This document shows, piece after piece, positions 1-64,000 of a DNA stretch of 64,000 nucleotides. Source of the DNA: a bacterium. GTDB lineage: Bacteria > Desulfobacterota > Deferrisomatia > Deferrisomatales > Deferrisomataceae. The notes under the pieces were generated by a model. It was not told the origin of the DNA, did not search any database, and was given only the letters and a program-made list of their open reading frames with translations. The position numbers were made by a program, and so were the translations under genes. The stretch covers positions 124,001 to 188,000 of the forward strand of contig JALUTY010000078.1 of the NCBI GenBank assembly GCA_027021615.1, written 5' to 3'. Numbering within the stretch: position 1 is the stretch's first letter; each line of letters begins with the position of its first letter.

Positions 1-879
1 GCCGCCGGTTACGCCGAGGTCGTCCGGGGTGCCGACAACGCGACCATCAACATCACGGACTCCACCATCTCGAACACCCAGGCCGGCCGCGCCGTCACGG
101 GCTCGAGCGGTTCCACCATCAACATCGTCCGTTCGCAGATCGTCGACAACCTGGAGGGTGGGGTGAGCAGTACCGGCGCCGACGCGGTGCTGAACGTCGT
201 CGACTCGACGATCGACGGGAACACCGGCACCGCCGTCGGCAGCTTCAGCTTCAGCGGCGCCGGGATCTACTCGGACGGCACGCTCACCATCACCGGGTCG
301 ACCATCTCCAACAACAGGATCGAAAGCACCCTGGGGGGCGGCGGTGGCGGCGCCGGCGTCTTCATCGCGGGAACGGCGACCATCGTCAACGCGACCTTCT
401 CGGGCAACGTCAACAACGGCACCAACAGCGCGGGCGGGGCGATCTCTTCCACCGACAGCGGGGACCTGTCGTTGCGGAACACGACCTTCCACGCCAACCA
501 GTCCACCTGGACCGGCGGCCACATCGCCTCCTCCGGCAACGTCGAGATGGCGAACACCGTCTTTTCCGCGGGCGACTGCGACCTGACCGGCGCGGCGGTG
601 GTCTCCAACGGCACCAACATCGACAGCGGCAGCACCTGCGGCTCCGCCGCCGCCGGCGACCTCGTGAACACCGACCCCCAGCTCGGCCCCCTGGCCGACA
701 ACGGCGGCCCCACCTGGACCCTGCTCCCCCAGGGGGGCAGCCCGGCCATCGACGCGGGGGACGACGGGGTGTGCCCGGCCACCGACCAGCGGGGGGTGTC
801 CCGGCCCCAGGACGGCGACGGGGACGGCACGGCCGCGTGCGACATCGGGGCGGTGGAGGTGGAGCCGCAGTTCCTGTAG
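1..879 (+). CDS. Beta-helix surface protein with choice-of-anchor Q-like C-terminus (5' truncated)
   Basis: The frame is open from the first base, so the true start lies upstream of the window; 292 residues are visible. The sequence is a run of short degenerate repeats rich in Asn, Thr, Ser, Gly and Ile (for example DSTISNT, GSTISNNR), typical of a right-handed parallel beta-helix. The C-terminus reads LGPLADNGGPT, SPAIDAGDD, DQRGVSRPQ and CDIGAVE. These are the hallmarks of the choice-of-anchor Q family of secreted or surface-anchored polymorphic proteins. Function is probably surface or extracellular adhesion, but no catalytic residues can be assigned. It is followed 70 bp later by a lipoprotein gene on the same strand. 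Confidence 0.85.
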   Translation, partial: AAGYAEVVRGADNATINITDSTISNTQAGRAVTGSSGSTINIVRSQIVDNLEGGVSSTGADAVLNVVDSTIDGNTGTAVGSFSFSGAGIYSDGTLTITGSTISNNRIESTLGGGGGGAGVFIAGTATIVNATFSGNVNNGTNSAGGAISSTDSGDLSLRNTTFHANQSTWTGGHIASSGNVEMANTVFSAGDCDLTGAAVVSNGTNIDSGSTCGSAAAGDLVNTDPQLGPLADNGGPTWTLLPQGGSPAIDAGDDGVCPATDQRGVSRPQDGDGDGTAACDIGAVEVEPQFL

Positions 880-949
880 ACCGCCTTCTCCAACGGGCCG
901 ATGCGTACAGACCGGACGCGGAGGCGGAAACCTCGAAGGAGACTCGGAC

Positions 950-1696
950 ATGATGGGCACGAAGACCTGGTGGTGTGCGGCCGCGACGGCGGTGCTGCTG
1001 GCCGCGTGTGTGGGAGCCCCGCCCAAGGGCGACCTGCAGCGGGGGTTCTCGGTGTGGGGGTACCTGGGACGCGGGCCGACCGCGCCGGCGGCGATGGTGC
1101 CGGTGACCCTGTTCGACGCGCGTTCGGGGCGGCCGGTGGCGTCGGCCCAGACCGACATGTTCGGCAAGTACGGGTTCTCCGGCCTGCCGCCGGGCTCCTA
1201 CGCGGTGCGGGCCGAGAAGGTGACCCGGGAGGTCACGGTGGTGGACCGGGACCTACGGCTCGATATCGACCTGAACGCTCCGGGCGGGGTGATGAACTAC
1301 GCGGCGGCCGCCCCGGCCGCCGGCGGCGCAGCTCCCGCGGGTCCCAACGACCCCCGGCTGGCCCGGCAGATCGCCGGGGTGTGGTGGGGCTACGCGGGCA
1401 GCACCGAGCGCCGGATCGGCCTGTGCCCGGGCGGGGTGTACCGGGAGTTCACCGAGTCGGGCTACTCGGGCACCTCCACCGACCAGTACGGCAACCAGAC
1501 CATGGCGTGGGGCAGCGCCAGCCAGGGCGGGGGGGCGGGTTCCTGGACGGTCACGGGCAACGCCGACGGGGGGACGATCCACGTCTCGTACGCCAACGGC
1601 GACACGGCCACCATCCGGTTCCGCCGGATCAACGACCCGGGGTGCCTGTCGTTCGAGGGCAGCACCCTGTGTCGCAAGTCGACGACCTGTCGATGA
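950..1696 (+). CDS. Lipoprotein with carboxypeptidase-regulatory-like domain and C-terminal GVWW domain
   Basis: A 248-residue exported protein. The N-terminus has a hydrophobic segment ending in the lipobox-like LLAACVG, so membrane anchoring as a lipoprotein is likely. Residues about 45-110 (VPVTLFDARSGRPVASAQT, then GKYGFSGLPPGSYAV) look like a carboxypeptidase-regulatory-like beta-sandwich. The C-terminal third begins IAGVWWGYAGS and resembles the C-terminus of the protein at 5552-6397. The GAAGG-containing ribosome site about 936-942 fits ATG 950; an adjacent ATG at 953 is also possible. Function is unknown. The gene lies 53 bp upstream of the clostripain-like protease and may be co-transcribed with it. 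Confidence 0.8.
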   Translation: MMGTKTWWCAAATAVLLAACVGAPPKGDLQRGFSVWGYLGRGPTAPAAMVPVTLFDARSGRPVASAQTDMFGKYGFSGLPPGSYAVRAEKVTREVTVVDRDLRLDIDLNAPGGVMNYAAAAPAAGGAAPAGPNDPRLARQIAGVWWGYAGSTERRIGLCPGGVYREFTESGYSGTSTDQYGNQTMAWGSASQGGGAGSWTVTGNADGGTIHVSYANGDTATIRFRRINDPGCLSFEGSTLCRKSTTCR

Positions 1697-1748
1697 GACG
1701 GGTCCTTTCCCCCTGCGGCTACCGACCCGCTAGCGAGAGGCGTTTCCC

Positions 1749-4700
1749 ATGACCCGGCTCGTCCGACCGTTCTTCGTGCTGTGCCTTCTGCTGGGCCCCC
1801 TGGCTCCGGGGGCCCGGGCGGCCGAGCTGCTGTCCGGCACCGTGTCGGTGGGGATCACCGAGGACGTGGTGCCCAAGGGGGTGGGCCAGAGGTTCCCGGA
1901 AGACCAACGCGAACTCCATGCGGTGGTGGACCTGAACGGCGTGAAGACGGGGACCACGATAAAGGGCGCGTGGGTGGCGGTGGATGCGGTGAGCGAGCCC
2001 GACTACGTGATCGCCACCACCGACATTCCCATCGAAGCCGACGGGTTCACCCGGGCGCACCTTCAGATCTCTTTGGCCGAAGGGCGGACCTGGCCGCCCG
2101 GCAACTATGCGGTGGTTCTGTCCCTTGACGGAGAGGAGTTCGGCCGGGTCCCGTTCTCGATCGCTCCCCGCGACGGCGACCCACCCCCCTGGTTCACCAC
2201 CCTGGGCCTCGCCCGCGCCCTCACGGCCAACGGCCGTCCCGAGGCGTTCGCGGACGAGTTCGACACCGAGGTCGAGACGATCTTCGGGCTGGCCATGATC
2301 GAGAACCTGAATCCAGGTGTCCGGATCCGGGGCGTGTGGAGCTCGGCGGCGGCCGGGGGCGTGTTGGGGGAGACCACGGTGACCATCGAGTCCGCCGGAA
2401 CGAACCTGCTCCGGTTTCGGGCCGGGCGACCGGAGGGAGGCTGGCCCCAGGGATGGTACCGGTTCGAGGTGTACGCGGGCGACCAGCGGCTGGCATGGGC
2501 GCCGTTCTTCGTGTACCCGGACCGGCAGGCCGCCCAGTCCGCGCCGGCCCCCACGGCCGACGCCCCGGAGGGGCCGGAGGCTCCTCCGGCGGCCGGGGCC
2601 GAGTGGACCGTGCTCGTGTACCTGGACGGCGACAACAACCTGGAGCCGTTCGCCCTGAAGGACCTCGAGGAGATGGAGCGCGCTCTGCCGGCCAAGGGGG
2701 TGGAGGTGCTGGTGCTCCTGGACCGCGCCCAAGGGTACACCGATGCCGAGGGGGACTGGACCGGAGCCCGGCTCCTCCGGGTCCGCCGGGCGCCCGAGGC
2801 CGGGATCCAATCGAAGGTGCTGGCCGACCTGGGCGAGGTGAACATGGGCGACCCCGCGGTGCTGCGCGCCTTCCTCGCGAAGGGGTTCGGGCTCGCTCCG
2901 TCCAAGCGGCGGGCGCTGCTCCTGTGGGACCATGGGGGCGGGTGGGCGAGCCACGTCAGCGACGAACAGGCGCCGGGCGTCGACAGCGGGGAGGACCACC
3001 TGACCCTGCCCGAGCTGCGCCGGGCCATCGAGGCCGGGCTTCGGGACGTGGGCGTGGCCCGGCTGGACCTGGTGGGGTTCGACATGTGCCTGATGGCCCA
3101 GATCGAGACCGCCTACGAGCTTCGGGACGTGGCCGACGTGATGGTGGCCTCCGAGGCCGTGGAGCCCGGGGACGGCTGGCCCTACGACACGGTGCTCCCC
3201 CTGTTCGGCCGGCCCGGCCGGAGCCCTCGGCAGGTGGCGGCCGACATCGTGGACGCGTTCGACGCCTACTACCTGGCCCGCAACGAGGCGGTCACCACCC
3301 TGTCGGCCTTGGATCTCCGGGAGATCGGCGGGACGGTGGAGGCCCTGGACGCCCTGCTGGGCCGCATCGGGAGCACCCTGGGCGAGAACTGGCCGGCGTT
3401 CACCCGGACCCTGTTCTTCTCCGAGGGCTACGCCTCGCTGGGAGACGTGCGCAAGGGCAAGAAGGGGCTTCTGAGCGTGGATCTCGGCAACGCCTTCGCC
3501 AACCTGGCCCGTCTGACCCCGGCGGTGGGATCGCTGCCGGAGTACGCCGGGTTCGAGGCGGCCCTCCGGCGGGTGGTGATCCGCAGCCGCACCAGCTCCC
3601 GCCACCGCAACAGCCGCGGCGTGGCGGTGTATGCGCCGTTCCGGGCCGACCTGCTCAACGACGCCTACGTTGCGACGCGGTTCGGAACGGAGACCCGGTG
3701 GGTGCCGACCCTCCGGGCCCTGTACGCGGCCCAGCGGGAGAACCCGGCCCGGATCCGGCTGGGCGGCATCCGGACGATCAGCCTGCTTCGGAACCAGCCC
3801 GTGGGCGAGGTGCTCCACCTCGGTCAGGACGGATTCGAGTTCACCTTCGAGGGCACCAATCTGCTCTACGCCTACGCCATGATCGGGGAACGGGACGACG
3901 CCCGGGGGCGGACCCTGCTCTTTCGCAAGTCGCTGCTGCGCAAGGCATCCCCGGGCGACGAGGGCGGCGCCGTGCCCAAGCGCGGCCGGGCGGAGCTCCT
4001 TCAGGTGTACACGTACCCCGACGGTCGGCACGACCTGCGGTTTCGCTACGACGGCATCCGCCACCTGCTCGCCAACGGCGAGGCCGCCCTCCCCGTCACC
4101 CTGGACGAGACCGACATCGGCAACACCGTGGCCCACGTGATGACCGTGCCGGTGCAGTACGTGGATCCCAAGTACGGGGAGTTCTTCGCCACCGTGTATT
4201 ACGACTGGTTGTGGCGGCCCGCGTCGATGGTGGTGGAGGTGCCCCGTAAGGACGGCACCGTGGTGTACGCCGAGGTGGACCCCCCGCCTGAGGCGCGGAT
4301 CCGACCCCTGCTGGAGACCGTGGACGACCGAGGGGGGGTGAGCTACACCCCCACGGGCGAGATGGCGTGGAGGGACGGCCCGTCCCTGACCATCGACCTG
4401 GTGCCGCCGGGGCCGTACGAGGTGCTGCTGGCGCTGGAGTCCCTTACCGGCCGATCCAACACCGGCCGCCACACCTTCCGGGTGGCCGAGCGGGGGGACG
4501 ACCTGCTGGCCAACCGGGAGTCCGCCGCCGAGGAGCTGACGGCTGAGAACCTCGAGGGGGAGTGGGAGCTGATCGATCCCAACGCGTGGTTCCAGGCGCG
4601 CCGGATGGTGCCCCTGGGAGGGTTCGTGACCTACCGGCCCCACCCCCGGCTGAAGGGCGTGCTCAAGAAGATCGTGAGCCGGCCTCGGGGGCAGGACCTG

Positions 4701-5240
4701 TACCGGGGGCTCGACGTGGTCACGGTGATCCAGCGCCAGGGCCTGCCCCACCTGCGCCAGTACGTGCTGGACGAGCGGGGCTCGCCCCGGTTCGACTACG
4801 GCTACGCCATGACCTATCCGGTGTTCGACCAGGTGAACGGCCGGGGGGTCATGCTCGCGATGGACCTGTTGAACGGAGAGCTTCAGGTGTTCGTGAAGCG
4901 GTCCGGCCCGGCCCTCAGGCTGCGGTCGGCCCCCGCATCGGTGCCGGCCGGGCAGCCCCCGGGCCCGGCCGGCACCGCACCCGGAGCCGGTGCGGTGTCC
5001 CTTGACGGCGTGTGGCAGTCGGCAGAGGGCACGGGGCTGGTGATCCAGGGCACCCAGTGGGTGTACTACGAGTTCGGCCAGCCGGTGGATCAGGGCGTGC
5101 TCCGGGTGCAGGGGGACACGATCGAGGCCCAGAGCCTGGTCACCGGCACGACCATGGTGTTCCGGTTCCGGCTGGGGGCGGCGGAGCTGATCCTGCAGGA
5201 CGAGATGGGGGGAGTCACCCGGTACGCGCGGGCTCGGTGA
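1749..5240 (+). CDS. Exported clostripain-family (C11) cysteine protease
   Basis: A 1163-residue protein with a signal peptide (hydrophobic residues about 7-24 ending ARAAE). Two beta-sandwich-like segments precede the peptidase. The peptidase core starts near residue 287 with WTVLVYLDGDNNLE. It carries the catalytic His395 in LLWDHGGGW and Cys447 in GFDMCLMAQIETAY, the His/Cys dyad pattern of C11 peptidases. A long beta-rich C-terminal part follows and ends in a GVWQSAEG segment related to the GVWW domain of the two flanking genes. The protein probably acts in the periplasm or outside the cell. The family cleaves after basic residues, but specificity is not visible here. A very long antisense frame opposite it is treated as a shadow. 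Confidence 0.85.
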   Translation: MTRLVRPFFVLCLLLGPLAPGARAAELLSGTVSVGITEDVVPKGVGQRFPEDQRELHAVVDLNGVKTGTTIKGAWVAVDAVSEPDYVIATTDIPIEADGFTRAHLQISLAEGRTWPPGNYAVVLSLDGEEFGRVPFSIAPRDGDPPPWFTTLGLARALTANGRPEAFADEFDTEVETIFGLAMIENLNPGVRIRGVWSSAAAGGVLGETTVTIESAGTNLLRFRAGRPEGGWPQGWYRFEVYAGDQRLAWAPFFVYPDRQAAQSAPAPTADAPEGPEAPPAAGAEWTVLVYLDGDNNLEPFALKDLEEMERALPAKGVEVLVLLDRAQGYTDAEGDWTGARLLRVRRAPEAGIQSKVLADLGEVNMGDPAVLRAFLAKGFGLAPSKRRALLLWDHGGGWASHVSDEQAPGVDSGEDHLTLPELRRAIEAGLRDVGVARLDLVGFDMCLMAQIETAYELRDVADVMVASEAVEPGDGWPYDTVLPLFGRPGRSPRQVAADIVDAFDAYYLARNEAVTTLSALDLREIGGTVEALDALLGRIGSTLGENWPAFTRTLFFSEGYASLGDVRKGKKGLLSVDLGNAFANLARLTPAVGSLPEYAGFEAALRRVVIRSRTSSRHRNSRGVAVYAPFRADLLNDAYVATRFGTETRWVPTLRALYAAQRENPARIRLGGIRTISLLRNQPVGEVLHLGQDGFEFTFEGTNLLYAYAMIGERDDARGRTLLFRKSLLRKASPGDEGGAVPKRGRAELLQVYTYPDGRHDLRFRYDGIRHLLANGEAALPVTLDETDIGNTVAHVMTVPVQYVDPKYGEFFATVYYDWLWRPASMVVEVPRKDGTVVYAEVDPPPEARIRPLLETVDDRGGVSYTPTGEMAWRDGPSLTIDLVPPGPYEVLLALESLTGRSNTGRHTFRVAERGDDLLANRESAAEELTAENLEGEWELIDPNAWFQARRMVPLGGFVTYRPHPRLKGVLKKIVSRPRGQDLYRGLDVVTVIQRQGLPHLRQYVLDERGSPRFDYGYAMTYPVFDQVNGRGVMLAMDLLNGELQVFVKRSGPALRLRSAPASVPAGQPPGPAGTAPGAGAVSLDGVWQSAEGTGLVIQGTQWVYYEFGQPVDQGVLRVQGDTIEAQSLVTGTTMVFRFRLGAAELILQDEMGGVTRYARAR

Positions 5241-5262
5241 TCTCGAGTTGCTAAGACCTGCA

Positions 5263-5510
5263 AACGTATTGCCAGGGTGCGGGGTGGGGGCCTGGTGGAG
5301 CGCCGGGTGCGGCCCCTTAGCTCGCCGCGCCCTCCGAACGTCCGGGTCCCCTCCGGATTCCGTGGGTTCCGCTATCGTGGCCTGGATCGACGCACAAGCG
5401 GCGGCATGAGAAGGCGCGGCGATCGGATGCCGCACTCGCGCCCGGCCGGAACCAGGCCCCCACCCCGCACTCCCCAAGGGGAAGGGACACGGGTCTGGCA
5501 ATACTTTCGT
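5263..5510. repeat. Long imperfect palindrome, family B copy 1
   Basis: This fills the gap between the protease and the next exported protein. The outer ends AACGTATTGCCAG (5263-5275) and CTGGCAATACTTTCGT (5495-5510) are inverted. Inside, the GTGCGGGGTGGGGGCCTGGT arm is repeated in inverse orientation near 5420-5470, separated by a short asymmetric centre. The core GGAGCGCCGGG-type sequence recurs in the palindromes near 15851, 28153, 44217, 45565, 50161 and 63173. No credible gene lies in it. Confidence 0.75.
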
Positions 5511-5551
5511 TGGGATTGGTGCCTTGGCGTGAGGCACGAGGAGCAACGGAC

Positions 5552-6397
5552 ATGGGCACTCGGCGATGGATCGGAGTGGTCGCGGCCCTTCTTTTTGGGG
5601 CCCAGGTTTCCGGAGCGGCCGGTACCGAGGTGAGCCTGCCGGCGGCCGGGTTCGCCTTTCGGCCCCCGCCCGGGTGGACGGCCCGGCAGACGCCCCAAGG
5701 GGCGGTGCTGGGGCACGCGACGATCCCCGGGCTCCTGGTGGTGTTCCGCCACGAGGCCTCCACTCCCGACGATCTGCGCCGCCTCTTTGCCCAAGGCGTC
5801 ACCGACGGCGGCATCCAGATCGCCCCTTCGGGGCCGGTGGAGCCCCTGGGTAGGCGGGGCATCGCCGGTCCCCTGGCCGGAACCTCCAACGGCGCCGCCG
5901 TGAAGGGGTGGGGTGCCATGGTCCTCGCCCCCGAGGGGGGCGGCGGCGCGGCCGTGCTCGCCGTCACCTCGACCGACGCCTATGGCCCGTCGCACCGGGA
6001 GGCGGTGGAGCAGGTGGTCCGGTCCCTGCGGTTCCTGGCGCCGGACCGCTCCCTGGCGGCCCGGTTCGTGGGGGTGTGGTGGCACTACGAGAAGAGCGGC
6101 ATCCCGAGCAGCTACTCCACCCGGGAGAGCACGGTGGCCCTGCGGGCGGACGGCACCTTCGTGATGGGCGGCGAGACCGGCTACTCCAACGACGCCGGCA
6201 GCGCCCTGGGCACGGGAGCCGCGTCGGGCCGGTGGGAGGTTCGGGGAACCCTGGAGGAGGGAGAGCTCGTGCTCACCTATGCCGGCGGAGGCCGGGACGA
6301 GATCTCGTACGTGGTCCACCGGGAGAACGGCAGGGCCTTCCTGGGCACCATGTACTACTTCGACGGCCAGCTCTACGCCAAAAACGCCCGGCCGTAA
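5552..6397 (+). CDS. Exported protein with C-terminal GVWW domain, function unknown
   Basis: 281 residues. ATG 5552 is chosen over a start 14 codons upstream because GAGGAG precedes it at the right distance and the signal peptide (WIGVVAALLFGAQVSGAAG) then starts cleanly. The N-terminal half (LPAAGFAFRPPPGWTARQ... through VEQVVRSLRFLAP) resembles the PsbP/DUF1795-type fold common in secreted proteins. The C-terminal half begins RFVGVWWHYEKSG and is similar to the C-terminus of the lipoprotein at 950-1696, and more weakly to that of the protease at 1749-5240. This suggests a shared ligand or surface-binding module. It converges on the symporter-kinase gene. Confidence 0.75.
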   Translation: MGTRRWIGVVAALLFGAQVSGAAGTEVSLPAAGFAFRPPPGWTARQTPQGAVLGHATIPGLLVVFRHEASTPDDLRRLFAQGVTDGGIQIAPSGPVEPLGRRGIAGPLAGTSNGAAVKGWGAMVLAPEGGGGAAVLAVTSTDAYGPSHREAVEQVVRSLRFLAPDRSLAARFVGVWWHYEKSGIPSSYSTRESTVALRADGTFVMGGETGYSNDAGSALGTGAASGRWEVRGTLEEGELVLTYAGGGRDEISYVVHRENGRAFLGTMYYFDGQLYAKNARP

Positions 6398-6445
6398 GCG
6401 CCCCCCGCGAACCGGTCGAACGGCGCCCCCCCAACCCGCGCATCT

Positions 6446-9400
6446 TTATGCCGTCCGGTTCAGCTCGCTGGCGAACGGGATGGTGAACGAGAAGGTGGCG
6501 CCGGTGCCCGGGCGGCTCTCGGCCCAGATGCGGCCGCCCAGGCGCTGGACGATCTCCCGGGAGATGGCGAGCCCCAATCCCGTGCCCAAGGGGTGGCTCT
6601 TCTGGGGGTCGCGGATCTGGGCGTAGCGCTCGAACACCTCGTCGAGCCGGTCGGACGGGATACCCGGCCCCTCGTCCGCCACGCTCACCACGGCCTCGCC
6701 CCGGCCGCTCACGGCGCCGATCCAGACCGTGCCCCCGTGGGGAGAGAACTTGACCGCGTTGGACAGCAGGTTGGCCAGCACCTGCTGGAGCCGGTCGAGG
6801 TCGGCCGCCACAGGCGGCAGCCCCTGCTCCACCGAGACCTGCGCGGCCACCCCTCTCTCCTCGAACAGGGGGCGGGCCACCTCCACCGCCTTGTCGATGG
6901 CCGTGGGCAGGTCCACCGCCTCCACGTGGAACTCCACCCGGCCGGCTTCGATTTTGGAAAGGTCCAGCAGCTCGTTGATCATGCGGGTCAGCCGCTCGGC
7001 CTCCTGCTGGATGATCTGGAGGAACTCCCGGCGCTTCTCCGGGTCGTCCACCCCGTACTTCAGCAGGATCTCGCTGAAGGACCGGATCGAGGTCAGCGGG
7101 GTTCTGAGCTCGTGGCTCACGGTGGAGAGGAACTCGCTCTTCAGCCGGTCGATCTCCCGGAGCCGGAGGTTGGCCGCCTCGAGCTCGGCCGTGCGCTGGC
7201 GCACTTTCTCCTCCATGGCCTGGCTGTATGCCTGGACCTCCTGGTACAGCCGGGCGTTGGCCACCGCCATGCCGAGCTGGTTGGCCAGGGCGCAGAACAG
7301 GCTCACGAACTCCTCGGTGAAGTGCATGGGCCCTCGGGTGCCGTAAGCCGTGAGCACCCCCATGGGCTTGCCCTCGTGGATCATGGGAGCGTGGATCAGC
7401 GCCGTGACCGGCACGTCCTGGGTGAGCTGGCCGAAGAAGATCGGTTTGTCCACGTTGCGGGCGTCCTCCAACACCACCGGCTCCCCCCTGAGGAAGCAGG
7501 TGCCGAAGTAGCTCTCCTCCGACGGGGGCACGGCCGACAGGGCCACATAGGCCGGGTTCAGCCCCACGTGGGCCCGGATTCGGAGCTTGCCGTCGTCGTC
7601 CAGCAGCCGGACCGCCAGGTACTCGAACCCGAACTCCCGGTGGATCAGGCTGAGCACCCCACTCAGCACGGCGTCGATGTCGAGGCTTCGGGACATGAGC
7701 CCCGCGGCCTCGTGGAGCACCAGCAGCTCGCGTAGCTGGCGCTCGAGGGCCTCGCGGCTCTGAGCCAGGGTGCGCGACACCCGGCCGAACACGTCGAGGA
7801 TCTCCACGGCCTGGTCCCGGGGCCAGGCCAGGAAGCTCTGGAGGATCATGCGGGCCGAGGGGGTGCCCAGAGCGCTCGCCAGGCATCGCTCGGCCGCCTC
7901 CACCAGGGCCTGGGGCCCGGCCCGCGGGGGCAGGCTCACCATGACCTCGCGGGCTTTGGCTGGCCCCACGAACCGGGTCAGGAGCCCCACTACGTCCTCG
8001 CGGGTGACCCATCCCACGGGCACGGCCGGGGCCTGGGCACCTCGCCGACCCCCGGCGAACAGGCTGACCGTCAGGAACCCGCCCAGGTTGAACACCAGGC
8101 TCCACACCAGGGCGTGGGACCAGGGATCGAGCCCCTCCAGCCCGAACAGGGCGTGGGGCCGCAACGCGGCGATGCCCCACGGCCCCCGGTCGAGGATGCC
8201 CGGGTCCATCCAGCCGGATCCCACGAAGGTGGGGAGCAGCAGGGTGTAAGCCCACACCCCGAACCCCAGAGTCAGGCCCGTGAGGGCCCCGGCCCGGGTG
8301 CGGCCCTTCCACATCAGCCCCAGGAACACGGCCGGCGCGAACTGGGTGACGGCCGAGAACGACAGGAGCCCAATGTTCACCAGGGTCTGGGACTCTCCGA
8401 TCCACCGGTAGAACCCGTAACCCAGCAGCACCACCCCGAAGATGAACAGCCGCTTGGCCGTCAGCAGCTGGCGCGAGAGGTCGCGGCGGGTCTCGGTGCC
8501 CAGGGCTGGGGAGAGCTTGCCCAGCAGGGCGATGCCCGGGTGGTGGAGGATCATGGTGGCCAGTGCCACCGACGACACGATCACCATGCTGGCGGCGGCC
8601 GAGAACCCGCCCAGAAAGGCGAGGGCGGCCAGCCCGGTGTGCCCCCGGCTCAGGGGCAGGCTGATCATGAACGAGTCGGGCGGCCCCGGCGCGTGGGCCA
8701 GCAGCCCCACCAGGGCCACCGGCAGCACGAACAGGTTCATGAGCAGCAGGTAGGAAGGGAAGATCCACGAGGCCTGGCGAAGATGGCGTTCGCGGACGTT
8801 CTCCACCACCAGCATGTGGAACTGCCGGGGCAGAAGTACCACGGCCACCATGGACAGTAGGCTCAGAGTGATCCACTCGGGCACCGTGGTTCGGGGCCCG
8901 ATGACCAGGATCTCCCGCAGCTCCGGATGCTCCAGGGCCCGGCCGAAGATGCTGCGGAGGCCCCCACCGATGCCCCAGGTGATGTAGATCCCCAGCACCA
9001 GAAACGCACCCAGCTTCACCGCGCTCTCGAACGCTACGGCCGCCACCATGCCCTCATGGCGCTCGCTCACCACCAGGGTGCGGGCCCCGAACAGCACGGC
9101 AAAGGTGGCGAGCCCCAACGCGGCCCAGAAGGCCGCGTCGTGGGCCAGGCCCCCGCCCGCCAGCCGGCCGGTGAGGAGGTCGAAGGTCTGACCCACGGCC
9201 TTGAGCTGGAGGCCGATGTAGGGGGTGACTCCGGCCACCAGGATGAAGGTGGCAAGGGTGCCCAGGGTGGCCCCCTTGCCGTAGAGCTCCTCCAGAAGGT
9301 CCGGTAGGGTGGTGATGCCCCGAGCCCGGCAGTAGCCCACCATTTTGCTGAGGGCCAGGGGGGCCAGGAAGAACACCAAGGTCGGTCCCAGGTAGATGGG

Positions 9401-9610
9401 CAGGAACCCCATCCCCTTGGATGCGGCCCGGCCCACGCTGCCGTAGAAGGTCCACTCCGTGCAATATACCGCCAGGGAGAGGCTGTAGACCAGGGGATGG
9501 TCCACCGGGCTGCGACCCCGCTCCCGGGCCCGGTCGGCCGCATAGGCCAGGGCGAACAGACCCAGCACGTAGCCCAGCCCAAGGAGCGCCACCCAGAACG
9601 TGCGGGTCAT
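6446..9610 (-). CDS. Sodium/solute symporter-histidine kinase fusion (CrbS/CbrA-like)
   Basis: 1054 residues. The N-terminal half is a polytopic sodium:solute symporter domain (about 13 membrane segments, residues 1-510). It is followed by a STAC-like linker, a GAF domain (about 625-780), a coiled coil (QAMEEKVRQRTAELEAAN) and a complete kinase: H-box SHELRTPL with His833, N-box LANLLSNAVKFSP, G1 DEGPGIP and G2 GTGLGLAI. The start ATG 9610 overlaps the stop of the small upstream gene (ATGA), which argues against the longer frame. Proteins of this architecture sense or transport a small solute. CrbS/CbrA homologues control acetate or carbon use, and the neighbouring DUF294 and exonuclease genes fit that context. 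The cognate regulator may be the lone receiver at 12731-13111. Confidence 0.9.
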   Translation of the reverse strand: MTRTFWVALLGLGYVLGLFALAYAADRARERGRSPVDHPLVYSLSLAVYCTEWTFYGSVGRAASKGMGFLPIYLGPTLVFFLAPLALSKMVGYCRARGITTLPDLLEELYGKGATLGTLATFILVAGVTPYIGLQLKAVGQTFDLLTGRLAGGGLAHDAAFWAALGLATFAVLFGARTLVVSERHEGMVAAVAFESAVKLGAFLVLGIYITWGIGGGLRSIFGRALEHPELREILVIGPRTTVPEWITLSLLSMVAVVLLPRQFHMLVVENVRERHLRQASWIFPSYLLLMNLFVLPVALVGLLAHAPGPPDSFMISLPLSRGHTGLAALAFLGGFSAAASMVIVSSVALATMILHHPGIALLGKLSPALGTETRRDLSRQLLTAKRLFIFGVVLLGYGFYRWIGESQTLVNIGLLSFSAVTQFAPAVFLGLMWKGRTRAGALTGLTLGFGVWAYTLLLPTFVGSGWMDPGILDRGPWGIAALRPHALFGLEGLDPWSHALVWSLVFNLGGFLTVSLFAGGRRGAQAPAVPVGWVTREDVVGLLTRFVGPAKAREVMVSLPPRAGPQALVEAAERCLASALGTPSARMILQSFLAWPRDQAVEILDVFGRVSRTLAQSREALERQLRELLVLHEAAGLMSRSLDIDAVLSGVLSLIHREFGFEYLAVRLLDDDGKLRIRAHVGLNPAYVALSAVPPSEESYFGTCFLRGEPVVLEDARNVDKPIFFGQLTQDVPVTALIHAPMIHEGKPMGVLTAYGTRGPMHFTEEFVSLFCALANQLGMAVANARLYQEVQAYSQAMEEKVRQRTAELEAANLRLREIDRLKSEFLSTVSHELRTPLTSIRSFSEILLKYGVDDPEKRREFLQIIQQEAERLTRMINELLDLSKIEAGRVEFHVEAVDLPTAIDKAVEVARPLFEERGVAAQVSVEQGLPPVAADLDRLQQVLANLLSNAVKFSPHGGTVWIGAVSGRGEAVVSVADEGPGIPSDRLDEVFERYAQIRDPQKSHPLGTGLGLAISREIVQRLGGRIWAESRPGTGATFSFTIPFASELNRTA

Positions 9611-9795
9611 CGGGACTTCCGCAGGAGCAAGGGAGCCAGCACGATCAAGACGGCCCACACGCCGAACAGGTACAAGGGAAGCAGCGCCACCCCAGCCGCC
9701 GGCTCCGGCCGGTTGAACAGGAGCACCAGGGGCGAGAAGAACGTGATCACCCCGAGGACGAACAGGGCGGCGAGACGTCGGGCTCCAGGATCCAT
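9607..9795 (-). CDS. Small two-helix membrane protein preceding the symporter
   Basis: 62 residues with two hydrophobic helices (ALFVLGVITFFSPLVLLF and LLPLYLFGVWAVLIVLAPLLL) and a basic tail, RKSR. ATG 9795 (MDPGARRL) is preferred. The frame continues upstream only into the CGGTCNN repeat array, which would add a repeat-encoded peptide. Its stop overlaps the symporter-kinase start (ATGA), so the two are translationally coupled. Small two-helix proteins (DUF485/DUF4212-like) commonly precede symporters of this family and may be accessory subunits. I cannot assign the exact family. Confidence 0.65.
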   Translation of the reverse strand: MDPGARRLAALFVLGVITFFSPLVLLFNRPEPAAGVALLPLYLFGVWAVLIVLAPLLLRKSR

Positions 9796-9807
9796 GGGAG
9801 AAGTCAC

Positions 9808-9828
9808 CGGTCGACGGTCTTCGGTCTG
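9808..9828. repeat. 7-bp array (CGGTCNN) followed by GGGCCTTCGGCCC hairpin
   Basis: Three consecutive heptamers, CGGTCGA CGGTCTT CGGTCTG, run directly into the palindrome GGGGCCTTCGGCCC (9828-9841). The same array-plus-hairpin order recurs at 17949-17989 and, inverted, at 39127-39176 and 44646-44700. Confidence 0.7.
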
Positions 9829-9857
9829 GGGCCTTCGGCCCACTAGCCAGCTGGGCG

Positions 9858-9897
9858 GGCTAGGCGGCTAGGCAGCTAGGCGGCTACGCGGCTCTCC
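9858..9897. repeat. 8-bp array (GGCTAGGC type)
   Basis: Five near-identical octamers in register: GGCTAGGC, GGCTAGGC, AGCTAGGC, GGCTACGC, GGCTCTCC. The array sits between the 62-residue membrane protein and the kinase-exonuclease gene. Between it and the next array (9898-9989) is GC-rich sequence with no gene. That stretch shares a CACC-GACAC-containing segment with 18080-18110. Confidence 0.7.
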
Positions 9898-9989
9898 CCC
9901 CCGGGAACCCGAACTGCGTTCCGGGAGTTCCCGTCTTTTGTCCGCTTCCACCCGACACGGACACGCCGCCCCGTTTCGGGGGGCAAGGA

Positions 9990-10029
9990 GCCTCCCAGCC
10001 TTCTAGCGTTCCAGCCTTCCAGCTTTCAA
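9990..10029. repeat. 8-bp array (GCCTTCCA type) overlapping a stop codon
   Basis: Octamers in register: GCCTCCCA, GCCTTCTA, GCGTTCCA, GCCTTCCA, GCTTTCAA. The TGA stop of the kinase-exonuclease gene (10026-10028, minus strand) lies inside the last unit. Confidence 0.7.
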
Positions 10030-12734
10030 AACCTCGACGACTGCCAGCGCAGCAGGAGCATCCGGTCGCAGAACGCTTTGGCCTCGCCTAGGGTCCGGAT
10101 GCCCCGGGCCTCGAGCAGCGGGATCAGCCGCAGGAAGATCTCGGCCGTGGCCCGGGCGTCGCCCAGGGAGGTGTGGCGCCCTTCGATGGTGACCCCCAGC
10201 CGCTCGGCGATGGCGTCCAGGTTGTGCCCCTCCAGGTCCTTGTGGACCCCGTACGACAGGAACAGGGTGTCCAGGACCGGGTTCTCCAGCAGCGGCAGGC
10301 CCGCCTCCCGAGCCCCCATGTCCAGGAACTTTTTGTCGAAGGCCGCGTTGTGGGCCACCAGCACGGCGTTGGCCACGAAGGCGTGGAACTTGGGCAGCAC
10401 CTCCGCAAGCGAAGGAGCGTCGGCCACGTCCTCGTCCCGAAGCCCGTGGAACTCGCTGGAGGCGGCAGGGACGGGCCGGCCGGGGTTCACCAGGGTGTGG
10501 AACTGGCTTCCCGCCAACACCTTGCCTGCCCGAATCTTCACGGCGCTCAAGCTGATGATTCGGTCGCCTTTGGAGGGTTCGAGCCCCGTGGTCTCGGTAT
10601 CGAGAACCACGGCCTCCAGGTCCCGAAGCGCAGTGTCCAGCAGCTCGGGCCCCTCTACCGCCGGCCGGGGAAGAAACAGGTCGAAGTCGTAGAACTCGGG
10701 TTGGTCGTCCAGGATGCCGGGCCGGGGCTCCTCCTCCAGCCGCCGGGTGGCCCGCTCCAGCCCGAAGCACACCTCCTGGCCGCCTTTCTCGCCACCCCGG
10801 ATCCAGAGCTCGCCCCGATTCCGTCGCACCGCGTCCCCCAGTGGCAGGGGCGGCTCCCCTTTGGCGGCCACCTCCACCCGCTCCAGATCCTCGGACGACA
10901 GGGGGCCCCCCGACGCGATCCGGAGCACGGTGAGGACCGCCTCGTCCGACACCTCCAGCGAAGCATCCACCGGGGCCCAGCCCGTGGTCCGCTCCCCCAG
11001 CCACCGCAGGGCCGCGGCCAAGGACGCCACCCACAGGAACGGCTCCACGAGCACCCGGGGCACGGCGTCGTCCGAGTCCCTCAGGTTCACGTAGGCTCCA
11101 GGAACCAGGGCCACCGCCTCCTCCAGGAGGTTGCGGGGGTCGGCCGGCACCATCTCCCAGCGAGCGCCAGCCAGAAGGGTCGCCGCCTCCTCAGCCGCCC
11201 GGATCCGCTCGGCCATGCGGGAGGCCTCCTCGGCCAGGGCCTGAAGAAACCGATCCCGTTGGGCTGGCTTCATGCCGGGGTGTCGGCCCAGGGCCTCCAG
11301 CAGGGCCCGAGAGGTGGCCACAGGCCCCTTGAGGAGCGCCGGCATTTGCATCAGGGTCTCGTCGGCCCGGTGCTCCTCGGGGCTCAAATGGGCTTCGCGG
11401 TAAACCAGAAGAAACCCCGCCAGCTCGCCTCCCGGCCCGGGGACTCCGGCCAGGGTGCCCCGCAGGAGAGCCCCCGGCTCCAGCGGGAACACCACCTCTT
11501 CCTGGGCCTCCCTGCCCTGGTCCCAGCGGCGCCGAACCCGCCGCACATAAAAGGCGGTGCGGTCCTCGGGCAGCAGGCGGGACAGGGGGGCCCCGATCGG
11601 TGACTCCGGTCCGTGCTCGAGAACAGATCGGGCCCGGGGGTTCATGAGAACCACCTCCCCGGCCACGTTCGCCAGGACCACCCCCTCGCGCATGGTCCGC
11701 AGCACCGTGGCCAAGCGGTTGCGCTCCTCTTGGAGTACCCGGGTGGTGTCGGCCACCCGGGTCTCCAGCTCCCGGTAGCTCCGGGAGAGGGACTCCGCCA
11801 TGCGGTTGAACGCCTCGGCCAGGTCTTGGAGCTCGTCCCCCGTGTCGATCTCGATTCGGTGCCCCAGGTTCACCCGGGACACGATCTCGGCCCCGTCGCG
11901 GATCCGCAGGAGCGGCCGCACGAAGGTGTCGGCCATGCGCCAGGCCAGGGCCACCACGGCCGCGGCCAGGATCACCAGGAGAAGAGCCAGCTGTCCCACC
12001 ACCCGGTAGAAGGGGGCCAGGAGGTCGGAGACGGGCTGAACCACGGCCACGCTCCATCCGAAGTCTTCCGGGGCTCCCGCCTGAACGGGGGCGGCGCCGG
12101 CCACGTAAGCCTGACCCCCCGACTCGAACCGAGTCCAGCCCTTGCCCAAAGGGGTTGGAGGGACCGGGGCCCCTTTGCCGCCGGCGAGCCGCTCCCCGTC
12201 CCGCCCCACCCACACGGCCACGCCGTTCTCTCCCACATGGAACCATTCCACGTCCCGCTGCAGCCGGTCCAGCCCGGCCTCCACCACCAGGGTGGCGGCC
12301 GGTTCCCCCTGGAGCGTGAAGACCGGCACCCGGATGCGCAGGAGGGTGTCACTCACTCGCAGCCCCGGCACATCCCTGCCGGGCTCTGCCGGGTCCACCC
12401 ACACCCGCCGCACCTCGGGCAGCAGCCGGCGTACGGTGGAGGCCCACCCCGGCGGCAGGTTGCGGTTGCGGGTCACGTGGGTGCGTACCTCGGGTACTCC
12501 GGCGACGCCTGTCACGGCCTGGGTGAGGGAGGTGATCCGGGAGGTGAGCAGCTCGGCCAGCATGCCGGCCTGGCGGGCAAGGGCGCCGGCCCGCACCTCG
12601 ACCACGTCGTAGCGAGCCACAAAGAACAGGATGGACAGGGCGGCCGCGAACGGCACCACGGCCAACCCCAGGAACGCAGCGATCATCCGGCGACGCACGC
12701 CGGTGCGTCGGTGCGCCGGAGCAGGAGCGGTCAT
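10026..12734 (-). CDS. Degenerate sensor kinase fused to a DEDDh 3'-5' exonuclease
   Basis: 902 residues. TM1 (about 17-38), a large periplasmic sensor region, TM2 (about 262-282), HAMP (about 285-335) and PAS (about 345-450) are followed by a kinase-like region. That region lacks an H-box: the expected histidine site reads ALLKGPVATSRALLEAL. Clear ATP-binding glycine boxes are also missing. The C-terminal 180 residues are a complete DnaQ-type exonuclease: ExoI VLDTETTGL (Asp712, Glu714), ExoII VAHNAAFDKKF, and ExoIII GRHTSLGDA (His854, Asp859). The start overlaps the receiver stop (ATGA). In known acetate-switch loci an exonuclease of this type is a separate gene beside DUF294 proteins; here it is covalently attached to a transmembrane sensor. 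Signal-controlled nuclease activity is an inference. Confidence 0.85.
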   Translation of the reverse strand: MTAPAPAHRRTGVRRRMIAAFLGLAVVPFAAALSILFFVARYDVVEVRAGALARQAGMLAELLTSRITSLTQAVTGVAGVPEVRTHVTRNRNLPPGWASTVRRLLPEVRRVWVDPAEPGRDVPGLRVSDTLLRIRVPVFTLQGEPAATLVVEAGLDRLQRDVEWFHVGENGVAVWVGRDGERLAGGKGAPVPPTPLGKGWTRFESGGQAYVAGAAPVQAGAPEDFGWSVAVVQPVSDLLAPFYRVVGQLALLLVILAAAVVALAWRMADTFVRPLLRIRDGAEIVSRVNLGHRIEIDTGDELQDLAEAFNRMAESLSRSYRELETRVADTTRVLQEERNRLATVLRTMREGVVLANVAGEVVLMNPRARSVLEHGPESPIGAPLSRLLPEDRTAFYVRRVRRRWDQGREAQEEVVFPLEPGALLRGTLAGVPGPGGELAGFLLVYREAHLSPEEHRADETLMQMPALLKGPVATSRALLEALGRHPGMKPAQRDRFLQALAEEASRMAERIRAAEEAATLLAGARWEMVPADPRNLLEEAVALVPGAYVNLRDSDDAVPRVLVEPFLWVASLAAALRWLGERTTGWAPVDASLEVSDEAVLTVLRIASGGPLSSEDLERVEVAAKGEPPLPLGDAVRRNRGELWIRGGEKGGQEVCFGLERATRRLEEEPRPGILDDQPEFYDFDLFLPRPAVEGPELLDTALRDLEAVVLDTETTGLEPSKGDRIISLSAVKIRAGKVLAGSQFHTLVNPGRPVPAASSEFHGLRDEDVADAPSLAEVLPKFHAFVANAVLVAHNAAFDKKFLDMGAREAGLPLLENPVLDTLFLSYGVHKDLEGHNLDAIAERLGVTIEGRHTSLGDARATAEIFLRLIPLLEARGIRTLGEAKAFCDRMLLLRWQSSRF

Positions 12735-13111
12735 CCGGACAGCACCTTGCGGATCTTCTCGAGGAGTTCGTCCGTCGCGAACGGCTTGGTCACGTACAGG
12801 TCCGCCCCCACCTCCAGGCCCTTCTTCCGCTCCAGCGGCTGACCCTTGGCAGTGAGCATCACAATACGGGTGGAGGCTAGATCTTCGTTCTGTCGCAGGG
12901 CCCGGCAGACCTCGTACCCGTCCTTGCGGGGCATGGCCACGTCCAGCAGTACGACGTCCGGCTGGATCTCACCCGCCCGTTCGATGGCCTCGTCCCCGTC
13001 GCGGGCCACGTGGACGTCGTAGCCCTCCTGCTCCAAGATGTACTCCAGCGAGAGCAGAATGTTCGGCTCGTCGTCCACCGCCAGGACCTTGATCCTCTTC
13101 TTCGGCTTCAT
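12731..13111 (-). CDS. Single-domain response regulator (CheY-like)
   Basis: 126 residues, receiver domain only. The acidic pocket is Asp13/Asp14, the phosphoacceptor is Asp57 in VVLLDVAMP, the conserved Thr is in MLTAKG and the Lys is in VTKPF. With no output domain, it probably relays phosphate or acts by protein contact. It is the first gene of a minus-strand run (receiver, kinase-exonuclease, small membrane protein, symporter-kinase). Its stop overlaps the next start by ATGA. The likely partner is the symporter-kinase, because the adjacent sensor lacks a phosphorylatable His. Confidence 0.9.
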   Translation of the reverse strand: MKPKKRIKVLAVDDEPNILLSLEYILEQEGYDVHVARDGDEAIERAGEIQPDVVLLDVAMPRKDGYEVCRALRQNEDLASTRIVMLTAKGQPLERKKGLEVGADLYVTKPFATDELLEKIRKVLSG

Positions 13112-13236
13112 CTCGGACCCCTCTGTCCCCGAACCCCCAAACCGAACGATCAGAGCAGGATTTCAAACCTTATCTCAAAACCGCCCGGGAGAAAAGACCC
13201 GGCCTCCAGGGGGGCCTTTGGCCCCTTCTCACCCGA

Positions 13237-13265
13237 TTGACACCCCCCGGTCCCGTCCGTAGCAT
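13237..13265 (+). promoter_or_regulatory. Sigma70-type promoter for the CBS/DUF294 gene pair
   Basis: TTGACA (13237-13242), a 17-bp spacer, then TAGCAT (13260-13265). Transcription would start near 13272 and leave a leader of more than 110 nt. The rest of the 13112-13428 gap holds a GGGGCC-TTT-GGCCCC hairpin (13211-13226) and a GAAGTTACT motif also found beside the repeat arrays, but no gene. Confidence 0.55.
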
Positions 13266-13428
13266 CGAGGCACCCCCGGCCCTTCTGGCTTCGTCGCGAG
13301 CTGGAGGCCGGTCCCACGGATGGGAGAAGTTACTCCGGAAGCCGCAACTGGCTGGCCAGCGGGCCGAAGCCCGAAGGAGGAGAACCATCGAGCCCGATAC
13401 GTCTTCGCAACCGATCCGCCGGCGCCTG

Positions 13429-13950
13429 ATGCGCCGTCTGTGGATCTGGGCGCTGGTGGTGGCCCTGGGAACGGCCGTGGGGATGTGGGTGGGGGCTCGG
13501 CGGCGCCAGGCCGAACGAGAGGCCGCGCTGGAGCTGGCCCGTCGGGTCGTGGGGCAAGTGGCCTCGGCCCGCGACGCCCACGGCCGCGGCGAGCCGAAGC
13601 AGGCCCAGCAGGTCCTGGAGCGGGCTCGCAAGGCCCTGGAGGAGGCCGAGGGGGGGACCCGCACCTCCCTCTACGCCACCGTTCTGACCGAGCTGGCCGC
13701 CATGGGCGCGGCTGCTGGAGCCGACCCCCAGCTCTGCCGCGGCTTGCTGGCCCGGGCCTGGGAGGTCCCAGACCTGGGTGCGGATCTGAAGGTGCGCATT
13801 GCCCGGGACGCCGGGGCGCTGGCGGCCGCTGCCGGCGACCGCGAGGCAGCCCGGCTGTGGTACGGGCGGGTTCTGGAGCTCATTCCGGACGACGCCCGGG
13901 CGAAGCGGGTGCTTGCCACCTTGGATCTTCTCGAACGGTCGGGCCCGTGA
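13429..13950 (+). CDS. Membrane-anchored TPR-like protein
   Basis: 173 residues from ATG 13429. One N-terminal membrane helix (LWIWALVVALGTAVGMWVG) is followed by an Ala/Arg-rich helical region. The C-terminal helix pair AARLWYGRVLELIPDDARAK looks like a TPR. ATG 13429 has no ribosome site. An ideal AAGGAGG at 13374-13380 instead points to an in-frame ATC at 13387, so initiation at a non-standard codon is possible (14 extra residues). The stop overlaps the GTG of the next gene (GTGA), so the two are coupled. Function is unknown; it is probably a partner of the DUF294 protein. Confidence 0.65.
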   Translation: MRRLWIWALVVALGTAVGMWVGARRRQAEREAALELARRVVGQVASARDAHGRGEPKQAQQVLERARKALEEAEGGTRTSLYATVLTELAAMGAAAGADPQLCRGLLARAWEVPDLGADLKVRIARDAGALAAAAGDREAARLWYGRVLELIPDDARAKRVLATLDLLERSGP

Positions 13951-15851
13951 CCGATCTGGAGCTTCTCCTGCAGGCTGCCCCCGCCTTGACCCGCCTACCG
14001 GGCGAGGCCCTGGACGTGCTCGGCCGGGCCCTCACCCGCCGTACCCTCGGCGTAGGCGAGTACCTGTTCCGCCAGGGGGAGGGGCCCCCGGGCCGGGTGT
14101 ACCACCTGGTCTCAGCCACCGTGGAGATCCGGGTGGGGGTGGGGGACGAGGAGCAGGTGGTGAGCGTTTCGGGCCCAGGGGACCTTGTGGGGTGGCTGTC
14201 GGTGTTCACCCCCGACCCGTTCCCGGCATCGGCCAGGGTGGCGGCGCCGGGCGATGTCCTCGAGGTTCCCACCGAGGTGCTCCGGGAGCTGGCGGCCCGG
14301 TATCCCGAGGTGGGGTCCTTGCTGGCGGCCTCCATGGCCCGCCGGCTCCAGGACCTGTTCCGCCGGGTTCGGGAGGAAGCCCGGGGCGACGCGCTGGTGG
14401 GGCGGGCCGATGCGGCCGCGTTCCGGCGGCGGGTGGTGGAGGTGATGTCGGCGCCGCCGGTCCGGGTGACCCCTCTGGATTCGGTAAGACAGGCCGCCCA
14501 GGCCATGGCCGGACGCCGGGCCGGGTCGGCGTTGGTGGAGGAGGCCGGGGCCCTGCGCGGCATCCTCACCGAGAAGGACCTGGTTGGCAAGGTTCTGGCC
14601 CGGGGCAGCGACCCGGACGCCACGCCGGTGGAGGCCGTAATGTCGACTCCGGTGATCCGGGTGGCGCCGGACACCTATGTGTACAAGGCCCTCGGCGTGA
14701 TGAGCCGGCACCGCATCCGGCACCTGCCGGTCGCCGAGGGCGAACGGGTGCTGGGGGTGGTGTCCATGCGGGCGCTCCTGCCCCTGGTCACTCGGGGCAC
14801 CCTGGAGCTGGTCGAGTCGATCGAGGCGGCCAAGACCCTGGACGACCTGCGCCGGGCCCGGACCGAGGCTGCGCGGGTGTGCGTGGACCTGGTGCACGAG
14901 GGGCTTGCCGGCGACGAGGTGGCCCGGGCCCTGTCCCATCTTTACCGCGACATCCACCGCCGGGCCCTGGAGCTCACGATCGGAAAGCTGGAGGAGGAAG
15001 GGTGGGGTCGGCCGCCGGTGCGGTTCTGCTTCATCGTGATGGGGAGCCACGGCCGGTATGAGAGCCATATGGCCACCGACCAGGACCACGGCATGATCTT
15101 GGCCGACTATCCCGCTCACGAGTGGGGTTGCGTGGAGCCGTACTTCATGGAGCTGGGCCACCGGGTGTCGGCCGCGCTCGAGGCCGTGGGGTTCCCGGCC
15201 TGCCGGGGTCACGTGATGAGCCGGAACCCCGTGTGGCGCAAGCCCGCGGGCGAGTGGCGGCGGCAGGTGCAGGGCTGGTTCGACCGGCCCGGCTCCGTTG
15301 CCGTGCGGTACTCCACCCTGTTCTACGACTTCGCGCCGATCTGGGGGGACGCCACCCTGGCCCACGAGCTCCGGCGGTTCCTACTGCAGGGGGTTCGCCG
15401 GAACTTTCACCTGCTCCAGAGCCTGTACGGAGAGGCGTCCCGACACCGGGTTCCGCTGACCTGGTTCAAGACATTCGTGACCGAGCGCAAGGGCCCCCAC
15501 CGGGGCGAGCTGGATCTCAAGCGCTCGGGGCTCCTGTTCGTGGCCGAGTGCGCCCGGATCCTGGCCCTGCGCCACGGGGTGGGCGAGACCTCGACCATCG
15601 GCCGGCTCCAGGCCCTGGCCGACCGGGGTGCCGTCCCGGCCGAGGAGGCCGAGTTCGTGCAGACCGCGTACCGGACGATGCTGTTCTTCCTGCTCCGCGC
15701 CCAGGCTCGCGCCCTGGCCGGGGGCCGGCCGCCCGACACCTACCTGAACCCCTCGGCCCGGCCGATCCAGGAGCGCTACCTGCTGCGCCACGCCCTGGAG
15801 GCCGCCGGCCGGCTCCAGGACCTGGTGCGCGCGAGCTTCGGGGAGATCTGA
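13947..15851 (+). CDS. cNMP-binding/CBS-pair/DUF294 nucleotidyltransferase-like signalling protein
   Basis: 634 residues from GTG 13947. Domains in order are: a cyclic-nucleotide-binding-like barrel (about 15-130), two CBS motifs (about 160-285, VMSAPPVRVTPLDSV and VMSTPVIRVAPDTYV), a DUF294 nucleotidyltransferase-like domain with GSHGRYESHMATDQDHGMI near 365-385, and the DUF294 C-terminal helical domain. The GS and D-x-D residues of the nucleotidyltransferase fold are kept. Proteins of this type sit beside acetate symporters, CrbS-type kinases and DnaQ-like exonucleases, exactly as here. The substrate is unknown, and uridylylation or adenylylation of a partner is only a suggestion. The final A of the TGA is the first base of a palindromic element. 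Confidence 0.85.
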   Translation: MTDLELLLQAAPALTRLPGEALDVLGRALTRRTLGVGEYLFRQGEGPPGRVYHLVSATVEIRVGVGDEEQVVSVSGPGDLVGWLSVFTPDPFPASARVAAPGDVLEVPTEVLRELAARYPEVGSLLAASMARRLQDLFRRVREEARGDALVGRADAAAFRRRVVEVMSAPPVRVTPLDSVRQAAQAMAGRRAGSALVEEAGALRGILTEKDLVGKVLARGSDPDATPVEAVMSTPVIRVAPDTYVYKALGVMSRHRIRHLPVAEGERVLGVVSMRALLPLVTRGTLELVESIEAAKTLDDLRRARTEAARVCVDLVHEGLAGDEVARALSHLYRDIHRRALELTIGKLEEEGWGRPPVRFCFIVMGSHGRYESHMATDQDHGMILADYPAHEWGCVEPYFMELGHRVSAALEAVGFPACRGHVMSRNPVWRKPAGEWRRQVQGWFDRPGSVAVRYSTLFYDFAPIWGDATLAHELRRFLLQGVRRNFHLLQSLYGEASRHRVPLTWFKTFVTERKGPHRGELDLKRSGLLFVAECARILALRHGVGETSTIGRLQALADRGAVPAEEAEFVQTAYRTMLFFLLRAQARALAGGRPPDTYLNPSARPIQERYLLRHALEAAGRLQDLVRASFGEI

Positions 15852-16113
15852 TACCAAGTTGCGTTCAATCCAAGAGATCCCTCCGGGGGGGGCCGGGGCA
15901 AGGGACCTGCGATTCAGGTGTCAGGGGCCAGAGGTCAGAAGGCAGAAGTTCGGGTAGAGTCCAAAAGCTGTGTGGAGCTTTACAACAAAGTGGAAGTTTT
16001 TTCTGTCCACTGTCCTCTGAATTCTGGCCCCTGATACGGCCACGCCCGGCGCTCCACCAGGCCCCTTGCCCCGCCGGTTCAGGGGTTTGATGGCTTTGAA
16101 CGCAACTTGGTAT
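15851..16113. repeat. Palindromic element, family A copy 1, with perfect 18-bp terminal inverted repeats
   Basis: The terminal repeats ATACCAAGTTGCGTTCAA (15851-15868) and its exact inverse (16096-16113) enclose 263 bp. Inner arms GGGGCAAGGGACCTG (left) and CAGGCCCCTTGCCCC (right) are also inverted. The centre holds a different palindrome (family C, 15921-16034). The element begins on the last base of the DUF294 stop codon. There is no transposase, no credible ORF and no obvious target duplication. Confidence 0.85.
15921..16034. repeat. Family C palindrome nested inside family A
   Basis: TCAGGGGCCAGAGGTCAGA (15921-15939) pairs with TCTGAATTCTGGCCCCTGA (16016-16034). The right end, including CTGAATTCTGGCCCCTGA, recurs at 63726-63743. 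The interior is AT-richer than the surroundings (TTTACAACAAAGTGGAAG), which suggests a different origin. Confidence 0.7.
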
Positions 16114-16146
16114 GACGGGCCGGAGGCGCAAGATGGAAGAGGCACC

Positions 16147-16788
16147 GTGGAACTGAAGGTGATCGAGATCTTCTCCAGCATCCAAGGCGAGTCCCACTGG
16201 GCGGGGTACCCCTGCACCTTCGTGCGGCTGGCCGGGTGCAACCTGCGCTGCTCCTACTGCGACACCGCCTACGCCTGGGAAGGGGGAACCCCCATGGGGG
16301 TGGAGGAGGTGCTCCGGGTCGTGGACCGGGAGGGGCAGGGCACGGTGGAGGTCACCGGCGGGGAGCCGCTTTGCCAGCCGGGGGCGCCGGCCCTGCTGGA
16401 GGCCCTGCTCGAGACCGGCCGGCGGGTGCTGCTCGAGACCAACGGCAGCCTGCCCCTGGAGCCCGTACCCCCTGGGGTGCACATCGTGATGGACCTGAAG
16501 ACCCCGGGATCGGGGATGGTGGATCGGAACCGATGGGAGAACCTGGAGCGGCTCGGCCCGGGGGACGAGATCAAGGTGGTGTGCGCCGACCGGGCCGACT
16601 ACGACTGGGCCGTGGCCGAGCTCGCCCGCCGAAACCTGTGGGGCCGGGTGCGGGTGAGCCTGTCGCCCGTGTGGGGCCGCCTCGACCCGGCCGAACTGGC
16701 GCGTTGGATGCTCGCCGACCGCCTGGACGCCCGCCTCCAGGTGCAGCTCCACCGCATCCTGTGGCCCGGCCGGGACCGGGGGGTGTGA
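16147..16788 (+). CDS. queE: 7-carboxy-7-deazaguanine synthase (radical SAM)
   Basis: 213 residues from GTG 16147, the usual length of QueE. The radical SAM cluster CNLRCSYC uses Cys31, Cys35 and Cys38. VTGGEPLCQ and LLETNGSLPL match the SAM-binding and substrate motifs. The enzyme converts 6-carboxy-tetrahydropterin to 7-carboxy-7-deazaguanine, the step before QueC in queuosine biosynthesis; queC lies at 37036. Upstream in-frame ATG codons fall inside the repeat element and were rejected because the family starts at LKVIEIFSSIQGES. Confidence 0.92.
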   Translation: MELKVIEIFSSIQGESHWAGYPCTFVRLAGCNLRCSYCDTAYAWEGGTPMGVEEVLRVVDREGQGTVEVTGGEPLCQPGAPALLEALLETGRRVLLETNGSLPLEPVPPGVHIVMDLKTPGSGMVDRNRWENLERLGPGDEIKVVCADRADYDWAVAELARRNLWGRVRVSLSPVWGRLDPAELARWMLADRLDARLQVQLHRILWPGRDRGV

Positions 16789-16805
16789 CCCCCGGCGGGG
16801 GTCGG

Positions 16806-17174
16806 CTACGGGGTGTCGAGGCGCACGAGCCGGGTGAGGTACCGCTCGAGCCGAGCCAGGGCGGCCTGGGTCTGCGCCGGATCCAGCCGGGTCCACACCA
16901 GCACCCGCCCCTGGGCCCGGGCCACCGCCAGGATCGCGTCGGCCGCGTCCTCCCCCCCGGGCCCGCGGATCCCCGGGGCCAGGGGAAGGCAGTCCTCGGG
17001 GTACTCCTCCACCAGGACCCGGGCCGTCTGCACGGCGGCCAGGTGGTCTCGGGGGCCCGAACGGCCCCCGAGACGCACCACGCCGGTCTTGTCCGGGTCG
17101 TCGGCCAGGAGCCCGGGCCCGGCGCAGATCAGGTCGTCCACCTCCCGGGGCTGGCCCGCGATCACGACCTCCAC
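16806..17174 (-). CDS. Hypothetical protein downstream of the outer-membrane barrel
   Basis: 122 residues from GTG 17174, which overlies the 5' side of a GGAG (in CTGACGGAGACGCC). I recognise no family. The visible text (VEVVIAGQPREVDDLICAGPGLL, DKTGVVRLGGRSG, ILAVARAQGRVLVWTR) reads like a small alpha/beta protein. It starts 10 bases after the barrel gene ends and is probably co-transcribed with it. Codon use is like that of its neighbours. Confidence 0.45.
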   Translation of the reverse strand: MEVVIAGQPREVDDLICAGPGLLADDPDKTGVVRLGGRSGPRDHLAAVQTARVLVEEYPEDCLPLAPGIRGPGGEDAADAILAVARAQGRVLVWTRLDPAQTQAALARLERYLTRLVRLDTP

Positions 17175-17184
17175 GGCGTCTCCG

Positions 17185-17931
17185 TCAGAGCTTCGCCCCG
17201 ATCCCCACGTAGGGGCCGGCCTGCCGGTAGTCCAGGGTGAGGTCGTCCGCCTCCACGTCGATCCGGAAGTACCGGTACCCGGCCACGAGCTCGACGAACG
17301 GGATGGGGTTGTACGAGACCTCGGCCGAGGCCTCCACGATCGTGTTCCCCCGGTACCCCATGCCCACGGCCTGGGCCCGCACCTCCAAAAGATCGGCCAG
17401 GATGCCCAGGTGCCCTCCGACCCCCGCCAGGGGAATGGGGATCTGGAACGACTGGGACTCCTCCACCCCCGTCGTCTCGAGTCGCACCTCGCCATCCAGA
17501 TACTTCACCTGGATCTGGGGCCCCAGGGAGAACCCGGCCAGAAGGTTCTCCAGGTCGATCAGGTCGTACCGGTATGCCAGGTCGAGCTGGGTGTACTCGA
17601 GGGACGCGTCGGTGCGGCCCGTGAAGGTCCTGCCCCCGAACGTCACCCCGGCGAGGGTCTTCGTGCCCGAGTAGTCCACCCGGGTGCCGGACAGGATCAG
17701 GTGGTGATCCCCGATCCACAGCCAGGCATCGCCGAAGAAAAAGCTCTCGTCGTCCACCCCGAGGTCGTCGGTGAGGTCCAGGGTGTCGCCCCGGGTGCCG
17801 TCGTCGAGCCGGACCTCACCGGAGAGCTGGGGAATCCAGTAGGCGGCCCGGGCCCCCACCTCGAAGGCCCCTGCCGTTCCGGCCCAGGCCATGCAGGCCG
17901 CCAAAGCCATCGTTGCCACGCGTGCGATCAT
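17185..17931 (-). CDS. Outer-membrane beta-barrel protein
   Basis: 248 residues with a signal peptide (VATMALAACMAWAGTAGA). The mature part is a series of amphipathic strands separated by short turns (VGARAAYWIPQLSGEV, YTQLDLAYRYDLI, LVAGYRYFRIDVEAD) and ends GPYVGIGAKL, typical of an 8-strand OmpA/OmpW-like barrel. GGAGG lies 8 bases before ATG 17931. No transport specificity can be inferred. Confidence 0.75.
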   Translation of the reverse strand: MIARVATMALAACMAWAGTAGAFEVGARAAYWIPQLSGEVRLDDGTRGDTLDLTDDLGVDDESFFFGDAWLWIGDHHLILSGTRVDYSGTKTLAGVTFGGRTFTGRTDASLEYTQLDLAYRYDLIDLENLLAGFSLGPQIQVKYLDGEVRLETTGVEESQSFQIPIPLAGVGGHLGILADLLEVRAQAVGMGYRGNTIVEASAEVSYNPIPFVELVAGYRYFRIDVEADDLTLDYRQAGPYVGIGAKL

Positions 17932-17948
17932 GCTCGATCCTCCAAGTT

Positions 17949-18042
17949 CGGTCGTTGGTCGTCAGTCGTTGGTCTGGGGCCTTCGGCCCGCTGGGCAGCG
18001 CAAAGGCTGGAAAGCTGGAAGGCTAGGAGGCTAGAAGGCTTG
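17949..18042. repeat. 7-bp array, GGGCCTTCGGCCC hairpin and 8-bp array
   Basis: Heptamers CGGTCGT TGGTCGT CAGTCGT TGGTCTG (17949-17976) run into GGGGCCTTCGGCCC (17976-17989). Octamers AAGGCTGG AAAGCTGG AAGGCTAG GAGGCTAG AAGGCTTG follow (18003-18042). The octamer is the reverse complement of the type at 9990-10029. Confidence 0.75.
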
Positions 18043-18171
18043 AAAATCCTCCGGATTCCCGCACGTTCTAGGCACCACCACACCTCTTCGCCTTCACCTG
18101 ACACACGGTCCGGGGGGCAGGGGGCATGGCGAGGCGGCCGCCCGCCTCACGGACCGAGGTCACTAAGATTT

Positions 18172-18192
18172 CCCTAGTTTCTAGTCTCTAGA
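18172..18192. repeat. 7-bp CTAG array containing the jetD stop codon
   Basis: CCCTAGT TTCTAGT CTCTAGA in register; the minus-strand TAG of jetD (18181-18183) is the CTAG of the second unit. The gap 18043-18171 is GC-rich and geneless, with a CACCTGACACACGGTCCG segment like the one near 9950. Confidence 0.65.
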
Positions 18193-19263
18193 CGCCCCCG
18201 AAGGGGCCTGACAGGGCTTCCCAGGTACATCTCCAAGAATCGCCTCCAGCCCCAGGGCCTCCTGGGGGAGCCACAGCCCCCGGGCGAACAGATCCTCCAC
18301 CCGTTCCGCCAGATCCCCGCACCCGGCGAACGCCTCCTTCCCATCGACCCGGCCGGGGGCTCGCTTGAGCGGCCGGGCCCGGCGCTGTTGCCGGAGGAGC
18401 CCCCGGTAGAGTGGCTCGGCCGGCACGCATCGGGGCTCCCGCTCGCGCAGCCCCGCCAGGATCCCGACCCCTTCCGGGTCCAGGTCGCCGAAGTAGGCCA
18501 CCCGCTCCACCTCGGGAAAGACCTCCAGAAACCCGATGGACCGCAGGATCTTCTTGCCCTCGCCGTAGATCACCAGGGCCGGCCGAGGCCCCCATCGCCA
18601 GGCGGCCTCCGACTCCAGCACCCGGCACACCGACCAGAACGTGGCCAGGTTCTCCAGGATCAGAGCGACCGGTCCGGGCGGGTCGAACCGTCGGTGGAAG
18701 AACGGCTCGCGCACCTCCAGGGTGTGGATGTCGGCGAGCTCGAGGCCCAGGGCCCGGAGGAACCCGGGGCGCCTCTCCAGGAACTTCTCGTCCCCGAAGA
18801 TCTCGAGGCTTCGCTCGTTGCGGGGCACCGCCGGCCGGTCCGAGCGGCCGGGGTGGGCGAACAGGTACTCGGACACGGCCCGAACCGGGCCGGCGTCCTG
18901 GCCGCCCAGGCGCCGGAGCCCGGTTCGGTCGATGCGGGGGTGCAGGCCCACCAGATCCGCGGCGGGCGCCTCGGGGGGGCGGGCCGGCGCCAGCCGGTAG
19001 CCGCGGTACAGGGGCGGGTTGCGGCCGTTGGGGCCCCGGGCTCGGATGGGGGCGATGCGATCCTCGTCCACCAAGGCCTGCACCACCGCGGCCAAGGCCT
19101 GGTACTCCCCTGCCTCCACGTAGGCCTCCGGACCCAGGGCGGCCTGCACGTGGGCCTCCAGTTCGTCCAGGGCGAACGTGCGCCGCCTGGCCCGCTCCAC
19201 CGCGGACAAGAACGCCTCGGCGGCTTGCCGGATCTTGTTTTCTCTGCTTGCTGGGGCCTTCAT
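18181..19263 (-). CDS. jetD: Wadjet system nuclease subunit JetD (TOPRIM)
   Basis: 360 residues from ATG 19263. The N-terminal half is helical and basic, consistent with the DNA-binding arm of JetD. The C-terminal half has a TOPRIM fold: the acidic LILENLATFW, then VIYGEGKKI, and the metal-binding GDLDPEGVG. In Wadjet, JetD is the topoisomerase-VI-like nuclease that cuts circular plasmid DNA after the JetABC SMC complex has extruded it. It is separated from jetC by a toxin-antitoxin pair. Only 53 bp separates it from the toxin stop, so it may be read from the toxin-antitoxin promoter. Its last residues (SRD) and stop come from the CTAG repeat. Confidence 0.85.
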   Translation of the reverse strand: MKAPASRENKIRQAAEAFLSAVERARRRTFALDELEAHVQAALGPEAYVEAGEYQALAAVVQALVDEDRIAPIRARGPNGRNPPLYRGYRLAPARPPEAPAADLVGLHPRIDRTGLRRLGGQDAGPVRAVSEYLFAHPGRSDRPAVPRNERSLEIFGDEKFLERRPGFLRALGLELADIHTLEVREPFFHRRFDPPGPVALILENLATFWSVCRVLESEAAWRWGPRPALVIYGEGKKILRSIGFLEVFPEVERVAYFGDLDPEGVGILAGLREREPRCVPAEPLYRGLLRQQRRARPLKRAPGRVDGKEAFAGCGDLAERVEDLFARGLWLPQEALGLEAILGDVPGKPCQAPSGASRD

Positions 19264-19316
19264 CCGGGGCGGCGAACCTCGAGGCTCGGGAAGGATCCTC
19301 CCTGCAGGAGACGGCC

Positions 19317-19712
19317 TCACCGGTTGGGCAGCACCTCGAAACCGGCTGCGCCGATCAGGCGCCGGTCGGCGGTGACCAGGGTCAGGTTGCGGACCCGGGC
19401 GGTGGCGGCCAGGAACCGGTCCGCAGGATCGTCGTGGGGCAGGTCGACAAGGCGGCTGTGGATCGCCACCTCGTGGTCCACCGGGGCCTCTCGGATCGGA
19501 ACCTTCTTGAGGGCCGTGTGGATCCAGGCGGGCGGGTCCTGGTCCAGCTGGATTCTCCCCTTCTCCGCTAGCACCAGGATCTCCCACACGCTGATCGACG
19601 AGAGCCACAGCTCGTTGTCCGGGTTTTCCAGCTCGGCCGCGATCCGGCCGCCCAGCCGTTCCGGTTCGAGCAGGCTCCATAGGAAGATGTGGGTGTCGAG
19701 GAGCAACCTCAC
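19317..19712 (-). CDS. PIN-domain toxin (VapC-like RNase)
   Basis: 131 residues from GTG 19712, whose GTGA overlaps the antitoxin stop. PIN-domain features are LLLDTHIFLWSL (first Asp), SSISVWEILVL (Glu), DDPADRFLAATA (Asp) and LVTADRRL (last Asp). It matches the PIN subgroup that pairs with Phd/YefM-type antitoxins. The family consists of magnesium-dependent RNases that cut tRNA or rRNA; the target is not visible here. The gene lies between jetC and jetD. Confidence 0.88.
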   Translation of the reverse strand: MRLLLDTHIFLWSLLEPERLGGRIAAELENPDNELWLSSISVWEILVLAEKGRIQLDQDPPAWIHTALKKVPIREAPVDHEVAIHSRLVDLPHDDPADRFLAATARVRNLTLVTADRRLIGAAGFEVLPNR

Positions 19713-19951
19713 GGGGAGAGGGCCTCCCAGTCCTCCTCCTCGCCGGCGGGGGAGACCACATCGCCGACGATCCGCCCGGTTCCGCGCATCGCACCGAGCC
19801 ACGAGACCCCCCCGGTTCGGGGGGGCGGAGGCACGACCTCGGCCACCGGCTCCCCCCTGCGCGTGATCAGAACGGGCTTCCCGGTGCGCCGGACTCTTTC
19901 GAGCACCGCGAGGCACGTGGCCTTGAACTTCGAGATCCCGATGGTCTCCAT
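19709..19951 (-). CDS. Phd/YefM-family antitoxin
   Basis: 80 residues. The N-terminus METIGISKFKATCLAVLERV and the strand GKPVLITRRGEPVAEVVP are the Phd/YefM DNA-binding fold. The C-terminal tail (EEEDWEALS) would wrap the toxin. Translation is coupled to the PIN toxin by GTGA. Antitoxins of this type repress their own promoter, and a palindromic operator sits in the promoter spacer just upstream. Confidence 0.88.
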   Translation of the reverse strand: METIGISKFKATCLAVLERVRRTGKPVLITRRGEPVAEVVPPPPRTGGVSWLGAMRGTGRIVGDVVSPAGEEEDWEALSP

Positions 19952-19972
19952 GACCGCTCTCCGGTACGGGGG

Positions 19973-20001
19973 AGTCTAAAATGGTCAATGACCATGGTCA
20001 A
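19973..20001 (-). promoter_or_regulatory. Toxin-antitoxin promoter with palindromic operator
   Basis: On the minus strand, TTGACC (20001-19996), a 17-bp spacer, then TAGACT (19978-19973). The spacer contains ATGGTCAATGACCAT (19981-19995) and overlaps a second palindrome, TGACCATGGTCA, giving three TGGTCA half sites. Such a site fits an antitoxin autorepressor. Transcription would start about 15 nt before the antitoxin ATG and could run on into jetD. Confidence 0.6.
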
Positions 20002-20099
20002 GTTGTCGGTCCGCAAAAGATAGGCACGCACACCTCCCTGCTCGGAGAGGAGGGGACCTGCCCCCGGAGGACCGCGCTGATCGCGAGGTTCTTCATCCC

Positions 20100-23000
20100 T
20101 CACCCCTCCGGGAAGTCCTCCTCCCAGTCCCGGTTGGGGGCGGTGAGCAAGGTGGCCTCCTCCAGTTCGAAGTTGGCCCGGAACGCCTCCATGGTGTCCC
20201 GGTCGAGCTGGACGTAGGTTCGGCGGGAGGTGGGCACCGGCACCAGGCTCACCAGGTTGCGGAAGTACTTCCAGATGCCCGGGTCCTGGTGCGCCGTGAG
20301 CACGATGAGCTGGATCGCGTTCTCCCGGGCCAGCTCCACCATGATCCGGAGCAGGTGGGCCGAGCTGGCCTCGCCCACCGGGTTGTCCAGCAGCAGCACC
20401 TTGGTGGCGTCGTCCCGGCCGGCGGCCCGGTAGGTGGCGTAGGTCAGGGTGGCCACGAACAGGAGGTAGCAGGCCACCTGCTTCTCGCCCCCGCTCCAGG
20501 CCCGCACCTCCTCCCAGTCCGAGTACCGGGCCGGAGCGCCGGGGGTCTTGGGCTTGAAGATCCGGACCCGGGCTCGGTCCAGCCGGCAAACCACCCCGAG
20601 CAGCTCGAACCCGGTCACGGAGCGGGCCGCGAGCCCGGCCCGGTCGGCCTCGGGCGCGGCCGAGTACAGCTCCACGAACCGCTGGACGAACGCCTGCATC
20701 TCGGCCAGGGCCGCGGCCTCGTCCCGCAGGGCCAGATCCACCTGCAGCAGCCTCCGGGACGAGCCGCCCCCGAACCGGACGGTGGAGTACCGCTGGATCG
20801 AGCGGATCTCGGCGGCCAGGTGGCGGGCGAACCCGGCGCACCGGGCGGCGATGTCCTCCTTTTCCTTCTCGAGCTTCTCCTTCTCGGTCAGGGCGCTGCG
20901 GCGCAGGTCCTCCACCGCCTTGGAGTGGGCCTGCCAGTAGTGCTCCACGCCCTCGTGGGTGGTGAGGGCGGTCTCGGCGTCCTCGGCCACCAGGTGGAGC
21001 CGGCCGGCGAGCCGGGCCGCGTCGGTCCGGAGGAACTCCACGAACGCGGCCAGGGCCTTGTCCCGTCGGGACGAGGCCTGGCGGGCCTTGGCCTGCACCG
21101 ATCCGAGCTCATTCCCGGCCGTCTCCAGGTCGGAGAGGGCCGCGTCCAGGGCCCCGGCGTCCAAGGGCTCGCCGGGTTCGGCCCCGGCTTCGAGGCCGCA
21201 CGCGGCCCGCACCACCCGGGCCCGATCCGCCGCGTGCTCGGCCCCCTCCAGGAACCGGCGGGCCTCGTCCAGCCCGGCCCGGGCCCTCGTCTCGGCCTGG
21301 GCCGCCCGGGCCACGGCCATCTGCAGGGTGCGCTGGAACCCCACCTCCTCGTCCCGGGGAAGGTCCTGCCACCCGGGCTCCTGGAACGCCTCGGCCGGCC
21401 GGCCGTAGCGCTCCAGGAACCGGCCCCGCTCCACGGCGTCGTCGCGCTCGGCCGCCGCCACCGCGGCTCGAGCCTCCTCGAGGGCCTGCCGGGCGCGCTC
21501 CACGGCCGCCCGGGCCTGCTCCAGCCGGGCCAGGACCGGACGGCGGGCCCCGTCCGGGTCCCAGGCCGACGCCGCCCGGGTCACCTCGTCGCGGGGCGGC
21601 TCCCCCACCCCCAACCGTCGGATCCGAGCGGCGCGCTCGTCGATGTGGCCGAGAAGCGTTCGCACCTGGTCGTCGATGCCCCCCACCTCCCGGGCCTGGG
21701 AGTGCAGGGCCTCCCGGGCGGCCCGGGCCCGGGCCAGCAGCTCGGGCAGGCCGGCCTCGGCCGGGGGCTCCATGGGCTCCGCCCCGCCCAGCTCCGCGAG
21801 CGCGGCCCGCACGTCGGCCGCCTCCCGATCCAGGGCCGCGGCTCTGAGCTCCAAGGCGGTGTGCTCGGCCTCCAGGGCCTGGAGCTCGGCGGCCAGCTCG
21901 CCGGCCTCCCGCTCCAGGCGGGCCAGGGCGTCCTGGGCCGCCCGGACCTGACGCTCCAGGGCCGGGCGGTGGCGGCCGTGGCGCTCCCAGTACGCCTCGA
22001 GCCGGGCGGCCGCGGCGTCTTGCTCCCGGGCCCGCTCCCGGGCCGCCCGGGCCTGCTCCAGGAGCTCGTCCGCCCGGCTCGCGCAGGCCTCGGCCTCCTC
22101 CCCGGCCCGGAGGGCGTCGGCCCGGGCCTCGCGGGCCGTGGCCCGGGCGTCCTCCAGGGCGGTGCGCCAAGCGTCCGCCTCCTCCTCGGGGAACCGGCGG
22201 TAGAACTCCTGGAGGGTGTCCCGGTCCTGGAGGGCCGCCTCCCACGCCCGGCGCGCCCGGTCCAGGTCTGCGGTCGCCTCGGCCGCGCGCTCCTCGGCCC
22301 GGGCCCGAAGGCTCGCGAAGGCATCGGGGTCCCAGAACGGGGCCGCCGCCTCGGGCAGGGGGAACGCGGCGCCCTCCGAGAGCTCCACGATGCGGCCGGT
22401 GGCGGGCTCGAACGCGGCGGCCTCGGCCAGAGTGCGGTCCAGCAGGCCCTGGGACACCACCGGCACCGGCGCCCGCAGGTCCAGGGCGCGCAGCACCTCG
22501 GCGCCCCGCTCCAGGAACGCGTTCCACGCGGCCCGGCCCTCGGCCACCAGGGCGTAGGGCGCGAACGGCCACCGCGCCACCACGGCGTCCCGCGAGGCCG
22601 GGGGCGCGTGCAGCAGCCAGCGGGATCCGGGCTCGGTGGGGATGCCGGCCCGGGCCAGGGCGTCGCGCACCCGCAGCAGGTCCTCGGTCGGCAGGGGAAA
22701 CCCCTCGTCCCGGGCGAAGGCCTGCTCCCGTTCGGCCCGGGAGCGCAGGGCCTCGGCCTCGAGGAGCCGGTCCCTGCGGTCGGCCACGGCCTCCTCCACG
22801 GCCCGAAGGGCGCTGTCACGCTCCCGGTACGGCAGGTCGGGCTGGCAGCCCCACCGGGCCAGGACCGGGCCGATCCGTTCCACCGCCTCGGCCTGGGCGT
22901 CCAGCCTCTCCTGCCACGCGGCCGCCTCGGTCTCCGAGCGGGCCGCCCTCTCCCGGGCCTCGGCCGCCCTCGCCCGGGCCTCGTCGGCCCGGGACCGGAC

Positions 23001-24581
23001 CTCGCGGGCCTCGTCCTCGAGCCGGTCCGCCCGGGCGCGCTCCCGGTCGGCGTCGGTTCGCAGCTCAGCCAGGGTTTCGGGAACCGCCCGGCCCCGGAGC
23101 AGGGGCTCCAGGGCCCGGAGATCCTCGTCCCCGGCCCGCAGGCGCTCCCGGTGCCGGCCCAGGGCCTCGGCCCGGCCGGCCCGCTCCTGCTCCAGCTCGG
23201 CCCGCCGGGCCCGGGCGGCCTCGGCGCGTCGGGACACCTCGGCGCGGCGCGTCTCCAGGGCGGCCCGCTCGTCCTCCAGGCCGGCCAGCACCCGCCGGGC
23301 CGCGCCGGCCGCCAGACCGGCCGCGGTGCGCCACGCCGCCTCCTTCTCCTCGTGGCCATGGAGGAGGAGCCGCCGCTTCTCCTCCAGGGCCTCGATCCGG
23401 GCCCGGTCCCTCAGGTTGGCCACGGCGAGGTCCAGCGCGTCGACCCGCCGCAGGTCCGCCTGGCACCGGTCCTCCTCGGCCCGGGCCGCGTCCAGGGCGT
23501 CGGCCGCCCGGGTCTCGGCCTCCCGGAGGGCCTTCAGGTCCCGCAGGGCCCGGAGCCGGACGAACGCGTCCCTTCGGGCCTTGGCCTCCACGTGGGCGGC
23601 CTCGGCCTCCTCCAGGGCCTGGGCGGCCCGGCTCACCCGGGAGGCAGCCGCCGCGGCCGTGGCCTCGATGCGGGCCGCCCGGTCCGCCACCCGACGGCCC
23701 AGGTCTGCCTGCCGGAGCTCGGCCTCGTGGAGCTCGGCGCTCGCCTGGCGGAGCCGGCCGAAGTGGTCCAGGTAGGCCTCGCACAGCCGCACCTCGGCTT
23801 CGAGCCGGGGCAGCTCGGCCGCGCTCTCGGCGATCTGGCGCACGGCCTCGCGCAGGTTGGCCTCCTCGTCCGGGTCGAGCACCGCGGGCAGGAAGTGCTC
23901 GCGCACCAGCTTCTCCACGGTGTTCACCGTCTCGAAGTAGTGCTTGAGGCCGCCCTCCACGCGGTTGATCCGGACCATGCCCTCCCAGGTCTCCCGCTCG
24001 ATGTGGAAGCTGCGCAGCTTCTCCTCGTACTCCCGGGCCTGGTCGGCCCGGTACAGGCTGACCTGACCGCCCTCCCGCAGGGCCTGGCGCAGCTCCCGCA
24101 GGGTGGCCACCCGGCGGGAGCCGTCCTCGCCCACGGTGAGGGGCAGGGTGCCCAGGGTGGGGGGATCGCCGGCGTGCACCAGCCCCCGGCCCTCCACCCG
24201 GTCCACCAGCCCCGCCGGGTACTCGCAGGTGTAGGTGAGCCGGTCCAAGCCCCGGTCGGTCCCCCGGTTCTCGAAGCACACCCCCGCGAGGAGCAGGGGC
24301 GGGTCGTCCCGCAGCAGTTCCCCGGCCCTCTCGTCCAGGATGAACTCGATGGCCACGTGCACGGTGCGGCGCCGGCCCCCGAAGTAGTCGCCGATGCGCC
24401 GGCGGTCGATCTGGGCCCCGGGCCGCACCACCTGGAGCACGTGGTGCAGCAGGGTGGTCTTGCCGCCGCCGTTGGCCAGGCACACCAGGGTGTCGTCGCC
24501 GTGGAACTCCAGCACGAGGTCGGGGTAGTAGGCGTCCTCGTGGCCCACGTTGACGACGCGGATACGGCGGATCCGGCTCAT
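20100..24581 (-). CDS. jetC: Wadjet SMC-like ATPase JetC (MksB-like)
   Basis: 1493 residues. The N-terminal ATPase half has the Walker A loop CLANGGGKTT (about 35-44). About 1000 residues of Ala/Arg/Glu-rich coiled coil follow, with a central hinge-like region around 680-800. The C-terminal half has the ABC signature WSGGEKQ (about 1360), Walker B KVLLLDNPVGEASS and LTAHQ. DNP rather than DEP is typical of this SMC branch. JetC dimers extrude DNA loops and recognise small circular DNA. The ATG overlaps the jetB stop (ATGA). The 1490-residue frame on the other strand is a shadow of the coiled-coil codon pattern. Confidence 0.9.
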   Translation of the reverse strand: MSRIRRIRVVNVGHEDAYYPDLVLEFHGDDTLVCLANGGGKTTLLHHVLQVVRPGAQIDRRRIGDYFGGRRRTVHVAIEFILDERAGELLRDDPPLLLAGVCFENRGTDRGLDRLTYTCEYPAGLVDRVEGRGLVHAGDPPTLGTLPLTVGEDGSRRVATLRELRQALREGGQVSLYRADQAREYEEKLRSFHIERETWEGMVRINRVEGGLKHYFETVNTVEKLVREHFLPAVLDPDEEANLREAVRQIAESAAELPRLEAEVRLCEAYLDHFGRLRQASAELHEAELRQADLGRRVADRAARIEATAAAAASRVSRAAQALEEAEAAHVEAKARRDAFVRLRALRDLKALREAETRAADALDAARAEEDRCQADLRRVDALDLAVANLRDRARIEALEEKRRLLLHGHEEKEAAWRTAAGLAAGAARRVLAGLEDERAALETRRAEVSRRAEAARARRAELEQERAGRAEALGRHRERLRAGDEDLRALEPLLRGRAVPETLAELRTDADRERARADRLEDEAREVRSRADEARARAAEARERAARSETEAAAWQERLDAQAEAVERIGPVLARWGCQPDLPYRERDSALRAVEEAVADRRDRLLEAEALRSRAEREQAFARDEGFPLPTEDLLRVRDALARAGIPTEPGSRWLLHAPPASRDAVVARWPFAPYALVAEGRAAWNAFLERGAEVLRALDLRAPVPVVSQGLLDRTLAEAAAFEPATGRIVELSEGAAFPLPEAAAPFWDPDAFASLRARAEERAAEATADLDRARRAWEAALQDRDTLQEFYRRFPEEEADAWRTALEDARATAREARADALRAGEEAEACASRADELLEQARAARERAREQDAAAARLEAYWERHGRHRPALERQVRAAQDALARLEREAGELAAELQALEAEHTALELRAAALDREAADVRAALAELGGAEPMEPPAEAGLPELLARARAAREALHSQAREVGGIDDQVRTLLGHIDERAARIRRLGVGEPPRDEVTRAASAWDPDGARRPVLARLEQARAAVERARQALEEARAAVAAAERDDAVERGRFLERYGRPAEAFQEPGWQDLPRDEEVGFQRTLQMAVARAAQAETRARAGLDEARRFLEGAEHAADRARVVRAACGLEAGAEPGEPLDAGALDAALSDLETAGNELGSVQAKARQASSRRDKALAAFVEFLRTDAARLAGRLHLVAEDAETALTTHEGVEHYWQAHSKAVEDLRRSALTEKEKLEKEKEDIAARCAGFARHLAAEIRSIQRYSTVRFGGGSSRRLLQVDLALRDEAAALAEMQAFVQRFVELYSAAPEADRAGLAARSVTGFELLGVVCRLDRARVRIFKPKTPGAPARYSDWEEVRAWSGGEKQVACYLLFVATLTYATYRAAGRDDATKVLLLDNPVGEASSAHLLRIMVELARENAIQLIVLTAHQDPGIWKYFRNLVSLVPVPTSRRTYVQLDRDTMEAFRANFELEEATLLTAPNRDWEEDFPEG

Positions 24582-25441
24582 CGGGTTGGATCTCCGAACA
24601 GGTCGAGCACCTTGGGCTTGGGGTCCGCGGCCGCCTTCCTGCGGCGTCTGCGGGGGCGGCGGGGCGGCTCCGGCTCGGGCTCTTCCGCCGGTTCGGCCCG
24701 GGACGCCCACGGCTCCAGGGCCTCGCCGTCGCCGGACAGGAGCGCGGCCATGGCGGCGTAGCGCTCGTCCAGGGCCAGGGCCTCGGCCTGGGCCTTGAGC
24801 TTGTCGGTGGGGTAGATCCGCTCGTTCTCCCCCACGGTGGCCTCCCGGTGGACCAGGCCCTGCTCGGCCAGGAACCCCACCACCGCCTTGATCACCGAGT
24901 AGCGGGTCGACCGGTACCCCGGGCCCTGTTTGTACTTCTCGCGGCTCAGCCACTCGCGGCACGGCTCGAACACCCGGGTGCCCACGGCTTCTTCCACCGC
25001 CCGGGCCTCCCCCTGCCGTTCCACCACGGCCCGGGCCTTGCGGGTCAGGTACTCCTCCAGGTCGAACACCTCCACGTAGTCGTAGTCGGGCACCCGGAAG
25101 TTGCCCGATCGGAAGAACAGGGCCAGGAGCCCCAGCATCACCAGGTAGGCCGAGCCGGTGCGGTCGCCGAACCGGTCCCGCAGGTCGGTGAGCCGGTACC
25201 CCAGCTCCCGGTTATCCGGGTCGGGCGAGAGGTCCACCCGGCTGCGGCCCCGGAGGATGCGCACCTCGAACTCCTCCTCGAGCACGGCGAGCACCTCGCC
25301 CACCCGGGCGTCGGCCAGCACCGCATTGAGGAGCTCGGGATCGCGCTCGGTGATCTGCCCCTGGGTCAGCAGCCGGCGGAACGCGCGCAGGGCCGTGCGC
25401 ACGGCGCCGATGGGCAGGGTGTCGGTGGTGTGCTCAGGCAT
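24578..25441 (-). CDS. jetB: Wadjet subunit JetB (MksE-like)
   Basis: 287 residues. It is a helix-rich and winged-helix-like protein (RTALRAFRRLLTQGQITERD, YRLTDLRDRFGDRTGSAYLVMLGLL...) with a basic C-terminal tail (PPRRPRRRRRKAA). Position, size and sequence match the MksE/DUF6063-type kite subunit that links the SMC heads to JetA. Its start overlaps the jetA stop by 8 bases and its stop overlaps jetC by ATGA. Subtype assignment (type II-like) is from memory of family sequences and is tentative. Confidence 0.82.
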   Translation of the reverse strand: MPEHTTDTLPIGAVRTALRAFRRLLTQGQITERDPELLNAVLADARVGEVLAVLEEEFEVRILRGRSRVDLSPDPDNRELGYRLTDLRDRFGDRTGSAYLVMLGLLALFFRSGNFRVPDYDYVEVFDLEEYLTRKARAVVERQGEARAVEEAVGTRVFEPCREWLSREKYKQGPGYRSTRYSVIKAVVGFLAEQGLVHREATVGENERIYPTDKLKAQAEALALDERYAAMAALLSGDGEALEPWASRAEPAEEPEPEPPRRPRRRRRKAAADPKPKVLDLFGDPTR

Positions 25442-27065
25442 CCACGACCTCCTCCTGCGGGCGGTCCCCCGCCCGCACCAGCTCGAACCCCAAGCGCCGG
25501 ACCCGGTTGTCGCCCACCCGCGTCCACCCGGGCAGGGCCCGCAGCCGGACCTCCTCGGCCCCGGCCCACTCGGGCTCCTCGGACACGAGGCGGTCGAACG
25601 CCTCCCGGGTCTCGGCCCCCCGCAGGGCGATTCGGCCCCGGTTGTGGAGCCACAGCAGGAACCGCAGGAACCCCCGGGTCTCGGCCGCGTCCATGTCCAT
25701 CAGGCACACCGGCTCCTCCGCCACGACCCGGCCGGTCTCGTCCACCACGGGCCTGGCGGGCACGTCGTGGGCCGCCAGGCCCTCCAGGTCGCCCCGGCCG
25801 TCGGGCCGGCTCCACAGGTAGGCCAGCAGGGCCCGCAGGTGGCCGACGAGCCGCTCCAGGCGGCGGCGCTCCCGGGCGGTCCACTCGGGGTCGGCCCAGG
25901 GGTCGGCCAGGAACGCCTCGCCCGGGGCGTCGCGGGTCTGGGGCGGGGGCGGAAAGGCGTGGGCCAGGTGGAACCACCGGGGCCGGCGGGGCCCCAGCAG
26001 GGGGCCCAGGAACCGGTGGACCTCGTCGAGCCCGGGCCCTTTGCGGAGCACCGGGTCGAGCACCTCGGTCTCCATGGGAAGCCGGCGGAGGGTGGGGGTG
26101 AAGGTCAGCAGCCCCAGCTTGAGCCGCCGGAACTCCCGGCGCAGCTCGGTGTTCAGGGCGAACAGCACGTTGTGGCGGTCCACGATCCGGGCCGTGCCGG
26201 CCTGGAGCTCCCGGAGGGCGGCCAGGTTGTCGCGGACCACGGGGTCGGTGGGGCCCTTCCGGCGGACCTGGCGCAGGAGCGTGCGCATCTGCCCCTCGAT
26301 CAGATCGCGGATGCGGGCGAAGTGCTCCTTCTCCTCCCGGAGCCGGTCGGCCACCACCCCGCCGAAGTACTCGATCTCCTCGGCCGAGACCTCGCCGGGG
26401 TTGGACCGGAGCTTGCCCCGGAGCTCCCGGTGGCGCTCCTGGGCCTGGGTGATCTTGAGCAGCAGGGTGTCCACCACCCGGCCGGCCTCGGCGTAGCACC
26501 CCCGTTTGACCTGGTGCTCCAGGAACAGGCGCTCCATGTCGGTGTCGAGGGCGCCGTACACCTCCTTGAGCCGGAAAAAGAGGTCGATGCCGGCCGGGGT
26601 GAGCTTGAGCTTGTAGGCCCCGCGCTCCCGGGACGCCTCGGCCTCCAGGATCCGGAACGCGTGGGTCACGGTGCGGCCCGAGGCGAAGTCGAAGAACTCG
26701 GTGCGGAAGATCTCGCCGGAGTTCTGGAGCTCGTTGAGCACCCGGGCCACCAGGGCTTCGGCCTCGCCCCGCCCCATCTCCCGGCCCTCGGCCCGGGCCT
26801 GGCCGAGCACCAGGGGCGTGAGGGCGTCCAGCAGCTCCCGGTGGGTGGCGCCCCCGCGGCCCGTGAGCATGCACTCGCACACGTGGGCCAGGATCGCCAT
26901 GGCCACGGTGAACCCCCGGTTGCCCTCGGCGATGTCGTCGCCGTAGAACCGGGACAGCAGCCGCAGCACGGGGTAGAACACCAGCACCGACCGGCACCGG
27001 TCGGCGTGGTCCCGGAGGTAAGGGTGCCGGCGGAGGACCTCGGACGCGTCCACGTCCGGCCTCAC
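25434..27065 (-). CDS. jetA: Wadjet kleisin-like subunit JetA (MksF-like)
   Basis: 543 residues from GTG 27065. The text (FYPVLRLLSRFYGDDIAEGNRGFTVAMAIL, NELQNSGEIFRTEFFDFASGRTVTHAFRILE, KLTPAGIDLFFRLKEVYGALD) matches the JetA family of Wadjet and MksBEF condensins. The N-terminus is winged-helix-like and the middle is a long helical region. The GTG start overlaps the aroF stop (GTGA). The defence system is therefore translationally coupled to a biosynthetic gene, and no separate promoter is visible. Confidence 0.82.
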   Translation of the reverse strand: MRPDVDASEVLRRHPYLRDHADRCRSVLVFYPVLRLLSRFYGDDIAEGNRGFTVAMAILAHVCECMLTGRGGATHRELLDALTPLVLGQARAEGREMGRGEAEALVARVLNELQNSGEIFRTEFFDFASGRTVTHAFRILEAEASRERGAYKLKLTPAGIDLFFRLKEVYGALDTDMERLFLEHQVKRGCYAEAGRVVDTLLLKITQAQERHRELRGKLRSNPGEVSAEEIEYFGGVVADRLREEKEHFARIRDLIEGQMRTLLRQVRRKGPTDPVVRDNLAALRELQAGTARIVDRHNVLFALNTELRREFRRLKLGLLTFTPTLRRLPMETEVLDPVLRKGPGLDEVHRFLGPLLGPRRPRWFHLAHAFPPPPQTRDAPGEAFLADPWADPEWTARERRRLERLVGHLRALLAYLWSRPDGRGDLEGLAAHDVPARPVVDETGRVVAEEPVCLMDMDAAETRGFLRFLLWLHNRGRIALRGAETREAFDRLVSEEPEWAGAEEVRLRALPGWTRVGDNRVRRLGFELVRAGDRPQEEVVDA

Positions 27066-28075
27066 CCACCCCCCCTCAGCCGGCCCACCCGGTCGAGCTC
27101 GGCCATCAGGCGGGTGAACGTGGGGAAGTCCAGGGACTGGGGCCCGTCGCACAGGGCCCGGCAGGGGTCGGGGTGGACCTCCACCATGATCCCGGCCGCG
27201 CCCACCACGAACGCGGCCTTGGCCACGGGGGGCACCAAGTCCCTCCGGCCCAGGGCGTGGCTGGGGTCCACGATCACCGGCAGGTGGGTGGCGGCGCGCA
27301 GGTAGGGCACCACGGCCAGGTCCAGGGTGTTCCTGAGGGCCCGCTCGAAGGTGCGGATGCCCCGCTCGCACAGGATCACCTGCTCGTTCCCCTCGAGCAG
27401 GATGTACTCGGCGGCCGCCAGGAACTCGTCCAGGGTGGCGCTCATGCCCCGCTTGAGCAGAACGGGCTTGCCGGCCCGACCCGCCTCCTTGAGCAGGTCG
27501 AAGTTCTGCATGTTGCGGGCCCCGATCTGCACGCAGTCGGCCGCACGGGCCACCCGTTCGAGCTGGTCGATCCGCATCACCTCGGTGACCACAGGCAGGC
27601 CCGCCTCCCGGGCCGCCTCGGCCAGGAGGTCGAGCCCCTCGTACCCCAGCCCTTGGAACGAGTGGGGGCCGGTCCGGGGCTTGAACGCCCCTCCGCGCAT
27701 CAGGTGGGCCCCGGCCGCCTTGACGGCCCGGGCCGCGGCCCGCACCTGCTCGGCGCTCTCCACGGCGCAGGGCCCGGCGATCACCACGGGGTCCCGGCTC
27801 CACCCGATCTCCACGGGCCCCACCCGCACCACGGTGTCCTCGGGGTGGAAGTCGCGGCTCACCAGCTTGTAGGGCTTGGTGACGTGGATGAACTCGCGGA
27901 TGCCCTCCAGGTCCCGGAACGGGGCCTCGTCCACGTACCCCTGGTTCCCCAGCACCCCGATCGCCACCCGCTCGCCCCCGGGGATCGGCTGCGGCGTGAG
28001 CCCCAGGTCCCGGATCCGCCGGCACACCGCCTTCACCTGCTCCGATGTGGCAAAATGATCCATCACGATCAGCAT
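27062..28075 (-). CDS. aroF: DAHP synthase (3-deoxy-7-phosphoheptulonate synthase)
   Basis: 337 residues with an N-terminal ferredoxin-like regulatory segment (MLIVMDHFATSEQVKAVCRR...) and a TIM barrel carrying VIAGPCAVES, GGAFKPRTGPHSFQGLG and VDPSHALGRRD. This is the Thermotoga-type single-chain enzyme. It condenses phosphoenolpyruvate and erythrose-4-phosphate at the first step of the shikimate pathway. A GAGAGGGAGAGA ribosome site precedes ATG 28075. Its stop overlaps the jetA start. No other aromatic-pathway gene is nearby. Confidence 0.93.
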   Translation of the reverse strand: MLIVMDHFATSEQVKAVCRRIRDLGLTPQPIPGGERVAIGVLGNQGYVDEAPFRDLEGIREFIHVTKPYKLVSRDFHPEDTVVRVGPVEIGWSRDPVVIAGPCAVESAEQVRAAARAVKAAGAHLMRGGAFKPRTGPHSFQGLGYEGLDLLAEAAREAGLPVVTEVMRIDQLERVARAADCVQIGARNMQNFDLLKEAGRAGKPVLLKRGMSATLDEFLAAAEYILLEGNEQVILCERGIRTFERALRNTLDLAVVPYLRAATHLPVIVDPSHALGRRDLVPPVAKAAFVVGAAGIMVEVHPDPCRALCDGPQSLDFPTFTRLMAELDRVGRLRGGG

Positions 28076-28152
28076 CCGAATCTCTCCCTCTCATCTCCTG
28101 GCCGGTGCGACCCCCCAACATCCCCCAATCGGTGGTGGGTTGTCAAAGCGGC

Positions 28153-28425
28153 GGTCGGGCCTTCGGCCCGCTGGGCAAGTGGCTTTCGCCAACCCGGGGG
28201 CAAGGGGCCTGGTGGAGCGCGGGGCGTGGCTCCCACAGTCGCTGCATCCGGTGCTCAGCCGATGCTCGCCTCCCCCAGGACCCTTGGATCACGTTCTCCC
28301 TGATCGGTCTGGCACGGAACCTTTGCAACCCCGGCTGGGCACCGGGTGCAGCGTGAGTCGGATACTGCACTCACGCGCGGCCGGAAGCAGGCCCCTTGTC
28401 CCCGCGGGAGGGCGTCCTGTTACGT
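28153..28425. repeat. Long imperfect palindrome, family D copy 1
   Basis: It starts with the GGGCCTTCGGCCC hairpin, then GGGCAAGTGGCTTTCGCC. A left arm, GGGGGCAAGGGGCCTGGTGG, is inverted at about 28385-28400 (AGGCCCCTTGTCCCC), and CGCTGCATCCGG is met by CGGATACTGCACTCACGCG. Copy 2 is at 44217-44520 with more than 200 alignable bases. The rest of the 28076-28466 gap shows no gene. Confidence 0.75.
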
Positions 28426-28466
28426 CGCACGTCGTAGGGCCCCCAGGGGCCGAAGGGGCCTTCCCG

Positions 28467-28946
28467 TCATGGGGTGCGAGCTTGTGCCTCGCACACGTCC
28501 ACCTCCCGGCCGCCGGTGATCTCGACCAACCGGTCCACGGTCAGGGGAACGGCCGAGCGGTCGTTGCCGGCGGCCGGGTAGACCCGCGCGAACCTCCGCA
28601 GGCTCCGGTCCACCAGGATCGGCACGTCTGCTGGGAGCAGGAAGGGGCACACCCCGCCCGGCGCGTACCCGGTGTGCCGGATCACGTCCCCGGCCCCGGG
28701 CATCCGCACCTTGCCGGTCCACCCCAGGGCCCGTTTGAGCTTGGAGCCCTTGACCCGGGTGTCCCCCGAGGTCACCACCACCGCGGGCCGGCCGCCCACC
28801 AGGAGCAGCAGGGTCTTGGCGATCTCGGCGGGGGTGCATCCCACGGCCGCCGCCGCGGTCTCGGCGGTCGGCGTGGCCACGTCGAACTCCCACACCTCCA
28901 CACCATGGGCGTTCAGGTACGTCTTCACATCGTCGATGGAGGGCAT
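28467..28946 (-). CDS. YbaK/EbsC-family aminoacyl-tRNA deacylase
   Basis: 159 residues, the family's usual length. Conserved segments are GCTPAEIAKTLLLLVGG, VTSGDTRVKGSKLKRAL (the catalytic-site Lys region), GYAPGGVCPFLL and PILVDRSLRRF. These free-standing editing enzymes hydrolyse mischarged tRNA such as Cys-tRNA(Pro). The substrate here could also be another small amino acid. The gene is monocistronic, between two geneless gaps. Confidence 0.88.
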   Translation of the reverse strand: MPSIDDVKTYLNAHGVEVWEFDVATPTAETAAAAVGCTPAEIAKTLLLLVGGRPAVVVTSGDTRVKGSKLKRALGWTGKVRMPGAGDVIRHTGYAPGGVCPFLLPADVPILVDRSLRRFARVYPAAGNDRSAVPLTVDRLVEITGGREVDVCEAQARTP

Positions 28947-29258
28947 CGGGTTTCTCGGCTCATGGTGTTTCGCCTCTCAAGAGAGCTCGCGCCTCGGCGG
29001 GGAAGGCGGCCCTTCGACAGGGGCCGTCTCTTTCCCCCGTGGAGCGGAGCCGAGGGTACTGTACCACGAGCGGGCCCTCGATTCCGGCCCTCTTCGGTCG
29101 GGTGACCTCGATCGACACCGCCCGTAGCAGCTTCGGTCGTCGGTCAAGACGAGGAGCGCGGGGGCGTCCGCTGGAGAGCCGGGTGCGGCCGTTCTCTTCC
29201 TTGACAAACCGAGGAGATCTGCTTTGTTTTCGGCAGCTCTCGCGATGGGAGAGTGCTG
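28947..29258. other. Intergenic region between divergent genes
   Basis: 312 bp with no gene. It contains a remnant of the palindrome core (CTGGAGAGCCGGGTGCGGCC, 29171-29190), a two-unit CGGTCNN stretch near 29134-29147, and TTGACA at 29201-29206. The TTGACA could be a -35 box for the receiver-KaiC-kinase genes, but no good -10 follows at 16-18 bp. Confidence 0.5.
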
Positions 29259-29630
29259 ATGAGCATCTTGGTGGCAGAAAGAGATCCGTTCTGGCAGAGG
29301 CGGTGGCAGGTCCTGGAGCTTCCATGGACCGTGGAGATCGTGACGGACGGCGTCTTGGCCCTGGAGAGGGCGTTCCGGGATCCGCCTGCCGCCGTGGTCT
29401 GCGAAGCGCTCCTTCCCCTTCTCGACGGGCTCGCCCTGGTCCGGCGGCTTCGGGCCCACCCGTTGACCCGGAAGGTTCCCGCTGCGGTGGTGTCGAGTCT
29501 GCCCCTTGCCGACCGAGCCCGGGAGGCGGGGGCAGACTTTTTTTTGCAGAAACCCCTTGCTGACCGGGACCTGCGGGATCTGGCCCGGCGGCTGGCGACC
29601 CGCCGGGCGGGAGAAGGGAGGGACCCGTGA
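29259..29630 (+). CDS. Receiver-like protein with phosphomimetic Glu
   Basis: 123 residues from ATG 29259 (GGGAGA 7 bases upstream; a GTG six bases earlier is possible). It has the receiver fold: VLVAE-type strand 1, VVCEALLPLLDG at the phosphorylation loop, the Ser pair in VVSSLPL and Lys in LQKPL. The phosphoacceptor Asp is replaced by Glu49 and the N-terminal acidic pair is reduced (AERD). It may therefore be constitutively active or a docking module. The GTGA overlap couples it to the KaiC gene. Confidence 0.75.
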   Translation: MSILVAERDPFWQRRWQVLELPWTVEIVTDGVLALERAFRDPPAAVVCEALLPLLDGLALVRRLRAHPLTRKVPAAVVSSLPLADRAREAGADFFLQKPLADRDLRDLARRLATRRAGEGRDP

Positions 29631-31030
29631 CCCGCGTACCCACCCACGTTCCCCATCTGGACGAGGTGATCCAGGGGGGATTCCCCCGCGGATCGTTGGT
29701 CCTGCTGGCCGGACGGGCAGGGACGGGCAAGACCCTCCTCGCCCTCCAGTGGTTGTTTGGAAACGCTACCGAGGAAGCCTCCGGCCTGTACTGTACGACC
29801 CTGTCCGAGCCACAGGACAAGCTTCTCAGGCACCTAGGGGGGTACCGGTTTTTCGACCCCGATGCGGTCGGGGATCGTATCCGGTTCGCCGACCTGGGGC
29901 CGGTGCTTCTGGAGCAGGGGCCGGGGACCGCGGTCGGCGAGCTGGAGCGGTTGCTCCGGGCCCACGAGCCCACGTACCTGGTGGTGGACAGCTTCCGCGC
30001 GTTCGGGGATCTGGCCCCGTCGGCCGAAGCGTTCCGGCCCTTGGTGTTCCGGCTGGGGGCCCATCTGGCCACCCTGCCCGTCACCACCTTGCTTTTGGGC
30101 GAGTACGGGGACCACGAGGTCATGGAGACGGTGGCCGCCAGCGTGGTGGACGGCATCGTGTACCTGCGCAACGATGTGGACCCCGACCGGAGCGGTCGGC
30201 GGAGCCTGCGGCTCGTCAAACTGCGGGGCTCGGGCTTCCAGGAGGGGGAGCACCCCCTGTGGATCGACGCAGCCGGGGTCCGGGTGGCGCCCCGCTACTC
30301 CACTCCGGAGCGGCCGGTCACCTACGATCCCCTGGACCGGCAGGTTTCGTCGGGGGTGGAGGGGCTGGATCGGCTCACCGGCGGGGGAGTTTTGGAGGGG
30401 ACCGCCACCTTGTTCGTGGGGGAGCCCGGCACCGGCAAGACCACCTTCTGCCTGCATGCCGTGGCTGCTGCGGCTCGTCGCGGCGAGCCGAGCCTGTTCG
30501 TCTCGTTCCAGGAGGATCCCAACCAGCTCGCCCGGGCCGCCCAGCGGTTGGGCGTGCCCGCCGACGGGCCGGTGGAGTTCTTCTACACCTCGCCCGTGGA
30601 GCTGGGATCCGACCGCCATGTGCTCGACGTGGCCCGGAGGGCCGAGGCGTGCGGGGCCCGGCTGGTGGCCGTGGACAGCCTCACCGACCTCCGGGCCGGC
30701 GCCGGCGATCGGTACCTGGCCTTCGCCTACTCCCTGGTCCAGCACTTCAAGGACCGTCGGGTGAGCTTGGCACTGACCTTGGAGTCCAGCGACCTGTTCG
30801 GCACGGTGCGGATCTCGGGGGTGGGCATCTCCCACGTGGCCGACAACGTGGTGCTTCTGCGTTACCTGGAGGAGGACGGCCGGTTGGGAACGGCCCTCAC
30901 GGTGCTGAAGGCCCGGGGCATCGAGCACTCCCGGGAGATCGTGCGCTACACCGTGGACACCGACGGCATTCGGGTGCTGGGCAGGATCGAGCCGGGGCGG
31001 CGGGTATTCGAGGGGGGCGGAGGTGGCTGA
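29627..31030 (+). CDS. Double KaiC/RecA-superfamily ATPase
   Basis: 467 residues from GTG 29627. Two tandem KaiC-like domains are present. The first has Walker A GRAGTGKT (29-36) and Walker B YLVVDSFRAF. The second has Walker A GEPGTGKT (265-272) and Walker B LVAVDSLTDLR. Each begins with a KaiC-like GxxxLDxxxxGG segment. Both P-loops are intact, but the autophosphorylation Ser/Thr pair of cyanobacterial KaiC cannot be confirmed. There are no kaiA or kaiB genes nearby. Sandwiched between a receiver and a kinase, it probably acts in signal transduction; the kinase GTG overlaps its stop by 8 bases. Confidence 0.88.
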   Translation: MTRVPTHVPHLDEVIQGGFPRGSLVLLAGRAGTGKTLLALQWLFGNATEEASGLYCTTLSEPQDKLLRHLGGYRFFDPDAVGDRIRFADLGPVLLEQGPGTAVGELERLLRAHEPTYLVVDSFRAFGDLAPSAEAFRPLVFRLGAHLATLPVTTLLLGEYGDHEVMETVAASVVDGIVYLRNDVDPDRSGRRSLRLVKLRGSGFQEGEHPLWIDAAGVRVAPRYSTPERPVTYDPLDRQVSSGVEGLDRLTGGGVLEGTATLFVGEPGTGKTTFCLHAVAAAARRGEPSLFVSFQEDPNQLARAAQRLGVPADGPVEFFYTSPVELGSDRHVLDVARRAEACGARLVAVDSLTDLRAGAGDRYLAFAYSLVQHFKDRRVSLALTLESSDLFGTVRISGVGISHVADNVVLLRYLEEDGRLGTALTVLKARGIEHSREIVRYTVDTDGIRVLGRIEPGRRVFEGGGGG

Positions 31031-32546
31031 GGGGACCGCGGTCGTGATGGGCCGGGTGGTGCGGGCCCTGAGGTCGGCCCGCAGCCCGGCTGAGGCCTCC
31101 GAAGGGTTTGTCGCGTCTTTGGAGGTCTTGTGTGGTCAGCGGGTTTACGCGGTATTCCTGGCCCGGTCGGGCTGCGAGAGCCTGGAGCCGGTGGTGTGGC
31201 GGGGTAGGGGTAGGCGGCCCGATCCCCTTCCCATGGGGCTGGACCCCCTACCGTTTCTCCGTCGGACCGCAGGGCTCGGGCCGGCCGACCCGCTGCGGAT
31301 GTTCCCCTTGTATCTGGACACCCCCGGCCGACTGCTGGGGTTCTTCGCCTGCGGGGGTGCCCCGTGCCCCCACTGCGTCGGGTCCGAGCCGCTGTGTGAG
31401 TCCCTGTCCGACGTGCTGACCCTTCACCTACAGCGGGCCGAGGATCTGGCCGGGGCCCTGGAGCGGGAGGCCCGGGCTGTGGATCTCCAGCGGGCCGTGG
31501 TGGAGAGCCTGCCCATGGCTGTCGCGCTATGCGACGACCAATGCCGGCTGCTCACGGCGAACCGGATGTTTCGCGAGGCCTGCGGCGGTTCGGCAGAGGC
31601 CGGCACCCCGGTGACCCTCCTGCTGCCGGCAGGGGCCCTGGAAGGTGTGGACCTCGGGGAGTTGCTGGATAAGGCCTTGCGCGGCCACCCTACCTTCCGG
31701 CCCCGGGTGCGCCTGATAGGTTCCCGCGGCAGCCCACGGGTGGTCAGCCTGTGGCTCACCCCCCTGCGCGACGGGTGCCTGACCCCGGGGACCCTGCTGG
31801 CCCTGTACGACGTGACCCGGGAGGCCCGTACCGAGGACGCCTTGTCACGGGCCCAGCGCATGGAGAGCCTGGGCCGGCTCGCCTCCGGCCTGGCCCACGA
31901 GTTCAAAAATCTCTTAATGACCATCCAGGGGAACGCCGAGCTGCTCCACCTGCACGGGGGCCTGGAGGTTGCTGGCCGGGAGCGGGTCGACCGGATTTTA
32001 TCGGCGTGCGCCCAGGCCTCGGAGCTTGCATACCGGGTGCTCGCCTTCGGCCGCGGGTCCCGGCCACGGGCAAAGCCCCTTCGTCTCGGTGAGCTGGCTG
32101 CCCGGGTGGCGGAACTGGCTCGAGCGGCCCTGCCCAAGGGGGTGGAGTTCTGGCTCCCCCGGGATCCCGGCCCGGTGGTCGAAGTGGATCCCTCGAGCAT
32201 GGAGCAGGTGCTCCTGAACCTGCTTCTCAACGCCGGCGAGGCCGCGGGGAGGGCGGGAACCGTGGCGGTGCGGGTGGGCTCGGAGCCGGGTCGGGCGTGG
32301 TTCGAGGTGGAGGACGACGGCCCGGGCATGCCGCGGCAGGTGGCCGAGCAGGCGTTCGAGCCGTTCTTCACCACCAAGGAGGAGGGGGGGGGCACCGGGC
32401 TGGGCCTGGCCGTGGCCTACGGCATCGTGCGCGACCACGGCGGCGAGATCGAGCTCGACACCGCCCCGGGACGGGGCTGCCGGTTCCGGGTGTGGCTCCC
32501 GCTGGATCAGCCCCCGGGCGGGGTCAGAACGCCTCGTTCACCGTGA
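31023..32546 (+). CDS. PAS-containing soluble histidine kinase (NtrB-like)
   Basis: 507 residues from GTG 31023. No membrane helix is apparent. A GAF-like N-terminal region with a Cys cluster (CGGAPCPHC) is followed by a PAS domain (about 155-270) and an NtrB-type kinase: H-box LASGLAHEFKNLL with His292, N-box QVLLNLLLNAGEAA, G1 DDGPGMP and G2 GGGTGLGLAVAYG. The Cys-rich N-terminus might bind metal or sense redox. It is coupled to the KaiC gene; the partner could be the Glu-receiver or another regulator. Its last 23 bases overlap the convergent barrel gene. Confidence 0.88.
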   Translation: MAEGTAVVMGRVVRALRSARSPAEASEGFVASLEVLCGQRVYAVFLARSGCESLEPVVWRGRGRRPDPLPMGLDPLPFLRRTAGLGPADPLRMFPLYLDTPGRLLGFFACGGAPCPHCVGSEPLCESLSDVLTLHLQRAEDLAGALEREARAVDLQRAVVESLPMAVALCDDQCRLLTANRMFREACGGSAEAGTPVTLLLPAGALEGVDLGELLDKALRGHPTFRPRVRLIGSRGSPRVVSLWLTPLRDGCLTPGTLLALYDVTREARTEDALSRAQRMESLGRLASGLAHEFKNLLMTIQGNAELLHLHGGLEVAGRERVDRILSACAQASELAYRVLAFGRGSRPRAKPLRLGELAARVAELARAALPKGVEFWLPRDPGPVVEVDPSSMEQVLLNLLLNAGEAAGRAGTVAVRVGSEPGRAWFEVEDDGPGMPRQVAEQAFEPFFTTKEEGGGTGLGLAVAYGIVRDHGGEIELDTAPGRGCRFRVWLPLDQPPGGVRTPRSP

Positions 32547-33648
32547 CGATGGGGGCGGCCCCAAAGCGGGAGACGCCCAGGTCTAACCGGAGGTTCATGC
32601 GGTTCTCGGGGTCCAGGGCGAACCGCAGGCCCGCACCTCCGGACACCGGGATCCCCCCCAAGCCGAAGCCCCGGACGCTGGGGGCCACCTCTCCCGCCCC
32701 GGCAAAGAGCACGCCCGCGAACCGGGTCCCCAGGGGGACCCGGTACTCCACCTGGGCCGTGAGCAGGTTCCGGTCCCGGAGCCGGCCCTCGTACAGCCCC
32801 CGCATGTTCACGGGCCCGCCCATCTCGGCCAACCGGAAGAACGGGGGCCGGCCCCGGGTGAACGCCCCGGTGACCTGGGCGGCCAGCACGTGGCCCCGCC
32901 ACAGTGACACGAACCCCCGCAGGTCCACGCTGATGCGGGTGAACGGAAACTCCCCCAGGGGCCGGCCCGCGTACCGTACCACCCGCACCGTGTGGTACGC
33001 CCCCGACGTCGGCCAGAACTCCTGATCCCGGGAGTCCCACTCCACCACCCCCCCGGCCCCCGCCACGTCCCCCCCGCGGCTGCCCCGGAACGCCTCCCGG
33101 TCGAGGAACCCCCCGGGCTCCACCTCGGAGATCGTGGTGAACGACAGGTCCACCGCCGGTCCGGCCCGCAGCGGTCCCCACAGCCGCCGGAGGAACGCCG
33201 CCTCGAACAAGGCCGTGCGGCGGGTGAAGTCCTCCTCATCATCGTCGGACACGCCGCTGCCCACCCCCCAGAACGTGCTGGGCCACTCATTGAACGCGGC
33301 CGAGAACCGAAGGAGGTACCGGCCGTCCCGTAGGTACAGCGAGGGGCTGAGGGCCAGGTTGTACTGGGACCGGAGGGTGTAGAAGGCCACTCCGATGACG
33401 CTGCTGGGCCGGGCGTCCGCCCCGTCGCCGGGCCACCGGAACGCCCGCACCAGCATGCCGCCGAAGGCGAGGCTCGTCTCCTGGGTGTAGAAGGAAATGG
33501 GCAGCACCGACACCTTTCGGGAGGAAGGGGGAGAGGGGGGGGATGGGGAGCCCGCCCGGACCGGCCGGGATGCCCCCAGGGTCAGCAGCAGCGCGGCCCA
33601 CACCGACACGACGACCGGGACCCAGCGTCGTCGTGTCGGCAGGGCCAC
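32524..33648 (-). CDS. BamA/TamA-type outer-membrane barrel (surface antigen)
   Basis: 374 residues from GTG 33648, chosen because the signal peptide (WVPVVVSVWAALLLTLGASRPVRA) then lies at the N-terminus. The rest is beta-barrel strands ending with GAGLRFALDPENRMNLRLDLGVSR and the aromatic-type terminus NEAF, as in Omp85 C-terminal domains. No POTRA domains are present, so it resembles the short patatin-less or single-barrel members. Role in transport or assembly is uncertain. It follows the comFB-like gene by 20 bases. Confidence 0.78.
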   Translation of the reverse strand: MALPTRRRWVPVVVSVWAALLLTLGASRPVRAGSPSPPSPPSSRKVSVLPISFYTQETSLAFGGMLVRAFRWPGDGADARPSSVIGVAFYTLRSQYNLALSPSLYLRDGRYLLRFSAAFNEWPSTFWGVGSGVSDDDEEDFTRRTALFEAAFLRRLWGPLRAGPAVDLSFTTISEVEPGGFLDREAFRGSRGGDVAGAGGVVEWDSRDQEFWPTSGAYHTVRVVRYAGRPLGEFPFTRISVDLRGFVSLWRGHVLAAQVTGAFTRGRPPFFRLAEMGGPVNMRGLYEGRLRDRNLLTAQVEYRVPLGTRFAGVLFAGAGEVAPSVRGFGLGGIPVSGGAGLRFALDPENRMNLRLDLGVSRFGAAPIVTVNEAF

Positions 33649-33668
33649 CGTGCGCTCGGGTTCCAGGA

Positions 33669-34181
33669 TCAACGGTCCTCGCCCAGCCTCTGCAGGGCTT
33701 CGAGCAGTCTGGGGGCCGGGTCGTCCACCAGGGGGACGCGCTCGGGGTGCCACTCGGGCTTCCGGGCCGTGGTGGCCAGCGCCTCGTCCACCCGCGAGGC
33801 CACCAGCTCGCCCAGCTCCGCCTCGGCCCGGCGCCGCTGGAACGCGGCCCCCTCCAGGCTGGTGGCGTACAGGGGGGGCAAGCGGTTCAGGGCGTAGGCC
33901 ATGATGTCGTGGAGGTTGGTCCGTACGGCCCGGAGCACCGCGGGGTCCTCGCACCGGCGCTCCACCTCGGCCCACACCAGCTCCTCCATGATGTTCCGGT
34001 AGCGGCTGGCGGCCGGGATCCGAACCTCCCCCGTCTCGAGCGCCTCGCGGAGCCGGCTCAGCATCCGGGCCTCCCCCGACCCCGGTCGCCCCGCCTCCAG
34101 GTGTCGGAGGATCGCCATGGCTTGGTCGGGGGGGCACACGCCACTGTCCAACACGGCTTCCACGATTCGCTTCAGGTGCAT
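33669..34181 (-). CDS. ComFB-domain protein
   Basis: 170 residues. The centre holds the ComFB signature: NIMEELVWAEVERR, then DIMAYALNRLPPLYATSLEG (helix followed by the ALNRLPPxY motif). The Zn-binding Cys residues seen in some ComFB proteins are absent. ComFB proteins were named from competence operons, and cyanobacterial members bind c-di-GMP; a signalling role is plausible. GGAGT lies before ATG 34181. No competence genes are adjacent. Confidence 0.78.
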   Translation of the reverse strand: MHLKRIVEAVLDSGVCPPDQAMAILRHLEAGRPGSGEARMLSRLREALETGEVRIPAASRYRNIMEELVWAEVERRCEDPAVLRAVRTNLHDIMAYALNRLPPLYATSLEGAAFQRRRAEAELGELVASRVDEALATTARKPEWHPERVPLVDDPAPRLLEALQRLGEDR

Positions 34182-34496
34182 GGTCCAACTCCTTGCACTC
34201 GCTGGAGAATGGATTCTGGATCGGTCGCCCGCGGTAAGCCCTTGAACGCGTGGGGCGGAGATCTTCGAAAAAAGTCCTCAAGCCCGGCCATGGGGCTGCC
34301 GATCCAGGGGCTGAAGGCGAGATGGGCGGGGCGGCCCGGGCCGGGACATGGAGGTGCCGGCGAGCCCCGTCCGGGCGGGAAGGACACGGAGGTCCGTCCC
34401 TCCCTTTTTACTTTCCGTCCTGGCCTTCCGACGCTCACGGTGACACAATGGCGATCCCAAAGGGTCGCCTTTTTCATGCGTTTCGGAGGAACCCCC
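34182..34496. other. Divergent intergenic region
   Basis: 315 bp without a convincing gene. A 39-codon minus-strand frame ending inside the comFB start was considered and not called. GCGATCCC-AAA-GGGTCGC followed by T5 (34451-34474) looks like an intrinsic terminator or attenuator on the plus strand, just ahead of the thioesterase gene, with no upstream plus-strand gene to terminate. Confidence 0.4.
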
Positions 34497-34922
34497 TTGG
34501 AGCGGGCTCAGCGTCGGGAAGAGCTCCTTCGCCTGTTCCACGAGCGAGCGCCGATCGCGAAGACGTTCGGGATGCGCCTGGCGTTCGACGACCGGGATCG
34601 GGCCGTCGTCACGCTACCATACCACCCGGGCCTCGACCACGGCCTGGGGGGGATCCACGGCGGGGTGTACGCCACGCTGCTCGACTCGGCGGGATGGTTC
34701 GCCTGTGCCGTGGCCCGGACCGAGCGGTGCTGGATCGCCACGTCCGAGATGTCGGTCCACTTCCTCCGACCGGCGCGACGGGTGGGCTTGCGGGCGGTGG
34801 GCGACGTTCTCAGGGCCGGCCGACGCCAGGACGTGGTCCAGATGCACCTGTGGGACGATGGCGGGGATCTGGTGGGCCACGCCACGGGCACGTTCCTCGT
34901 GCTACCCCACCTTCCCCGGTAG
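34497..34922 (+). CDS. PaaI-type hotdog-fold thioesterase
   Basis: 141 residues from TTG 34497, preferred because CGGAGGA (34484-34490) is ideally spaced; an ATG at 34476 lacks a ribosome site. The core GLGGIHGGVYATLLDSAGWFA is the PaaI/YdiI hotdog active-site helix. EMSVHFLRPAR and GHATGTFLVL complete the fold. It likely hydrolyses an acyl-CoA; the substrate is unknown. It lies 157 bp ahead of a nitroreductase gene. Confidence 0.85.
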   Translation: MERAQRREELLRLFHERAPIAKTFGMRLAFDDRDRAVVTLPYHPGLDHGLGGIHGGVYATLLDSAGWFACAVARTERCWIATSEMSVHFLRPARRVGLRAVGDVLRAGRRQDVVQMHLWDDGGDLVGHATGTFLVLPHLPR

Positions 34923-34934
34923 GCCCCCCGTCCG

Positions 34935-35062
34935 GCCGGAACCAGACAGCCCCCATGCCCCCGGACCGGGAGGTGGCAGCCCAGAGGCGTGGTTGTACTT
35001 GGAATGGACGGAGATCAAAGGGGTTTTCCGGTATCCCAGCCTCCTAGCCTCCCAGCGTGAAG
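34935..35062. repeat. Family E element ending in an 8-bp array
   Basis: It opens with CCGGCCGGAACCAGACAGCC (palindrome-core type) and continues with GAGGTGGCAGCCCAGAGGCG and TTGGAATGGACGGAGATCAA. It ends with octamers GTATCCCA GCCTCCTA GCCTCCCA (35031-35054). The whole order recurs at 63747-63867. Confidence 0.65.
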
Positions 35063-35079
35063 TTGCAAGGAGGACGAAC

Positions 35080-35658
35080 ATGAGCGAGCTACGCAGCCTG
35101 GTGCTCCGGAACCGCAGCTACCGGCGGTTCGACGAGACGCACCGAATCGGGCGGGACACCCTGGTGGAGCTGGTGGACCTGGCGCGGCACACCGCCTCGG
35201 CCGCGAACCGCCAACCCCTGCGCTACATCCTGTCGTGCGGCCCCGAGACCAACGCCAGGATCTTCCCCTGCCTGGCCTGGGCTGGGTACCTCAAGGACTG
35301 GCCCGGCCCGGCCCCGGGAGAGCGGCCCACGGCCTACATCGTGATCACCGTGGACACCCAGGTCGCCAAGGACTGGTGGTGCGACGACGGCATCGTCGCC
35401 CAGACCATGCTGCTGGGGGCGGTGGAGCGGGGGCTCGGAGGGTGTATGATCGGCGCCGTCCAGAAGGATCGGCTGCGCGAGGTCCTCTCGATCCCCGAGC
35501 ACCTGTTCATCCGGCTGGTGCTCGCGCTGGGCAAGCCGGCCGAGACCGTGGTGATCGAGGACCTGGAGCCCGGCGGCGACATCCGGTACTGGCGGGACGA
35601 TGAGGGCGTGCACCACGTGCCCAAGCGGCGGCTGGAGGAGTTGATCGTGGCTGGTTGA
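35080..35658 (+). CDS. Nitroreductase-family flavoprotein
   Basis: 192 residues with AAGGAGG before ATG 35080. The N-terminal RNRSYRRFDET and SAANRQPLRYILS are the FMN-binding motifs. MLLGAVERGLGGCMIGAV and LVLALGKPAE are the conserved C-terminal parts. The enzyme uses FMN to reduce a substrate with NAD(P)H; the substrate is unknown. A strong terminator follows. Confidence 0.9.
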   Translation: MSELRSLVLRNRSYRRFDETHRIGRDTLVELVDLARHTASAANRQPLRYILSCGPETNARIFPCLAWAGYLKDWPGPAPGERPTAYIVITVDTQVAKDWWCDDGIVAQTMLLGAVERGLGGCMIGAVQKDRLREVLSIPEHLFIRLVLALGKPAETVVIEDLEPGGDIRYWRDDEGVHHVPKRRLEELIVAG

Positions 35659-35682
35659 CCCCCCAGCGGCCGGCTTGGTAGA

Positions 35683-35716
35683 AGGGCCCTCCGTGAACCC
35701 GCGGGGGGCTCTTTTC
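35683..35716 (+). terminator. Intrinsic terminator after the nitroreductase gene
   Basis: AGGGCCCTCCGT pairs with GCGGGGGGCTCT (with G-U pairs) around a short loop and is followed by TTTTCGTTT. Confidence 0.6.
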
Positions 35717-35748
35717 GTTTCGTATTTTGCCGAAGAGGAGGGATCCGA

Positions 35749-36189
35749 ATGGGGAAGCGGGTCGTTGCGTTGGTCGTCGCCGGGGTGGTGGGAGCCGGGG
35801 GGGTCGCCTGGGGCGTGCAGGACGAGGTGGTTCTGCCCAGGGCCCGGCGGGGAGTGGTGGTGCTGCCCCACCGCAAGCACGTGGAGCAGTGGGGGGTCCG
35901 GTGCGAGCAGTGTCACCACAACATCGTGATGATCCGCCAAGGGCAGACCGACTGCAAGGGTTGCCATATGAACACGGTGCACGAGGGCCTGTGCCACGAC
36001 TGCCACCTGTCCAACCGACAGGAGGACTACGCCAAGAGGTACACGGCGTTGAAGAAGCGGCTGGGCGTTCAGAAAATCCCCACCCTGTTCAAGGCGTTCC
36101 ACGGCCTGTGCCGCGGCTGCCACGCCGAGGCGAACAGGAAGGAGGGCCGCAAGGCGCCTTACGAGTGCGGGGGGTGCCACAAAGGGTAG
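35749..36189 (+). CDS. Pentaheme c-type cytochrome
   Basis: 146 residues with a signal peptide (VVALVVAGVVGAGGVAWG). Five CXXCH haem sites are visible: CEQCH, CKGCH, CHDCH, CRGCH and CGGCH. HRKHVEQWG and FKAFHGLC supply extra His residues for bis-His ligation. The size and layout match class III (c3/c7-type) periplasmic electron carriers of anaerobes. GAGGAGG precedes ATG 35749. Its stop is 3 bases from the convergent pgsA stop. Confidence 0.9.
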   Translation: MGKRVVALVVAGVVGAGGVAWGVQDEVVLPRARRGVVVLPHRKHVEQWGVRCEQCHHNIVMIRQGQTDCKGCHMNTVHEGLCHDCHLSNRQEDYAKRYTALKKRLGVQKIPTLFKAFHGLCRGCHAEANRKEGRKAPYECGGCHKG

Positions 36190-36192
36190 GGA

Positions 36193-36750
36193 TTACCCCT
36201 GGGGGGAGGCCGGAGGATGGGAGAAGGCCTTGATCGTCCAGGCCAGGAGGTAATGGAGCCCTGAGCCGGCCGTGGTGATCCCGGCGGCCACGAAGCCCCA
36301 TCCGAGCACCCGCCCCAGGGGAAGGCCGGCGCCCTCCAGGATCGCCCCGATCACCACCACGATCTGGAGAAAGGTGTTCACCTTGCTCAGGGCGGTGGGC
36401 CGGATCTCCAGGCGACCCGTGACCGCCCGGTACACCACCGCGCCCCCCAGGATCAGGGCGTCGCGGCCCACCACGAGCCCGGCCAGCCACGCCGGGACCC
36501 GGTCCTGCCCGGCCAGAACCACCACGCTGCCCACCACCAGGATCTTGTCCGCGATGGGGTCGAGCACCGCGCCCAATCGGGTCACCTGGTTCCACCGCCG
36601 GGCCAGGTACCCGTCGAGGGCGTCCGTGAACCCCGCCACCCCGCACAGCACCAGGGCGGTTCCGAACCGCTCCTCGGCCATGAGCCACAGGAGGAACGGC
36701 ACCAGGGCGATACGGCTGGCGGTGAGGAGGTTGGGCAGGTGACGGATCAT
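36193..36750 (-). CDS. pgsA: CDP-alcohol phosphatidyltransferase (phosphatidylglycerophosphate synthase type)
   Basis: 185 residues with several membrane helices. The full CDP-alcohol phosphotransferase motif is present: DALDGYLAR, then GAVLDPIAD with both Asp residues. It probably makes phosphatidylglycerophosphate from CDP-diacylglycerol and glycerol-3-phosphate. A related cardiolipin-type activity is possible. Confidence 0.88.
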   Translation of the reverse strand: MIRHLPNLLTASRIALVPFLLWLMAEERFGTALVLCGVAGFTDALDGYLARRWNQVTRLGAVLDPIADKILVVGSVVVLAGQDRVPAWLAGLVVGRDALILGGAVVYRAVTGRLEIRPTALSKVNTFLQIVVVIGAILEGAGLPLGRVLGWGFVAAGITTAGSGLHYLLAWTIKAFSHPPASPQG

Positions 36751-36834
36751 GGGCCCTCGCGTGCGTTGACAGGGGGTGGGGCCGCGGTACCCTCAGGCAG
36801 GGTCGCCGGCCCCCCGCTCTCCCAGGAGGTTCCG

Positions 36835-37029
36835 ATGAAGGTGCGCATCGACTACGATCTGTGTATGGGCGACGGCAACTGCCACCGGGTGTGCCCGGCG
36901 GTGTTCGATTACGACGACCGGAACCTCCGGGGCGTGGTCAAGGTGGACGCGGTGCCGCCGGAGCACGCGGAGGCCGTGCGTCGGGCTGCGGAGGAGTGCG
37001 CTCCCGGGGCGATCGTGGTGGAGGAGTAG
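36835..37029 (+). CDS. Small ferredoxin with a CxxDxxC cluster site
   Basis: 64 residues after AGGAGG. Cluster ligands are Cys10, Cys16, Cys20 (CPAVF) and Cys55 (CAPGA). The usual second Cys is Asp13 (CMGDGNC), as in Pyrococcus-type ferredoxins with an Asp ligand or a convertible 3Fe-4S cluster. It is a single-cluster cytoplasmic electron carrier. The 84 bp before it include GTTGACA on the plus strand. Confidence 0.88.
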   Translation: MKVRIDYDLCMGDGNCHRVCPAVFDYDDRNLRGVVKVDAVPPEHAEAVRRAAEECAPGAIVVEE

Positions 37030-37035
37030 GCCCCT

Positions 37036-37737
37036 TTACGTCCGGTACGGGGTGGGGTCGGGCACGCCCGCCTCCCGGAACCCCTTTTTCCGTAGAAGGC
37101 AGCTGTCGCAGCCACCGCAGGCCCGGCCCCGGGGGTCCGGGTCGTAGCAGGAGTGGGTGAGCCCGTAGTCCACCCCCAAAGCGGCCCCCTTTCGGATGAT
37201 CTCGGCCTTGGTCAGCCGCAGCAGGGGGGCGTGGATGCGGAACCGGTGGCCCTCGACCCCGGCCTTGGTGCCCAGGTTGGCCACCTGCTCGAACGCCTCG
37301 AGGAACTCGGGCCGGCAGTCGGGGTAGCCCGAGTAGTCCATGGCGTTGGCCCCGATGAACAGGTCGAAGGCGCCCAGGACCTCGGCCCAGGCGAGCCCGA
37401 ACGAGAGGAAGATGGTGTTGCGGGCGGGCACGTAGGTCACCGGGATGCCGCCCCGGCCGATCTCGGCCTCGTCGGCCGGCCGGGGCACCTCGATGTCGTC
37501 GGTCAGGGCCGAGCCGCCGAACGCCCGCAGATCGAGCCGGATCACCTTGTGCTCGGCCGCGCCGAGGGCCCGGGCTACCCGCCGGGCGGCCTCGAGCTCC
37601 ACGTCGTGGCGCTGCCCGTAGGCGAAGCTCAGGCAGTGGCACTCGTACCCCTCGGCCCGGGCCACGGCCAGGCAGGTGGCCGAGTCGAGCCCCCCGCTCA
37701 GGAGCACGACGGCCTTGGGTCGGCCAAGGGCACTCAT
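37036..37737 (-). CDS. queC: 7-cyano-7-deazaguanine synthase
   Basis: 233 residues. The PP-loop is [15 protein letters not shown], and the zinc-binding C-terminus is [31 protein letters not shown] and [17 protein letters not shown] are QueC signatures. It converts 7-carboxy-7-deazaguanine to preQ0 with ATP and ammonia, directly after QueE (16147). The ATG overlaps the dapL stop (ATGA). Confidence 0.95.
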
Positions 37738-38969
37738 CTTCCCCACCGGCTGCGGATTCGGTCGACGGCCGCCTCTACGTTGGCCCGGTCCCCGAAGGCC
37801 GACAGCCGGAAGTACCCCTCCCCGCTCGGGCCGAACCCGTTGCCCGGGGTGCCCACCACGTTGCACTCCTCCAGCAGCCGGTCGAAGAAGTCCCAGCTGG
37901 ACATCCCGCCGGGGGTCTTGAGCCAGATGTAGGGCGCGTTGACCCCGCCGTAGCAGGTGATGCCGGCCGCGGCGAGCCCCTCCCGGATAATCCGGGCGTT
38001 CTCCATGTAGTAGGCGATCTCCCGGCTCACCTGCTCCCACCCCTCGTCTGTGTAGACCGCGGCCGCGGCCCGCTGCACCGGATAGCTGACCCCGTTGAAC
38101 TTGGTGGACTGGCGCCGGTTCCACAGCCGGTTCAGGCCCACCCGCTCGCCGGAGGGGGTGCGGGCCGTCAGCGCTTCGGGCACCACGGTCAGGGCGCAGC
38201 GCACCCCGGTGAACCCGGCGGTCTTGGAGAAGCTTCGGAACTCGATGGCACACCGGTCGGCGCCGGGGATCTGGTAGATGGAGTGGGGGATGCCCGGCTC
38301 GGTGATGAACGCCTCGTAGGCCGCGTCGAACAGGATCACCGCGTCTTGCTCCAGGGCGTACTCCACCCACCGGGCCAGCTGGTCCCGGGTCGCCACCGTG
38401 CCCGTGGGGTTGTTGGGGTAGCACAGGTAGATTAGGTCCACCGGTTCGTCGGGAAGCTCCGGGATGAACCCGTTTTCGACGGTGCACGGCAGGTACACGA
38501 TGCCCTGGTAGTAGCCCCGCTCGTCGGCCGGGCCGGTGCGCCCCACCATCACGTTCGTGTCGTTGTACACGGGGTACACCGGGTCGCAGATGGCCACCCG
38601 GTTGTCCAGGCCGAAGATGTCGAGGATGTTGGCCGTGTCGCATTTGGACCCGTCGGAGACGAAGATCTCCGTGGGGCTCAGGTCCACGCCCAGGGGGCCG
38701 TAAGCCTTCTCCCGGATCGCCTCGATCAGGAAGTCGTACCCCTGCTCCGGTCCATACCCCCGGAAGGTGTCGGCCCGGGCCATCTCGTCCACGGCCCGGT
38801 GGAACGCCTCCACCACCGCGGGGACCAGGGGACGGGTCACGTCGCCGATGCCCAGCCGGATGATCCGGGCTTCGGGGTGGGCCTGGGCGAAGGCGTTGAC
38901 CCGGCGCGCGATCTCGGGGAACAGGTAGCCTGCCTTCAGCTTCAGGTAGTGCTCGTTTGCTAGGGCCAC
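37734..38969 (-). CDS. dapL: LL-diaminopimelate aminotransferase
   Basis: 411 residues. Class I/II PLP fold with [20 protein letters not shown] at the N-terminus, [25 protein letters not shown], and the PLP Lys in [16 protein letters not shown]. It makes LL-diaminopimelate from tetrahydrodipicolinate in one step, the DapL route of lysine and peptidoglycan synthesis. That route is found in several anaerobes, cyanobacteria and chlamydiae. It is co-transcribed with queC. Confidence 0.95.
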
Positions 38970-39051
38970 TGCGCGATATCCTTTCTCTTGTGAAGTTCCA
39001 ACAGGCCCCTGCGGGGCCCTACAGGGGAGAGTAACTTGCGTTGATCTAAAG

Positions 39052-39079
39052 ACCAGAAACTAGAGACTAGAAACTAGCG
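39052..39079. repeat. 7-bp CTAG array
   Basis: ACCAGAA ACTAGAG ACTAGAA ACTAGCG in register, between the divergent dapL and phosphatase genes. It is the reverse complement of the type at 49465 and 18172. Confidence 0.65.
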
Positions 39080-39126
39080 AGGCTCCGCCTCAGGCCGCCG
39101 AGGCATGGGAGCCGCCCGGCCGCCCA

Positions 39127-39176
39127 GGGGGCCGAAGGCCCCAGACCGGTGACCGTTGACCGTAGACCGACGACCG
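39127..39176. repeat. GGGCCTTCGGCCC-type hairpin and 7-bp array (NNGACCG)
   Basis: GGGGGCCGAAGGCCCC (39127-39142) is followed by CAGACCG GTGACCG TTGACCG TAGACCG ACGACCG (39142-39176). It is followed by GGTTACTGGGAAGC, which in inverse orientation also flanks the array at 44189. Confidence 0.75.
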
Positions 39177-39258
39177 AGGTTACTGGGAAGCGGGTTGCCC
39201 GGTCGTCCCGTGTGGGTAACAGACGGCGGGGCCGGCCGTCAAGAAGGAGGTGGAATCC

Positions 39259-39924
39259 ATGGAACGCGCCCCGACGCGGGTCCTGCTGGTGCGGCACGGC
39301 CGGGTCCACAACCCCGGCCGGATCCTGTACGGCCGGCTGCCCCGGTTCGGGCTGAGCCCCGAGGGCCGCCGCCAGGCCCGGCAGGTGGGGGAGGGGCTGG
39401 CGGCCGCCTCCCTGGCCGCTGTGTACGCCAGCCCCCTGCTCCGGGCCCGGCAGACCGCGGCCGAGGTCCTGCGGTTCCACCCGGAACTGCGGCTGAGGAT
39501 CTCCCGGCTGCTCCACGAGGTGCTCACCCCGTTCGAGGGCCTGCCTCTGGCCGAGGCCCGGGCCGCGGGCGAGGACTTCTACACGGGCGCCGGCCCCGGG
39601 TTCGAGCAGCCCCCCTGCGTGGCCGAGCGGATGCTGCGGTTCCTGGGGCGGGCGGCCCGGGTGCACCCGAGCGGTGTCGTGGTGGCGGTGACCCACGGCG
39701 ACCCCCTGGCGTTCCTGGTGCTGCGTCTGGCCGGGGCCGATCCGGACCCGAGGCGGAAGGCCGCCCTGCACCGGTACGGCGTCACGGACGGCTACCCCCA
39801 GCCCGGCTCGGTGCTTGCCGTGGACGCCTGGCCGGACGGATCGGCCCGGATGGTGGGGTATGGGCCGGCAGGGGGAGACTACGGCAAGGCCACGGCCCGG
39901 TGGAACGCCTCCGCGAGCTCGTAG
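39259..39924 (+). CDS. Histidine phosphatase family protein
   Basis: 221 residues from ATG 39259 after AAGGAGG. The catalytic motif is LLVRHGRVHN, then SPLLRARQTA and VTHGDPLAFL. It has the phosphoglycerate-mutase-like 2H-phosphatase fold; the substrate is unknown. Its 3' end overlaps the convergent PIG-L gene by 46 bases. Confidence 0.85.
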   Translation: MERAPTRVLLVRHGRVHNPGRILYGRLPRFGLSPEGRRQARQVGEGLAAASLAAVYASPLLRARQTAAEVLRFHPELRLRISRLLHEVLTPFEGLPLAEARAAGEDFYTGAGPGFEQPPCVAERMLRFLGRAARVHPSGVVVAVTHGDPLAFLVLRLAGADPDPRRKAALHRYGVTDGYPQPGSVLAVDAWPDGSARMVGYGPAGGDYGKATARWNASASS

Positions 39925-40598
39925 GGGCTGCCCCGGGCCGCCTCCCGGGCCCGGGCCCTCAGCCAGCCGGCTGGGTCCTCGAACGGAAGCCCGGCCAGCT
40001 GGCTTCGGTGGCAGCCGATGGCTTCCACCTTGCGGGAGAACACCCCGGTCACGTCCACCCGGTGGTTGGGGTCCTCGCTGGCCCAACACCACACCTCGGC
40101 CACCTTGTGGGGGGCCAGGCCCTCCTCCAGGAGCTCGGGAAAAGCCAGGGGGTCCCGGGCGTAGGGGAACACGGCGTCCAGGACCGCCTGACCCACCACC
40201 CGGTGATCCCGGTGCCACAGGTACCGCCGGTAGGGGTCCGAGGTGACCACGATCCTCGGCCGCAAGGTCCGGATCCACCGGACCATCTCGCGACGGAACA
40301 CCGGCGTGTCCTCGAGCCCCTGATCGGGTTGCCGCAGGAACACCACCTGATTCACCCCCAGCACCCGGGCGGCGGCCATCTGCTCGGCCTCCCTCACCCG
40401 GGCCAGGACTTGCGGATCGGCGGCCGGATCGACCGAGCCCTTCTCCCCGCTGGTGACCACCAGGTAGGCTACGTCCCGGCCCTCGTCGGTCCACCGCGCC
40501 ACGGTGCCCCCGGCTCCGAGCTCGGCGTCGTCGGGGTGGGGCGCCACCACCAGCAGGTCCACGGGGCTCACATCGGACGGTAGAAGGGAAGGGGGCAT
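39879..40598 (-). CDS. PIG-L family deacetylase (MshB/BshB-like)
   Basis: 239 residues. The zinc site and signature are VVAPHPDDAELGAGGTV, with DHRVVG later. The family removes N-acetyl from GlcNAc conjugates (mycothiol, bacillithiol and GPI precursors). GACGGAGG lies before ATG 40598. It is the last gene of a four-gene run whose other members resemble the remaining mycothiol-pathway classes. It overlaps the phosphatase gene tail to tail. Confidence 0.88.
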   Translation of the reverse strand: MPPSLLPSDVSPVDLLVVAPHPDDAELGAGGTVARWTDEGRDVAYLVVTSGEKGSVDPAADPQVLARVREAEQMAAARVLGVNQVVFLRQPDQGLEDTPVFRREMVRWIRTLRPRIVVTSDPYRRYLWHRDHRVVGQAVLDAVFPYARDPLAFPELLEEGLAPHKVAEVWCWASEDPNHRVDVTGVFSRKVEAIGCHRSQLAGLPFEDPAGWLRARAREAARGSPYELAEAFHRAVALP

Positions 40599-40625
40599 GG
40601 GGCCCTCCGTCAGGCTTGGGCCGGA

Positions 40626-41813
40626 TCAGAAGAAGGCGGCCAGGGGCGCCGGTCGCACCAGATCGTGATACACGGCGGCCAGGTCTCCAATGACCCGGTC
40701 CCAGGAGAACCGGGCCACGCCCCCCCGGATTCGGTGGGGCTGGCGGGGCAGGGCCAGGGCCGACCCGATGGCCCGAGCCAGGGCGTCGGAGTCGGCCGCG
40801 TCGGCCAGGCAGCCGTTCTCGCCGGGACGGACCGCCTCCTCCGCCACCCCCACCCGGGTGGCGGCCACGGCCGTGCCTGCGGCCAGGGCCTCCAGGATCA
40901 CGAGTCCGAAGCTCTCGTACCGGCTCGGCACGACCACGACGTCGGCTGCCGAGTACAGGGCGGGGAGCCGGTCGTGGCCCTGCGGGCCCAGGTACCGGAC
41001 CCGGTCCTCCACCCCGACCTGACGGGCCCGGGCGGCCACCCGGCCGGCGTCGGCCGGGCCCTCACCCCCCACCACCCACAGCCGGTGGTCCGGCCCCAAC
41101 CGGGCCAGCGCGGCCAGAAGGAGGTCGAGGCCCTTGACCGGCGTGATCCGGCCCACGTACAGGAGCAACGGCCCACCGTGGGGCCTCGGCGCCGGAGCCA
41201 CGGGCCGGAACCTCTCCAGGTCCACGCCGCAGGGAACCACCTGCACCGGCGCGCCCGGACAGCTTCGCTCCAGCTCCCGCGCCTCCCGCAGGCTGGGCAC
41301 GATCACCCGGTCGGCCGTCCGGCCCAACCGGGTCTCCTCCTCCAGGCGGACCCGGGGCTCGTCCTCGCCGCAGCCGAGCCGGTTCTTGACCGCGGCCAGG
41401 GTGTGGAACGTGACGGCATGGGGAACGCCCCACCGGGCGGCCAGCCGCTCGCCGGCCAGGGCCGACAGCCAGTAGTGGCTGTGGACCAGGTCGTAGACGA
41501 GCCTTTCGCGCCTGCGGAGCGCCTCCACCGCGGCCGCCACCTCCGGGACTCGGGCCCGGAGGGCCAGCTTGCCGGCCCGGGCGGGGACCCCGGGCTCGAA
41601 CTCCACCAGCCTGGCCCCTGGTGCCAGGGGCCGGACCCCTGTCCCCCGGCATCCCAGGGGCGAGGTGAACACATCCACCCGGTGACCCATCCGCGCCAGG
41701 TGCCGGGCGGTCTCCCGCACCACCACGCTCATGCCCCCGGTGTCCCGCGCCCCCAGGGAGCCCAGGGGGCTGGAGTGGAGGCACAGCAGGGCGATGCACA
41801 GCGACGGCCGCAT
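40626..41813 (-). CDS. MshA-like GT4 glycosyltransferase
   Basis: 395 residues from ATG 41813, which shares a base with the upstream stop (TGATG). The GT-B fold has TGGMSVVVRETARHLARMGH, HSHYWLSALAGERL, FHTLAAVKNRLG, VPCGVDLERFRP, LYVGRITPVKGLDLL and the E-x7-E motif in ESFGLVILEAL. The HSHYWLS and HTLAAVKN segments are characteristic of MshA and sucrose-phosphate synthases. The probable reaction is GlcNAc transfer to a small acceptor; the acceptor is unknown. Confidence 0.88.
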   Translation of the reverse strand: MRPSLCIALLCLHSSPLGSLGARDTGGMSVVVRETARHLARMGHRVDVFTSPLGCRGTGVRPLAPGARLVEFEPGVPARAGKLALRARVPEVAAAVEALRRRERLVYDLVHSHYWLSALAGERLAARWGVPHAVTFHTLAAVKNRLGCGEDEPRVRLEEETRLGRTADRVIVPSLREARELERSCPGAPVQVVPCGVDLERFRPVAPAPRPHGGPLLLYVGRITPVKGLDLLLAALARLGPDHRLWVVGGEGPADAGRVAARARQVGVEDRVRYLGPQGHDRLPALYSAADVVVVPSRYESFGLVILEALAAGTAVAATRVGVAEEAVRPGENGCLADAADSDALARAIGSALALPRQPHRIRGGVARFSWDRVIGDLAAVYHDLVRPAPLAAFF

Positions 41814-42820
41814 CAGCGATCCCCCCCGCCCGAGGGGCTCAACCGGGCCCGGAACCCCAGGAGGGGCACGGCGCGGCCGCCGAGCCGGAACTTGTAGGGC
41901 TCGTCCCCCCGTAGGAAGGTGTAGCGTGCCATGCCCCGCTCGATGGCGTCGCGCACCGACAGGACCTTTGCCACGAGTCCGACGCTGCGGTCGGCCCAGG
42001 CGGGGTCGAACCCGTTGTTGTAGAGGTGCGCCGTGTCCCCCCAAGAAAACCCAAAGGTGGCCGCCACCGGCCGGCCCCCCACCTTGAGGATGCCCAGGTC
42101 GAGCACCCCCTCCGCGGCCAGGACGACCGCGAGCCGGTGGAAGAACGAGAGCCTTTCGGGGGTCAGAAAGGCCCGCTTCCGGGGCCGGCTGTCCCGGAAC
42201 AGCTGCAGGAACACCGGAAGGTCGGCGGTCGGGTCCTGGGATCGGCGCCAGACCACCGGGCCGGCCGCCTCAAGGCGGCGCAGTTTCCGGCGGATCTCGT
42301 GGCGGTCGTGCTTGGGGAGGCGTTCCAGGTAGCCCTCCCACGAGCCCGGCAGGTCCATCTCCACGGTCACCGCCACTCCGGAGAGGTCCACGGCCAGCCC
42401 CGCGGCCTTCCAGCCCCGGATCAGGAGAGCCTCGGACCGCGCCGCCTCGGCGTCGAACCGGCGCACCCCCCTGTGCTCCAGGAACCGGGCGAGGGCCCGG
42501 CACACCTCGGCCTCCCGGCCCGGTCGGGAGGCCAGGTCCAGGTGGTCGCACACGTCCGGGCTGCCGGCCACCTGGGCCGTGTCCCCCGCCATCACCAGAG
42601 GGACCGCACCGATGGGGGCTCCGGCTTCCTCCACCACGAACCACCGGACCGGCCGGCCGGAGCCCAGGGTCTCGGACCAAGCGGTCACCCAGGGGGGCGC
42701 GGTGAAGGCCGCGGGCCACGCGAGCCCCCACGACCTCCACTCAGCCCGCACTGCCGGCGGGTCCAGCTCCCGGACCTGCGCTGGCCCCCGGGCCTTCCGC
42801 GCCTCGGCCGCGCCCGTCAT
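41813..42820 (-). CDS. FemAB/BioF2-like GNAT-superfamily transferase
   Basis: 335 residues from ATG 42820, which overlaps the upstream stop (ATGA). Conserved parts are GAPIGAVPLVM, LPKHDRHEIRRKLRRLE, and the second GNAT-like half GRPVAATFGFSWGDTAHLYNNGFDPAW with VRDAIERGMARYTFLRGDEPYKF. This is the CelD/FemAB-type double-GNAT family, whose members use acyl-CoA or aminoacyl-tRNA. It is encoded between the CysRS-tail protein and the MshA-like glycosyltransferase. Confidence 0.82.
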   Translation of the reverse strand: MTGAAEARKARGPAQVRELDPPAVRAEWRSWGLAWPAAFTAPPWVTAWSETLGSGRPVRWFVVEEAGAPIGAVPLVMAGDTAQVAGSPDVCDHLDLASRPGREAEVCRALARFLEHRGVRRFDAEAARSEALLIRGWKAAGLAVDLSGVAVTVEMDLPGSWEGYLERLPKHDRHEIRRKLRRLEAAGPVVWRRSQDPTADLPVFLQLFRDSRPRKRAFLTPERLSFFHRLAVVLAAEGVLDLGILKVGGRPVAATFGFSWGDTAHLYNNGFDPAWADRSVGLVAKVLSVRDAIERGMARYTFLRGDEPYKFRLGGRAVPLLGFRARLSPSGGGDR

Positions 42821-44070
42821 CCCCACCGCCACCGGGGCCCCTCCGGGGTGTCCTCCACCGTGACACCGGTCCGGCCCAGAGCCTCGCGCAGGGCGTCGGC
42901 CTCGGCCCACCTCCCCTCGCGGCGGAGCCATTCCCGAACCCGGACCAGGTCCTCCACGAGGGGGGCGAGGCACGCCTCCCGGCTGGTCGGCCTCGTCTCC
43001 AGCTCCGCGCCCAGGGAGACCACGGCCTCCCGAAGCACCTCCCGGGCCTCGACCCGGTCGGACTCATCCGGGGCCTCCATCACCCACCGGTCCAGGTCCA
43101 GCACGGCCCGCACCGCCCCCCGGGGGTCTCCCTCGGCGAGGGCCCGGTGAAAGGCCTCCTCCAGGCTGCGAACCCGGTCCCAGAAACCGGGCTGCCGTGC
43201 CTCCGGCCTGGGCTCCGGTGAGGCGGTGCCGATCGGGGTCTCCTCGCCGGGGGGCGCTCCGGGACCGAGGGCTTCCAGCGGAAACGCCCGGCCGCTGGGG
43301 AACCGACTCTCCCGCCCGTCCCGGCGCAGGGTCGCGGCCCCCAGCCCCCGCACCTCGACCCGACCGGCGCCGAAGTCCAGGATCACCGCGGTGTGCTCGT
43401 CGATCCCCAGGATCCCCTGCCCGGGCGGCAGTTGGGCCTCGAGCGCCCGGAACCGGGGCTCGCCCATGTAGCAGAATCGGGTGTCGTGGGTGCCGCCCTC
43501 GGCGTTGTTCCAGTGGGGCACCACCACCAGATCGAGGCCGAGGCGGCCCAGCAGGTCGAGGCCATCGACCCAAGCGGGCTCCTCGCCCACCTTGTAGATC
43601 TCGTACACGGGCAGGGTGTACCGACCCACGGTGAGCGCCGCCGCGCTGGCGGCCGCCAGACAGCCCCCTGACCGGACCCGCTCCACCAGGATGTCCGGGA
43701 CCGGCGTGCCCTTCCAGTGGCGCAGGGCATAGGTGGGGCTGCCCGGGCCCACCAGCACGTAGTCGGCCGCCCGCAGGGTCCGCAACGCCTCCGCCACCTC
43801 GAGGGGGGGCAGGCCCTTCCGCCGGAACGACGCCACCCCCAGGGGGTGGCCGACCCTCTCCCGGAAGTAGGCCCGGGCCTTCTCCGCGATCTGGTCCGCG
43901 TTCAGTTGGAACCCGGCAGGGGTGTCGAGGAACACGGCCCTGGGCCGGTCACCCAGCCGGCGAAGCAGCGCCTTGTGCACCTCCACCATGGTGGCGGTGA
44001 GCTCGCCGGAGCCCATCAGGGCCACCACGCCTCGGGGAGGGCGTGCGTCCTCGGTTTGCGACGAATCCAT
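42817..44070 (-). CDS. S51/cyanophycinase-like protein with CysRS-type C-terminal domain
   Basis: 417 residues. Residues about 10-275 are a type-1 glutamine-amidotransferase-like S51 fold: VALMGSGELTATM, DYVLVGPGSPTYALRHW, the nucleophile region GGCLAAASAAAL and GIDEHTAVIL. After a Pro-rich linker, residues about 310-417 match the C-terminus of cysteinyl-tRNA synthetase: a helical DALR-like segment, LVRVREWLRREGRWAEADALR, then GVTVEDTPEGPRWRW. No HIGH or KMSKS catalytic half is present. It is first in the operon with GNAT, GT4 and PIG-L genes. Function is unknown. Confidence 0.82.
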   Translation of the reverse strand: MDSSQTEDARPPRGVVALMGSGELTATMVEVHKALLRRLGDRPRAVFLDTPAGFQLNADQIAEKARAYFRERVGHPLGVASFRRKGLPPLEVAEALRTLRAADYVLVGPGSPTYALRHWKGTPVPDILVERVRSGGCLAAASAAALTVGRYTLPVYEIYKVGEEPAWVDGLDLLGRLGLDLVVVPHWNNAEGGTHDTRFCYMGEPRFRALEAQLPPGQGILGIDEHTAVILDFGAGRVEVRGLGAATLRRDGRESRFPSGRAFPLEALGPGAPPGEETPIGTASPEPRPEARQPGFWDRVRSLEEAFHRALAEGDPRGAVRAVLDLDRWVMEAPDESDRVEAREVLREAVVSLGAELETRPTSREACLAPLVEDLVRVREWLRREGRWAEADALREALGRTGVTVEDTPEGPRWRWG

Positions 44071-44188
44071 GCGTCAATCGTCTCCCGACCGTTGGGGCGA
44101 TGCAGGGGAAGGCCACAATTTATACCAGAGACGTGCGTGTTACCAAGATGGCGCAAGCGTGCCACGACAGGGGGCTTCCCAGTAACTT

Positions 44189-44216
44189 CGGTCCACGGTC
44201 TTCGGTCTACGGTCTC
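44189..44216. repeat. 7-bp array (CGGTCNN)
   Basis: CGGTCCA CGGTCTT CGGTCTA CGGTCTC in register, preceded by GCTTCCCAGTAACTT, the inverse of the motif at 39178. Confidence 0.75.
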
Positions 44217-44520
44217 CTGGCCCCCCCCAGGGCAAGTGGCTCTCGCCAACCCGGCGGCGGGGGGCCTATTGGAGCGCCGGGCGTGGCTCCTATGGTCGCT
44301 GCATCCGGCACTCAGCCACCGCGTGCCCGGTCGGCTTCGCTTCCGGGCAGTCTCGCAATAAGATCCGCTGAAACGCCTCGTCCCCCGGGCTGAGTGACGG
44401 ATGCAGCGTAAGTCGGATGCTGCACTCACGCACGGCCGGAAACAGGCCCCCCGCCGCCGCGGGAAGGCGCCCGGTTACGCCGCGGGTTGTAGGGCCCCCC
44501 AGGGACCTGGCGATGCTTCC
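44217..44520. repeat. Long imperfect palindrome, family D copy 2
   Basis: It matches copy 1 (28153-28425) through GGGCAAGTGGCT, CGCCAACCCGG, GGAGCGCCGGGCGTGGCTCC, GGTCGCTGCATCCGG, GTAAGTCGGATGCTGCACTC and GGCCGGAAACAGGCCCC. The middle of this copy has about 60 extra bases (44325-44395). No gene is in 44071-44695. Confidence 0.75.
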
Positions 44521-44658
44521 ATGTAACTTCCGTTAGGACGGTGGGAGGCTGGGACGTCATGGGGTTTGAAAGCTTATCTGATTTCCGAGTGTTACAGGCA
44601 CGCCCCCGAGCTCTGGCACGGTTCGGGAGCCGCCTGGCCGCTAGCCGGCCGAAGGCCC

Positions 44659-44700
44659 CGACCGACGACCAACGACTGATGACCAACGACCGACGTCAGG
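44659..44700. repeat. 7-bp array containing the DMT transporter stop codon
   Basis: CGACCGA CGACCAA CGACTGA TGACCAA CGACCGA CGTCAGG, six units in register, preceded by GGCCGAAGGCCCC. The minus-strand TGA of the transporter (44696-44698) is in the last unit. Confidence 0.78.
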
Positions 44701-45544
44701 ACCGATCCGGGCTTCTCCCCGCACGGGTGGCCTGCACCAGGCCCAGGAGCACCAGGGTCATGCCGGCCAGGGCGCCGAAGGGTAGGTCCTCCCCGAACAC
44801 CAGGTAGCCCAGCCCCAGGGCGAACACCGACCCGAGATACGTGAGGTGGCTTACCCGGGAGGCCGGCTCCAGGTGGTAGGCGTGGGTCATCTGAACCTGG
44901 GCGGCTTGGGTCAGCAGCCCAACGGCCACCAGCCACACCCACTGCATCCCTCGGGGCCACTCCCAATGGGTCAGGGTGTAGGGGCCCACCAGAGGAAGGG
45001 TGACCAGGGGGAAGTAGAAGATCACCACCAGGGGGTCCTCCAGGCCGGCCAGCCTCCGCACCAGGTTGTAGGCCACCCCGGCGAGCACCGAGGCCGTGAG
45101 CCCCAGGCCGAGCACGCCCAGCCCGACCCGCGGGTCGAACCCCTTCATCAGGGCCACCCCGGCGAAACAGAGCAGAAACCATCCCCACTGCCGCCGAGTG
45201 GCCGGTTCGCGCAGCCACAGGCCCGACAGGGCCACCGTGAACAGGGGCGACAGGTACTGCACCGTGACCGCCGTGGCCAGGGGCATGTGCTGGAGGGTGT
45301 AGAAGTACAGGAGCAGGGCCCCGGTCCCGGCCGCCCCCCGGGCCAGCAGAAGCCCCCGGTGGGCGCCCCAGGGGCTTCGGCCGGCCCGACGGAGCATCCA
45401 CCCGCACGCCACCAGGGACACCCAGGCCCGGAAGAACACCACCTCGTGGGCCGGGATCGGCCGGAGGAGCTTGACCAGCACCCCCATCAGGGTAAACAGG
45501 AACGTGGCCAGCACCATTTTTCGCTGGCCGGGGGAGAGGGTCAT
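44696..45544 (-). CDS. EamA/DMT-superfamily transporter
   Basis: 282 residues with ten predicted membrane helices and the two EamA repeats (AHEVVFFRAWVSLVAC, TAVTVQYLSPLFTVALSGLWL; then YLGSVFALGLGYLVFGEDLPFGALAG). It is probably an exporter of metabolites or amino acids; the substrate is unknown. The final residues and stop run into a 7-bp repeat array. Confidence 0.85.
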   Translation of the reverse strand: MTLSPGQRKMVLATFLFTLMGVLVKLLRPIPAHEVVFFRAWVSLVACGWMLRRAGRSPWGAHRGLLLARGAAGTGALLLYFYTLQHMPLATAVTVQYLSPLFTVALSGLWLREPATRRQWGWFLLCFAGVALMKGFDPRVGLGVLGLGLTASVLAGVAYNLVRRLAGLEDPLVVIFYFPLVTLPLVGPYTLTHWEWPRGMQWVWLVAVGLLTQAAQVQMTHAYHLEPASRVSHLTYLGSVFALGLGYLVFGEDLPFGALAGMTLVLLGLVQATRAGRSPDRS

Positions 45545-45564
45545 CGGAGGTTAGTCGGCGAGTT

Positions 45565-45830
45565 ACTAAGGCCTACGGAGGTCTTGCCGGACGCGGGTGG
45601 GGGACTGGCTCCGGCCGGGCGCGAGTGCGGCACCCTTTTCGCCGCGCCTTCGCATGCCGTTGTCAGCCCGGTAGGCCGGGGCGCCGGTGGCGGAGGTTCC
45701 TGAACTTCCAAAGCGATCCAAGCCGGGTGAGGGCGCGGCGACGTAAGGGGCCGCGCCCGGCTCTCCACCAGCCCCCCACCCGCTGGTTCCTTTGTGAACG
45801 CCGGGGATCTGACAATAGTTCCGTTGGTAT
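45565..45830. repeat. Long imperfect palindrome, family B copy 2
   Basis: Left arm GCGGGTGGGGGACTGGCTCC and right arm CCAGCCCCCCACCCGC are inverted, with GGCCGGGCGCGAGTGCGGCA opposite GGCCGCGCCCGGCTCTCC. The right end CTGACAATAGTTCCGTTGG resembles that of copy 1 (5495-5515). Confidence 0.7.
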
Positions 45831-45834
45831 TAGT

Positions 45835-46056
45835 ATGCCAATTTGCGATCAAGATGGGCTCATAGAGGGGCGATTTGAGGGCCGTCGGTCCTCCGCCGGA
45901 AAAGACGGCCTCGCCGAAGCCGCTACGGCTCGGTTTGCTGCGGCGCGTGAGAGCACGCGCCGCGGGCGCTCCCTTGCGCCGAGCGGCTCGAACGGCTCGG
46001 CCGTAGCGCTGCGGGCCAACGGCCCCCAAATCGCTGGCTTCGAATGCGACTTGGTA
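45835..46056. repeat. Palindromic element, family A divergent copy
   Basis: The ends ATGCCAATTTGCGATCAA (45835-45852) and TTCGAATGCGACTTGGTA (46039-46056) are degenerate family A termini. The interior differs: it holds its own inverted repeat built on CGGCTCGGTTTGCTGCGG and AGCGGCTCGAACGGCTCGG. Confidence 0.6.
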
Positions 46057-46129
46057 GAGGTCGAAGCGGAAAAGGGAGGCAAGTGTAGAGGGGGGGAGCG
46101 GGTCCGTGCAATGGAAGGAGGCGCACGAC

Positions 46130-46567
46130 GTGCTGCGGGAGGCGAGTATCGCGGATCTCAAGCGGATGGGGATCCCAGGGGACCGGCGGGTGCTGGTGAA
46201 CCGGGGTCGGGGCAACGACGAACTCGCGCCGTCTTCCGATCTGCTCCGGGAGTTCCTGGAAACGAAGAAGGCCCTGGAGGAGCGGTTCGGCCGGGGTTCG
46301 AAAGCGGCGCACAACCGGGCGTTCGTGGAGTGCGCCTACGAGGCCCGGTTCCGGCGGCAGATCGAGGGCGACCCGGCCGCGTTGGAGCGGCTGGCGGAGC
46401 TCGCGGCCCGGTCTCGGATCGGGGACGTGTACCTGGTGTGCTACGAGGGCCCGGAAAAGGCGTGCCACCGGCGCATCCTGCTGCGGATCGCCCAGGAGCG
46501 GTTCGGCGCCGAGGTGGAGATCAGCGGGGTGGAGCCCCCAGCCGGGCTTGTGCGTCGGCAGCGGTGA
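46130..46567 (+). CDS. DUF488-family protein
   Basis: 145 residues from GTG 46130, preceded by AAGGAGG at 8 bases; GTG 46106 is an alternative. REASIADLKR, RRVLVNRGRGNDELAPSSDLL and the DUF488 Cys-His motif VYLVCYEGPEKACHRRIL are present. The family's function is uncertain; it has been linked to DNA-lesion and nucleotide binding. Its 3' end overlaps the convergent DUF167 gene by 47 bases. Confidence 0.78.
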   Translation: MLREASIADLKRMGIPGDRRVLVNRGRGNDELAPSSDLLREFLETKKALEERFGRGSKAAHNRAFVECAYEARFRRQIEGDPAALERLAELAARSRIGDVYLVCYEGPEKACHRRILLRIAQERFGAEVEISGVEPPAGLVRRQR

Positions 46568-46808
46568 GCCCCGCGATCCGGACCGTTTTGCGGCGGCCTT
46601 TCTCGCCCCGCACCATCTCCACCGCCGACCGGGGCACGCCGAGCCGCTTGGCCAGGAACCGTACGAGCTCGGTGTTGGCCCTGCCGTCCACCGGGGGCGC
46701 CGCCACCCGGACCTTGATCGCGTCGCCCTGTAGCCCCACCACCGCGGTCTTGCTGGCCCGGGGCTGCACCCACAGATCGATCTCCACCCCGCCGGGGACC
46801 TCACGCAT
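46521..46808 (-). CDS. DUF167/YggU-family protein
   Basis: 95 residues from ATG 46808. EIDLWVQPRASKTAVVGLQGDAIKVRVAAPPVDGRAN and LAKRLGVPRSAVEMVRGEKGRRKTVRI cover the whole DUF167 fold. It is a small conserved protein of unknown function that commonly follows yggT and divIVA, as here. Its start overlaps the DivIVA stop. Confidence 0.9.
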   Translation of the reverse strand: MREVPGGVEIDLWVQPRASKTAVVGLQGDAIKVRVAAPPVDGRANTELVRFLAKRLGVPRSAVEMVRGEKGRRKTVRIAGLTAADAQARLGAPPR

Positions 46809-47298
46809 CGGCACCGGGATCGTCCTCGGACCCTTCTTCGTCGTTCGTGATCAGCTCGGGAGCCTGAGGTGGCCGGTCCTTGCGCTCCTGCACCCAGGCC
46901 AGCAGGGTGTGGGCCAGGCCCTCAGCCTCGGCGAGCCAAAGGGTCCAGCGCTGGCGGAGCGTCTCGATCTCGCGCCGCACCCGCAGCAGCTCCTCGTTGG
47001 CCTCGGCCAGGATCCGGTCGGCCCGCTGCCGAGCCTGGGCCTCTATGATCTCGGCCTCCTGGCGTGCCTTCGCGAGGATCCCCTCCTGCAGGGTCCGGGC
47101 GGCGGCCAGCGCCTCCTCCAGGGTGCGCCGTGCCTTCTTCTCCTCCCCGAGCTCCACGGTCAGCCGATCGCGTTCCTCCCGGAGGTGCTCCAGCTCGTCC
47201 GCGATCCGCTGGAGGAACGCGTCCACCTCCACCGGGTCGAACCCCCGGAAGGTGGTGCGGAACGTCTGCTCCATCACATCGGCCGGGGTCAGTCGCAT
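46801..47298 (-). CDS. divIVA: DivIVA-domain protein
   Basis: 165 residues. The N-terminal lipid-binding segment LTPADVMEQTFRTTFRGFDPVEVDAFLQ is followed by a long coiled coil. It probably marks membrane curvature at poles or septa. In the usual proC-yggT-divIVA-DUF167 neighbourhood. Confidence 0.88.
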   Translation of the reverse strand: MRLTPADVMEQTFRTTFRGFDPVEVDAFLQRIADELEHLREERDRLTVELGEEKKARRTLEEALAAARTLQEGILAKARQEAEIIEAQARQRADRILAEANEELLRVRREIETLRQRWTLWLAEAEGLAHTLLAWVQERKDRPPQAPELITNDEEGSEDDPGADA

Positions 47299-47310
47299 GG
47301 GGACACCTCG

Positions 47311-47610
47311 TCAGCGCAGACGCAGGGCCAGATCGGCCAGCGTACCCACCAGGAAGAGCCGCAGGAAGTAGATGGCCAGGATCACGATCAAGGGGGAGAA
47401 GTCCATGCCCCCGAACACCACCGGCAGCCTCCGGCGCACCCAGTAGAGCACGGGGTCCGTGGCCCGATGGAGGAACCGCACGATCGGGTTATAGGGATCG
47501 GGGTTCACCCAGGACAGCAGGGCCCGGATCAGAACCACCCAGAAGTAGAGGTTGAGCACCAGGTCCAGCACCCGGGCAAGCCCGAGAAGAAAATTGCCCA
47601 GCACGAACAT
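47311..47610 (-). CDS. YggT-family membrane protein
   Basis: 99 residues with two YggT repeats, ALLSWVNPDPYNPIVRFLHRATDPVLYWVRRRLP and DFSPLIVILAIYFLRLFL. An integral membrane protein implicated in envelope or division functions. It is 12 bp upstream of divIVA. Confidence 0.9.
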   Translation of the reverse strand: MFVLGNFLLGLARVLDLVLNLYFWVVLIRALLSWVNPDPYNPIVRFLHRATDPVLYWVRRRLPVVFGGMDFSPLIVILAIYFLRLFLVGTLADLALRLR

Positions 47611-47781
47611 GTGTCGCCTCCGTGAGTAGCGTCGGGCCCCGGCCTCAGGGGCCTAGCCCGCACTATTCATGAGCGTTCGTCGCGAAACCGTCGAGTGTGC
47701 GTCAGATCGGGGCAAGCACGAGCGCACGAGGGGCCCCCAGCCCCACCCTCTGGGAAAGCACGAAATTTCGGAAACACGGCA

Positions 47782-48591
47782 CTAGCCTAGCTTCCGGCAA
47801 CGCTCTGTGGCCGCGGCCACCGCCTCGATCAGGGCGGAGCGAAGCCCCCGGGCCTCGAGCTCCCGCAGCCCCGCCGCGGTCGTGCCCCCCGGCGAGGTGA
47901 CCCGGTCCCGGAGCTCTGCCGGGTGCTCCGGGCTCTCCAGAGCCAGTTTTGCGGCGCCCAGCACGGTCTGCGCGGCCAGGTGGCGCGCCAGGGGACGGGG
48001 AAGCCCCATCAGCACCCCCCCGTCGGCCAGGGCCTCGATCACCGAGAACACATAGGCCGGCCCGCTGCCGCTCAGGCCCGTCACGGCGTCGAGGAGCTCC
48101 TCCTTGTCCACCGCGTGCACGGTGCCGACCGACCCCAGGAGCGTCTCCACCCACCCGCGGTGCTTCGGAGTGACGAGCTGGTTTGCGCAGTACACGCTGG
48201 CGCCGCACCTGATCAGCGCCGGGGTGTTCGGCATCACCCGGACGACGGGAGTACCCGCTGGCAGACCCCGCTCCAGCCGGGCCAGGGTGACGCCGGCGCA
48301 CACGCTCACCACCAGGGGGGAGCCGCCGCCGGTCCGGGTCCCTTCCAGGGCTGGGTCCAGGTCCTGGGGCTTGACCGCGAGCACCACGATCCCCGCACCG
48401 GCGCATGCCCGGGCCGGGTTCACTTCGACCCGGATGCCGTGCCGATGGGACACCTCCCCGGCTCGGGCCTCGAGCTTTTCCACCCCGACCAGCTGCTCCG
48501 GGGAGACGACCCCGGCGTCCAGAAGCCCCCGGACCAGGGCCTCGCCCATGTTGCCGACCCCGATCACGGCGATGCGTGGCAGTGCTGACAT
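47782..48591 (-). CDS. proC: Pyrroline-5-carboxylate reductase
   Basis: 269 residues. The Rossmann start is IAVIGVGNMGEALVRGLL, with VVLAVKPQDL and the C-terminal signature DAVTGLSGSGPAYVF. It makes proline from pyrroline-5-carboxylate with NAD(P)H. The 171-bp gap to yggT carries no gene. Confidence 0.95.
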   Translation of the reverse strand: MSALPRIAVIGVGNMGEALVRGLLDAGVVSPEQLVGVEKLEARAGEVSHRHGIRVEVNPARACAGAGIVVLAVKPQDLDPALEGTRTGGGSPLVVSVCAGVTLARLERGLPAGTPVVRVMPNTPALIRCGASVYCANQLVTPKHRGWVETLLGSVGTVHAVDKEELLDAVTGLSGSGPAYVFSVIEALADGGVLMGLPRPLARHLAAQTVLGAAKLALESPEHPAELRDRVTSPGGTTAAGLRELEARGLRSALIEAVAAATERCRKLG

Positions 48592-48643
48592 GGTTGCATC
48601 CTTTTCCCGTCGTGACTCGGGCCGTTGGTGTACGCAGGAAGGC

Positions 48644-49342
48644 TCACCCCCGCTCCCCGAAGATCGCGGTTCCGACCCGCACCATGGTGGCGCCCTCCTC
48701 GATGGCCACCGGGAAATCGTGGCTCATGCCCATGCTCAGATGCTCGAGCCGAACCGCCGGAGGCACCCCGGCCTGGAGGCGGTCCCGCAGCTCGCGCAGG
48801 GCCCGGAAGTAGGGGCGGACCTCCTCGGGGTCGGACCGGTACGGCGGGATCGTCATGAGCCCCCGGATCCTCAGGTGGGGCCACCCGCCCGCCCGGCCGA
48901 GCAGAGCCCGGGCCCCTTCGGCGTCGGTGCCCGACTTGGTGGCCTCGCCGCCCACGTTCACCTGGATCAGCACGTCCACCGTGCGGTTGCGGGACGCGGC
49001 CGCCTTTTCGAGCGCGTCCCCCAGGGAGGGACGATCCAGCGAGTGGATCCAGGCGAAGGTCTCCACCGCCCGGCGGGCCTTGTTGGACTGGAGGTGGCCG
49101 ATCATGTGCCATCGGGCGTCCGGGGGCAAACGGTCCACCTTGGACAAGGCCTCCTGGACGTAGTTCTCCCCGAAGTCCCGGGCCCCGGCCCGGTACGCCG
49201 CCTCGATTCGCTCCAGGCCCATCCTCTTGGATACGGCCACCAGCACGATCCCGTGGGGCTCGCGTCCGGCTGCCTCGGCCGCCCGCCGCACCCGCTCCAG
49301 GGCGGCCCGGTACCGCTCGGCGATCTCGGTTGTGTGGTCCAT
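48644..49342 (-). CDS. YggS-family PLP homeostasis protein
   Basis: 232 residues from ATG 49342; ATG 49348 is nearly as good. The PLP Lys is in VLVAVSKRM; further motifs are FGENYVQEALSK, WHMIGHLQSNKAR and LSMGMSHDFPVAI. It binds PLP and maintains cofactor supply. It sits upstream of proC as in many genomes. Confidence 0.93.
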   Translation of the reverse strand: MDHTTEIAERYRAALERVRRAAEAAGREPHGIVLVAVSKRMGLERIEAAYRAGARDFGENYVQEALSKVDRLPPDARWHMIGHLQSNKARRAVETFAWIHSLDRPSLGDALEKAAASRNRTVDVLIQVNVGGEATKSGTDAEGARALLGRAGGWPHLRIRGLMTIPPYRSDPEEVRPYFRALRELRDRLQAGVPPAVRLEHLSMGMSHDFPVAIEEGATMVRVGTAIFGERG

Positions 49343-49464
49343 CTCCATCACCTTTTCGGGCCTTCGGTCCGCTGGGCGGCCCGGCGGCTCCCGGGCCTCG
49401 ACACCAAAGCCTCGGGGGCATGGGGCCTGCCGGAGCGCCCGCCCAACGGTCCGAAGCCCCTGCT

Positions 49465-49499
49465 TTTTCTAGTCTCTAGTCTCTAGCCTCTAGACGGCC
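49465..49499. repeat. 7-bp CTAG array containing the maf stop codon
   Basis: TTTTCTA GTCTCTA GTCTCTA GCCTCTA GACGGCC in register. The minus-strand TAG of maf (49483-49485) lies in the third unit. The gap 49343-49464 also has GGGCCTTCGGTCC and a palindrome-core remnant, GGGGCCTGCCGGAGCG. Confidence 0.7.
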
Positions 49500-50091
49500 C
49501 CGCAGGGGCCCGAGGGGCCTCCCAGGGAAGGAGGCCCGTTCCTCCAAGCATCTCCAGGGTCTCCGCCAGGGGCAGCCCCACCACGTTCGTGTACGAGCCC
49601 TCGATCCGCTCCACGAACCCTGCCGCGCTGCCCTGGATCGCGTAGGCCCCGGCCTTGTCGTAGGGCTCCGGCAGGGCCGTGTACCACGCGATCTGCTCCT
49701 CGTCCAAGGGCCGGAACCACACGTGGGTGGTGCAAGTGCGCGCGGTCCGGGCGCTGTCGGGGCCCAGCAAGGCGACGGCCGTGATCACCCGGTGGCTCCG
49801 GCCCGAGAGAGCCCGGAGCATGGCGGCCGCTTCTTTTCGGTCCGCCGGCTTTCCGAGCACCCATCGGTCGAGCACCACCGCCGTGTCGGCCGCCAGGATC
49901 CAGTCGGCCGGGAACGCGTCCCGGGCAGATCGGGCCTTGCGAAGGGCCACCTCCCGGAGGCCGTCCTCCAGGGGAATCTCGGGGGGAAGGGTCTCGTCCG
50001 CCCCCGTGGGAAACACGAGCGCGTCGATCCCTGCCGTGGCCAGGAGCTCGCGGCGGCGGGGCGAGGCAGACGCGAGAACGAGTCGGGACAT
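49483..50091 (-). CDS. maf: Maf-family nucleoside triphosphate pyrophosphatase
   Basis: 202 residues from ATG 50091 after AGAGGAG. LVLASASPRRRELL is the family N-terminus, and AADTAVVLD and KAGAYAIQGSAAGFVERIEGSYTNVVGLPL are diagnostic. It hydrolyses dTTP/UTP and modified nucleotides, which prevents their incorporation. Its last residues (SRG) and stop codon are supplied by the CTAG array. Confidence 0.93.
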   Translation of the reverse strand: MSRLVLASASPRRRELLATAGIDALVFPTGADETLPPEIPLEDGLREVALRKARSARDAFPADWILAADTAVVLDRWVLGKPADRKEAAAMLRALSGRSHRVITAVALLGPDSARTARTCTTHVWFRPLDEEQIAWYTALPEPYDKAGAYAIQGSAAGFVERIEGSYTNVVGLPLAETLEMLGGTGLLPWEAPRAPAGPSRG

Positions 50092-50160
50092 CCGGCTCCT
50101 CTCCGTAACGGGCAACGCTAGACGATGGGTGAAAAAACTGTCAAGCGCTGGAGCGGGCTG

Positions 50161-50407
50161 ATACCGAGTTGCGTTCAAACCGAGAGTTCTCGTGGGGCGG
50201 GGCAAAGGACCTGCCTCCGACCGTGCGCGAAGCCGGGCATTGAGCTTCACCGCGCAGGCACGAAACCGAAGAGCCGGGTCCACGGCAGCGCGTTGGCGTC
50301 CGAACCTTCCGAGGTCCGGGCGTCAGAAGCGCTGTGAGGAGCCGCACCCGGTTCTCCGGCAAGTCCCTTACCCCTCGGGTCCAATGGCTTTGAGTGCAAC
50401 TTGGTAT
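50161..50407. repeat. Palindromic element, family A copy 3
   Basis: Termini ATACCGAGTTGCGTTCAA (50161-50178) and TTGAGTGCAACTTGGTAT (50390-50407) match as inverted repeats at 15 of 18 positions. Inner arms GGGGCAAAGGACCTGCC and GGCAAGTCCCTTACCCC are inverted. The right end coincides with the last base of the deoxynucleoside kinase stop codon (TAA). Confidence 0.82.
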
Positions 50408-51018
50408 TACAGGTACCGCTCGATCGTCTCCAGCACCTCCAGCCGGTCCACCAGGTCGTGGATGAAGTCCAGGCGGTCCGCATCGATCACGAGGACCGGC
50501 GAGAGGTCGTAGCGACGGATCCAGGACCGGTACAGCCGGTTGAGGTCTCGGAGGTAGCCGGGGTCCACGGCCTGTTCGTAGTCCCGACCACGGCGGCGGA
50601 TGCGCCGGCGGATCGTGGACATGCTCGACTTCAGGTAGATCAGCAGGTCCGGCGGGTTGAGGCTGGCGCGGATGGTCTCGTACAGCAGGCGGTACGCTTG
50701 GTAGTCCCGGCCGCTCAGGTGCCCCCGCCGGTGTAGGTTCTCGGCGAAAACCTCGGCGTCCTCGTAGATGGTGCGGTCCTGGATCACGGTCTGGGGGCAG
50801 GCGTCCAGCTCCTGGTGCACCCGGAACTTGAGGGTGAGGAAGTACACCTGGGAGTGGAACGCCCACCGGTCCATGTTCCGGTAGAAGTCGGCCAAGTAGG
50901 GGTTCTCGGCGTTGCGCTCGTAGAACGGCCGGATGTGTGGGTACCGGCGGCACAGGAACTCCACCAGGCTGGACTTGCCGCTGCCCATGTTGCCCGCCAC
51001 CGCGATGTACTTGACCAT
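50407..51018 (-). CDS. Deoxynucleoside kinase
   Basis: 203 residues from ATG 51018. P-loop AGNMGSGKSSL (about 8-18), FYERNAENPYL (Glu of the substrate site), QDRTIYEDAEVF (DRS-like motif) and YLKSSMSTIRRRIRRRGRDYE (lid). It phosphorylates deoxynucleosides in salvage; whether dA/dG or dC is not clear. A strong terminator separates it from the upstream receiver gene. Confidence 0.9.
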   Translation of the reverse strand: MVKYIAVAGNMGSGKSSLVEFLCRRYPHIRPFYERNAENPYLADFYRNMDRWAFHSQVYFLTLKFRVHQELDACPQTVIQDRTIYEDAEVFAENLHRRGHLSGRDYQAYRLLYETIRASLNPPDLLIYLKSSMSTIRRRIRRRGRDYEQAVDPGYLRDLNRLYRSWIRRYDLSPVLVIDADRLDFIHDLVDRLEVLETIERYL

Positions 51019-51056
51019 GGATCTCCGCTGAGATGCCGAGAGGAAAAGGGGGCAGC

Positions 51057-51083
51057 AAAAAGGCCGGCCCCCGGGGCCGGCCT
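51057..51083 (-). terminator. Intrinsic terminator after the lone receiver gene
   Basis: On the minus strand GGCCGGCCCC and GGGGGCCGGCC pair, followed by TTTTT. It separates the receiver (51108) from the kinase gene (51018). Confidence 0.85.
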
Positions 51084-51107
51084 GCGCGCGCCGGGCACCG
51101 GAAGGGT

Positions 51108-51476
51108 TCAGTCCTGGGGGATCCTCGCCTCGAGGGCCTGCTGGATCTTCCGCTTGAGCTCCGTCAGATCGGACGACTTCACCACGTAGTAGTCGGCGGC
51201 CACGCTCTTGATGTCCCCCTTGTACGAGCCATAAGCAGAGCACAGGATCACCGGCAGGTCGTAGAACCGGTTGCGGATCTCCTGGAGCACGTCCAAGCCG
51301 CTCACGTCCACCATCTTGATGTCGAGGATCACCACGTCGGGTCGGAACGACTCCACGTGCTCTACGATGTTCCGCCCGGTCTCCAGGGCGCACACCTCGT
51401 GCCCCTCGTCCTCGAGCTCCAGCGTGTAGAGGGTGCGGATGTGTTCCTCGTCGTCCACGATCAGGATCCGGGCCAC
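51108..51476 (-). CDS. Single-domain response regulator
   Basis: 122 residues from GTG 51476 after GGAGGAGG. Acidic pocket Asp8/Asp9, phosphoacceptor Asp52 in VVILDIKM, Ser in ILCSAYG and Lys in VVKSSDL (SSDL in place of the usual Lys-Pro-Phe). It has no output domain. Its kinase is not adjacent. It is preceded by the glycosyltransferase gene, 27 bp away. Confidence 0.9.
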   Translation of the reverse strand: MARILIVDDEEHIRTLYTLELEDEGHEVCALETGRNIVEHVESFRPDVVILDIKMVDVSGLDVLQEIRNRFYDLPVILCSAYGSYKGDIKSVAADYYVVKSSDLTELKRKIQQALEARIPQD

Positions 51477-51503
51477 GTCCTCCTCCTTTCCGACGGATGC
51501 GGG

Positions 51504-52721
51504 TCAGGCGCCCCAGCGCTCGACCAGGTACGGCTTGGCGTCCTCAAACACCAGGCACTGGTCCTCCACGTACTCCTCGGCCTGGCGAAGCGCCATCCCC
51601 TCGGTGGATCGCACGAACGACAGGGTGCGGCCGAAGTACAGGGGCGCCAGGGAGTCCAGCAGCTCCTTTCGGGGCAGCACCCGGTCGCGATGGGCTACCG
51701 CCATGTCGTAGAGCACGTGGGCCCACAGGGGGATCGGGAACTCGAAGTGGGTGGGCTCGAGCTCCTGCACCTCCGCGAGCTTGGCGTAGGTGGCCGGCGC
51801 AAGGGCCTCCTTCCACGCGGCGTCGTAGCGATCGGCCCCCTCCCGGAACTTCTGGTACAGGGCGTCCACGTTTACGTTGACCGGCGGCGGCTGCTCCGTC
51901 TCGCCCAAACCGAAGCCGAAGATCGCCGTGGGGCGGCTGCGGCGGACCTCGCGCCAGAACGGGGCGAACGGCTCCATCAGGTGGAAGATGGTTCCCACCA
52001 CCTGGCGGAACATGGGGCCCAGGCTCGCCGCCGGATCCTTGGGCCGGTGGATCTTGGGTCGGCCCAGGAACGCCTGGGTGATGGGTTTGCGAAAGTACAT
52101 GGCAAGGGTGGTCATCCAGATGTCGATGCCGAACTGGGCTACGTCGTCGTTCCAGGTCTCGTGCTCCAGGTAGAACCGGGCCAGCTCCCCCGAGAACCCG
52201 AAGTCCCCGCCGATGGGTTGGCGCACTCGCCGGCCGTAGAGGCACCGGGTGAGAGGGTAGGCGATGTTGTTCGTGATGGTGCCGTCGTACTTGTGCCGTA
52301 GGTACAGGGGGGCCACGAACCCGAAGTCGTCCAGCAGCGGCTCGCCCAGTGCCCTGATCCACCGGGGGGTGATGCTCTTGAGGTCCGCGTCCACCACCAC
52401 CACGGCCTGGGCGCCCAGCTCCGTAACCAACCGGAACAGGTTCCGGAAGTTGTTGCCTTTGCCCTTCACCCCTGGGGGGGTGGACACGTAGATCCGGGGC
52501 ACCTCGCAGGGGGCGCTGAAAAAAGCGTCCTTGGTATTGTCGGTGCTTGCGTTGTCGCAGTTGACGACCACCGTGCGGTAGCCCTTGAAGTACTCCTGCA
52601 GGCCCAGGGACGCCTGCTGAGTGGGAAACGCGATCGCGTCGGCCTCGTTGTAGCTGGGGATGCCGACCACGATGTCGGCTTCGGAGACGTTCTCGGGGTT
52701 TTCCAGGATCCAGTCGGCCAT
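51504..52721 (-). CDS. GT2-fold glycosyltransferase, possibly glucosylglycerate-type
   Basis: 405 residues. The GT-A start is DIVVGIPSYNEADAIAFPTQ, with VVNCDNASTDNT, VSTPPGVKGKGNNFRNLF and the metal site VVVVDADLKS. GGDFGFSGELARFYLE follows. The C-terminal helical part is long. The layout resembles GT78/GT81 enzymes that make mannosyl- or glucosylglycerate osmolytes, but the substrate is not proven by the sequence. It sits between rex and the receiver. Confidence 0.78.
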   Translation of the reverse strand: MADWILENPENVSEADIVVGIPSYNEADAIAFPTQQASLGLQEYFKGYRTVVVNCDNASTDNTKDAFFSAPCEVPRIYVSTPPGVKGKGNNFRNLFRLVTELGAQAVVVVDADLKSITPRWIRALGEPLLDDFGFVAPLYLRHKYDGTITNNIAYPLTRCLYGRRVRQPIGGDFGFSGELARFYLEHETWNDDVAQFGIDIWMTTLAMYFRKPITQAFLGRPKIHRPKDPAASLGPMFRQVVGTIFHLMEPFAPFWREVRRSRPTAIFGFGLGETEQPPPVNVNVDALYQKFREGADRYDAAWKEALAPATYAKLAEVQELEPTHFEFPIPLWAHVLYDMAVAHRDRVLPRKELLDSLAPLYFGRTLSFVRSTEGMALRQAEEYVEDQCLVFEDAKPYLVERWGA

Positions 52722-52732
52722 CGTGTCCGTCC

Positions 52733-53365
52733 CTACGTTCCGGATGACAGGTGGTACACCAGGTTATCGAACTCGGTGGTCAGGTCAACTTTTTTCACCT
52801 TCACATGCTCCGGCACACTGATCTGAACCGGCGCAAAGTTGAGGATCCCCTTGATGCCGGCCCGCACCGCCGCATCGGCCGCGTCCTGGGCCGCCTCGGC
52901 CGGGGTTGTGACGATCGCGATCTCGATGTGCTTCTCACGGGCCACCCGGGGCAGCTCGTCCAGGTGCTCGATGGGAACCCCCGTGGGCAGGAACGTACCC
53001 ACCTTCTTCGGATCCACGTCGAAGGCGGCCACGAACACGTACCCGTGTTCGGTGAAGCTCCGGTAGCTCGCCAGGGCCCGGCCCAGGTTTCCCACGCCGA
53101 TCAGGGCGATGTTGCGCTTCTGATTCAGGCCCAGCACCTTGCGGATGTCGAAGTGGAGCTCCTTCACGTAGTAACCCACGCCCCGCACCCCGAACTCCCC
53201 GAAATAGGTCAGGTCCTTGCGGATCTGAGCCGCGTTGACCCCACATATATCGGCCAGCTCGGCGCTGGAGATTACCTCGACCCCCTTCCGTTCCAGATCC
53301 TTGAGCACCCGCATGTAGATCGAGAGCCGCTTGATGGTGGCTTCGGGAACCTTGGGACTTTGCAT
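52733..53365 (-). CDS. rex: Redox-sensing transcriptional repressor Rex
   Basis: 210 residues from ATG 53365 after AAGGAGC. Winged-helix ATIKRLSIYMRVLKDLE and VNAAQIRKDLTYFGEFGVRGVGY, then the Rossmann NADH site IALIGVGNLGRALASY. Rex senses the NADH/NAD+ ratio and represses fermentation and anaerobic respiration genes. A Rex-box-like palindrome overlaps its likely promoter. Confidence 0.95.
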   Translation of the reverse strand: MQSPKVPEATIKRLSIYMRVLKDLERKGVEVISSAELADICGVNAAQIRKDLTYFGEFGVRGVGYYVKELHFDIRKVLGLNQKRNIALIGVGNLGRALASYRSFTEHGYVFVAAFDVDPKKVGTFLPTGVPIEHLDELPRVAREKHIEIAIVTTPAEAAQDAADAAVRAGIKGILNFAPVQISVPEHVKVKKVDLTTEFDNLVYHLSSGT

Positions 53366-53546
53366 GGATCCCGCTCCTTCCCCGCTGGGGCCGACCCGAA
53401 CGATCCATGGGCTTTTCTGCCGCGGCCGCCGATCGTGAGCGTCCAGGGCTTTCATCTGCGGCTCGGCACGGTGCCGATCGGACGCCCTGTCGACGGCTTC
53501 GCGACGAACGTTCGTGGATCATCCAGGCTCGAGAATCGCCGGTTGC

Positions 53547-53582
53547 TTGTGAAGCGTAATAACAAACAAACGCTGTTGTCAA
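53547..53582 (-). promoter_or_regulatory. Candidate rex promoter with Rex-box-like site
   Basis: On the minus strand, TTGACA (53582-53577), 15 bp, then TATTAC (53561-53556). The site TTGTGAAGCGTAATAACAA (53547-53565) is close to a Rex operator (TTGTGAA-N4-TTCACAA) with one extra base and mismatches. The remainder of the 53366-53704 gap has no gene. Confidence 0.45.
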
Positions 53583-53704
53583 ACCCCGGGTCTTTGGTGG
53601 ACGGGGAGGCCGGTGGTATGGTATGCCCGTTCCGGTGCGCGACCGGGCGCGTCGGGGGGCGGCGCCGCCGAGGGAATCACCCTTGATCGGGAGGTCGGAA
53701 ACCC

Positions 53705-54406
53705 GTGAACACCGCTACGAAGTTTCTCGCTGTAACGGTCGTTGCGCTCGGATTGGGGGGGTGCGCCGCCGCCCCGCCCAAGGATCAACCGCCGGCCTGG
53801 GAGGCCCGGGTACGGGAGCTGGAGCAGGGAAGAGCCCGGCTGGAGCTGCGGCTGGACGAGATGAATCGGGTCCTCCTGGGGCTGCGAGAGCGGCTGGATG
53901 CCCTGGATGCCCGGCTTGAGTCGTTGGAGCGGGTGGCCGAAAAGAAACCGAGCGCTGCGCCCGGGCCCCGGCTCAAGGTGGTGAAGCTGGAGCCGCCCCA
54001 GGCCGCGCCCAAGCCCCGCACCGACCTGTCCGAGCCGGCCGACCTGTACCGCCGGGCGTTCAACGCGTACCGCGAGGGACGTTACGGCGCGGCCATCCTG
54101 GACTTCGAGGAGTTCGTCCAGCGCTACCCGGAACACGAGTACGCGGACAACGCCCAGTACTGGATCGGCGAGTGCTACTACTCCCAAGGCCAGTACGAAC
54201 AGGCGATCGTGGAGTTCCAGAAGGTGGTGGATCGGTACGGCCACGAGCCCAAGGCGCCCGACGCCCTGCTGAAGATGGGGCTGGCCTATGACCGGCTGGG
54301 CGAGGCCGACAAGGCCCGGGTGTTCTGGACTCGGGTGGTGGAGCGATATCCCCAGGCGGACGCGGCCCGGGAGGCCCGAAGACGGCTCCAGGGCGAGGAG
54401 GAGTGA
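53705..54406 (+). CDS. cpoB: Tol-Pal-associated protein YbgF/CpoB
   Basis: 233 residues from GTG 53705. The signal sequence ends LGLGGCAAA, which may be a lipobox. A coiled coil (VRELEQGRARLELRLDEMNRVL) is followed by three TPRs ending WTRVVERYPQADAAREARRRLQ. The family coordinates peptidoglycan synthesis with outer-membrane constriction. No tol or pal genes are in the window. The stop overlaps the next GTG. Confidence 0.88.
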   Translation: MNTATKFLAVTVVALGLGGCAAAPPKDQPPAWEARVRELEQGRARLELRLDEMNRVLLGLRERLDALDARLESLERVAEKKPSAAPGPRLKVVKLEPPQAAPKPRTDLSEPADLYRRAFNAYREGRYGAAILDFEEFVQRYPEHEYADNAQYWIGECYYSQGQYEQAIVEFQKVVDRYGHEPKAPDALLKMGLAYDRLGEADKARVFWTRVVERYPQADAAREARRRLQGEEE

Positions 54407-55464
54407 GCGTGAGGGCACGGATCGTTTGCGCGACGGCGGTGTGGGTGTGGGCCGCTCTGACCGTGGGCGCGGCCGAGCCCCCGTATCGGGTGGCGCCCGG
54501 GGACACCCTGTGGGACCTGTCGGGCCGGCAGTGGAACGATCCGTCCCTGTGGCCCGAGCTGTGGGCCATGAACCCCCACATCCGCAACCCCCATTGGATC
54601 TTCCCGGGTGAGGAGATTCGGTTTGATCGGCCGGCCGGCCCGCCCGCCCAGATCGAGACACGGCTCGTCCGGCTGCCGGTGGAGCGGCTCGCGCCCCCTG
54701 CCGGGGGTGGGGCAGCGACCGAGCCCGCCGGGGCACCGGCCCCGAAGTGGGCCACCCCGGCCGCGGGGGCGGAGGGAGCCGCCCGGCCCGGGTACCGGTT
54801 CGCCCGGGCCCGGACCCAGGACTTCATCTCGTCCCACCCCCTGCCCCGGTTGGGCACCGTGGACACCCGGGCACAGAGGAAGGTGGTCTACGCCCCCGGC
54901 GAGGAGATCGAGATCGCCTGGGCCTCTGGCCCGGCGCCCGGGCCGGGTACCCGGCTCACGGCGTTCGACGACCGCCAGGAGGTGCTCCATCCCCGCAACG
55001 GCGAGCCGGTGGGCCGATATGTCCGGATCCTGGCCCACCTGGAGGTGGTTTCGTCCGGCGGGGGACGAGCCGTCGCCAAGATCGTGGAGGGATACGATGC
55101 CGTGGAGAACGGGGCCGGGGTCATGGTGTACCGGCCGCCCCCTGGAGAGGTCGTGCCGGTTCCCACTGCCCGGGGGGTGGAGGGGGTGGTTCTGCGGGGC
55201 CAGCCCGACCGGAGCGTGTACGGGGACCAGGACCTGATCTTCCTGGACCGGGGCCAGATCCACGGGGTCGAGCGGGGGCTTGTGGTGGAGTTCCCCCCGG
55301 GCGGTGCCATGCAGAGCGCCCAGGGGACGGTGGACCTGAGCACTCCCCTGGCCCGGGCCGTCGTGATCGGGGTGGAGGACAAGACCTCCTCGGCCGTGGT
55401 GGTGGAGAGCCGAGCCGCCCTAGAGCCCGGGGATCGGTTCCTTGCCGCCGGCGTTTCTCCTTGA
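54403..55464 (+). CDS. Exported LysM-domain protein
   Basis: 353 residues. After a signal peptide (ending LTVGAAE), a LysM peptidoglycan-binding domain starts at PYRVAPGDTLWDLSGRQW. The rest is a Pro/Ala-rich linker and a beta-rich C-terminal region (GRYVRILAHLEVV, LIFLDRGQIHGVERGLVVEF). It is translationally coupled to cpoB (GTGA). Its role is probably cell-envelope maintenance. The ffh promoter overlaps its last bases. Confidence 0.85.
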   Translation: MSVRARIVCATAVWVWAALTVGAAEPPYRVAPGDTLWDLSGRQWNDPSLWPELWAMNPHIRNPHWIFPGEEIRFDRPAGPPAQIETRLVRLPVERLAPPAGGGAATEPAGAPAPKWATPAAGAEGAARPGYRFARARTQDFISSHPLPRLGTVDTRAQRKVVYAPGEEIEIAWASGPAPGPGTRLTAFDDRQEVLHPRNGEPVGRYVRILAHLEVVSSGGGRAVAKIVEGYDAVENGAGVMVYRPPPGEVVPVPTARGVEGVVLRGQPDRSVYGDQDLIFLDRGQIHGVERGLVVEFPPGGAMQSAQGTVDLSTPLARAVVIGVEDKTSSAVVVESRAALEPGDRFLAAGVSP

Positions 55465-55490
55465 CACCTTCTTGACGCCTTCCCTATAGT
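55461..55490 (+). promoter_or_regulatory. Sigma70-type promoter for the ffh operon
   Basis: TTGACA (55461-55466), 18 bp, TATAGT (55485-55490). Transcription would start near 55497, about 55 nt before the ffh ATG. Confidence 0.7.
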
Positions 55491-55551
55491 CCCCGTTTCC
55501 GAAAAATCTGGGGGACGCTTGAGCTGTGCGCTCGGGCCGGGGCTTCTGCGC

Positions 55552-56910
55552 ATGTTCGATTCGCTGTCCGAAAAGCTGAGCGGCGTGTTCCGTTCGTTGC
55601 GGGGCAAGGGCCGTCTGGGTGAGAAGGACATCCAGGCGGCGCTGCGGGAGGTGCGCCTCGCGCTTCTGGAAGCCGACGTGCACTACCGGGTGGTGCGCCG
55701 GTTCGTGGAGGCGGTGCGGGAGCGCGCCCAGGGCCAGGAGGTGATGCGGAGCCTCACCCCGGCCCAGACGGTGATCAAGATCGTCCACGCCGAGCTCGTC
55801 CGGATGATGGGCGAGCAGGTGGCCCCCTTGGCCGTGGCCGGAAAACCCCCCGTGCCGGTGATGCTGGTGGGGCTCCAGGGATCGGGTAAGACGACCACCG
55901 CTGGCAAGCTGGCGCTCCATCTGAAGCGCAAGGCGGGCCGGGATCCCTATCTGGTGCCGGCCGACGTGTACCGTCCCGCGGCCATCGACCAGCTCCAGAA
56001 GGTGGCGTCGGACGCGGGCGTGGCCGCGTACCCCTCGCGACCCGATCAGGATCCGACGGAGATCTGCCGGGCCGCCCTGGAGGAGGCCCGCAAGGGAGGG
56101 TACGACACGCTCATCGTGGACACCGCGGGGCGGCTCCACGTGGACGAGGAGCTCATGGACGAGCTCCGCCGGCTGAAGGAGCTCCTGGAGCCCCGGGAGA
56201 TCCTGCTCGTGGCCGACGCCATGACGGGCCAGGACGCGGTGAACGTGGCCAAGGCGTTCGATGAGGCCGTGGGCATCACGGGGGTGGTCCTGACCAAGGC
56301 GGACGGCGACGCTCGCGGTGGCGCGGCCCTGTCGATCCAGGCCGTCACCCAGCGGCCCATCAAGCTGGTGGGCGTGGGCGAGAAGCTCGATGCCATCGAG
56401 GTGTTCCACCCCGAGCGGATGGCGTCGCGCATCCTGGGCATGGGCGACGTGATGAGCCTCATCGAGAAGGCCGAGCAGGCCATCGACGAGGGCTCGGCCA
56501 AGGAGCTGGAGGAGAAGCTCCGGTCCAACCGGTTCACCTTGGAGGACTTCCGTGATCAGCTGCGCATGCTGCGCAAACTGGGCAGCCTGGAGGACCTGCT
56601 CAAGATGGTGCCCGGAATGGGGCAGGCGAAGAACCTCCGGGTGGACGAGCGGGAGCTCGTCAGGGTGATCGCGATCGTGGACAGCATGACCCCGGAGGAG
56701 CGGCGTCGCCCCGAGATCCTGAACGCCAGCCGCCGCCGCCGGATCGCCCGGGGCAGCGGCACCCGGGTCGAGGACGTGAACCGCCTGATCCGCCGCTACC
56801 AGGACGCCCGGAAGATGATGAAGCGGATGGGAGTGCTCGGTATGGGCCGGAAGGGCGGGAGCAAGAAGAAAAAGAGGCGGGGCAGCTGGCTGCCTCGCCT
56901 TCCGATGTGA
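55552..56910 (+). CDS. ffh: Signal recognition particle protein Ffh
   Basis: 452 residues from ATG 55552 (MFDSLSEKLSGVF, the family N-terminus). GTPase motifs are VGLQGSGKTTT, DTAGRLHVD and TKADGDARGG. The C-terminal M domain (MLRKLGSLEDLLKMVPGM) is Met-rich and basic. It binds signal peptides and 4.5S RNA. It is the first gene of the translation operon. Confidence 0.96.
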   Translation: MFDSLSEKLSGVFRSLRGKGRLGEKDIQAALREVRLALLEADVHYRVVRRFVEAVRERAQGQEVMRSLTPAQTVIKIVHAELVRMMGEQVAPLAVAGKPPVPVMLVGLQGSGKTTTAGKLALHLKRKAGRDPYLVPADVYRPAAIDQLQKVASDAGVAAYPSRPDQDPTEICRAALEEARKGGYDTLIVDTAGRLHVDEELMDELRRLKELLEPREILLVADAMTGQDAVNVAKAFDEAVGITGVVLTKADGDARGGAALSIQAVTQRPIKLVGVGEKLDAIEVFHPERMASRILGMGDVMSLIEKAEQAIDEGSAKELEEKLRSNRFTLEDFRDQLRMLRKLGSLEDLLKMVPGMGQAKNLRVDERELVRVIAIVDSMTPEERRRPEILNASRRRRIARGSGTRVEDVNRLIRRYQDARKMMKRMGVLGMGRKGGSKKKKRRGSWLPRLPM

Positions 56911-56973
56911 GAGCGTGACGGAGCCGGGCCCCCCGGGTCCGGCCGTGACCGAACCTCGTGAGGAGTGAACCCC

Positions 56974-57255
56974 ATGGCTGTACGCATCCGATTGGCTCGC
57001 CACGGCGCCAAGAAGCGTCCCTTCTACCGGATCGTGGCGGCGTCTTCCGAGGCGCCCCGGGACGGGCGGTTCCTGGAGGTGCTGGGCACCTACAACCCCC
57101 TGACCGATCCCGCCACCATCGAGGTGAAGGAGGACCGGGTCCTGTACTGGCTCGAGAACGGGGCCAAGGCGTCCGACACCGTGGTGAGCCTGCTGCGCAA
57201 GACCGGGGTGTGGGCCAAGGCCCACGCCAAGCGGCCGGAGGCCTCGGGCTCGTAA
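56974..57255 (+). CDS. rpsP: 30S ribosomal protein S16
   Basis: 93 residues after [25 protein letters not shown] is the family N-terminus. The KH-domain protein gene that normally follows rpsP is absent; rimM starts 18 bp later. Confidence 0.96.
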
Positions 57256-57273
57256 GCCCCCAGGGCATCTGCC

Positions 57274-57789
57274 GTGACCCGGATCCGCCACGTCGCCGTC
57301 GGCCGGATCGGCCGGCCCCACGGGGTGCGGGGCGAGGTGCGGGTCGACCCCCGGGGAAACCTGCCCCGGGGCCTGCAGGGATACACCCGCTTCTACGTGG
57401 ACCGGGGCCGGGGGCCGGAGCCGATCCGGGTGGAGCACCACCGGCTTCACGGCCGGCTCGTGCTCGTCAAGTTCGAGGGGTACGACACCCCCGAGGCCGC
57501 GCGGGATCTGACCCACGCGGTCCTGTATGTGGACCGCTCCGAGCTGCCCCCCCTGGGTGAAGGGGAGTACTACCATGTCGACCTGCCGGGCTGCGAGGTG
57601 GCGGACGAACAGGGCCGGATCCTGGGCACGGTGGTCGACGTGTTTGACTCGGGCGCCCACGACGTGTTGGTGATCCGGGCCGGGCAAGGGCGGGAATGGA
57701 TGCTCCCGGTGGTCAGACAGTGGGTCTTGGAGATCGCCCCCGAGGCGGGGCGGATCGTGGTGCGGGTGCCGGAGGGGCTCCGGGGCTGA
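57274..57789 (+). CDS. rimM: Ribosome maturation factor RimM
   Basis: 171 residues from GTG 57274. VGRIGRPHGVRGEVRV opens the family, and the PRC-barrel ends with LPVVRQWVLEIAPEAGRIVV. It assists 30S assembly with S19. Its stop overlaps the proposed CTG start of trmD. Confidence 0.95.
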   Translation: MTRIRHVAVGRIGRPHGVRGEVRVDPRGNLPRGLQGYTRFYVDRGRGPEPIRVEHHRLHGRLVLVKFEGYDTPEAARDLTHAVLYVDRSELPPLGEGEYYHVDLPGCEVADEQGRILGTVVDVFDSGAHDVLVIRAGQGREWMLPVVRQWVLEIAPEAGRIVVRVPEGLRG

Positions 57790-58529
57790 CCGTCCACGTC
57801 GTCACCCTGTTCCCTGGGTTCTTTCGGGGGCCCCTGGAGGAGGGGATCCTGGGACGGGCGGTGACGGAGGGCCGGATCCGGGTGAACCTGCTGGATCTCC
57901 GCCCGTTCGGCGAGGGCCGCCATCGGGTCACCGACGACTACCCCTTCGGCGGCGGCGCGGGCATGGTCATGAAGCCCGGGCCGGTGGTGGACGCCATTGA
58001 GCGGGTGCGCCGGGCCGACGCGGACACCCGGGTGGTCCTGCTCACGCCCCAGGGCCGGTCGTTCCGCCAGGAGGTGGCCCGGGAGTTCGCCGGGGCCGGC
58101 AGCCTGACCCTGGTCTGTGGCCGGTACGAGGGGTTCGATGAGCGGATCCGGGCCTTCTGCGACGACGAGGTGTCGGTGGGGGACTACGTGTTGATGGGGG
58201 GGGAGGCCGCGGCCTGGGTCGTGATCGAGGCCACGGCCCGGCTGGTCCCCGGAGTGCTGGGGGATGCCGCCTCGCCCGAGGACGAGAGCCTGTCGGCCGG
58301 CCTGCTGGAGTATCCCCAGTACACCAGGCCCAGGGAGTTCCGGGGGTTGCGGGTGCCCGACGTGCTGCTGTCGGGCCACCACGGCGAGATCGCCGCGTGG
58401 CGGCGGAGGCAGGCGGTGATCCGCACGGCGCAGCGCCGCCCGGACCTCCTGAAACGGGCCGACCTCTCGGACGAGGAGCGGGAACTGGCCCGAAGGGTCC
58501 TGCGGGGAGAGACGGTTGACGAGGGCTAA
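57786..58529 (+). CDS. trmD: tRNA (guanine-37-N1)-methyltransferase TrmD
   Basis: 247 residues if started at CTG 57786. The family N-terminus, normally a Met followed by a few residues and VVTLFP, begins here as LTVHVVTLFPG. No ATG, GTG or TTG lies near it; the nearest in-frame GTG, 57720, would add 22 residues read from rimM codons. GGAGGGG lies about 9 bases upstream. Knot motifs LVCGRYEGFDERI and GDYVLMGGEAAAW are intact. Confidence 0.9.
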   Translation: MTVHVVTLFPGFFRGPLEEGILGRAVTEGRIRVNLLDLRPFGEGRHRVTDDYPFGGGAGMVMKPGPVVDAIERVRRADADTRVVLLTPQGRSFRQEVAREFAGAGSLTLVCGRYEGFDERIRAFCDDEVSVGDYVLMGGEAAAWVVIEATARLVPGVLGDAASPEDESLSAGLLEYPQYTRPREFRGLRVPDVLLSGHHGEIAAWRRRQAVIRTAQRRPDLLKRADLSDEERELARRVLRGETVDEG

Positions 58530-59115
58530 CGGGGCCCTGGCCCTGGTGCACCACCCGGTGCTCGACCGCACCGGCGGGGTGGTGGCCACGGCCGTGACGC
58601 CGCTGGACGTGCACGACCTGGCCCGACTGGCCGCCACCTACGGGCTGGGGGGGCTGTACGTGGTCACCCCCCTTCGGGCCCAGACCGAGTTGCTGGAGCG
58701 TTTGCTCCGCCACTGGGTGCAGGGGGCCGGGGGCCGGGCCAACCCCTGGCGGCGCCGGGCCCTGGAAGGGGTTCGGCTGGTGAGTGGGCTGGACAAGGCC
58801 GTGGCCGACCTGGGAGCGCGGTGGGGCGGCCGGCCCTGGGTGCTCGCCACCTCGGCCCGCCGGGAGGGGGACCGGGTCGGGTTCGGGGAGGCCCGGCAGC
58901 GATTGGACGGGCCGGGGGCAGGGTGCCTCGTCGTGTTCGGAACGGGATGGGGCCTGGCCCCCGAGGCGTACGAGGCGTGCGACGACGTGCTCGAGCCGGT
59001 GGATGCGGGGTTTGGGTACAATCACCTTTCGGTGCGATCCGCCGCCTCGATCGTGGTGGACCGGCTGTTCGGGGTACGCGCCCCCCCGGCGCCGGGGCGA
59101 GATCGACACGGGTGA
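58516..59115 (+). CDS. RNA methyltransferase-like (SPOUT, PF09936-type) protein
   Basis: 199 residues from TTG 58516, overlapping trm[31 protein letters not shown] and [19 protein letters not shown]... with [18 protein letters not shown] are the SAM-binding knot of the SPOUT Methyltrn_RNA_4 type. The position between trmD and rplS is the usual one for this family in several deltaproteobacterial genomes. The substrate RNA is unknown. Confidence 0.82.
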
Positions 59116-59158
59116 CCCGCGGCGCGGCCGGGGGTCTGGAAACCAGAAGGAGTCAGCC

Positions 59159-59506
59159 ATGAACGTGATCGACATGCTGGAACGCGAGCAGATGCGGATG
59201 GACGTCCCCTACCTGCGCCCCGGCGACAAGCTGCGGGTCCATTACCGGATCCGGGAGGGTCAGAAGGTGCGCACTCAGGTGTTCGAGGGGGTGCTGATCG
59301 CCAAGAAGGGCGGCGGGGTCCGCTCGACGATCACGGTCCGCAAGATGAGCTTCGGGGTGGGGGTGGAGCGGACGTTCCCGGTCCACAGCCCCCTAATCGA
59401 GAAGATCGACGTGGTCTCCCGCAGCAAGGTGCGCCGGGCCAAGCTCTACTATCTGCGGGCCCTGCGAGGCAAGGCGGCGCGGCTCAAGGAACTGCGCACC
59501 CACTAG
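59159..59506 (+). CDS. rplS: 50S ribosomal protein L19
   Basis: 115 residues after [38 protein letters not shown] and [22 protein letters not shown] are diagnostic. Confidence 0.96.
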
Positions 59507-59522
59507 GGACGGGAGCCCCGGG

Positions 59523-60179
59523 TTGGGCCGGGTCCGCGAGCCCCTGGGAACACCCGACCGGGAGGCGTACGCCTCCGGCGCCCGGAAGGTGTGCGGCGTG
59601 GACGAGGTGGGCCGCGGCCCGCTCGCCGGGCCGGTGGTGGCCGCGGCCGTGGTGCTCCCCTCGGGGGTGCGGATCCCAGGCCTGGACGACTCCAAGAAGC
59701 TGCGGCCGGCGGCCCGGGCCGAGCTGGTGCCCAGGATCCGCGAGGCAGCTGTTGCCGTGGGAGTCGGCGAGGCCACGCCGGAGGAGATCGACCGGACGAA
59801 CATCCTCCGGGCCTCGCTCCGGGCCATGTGCCGGGCCGTGTCGGACCTGGGGCTGGAACCCGACCTCCTCCTGGTGGACGGGGTCCACCCCCTGCCCCTC
59901 GATCTGCCCCAGCGAACCCTGGTGGGGGGCGACGGCCGCAGTCTCGCCATCGCGGCCGCCTCGGTGATCGCCAAGGAGCATCGGGATGCTCTCATGGCGG
60001 AGCTGGGCCGAAGGTACCCGGGATACGGGTTCGAGGACCACAAGGGCTACCCCACCGCGGCCCACCGCGAGGCCCTGGCCCGGCTGGGGCCCAGCCCGGC
60101 CCACCGGCTCACTTTCCGGGGGGTCCGGGAGCTGGCCGGGGCCCTGCCGGTCCAGCAGGGCCTGTTCGGGGCGTCGTGA
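59523..60179 (+). CDS. rnhB: Ribonuclease HII
   Basis: 218 residues from TTG 59523. CGVDEVGRGPLAGPVVAAAVV carries the first acidic pair; DDSKKL and LLLVDGVHPL complete the site. It removes ribonucleotides from DNA. The stop overlaps the next GTG (GTGA). Confidence 0.94.
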   Translation: MGRVREPLGTPDREAYASGARKVCGVDEVGRGPLAGPVVAAAVVLPSGVRIPGLDDSKKLRPAARAELVPRIREAAVAVGVGEATPEEIDRTNILRASLRAMCRAVSDLGLEPDLLLVDGVHPLPLDLPQRTLVGGDGRSLAIAAASVIAKEHRDALMAELGRRYPGYGFEDHKGYPTAAHREALARLGPSPAHRLTFRGVRELAGALPVQQGLFGAS

Positions 60180-60556
60180 GCGCGCGGAGGACCCGCCGAC
60201 TCGGCCAGGCCGGGGAGGATCTGGCGGTGGAGGTTCTTCGCCGCCGGGGGTACCGGATCCTCGAGCGCAACTACCGGTGTCCCCTGGGCGAGATCGACTG
60301 CGTGGCCCTGCACGGCCGGACCCTGGTTTTCCTCGAGGTGAAGACCCGGGCCGGCCAGGCCTACGGAGCCCCCCACGAGGCCGTGGATCGGCGCAAGCGT
60401 CGCAAGCTCACCCGCCTCGCCCAGTACTTCGCGAGGGAGCGGCGGCTCGAAGGGGCGCCGATGCGCTTCGACGTGGTGGCCGTACGCTGGGACGGCCCGT
60501 GCCCCACGGTGGAGGTGTTCGAGAACGCCTTCGAGGCCGTGGAGGACAGGCGGTGA
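60176..60556 (+). CDS. YraN-family endonuclease-fold protein (UPF0102)
   Basis: 126 residues from GTG 60176. RLGQAGEDLAVEVLRRRGYRILERNYRCPLGEIDCVAL and FLEVKTRAGQAYG match the family, which has a Holliday-junction-resolvase-like fold. Function unproven. Coupled to rnhB. Confidence 0.93.
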   Translation: MSARRTRRLGQAGEDLAVEVLRRRGYRILERNYRCPLGEIDCVALHGRTLVFLEVKTRAGQAYGAPHEAVDRRKRRKLTRLAQYFARERRLEGAPMRFDVVAVRWDGPCPTVEVFENAFEAVEDRR

Positions 60557-60627
60557 CCCCGCGCCGGAGGGGCCCCGCCGGGAGCCCGTCGCCGGTCCCC
60601 GCCTCCTGACATCCCCTGGAGAACCCC

Positions 60628-63099
60628 ATGCAGAATCCGAGTGTGCGCATTCCGATCCCCATCGAAGAGGAGATGAAGCGCTCGTACCTCGATTACGCCA
60701 TGAGCGTGATCGTGGGCCGGGCCCTGCCCGACGTGCGCGACGGGCTCAAGCCGGTACACCGCCGGGTCCTGTTCGCCATGCACGACCTGGGGAACCGCTG
60801 GGACAAGCCGTTCAAAAAGTCGGCCCGGGTGGTGGGCGACGTGATCGGTAAGTACCACCCTCACGGCGACGCCGCGGTGTACGACACGCTGGTGCGCATG
60901 GCCCAGGACTTCAGCCTCCGCTACCCGTTGGTGGACGGGCAGGGCAACTTCGGGTCCATCGACGGCGACGCGCCGGCGGCCATGCGCTACACCGAGGTCC
61001 GGCTCACCCGGCTGGCCGGGGAGATGCTGGCCGACATCGACATGGAGACGGTGGATTTCGGGCCCAACTACGACGGCTCCCTGGAGGAGCCCCTGGTCCT
61101 CCCGTCGCGCATCCCCAACCTGCTGGCCAACGGCAGCTCCGGCATCGCCGTGGGGATGAGCACCAACGTGCCCCCCCACAACCTGACCGAGCTGTGCGAC
61201 GCCCTCGTCCTGCTGGCCCACAACCCCGGGGCCACGATCGAGGAGCTGATGGGGGTCCTGCCCGGCCCGGACTTCCCCACCGGTGCGTTCATCTACGGCA
61301 CGAAGGGGATCCACGAGGCCTACCGGACCGGCCGGGGCACGATCCGGCTCCGCGCCCGGGCCCTGATCGAGCGCCACCCCCGCACGGCCCGGGAGGCGAT
61401 CGTGGTCACCGAGCTGCCCTACACGGTGAACAAGGCGAAGCTCATCGAGGAGATCGCCGGCCTGGTGCGCGACAAGAAGATCGACGGCATCTCAGACCTG
61501 CGGGACGAGTCGGACCGGGACGGGATCCGGGTCGTGGTGGAGCTGAAGCGCGGCGAGGACGCCCGGATCGTGCTGAACCGGCTGTATAAGATGACCCGCA
61601 TGGAGATCCCCTTCGGGATCAACCTGTTGGCCATTGTGGACCGCCAGCCCCGGGTGCTCACCATCAAGGAGGCCCTCCAGCACTACATCGATCACCGGCG
61701 GGAGGTGACGATCCGCCGGACCCATTTCCGGCTGCGCAAGGCCCGGGCCCGGGCCCACGTGCTCGAGGGGTTCAAGATCGCGCTCGACAACCTCGACACC
61801 GTGATCGCCCTGATCCGGGGCAGCGCCTCGCCGGCCGAGGCCCGGGCCGGGCTGATGGAGCGGTTCGGGCTCAGCGAGGAGCAGGCCAAGGCGATCCTGG
61901 AGCTGCGGCTGCACCGCCTGACCGGGCTGGAGCGGGACAAGATCCTGGAGGAGTACCGGGAGACCCTGCGCCTGATCGAGGAGCTGGAGGGGATCCTGGC
62001 CGACGACCGGAAGGTGCTCGGAATCCTGGTGGCCGAGTTCGAGGAGATCCGTGGCAAGTACGGCGACGAACGGCGCACCGAGATTGTGGCCCGGACCGAG
62101 GAGATCACCATCGAGGACCTGATCGCCGAGGAGGAGATGGTGGTCACCATCTCCCACGCCGGCTACATCAAGCGCAACCCGGTGTCGCTGTACCGGAGCC
62201 AGCGCCGGGGCGGTAAGGGCCGGATGGGCATGACCACCCGGGAGGAGGATTTCGTCGAGCACCTGTTCGTGGCCTCGACCCACTCCTACATCCTGTTCTT
62301 TAGCAACCGGGGCAAGGTGTACTGGCTCAAGGTCCACGAGATCCCCCAGGCGGGCGCGGCGGCCCGGGGCAAGGCCGTCGTGAACCTGCTGCCCATCGAG
62401 AGGGGCGAGACGATCTCGGCGTTCCTGCCGGTGCGGGAGTTCCAGGAGGGCTGGTACGTGCTCATGGTGACCCGTCGGGGCCTGGTGAAGAAGACGGACC
62501 TTCGGGCGTTCTCCAAGCCGTGGAGGACCCGGGGGATCCAGGCGATCACCCTGGACGAGGGCGACGACCTCATCGCCACCCGGATCACCGACGGCAACCA
62601 GGAGATCGTGCTGAGCACCCGGAACGGTCTGGCCATCCGGTTTTTGGAGAGTGAGATCCGGCCCACGGGCCGCACCAGCCGCGGGGTGAAGGGGATCGAG
62701 CTCGGCCCCGGCGACGAGCTGGTGGCGGTGGACGTGGTGCGGCCGGGCACCACCCTTCTCACCGTGACCGAGAAGGGGTTCGGCAAGCGCACCGCCTTGG
62801 AGGAGTACCGGCGCCAGAGCCGGGCCGGCAAAGGGATCATCACCATCAAGACCACCGAACGCAACGGGCCGGTGGTGGGGGTCCTGGCCGTGGAGGACGG
62901 GGACCAGGTGTTCCTGATCGCCAGCTCCGGAAAGATCATCCGAACCGGGGTGAGCGGTATCCCGGTGATCGGCCGTAACACCCAGGGCGTGAAGCTGATC
63001 GACATGGAGCTCGGCGAGACCGTGGCGGCCGTGGCCCGGGTGGTCGAGCGGGAGGACGAGCCCGAGAACGGCGAGCCGAAGGACGAGCCGCAACCGTAG
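60628..63099 (+). CDS. gyrA: DNA gyrase subunit A
   Basis: 823 residues. The catalytic Tyr121 is in [10 protein letters not shown]. The quinolone-region segment is [11 protein letters not shown], with Ala82 where many species have Ser83 (E. coli numbering). The GyrA-box is QRRGGKG, and six C-terminal blades follow with an acidic tail ([15 protein letters not shown]). It introduces negative supercoils with GyrB, which is not in the window. A hairpin and a family A palindrome follow. Confidence 0.97.
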
Positions 63100-63131
63100 C
63101 GCGGGCCGACAGAGCCCCCTCCCAACCACAC

Positions 63132-63164
63132 AACGGCAGGTCGCCCCTTCGGTGGCCTGCCGTT
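63132..63164 (+). terminator. Strong hairpin after gyrA
   Basis: AACGGCAGGTCGCC and GGTGGCCTGCCGTT pair around CCTTC. No T-tract follows (GCCCATTG), so it may act as a terminator only weakly or as an RNA-stabilising hairpin. Confidence 0.6.
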
Positions 63165-63172
63165 GCCCATTG

Positions 63173-63436
63173 ATACCGAGTTGCCATCCATAGGATACCC
63201 AGCCGGGGGCGGGGCAAGGGACCTGCCTCCGGCCGGGCGCGAAGCCAGGCTTGAGATTCGCCGCGCAGGCATGGGGCGGGGGAGCTGGCTTCATGACAAC
63301 CCGTTGGAATCCGAACCCTTTCGCAGTCCAGACGCCGGAGGCACTGCGCGGCGAGCGAAGGGGCCGCGCCCGGCTCTCCGACAGGACCCTTGCCCCTCTG
63401 GGCAGGGGGGCAATAGATTTGAACGCGACTTGGTAT
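63173..63436. repeat. Palindromic element, family A copy 4
   Basis: Termini ATACCGAGTTGC (63173-63184) and GCGACTTGGTAT (63425-63436) are inverted. Arms GGGGCAAGGGACCTGCC and GGACCCTTGCCCC, and GGCCGGGCGCGAAGC against GGGGCCGCGCCCGG, are also inverted. 264 bp, with no gene. Confidence 0.8.
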
Positions 63437-63611
63437 GACCGCGCCGTTCGGCGAGATCCCCGTTCCCCGGGCGCGGGGCTGGTGGTCCGGTTCTTGCTTG
63501 CGTTCCGCTTCCCCGGGCCGTGACGGTTGTCAGCTCCAGTAGACCGCGAGGCGGCCTGTTTGCGAGGAAGTAACTTGAACCGATCCCCGCACAGTTTCCG
63601 CGGTGGGGCAT

Positions 63612-63749
63612 GGGTTTCAGGAACCGGAATCCAGCGGCCAGGAGACAGGAAATCCCGAAAAGCAGTTTGGGTTTCCGGGGGGACTCTCTCGGGGCACCGA
63701 AGAGCCTTCTCCTTGTCCACCGACTTCTGAATTCTGGCCCCTGAAACCC
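63612..63749. repeat. Palindrome, family C copy 2
   Basis: GGGTTTCAGG (63612-63621) and CCTGAAACCC (63740-63749) are exact inverses. CTGAATTCTGGCCCCTGA (63726-63743) is shared with the nested element at 15921-16034. The interior is AT-richer than the window average. Confidence 0.7.
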
Positions 63750-63867
63750 ATTGCCCCCGAGACCGTGAGGTGGCGCCAAAGAGGCGGGGCCATGCTTGGA
63801 ACACTCTGGAATCAAGTAGGTTTTCATGCCTCCCAGCGTCCTAGCCTCCCAGCGTCCTAGCGGACGT
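63747..63867. repeat. Family E element ending in an 8-bp array
   Basis: CCCATTGCCCCCGAGACCG, GTGAGGTGGCGCCAAAGAGG and TTGGAACACTCTGGAATCAA align to 34950-35020. Octamers GCCTCCCA GCGTCCTA GCCTCCCA GCGTCCTA GCGGACGT (63828-63867) end in GTTACTTGG. From 63868 to 64000 I see no gene or element. Confidence 0.7.
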
Positions 63868-64000
63868 TACTTGGAAGGCCGGTGGTCGTTACCGTATCGG
63901 TTTTGTCGGCACGCTTCGGAAACCCGAGGCTTGAACGGGGGCTTAGAAGAAAAAGAACTCGCTCTTCCTCAAGTGTGAGAACGGCCTATCCGATGGGTTT

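Follow-up and report, generated by a model that had tools for sequence, protein, structure and literature searches.

Why should long palindromes stand exactly on the stop codons of genes in a GC-rich genome? The question is raised by four copies of one repeat, designated family A, in the window, namely the whole 64,000-nucleotide stretch of DNA analysed here, for which a first-pass annotation had offered two readings, a regulatory repeat at gene 3' ends and a MITE. The places and the ends given there for the four copies were confirmed, with the ends of copy 2 being diverged, and so were the contacts with stop codons: copy 1 starts on the final A of the upstream plus-strand gene's TGA (..ASFGEI*), and copy 3 finishes on the stop, TAA, of a minus-strand gene (..IERYL*). 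The annotation was also correct that the window copies contain no transposase. It was mistaken in stating that there is no target duplication, as a 3-bp TNA direct repeat flanks the element. Herein, we conclude that the family A copies are very probably MITEs moved in trans by a DD31E IS630 transposase with duplication of TNA, insertions at stops surviving because they are silent. The features of the window are listed in Table 1.

Table 1. Family A copies, their target duplications and neighbouring features (positions in the window; G002, complete genome of the same genus)
Feature	Position	Strand	Remarks
ORF upstream of copy 1	13320..15851	+	CBS-domain/nucleotidyltransferase-like, by eye from sequence; its TGA stop doubles as the left duplication of copy 1; probably starts further downstream than given
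Copy 1, left target duplication	15849..15851	+	TGA, native stop of the upstream gene
Family A MITE (probable), copy 1	15852..16112	.	TACCAAGTTGC...GCAACTTGGTA; long hairpin; core of the TCAGGGGCCAGAG... type
Copy 1, right target duplication	16113..16115	+	TGA
ORF with downstream queE-like radical-SAM gene	16066..16788	+	Name by eye
Family B palindrome	45566..45833	.	CTAAGGCC...GGTATTAG; TA flanks; adjoins the left end of family A copy 2
Family A, copy 2	45835..46057	.	223-bp subfamily; diverged ends (ATGCC/CTACC); decayed duplication
Copy 3, left duplication	50159-50161		TGA
Family A, copy 3	50162..50406	.	Same site occupied in G002
Copy 3, right duplication	50407-50409		TTA, the stop codon TAA of the adjacent minus-strand gene
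Copy 4, left duplication	63171-63173		TGA
Family A, copy 4	63174..63435	.	Intergenic, not flush with a stop; common to G002
Copy 4, right duplication	63436-63438		TGA

Family A is short, non-coding and multi-copy, and its members carry terminal inverted repeats. In the window, ATACCRAGTTGC (at most 2 mismatches) was matched 13 times, compared with 2.2 matches expected by shuffling. Further copies were sought throughout the source genome (G000), a 4.25-Mb draft of 71% GC, in which ATACCRAGTTGCGTTCAA (at most 3 mismatches) gave 130 terminal sites and the reversed control gave 3. Since these sites are split about equally between the strands, approximately 60-70 palindromic copies are present, and the stretches around 70 site clusters yielded 47 well-paired, non-overlapping copies. 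The element proper reads TACC(A/G)AGTTGC...GCAACT(T/C)GGTA and lies inside the direct TNA repeat, and its length ranges from approximately 65 to 350 bp, with classes near 75, 223, 263 and 284 bp. The right end of copy 1 falls within the nominal 5' extension of the ORF at 16066..16788, and the queE-like gene probably starts at approximately 16148.

The common ends enclose several different palindromic cores, and core sequence also occurs outside family A, including in family B. Core palindromes at window positions 5277-5470, 15894-16072 and 63213-63396 are common to repeat families with different ends, as if exchanged between shells. Family B itself, observed at 5251-5519 and 45566-45833, is a second MITE-like family with CTAAGACCTGCAAACGTATTGCC ends and TA flanks in most copies, and its probable driver is an IS630 element present in three copies in G002 (L243, L245 and L247) with similar ends. 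A further dispersed repeat (GGTCGTTGGTCGTCAGTCGTTGGTC..., GGCTGGAAAGCTGGAAGGCT...) lies at 17944-18128 and has many copies in congeners.

The target duplication had been missed because it is hidden within the palindrome, and reading the element as ATACC...GGTAT leaves no apparent direct repeat. In the source genome, the base just outside the ends is identical on both sides in 35 of 48 copies, whereas 15.9 are expected from base composition, and this identity was reached in 0 of 100,000 permutations; the same base is complementary in only 6/48. T at -2 and A at +2 were each found in 44/48; the target is roughly CTNAG. Similarly, the middle flank base is identical in 38 of 46 copies from other phyla (12.7 expected by shuffling). 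About one quarter of the duplications in the source genome are no longer identical, and that of copy 2 is among the decayed ones.

The comparison with G002, the complete genome of the same genus, revealed occupied and empty alleles of the same sites, with TNA in single copy in the empty ones; a draft congener, G001, is 81% complete. The flanks in the empty alleles overlap by exactly 3 bp in G002 L228:9347-9567 against source-genome locus L065 and in G002 L322:2440-2535 against L082, and the comparison of L082:2386-2712 with G002, together with further cases, agrees with one copy of these 3 bp; at some other empty sites, a few point differences obscure the picture. The alternative of a TA duplication with CC..GG ends was rejected, because the overlap in the empty alleles is exactly 3 bp, not 2. 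At two loci (...YTVAADFGY* and ...TRLDR*), the gene of the empty allele ends at the TGA that is duplicated in the filled allele, indicating that the native stop was the insertion target. Copy 2 of the window is not present in G002, and the few insertions by which the two species differ show that family A moved after their split. The first-pass annotation had proposed that copies with target duplications would support a MITE, and such copies have been found, together with empty sites in a relative. As a separate observation, the comparison of source-genome loci L071 and L058 with the G002 2871150 region and L232:16691, where a 282- or 344-bp copy in one species faces a 76- or 75-bp copy in the other, points to the in-place loss or gain of a palindrome core.

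The position of the copies relative to genes was then compared with several null models, using the calls of a home-made gene finder based on a simple codon model. On one strand or the other, any TNA trinucleotide reads TAA or TGA, and an insertion at TGA or TAA recreates the stop; the flush position thus follows from the TNA target. In the source genome, the duplication is the stop of a called gene in 22/47 copies, and none of the 47 lies inside a gene; in G002, 29 of 49 copies are flush with a stop. When both species were combined, 39 of 75 distinct insertions were flush, exceeding the 19-24% expected from all non-coding TNA sites and the context-weighted expectation of 22.1%. At or within 100 bp of a gene 3' end, 38/47 copies were observed compared with 45.7% expected (p 8e-7). 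Within this 3'-side set, however, flush copies (22/38) are no more frequent than expected (48%; p 0.16), and in hosts of lower GC content, in which TNA is common, they number only 2/34 (p 0.17). For comparison, 0 of 7 family B repeats, mostly with TA flanks, were flush, in a small sample. As the bias is towards the 3' side in general and is not stop-specific, it is sufficiently explained by the loss of insertions from genes and from regions upstream of them.

It had been suggested that many copies at gene 3' ends would speak for a regulatory repeat. In such a reading, the hairpin behind the stop would have been co-opted to terminate transcription or to stabilise the mRNA, and selection would keep it at gene ends. 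The count itself was borne out, with most copies on the 3' side of genes and 22 flush with a stop, and copy 1 folds to -141.7 kcal/mol with a z of -7.9, but the count does not discriminate between the two readings. The arm complementarity of flush copies is no better than that of other copies (p 0.76 and 0.45), giving no signal of selection for hairpin integrity at stops, and one insertion site can hold a long copy in one species and a short copy in the other (282 vs 76 bp and 344 vs 75 bp). Since flush copies are not better preserved and the length varies at one site, there is no sign of a selected RNA role. Moreover, flush copies are rare in the lower-GC hosts, and no Rfam match was found in the window. 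Judged from the sequences, no support for a regulatory function of family A was found, and we regard such a function as unlikely.

The same counts bear on the suggestion of active targeting, in which the transposase would favour stop codons or gene 3' ends over and above its preference for TNA. The excess of flush insertions in the two species over the share of non-coding TNA sites would agree with active targeting, but this excess disappears within the 3'-side set and in the lower-GC hosts, and purifying selection explains the remainder. Stop-codon targeting was therefore rejected as a candidate, several null models and the lower-GC hosts showing a 3'-side bias that is not stop-specific, and we consider it very unlikely. 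In a bolder form, the DD31E IS630 group would have evolved a TNA target that makes stops a preferred silent landing place, with the MITEs of GC-rich hosts actively seeking 3' ends; this scenario, too, is distinctly improbable.

The source of the transposase was examined by scanning one genome per species for the 19-bp family A terminus. Among the matches listed were cyanobacteria (Nostoc, Scytonema, Tolypothrix and others), Bacteroidota, Ignavibacteria, Acidobacteria, Nitrospirota, Schekmanbacteria, many Deltaproteobacteria and others; the same ends with TNA repeats are present in many phyla, and some of the most similar named copies belong to deltaproteobacterial MAGs. Elements with the same ends that carry their own transposase were also found. 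In an Ottowia MAG (L138:1800-2928), a 1129-bp element between family A ends, with TCA repeats on both sides, encloses a two-frame IS630 transposase (DDE_3, HTH_33/29, NCBIfam transpos_IS630), and the same arrangement is observed on an Acaryochloris plasmid (L285:1883-3024). Related ends with the same transposase group occur on plasmids of Polaromonas, Deinococcus, Enterobacter, Methylobacterium, Paracoccus and others, and 10 of the 13 autonomous relatives with TAC(C) ends, as counted by eye, are flanked by identical TNA repeats. Most of these transposase loci share the DD31E spacing, namely 31 residues between the second D and the E; the same regular expression gave a 36-residue gap (DD36E) in a distant IS630 transposase, L260. 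Two side observations concern these elements. The reading frame of the Ottowia transposase ends beyond the element, its last codons crossing the terminal repeat (L138:1772-2329), while several of its relatives appear to stop earlier, at a TAG. On the Enterobacter resistance plasmid pN260-3 (L289), the interval between blaIMP-1 and aac(6')-Il holds a DD31E-group IS630 element flanked on either side by TAA.

Closer to the source genome, 38 relatives were scanned for the ends, and the two non-congeners with many terminal sites (G017 and G036) also carry the DD31E transposase group, which in several contigs has family A-like ends next to it. Against this association, the group is also present in G025, G030 and G046 with no count of family A ends. 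No DD31E transposase was found in the source draft genome, in the draft G001 or in the complete G002. The resident IS630 elements of G002 were considered as drivers and rejected, since their seven DDE_3 genes belong to two other types with different ends. The L243 type has a 36-residue spacing by manual count; the other (L248-L251) has TTATTAACCCGGCGATTAAATAGGCGC ends and no match to family A. A driver in the same genome, not found for family A, is not a strict requirement for a MITE. In this genus, family A is either an orphan or has a driver that the two drafts lack, and we infer from other taxa that the DD31E IS630 group moved the copies.

Two other transposon origins were weighed. Some groups of the IS5 superfamily duplicate TNA, and the TNA duplication, which taken alone would fit, first suggested that the MITEs derive from an IS5-superfamily element instead of IS630. 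The source genome has four DDE_Tnp_1 (PF01609) matches, but no listed family A terminal site lies near them, and this genome showed no IS5-type transposase bearing these ends; moreover, every transposase found between family A ends is of the IS630/DDE_3 type. This origin was rejected and is highly improbable. Finally, the extragenic position and high copy number might recall REP/BIME-type palindromes, which a RAYT (Y1) transposase mobilises with no target duplication, but this origin is extremely improbable in view of the target duplication, the elements with a DDE-type transposase, and the element size of approximately 65-350 bp with long terminal repeats.

Taken as MITEs of IS630 type, the family A copies most probably arose as follows. 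A transposase of the DD31E subgroup would recognise, in trans, the TACC(A/G)AGTTGC ends of short non-coding, cut-down transposons and insert them into a TNA target, best CTNAG, whereupon those 3 bp would be duplicated. As TGA and TAA are TNA sequences, the duplication would restore the stop next to the gene, and the insertion, being silent, would persist, in contrast to those within genes or upstream regions, which would be lost. The long hairpin would consist of the inverted-repeat ends and palindromic cores, some of the latter shared with other repeat families. Such regeneration of TGA or TAA, leaving the host gene untouched, would explain why long palindromes stand exactly on stops in a GC-rich genome, and it links the gene-less palindromes of many bacterial phyla to one IS630 subgroup. 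The results also call for caution, as a palindrome can conceal a target duplication, which is then recorded as absent.

The duplication usually given for IS630-type elements is TA (PMC2229807, PMC8533490), and the 3-bp TNA rule is therefore atypical. A literature search met the terminal sequence only in papers that seem unrelated, and no paper was found that combines IS630, TNA and target site, both of which are weak evidence of novelty. If the TNA rule has not already been catalogued, the IS630 annotation of this subgroup would need to be corrected from TA to TNA.

Several known systems resemble family A. The cyanobacterial MITEs, Anabaena type II and Nezha, are likewise short and palindromic, being likened here by description only; 147 'type II' MITEs are reported in Anabaena sp. 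90, and they too have no matching resident element (PMC3542288). The RUP repeats of Streptococcus pneumoniae, of which there are approximately 100 copies, are also short and intergenic, and are thought to be moved by the IS630-Spn1 transposase via shared ends (PMC2229807). However, RUP uses TA targets, whereas family A duplicates 3-bp TNA, has different ends and has no driver found in the same genome. The IS630 family (NCBIfam NF033545) is represented by the transposase on elements with family A ends, and relatives on Azospirillum plasmids are annotated as ISAli2-like; the elements with family A ends combine DD31E with TNA, in contrast to the wider IS630 group, which is described as duplicating TA (PMC8533490). 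The TP36/Zator group of IS630-Tc1-mariner, in which Zator is said to derive from bacterial TP36, belongs to the same wider superfamily as the family A transposase group (PMC7386202). The family A transposases are nevertheless of the DD31E type, and the longer spacing of 36 residues is found in the G002-resident IS630 elements with other ends.
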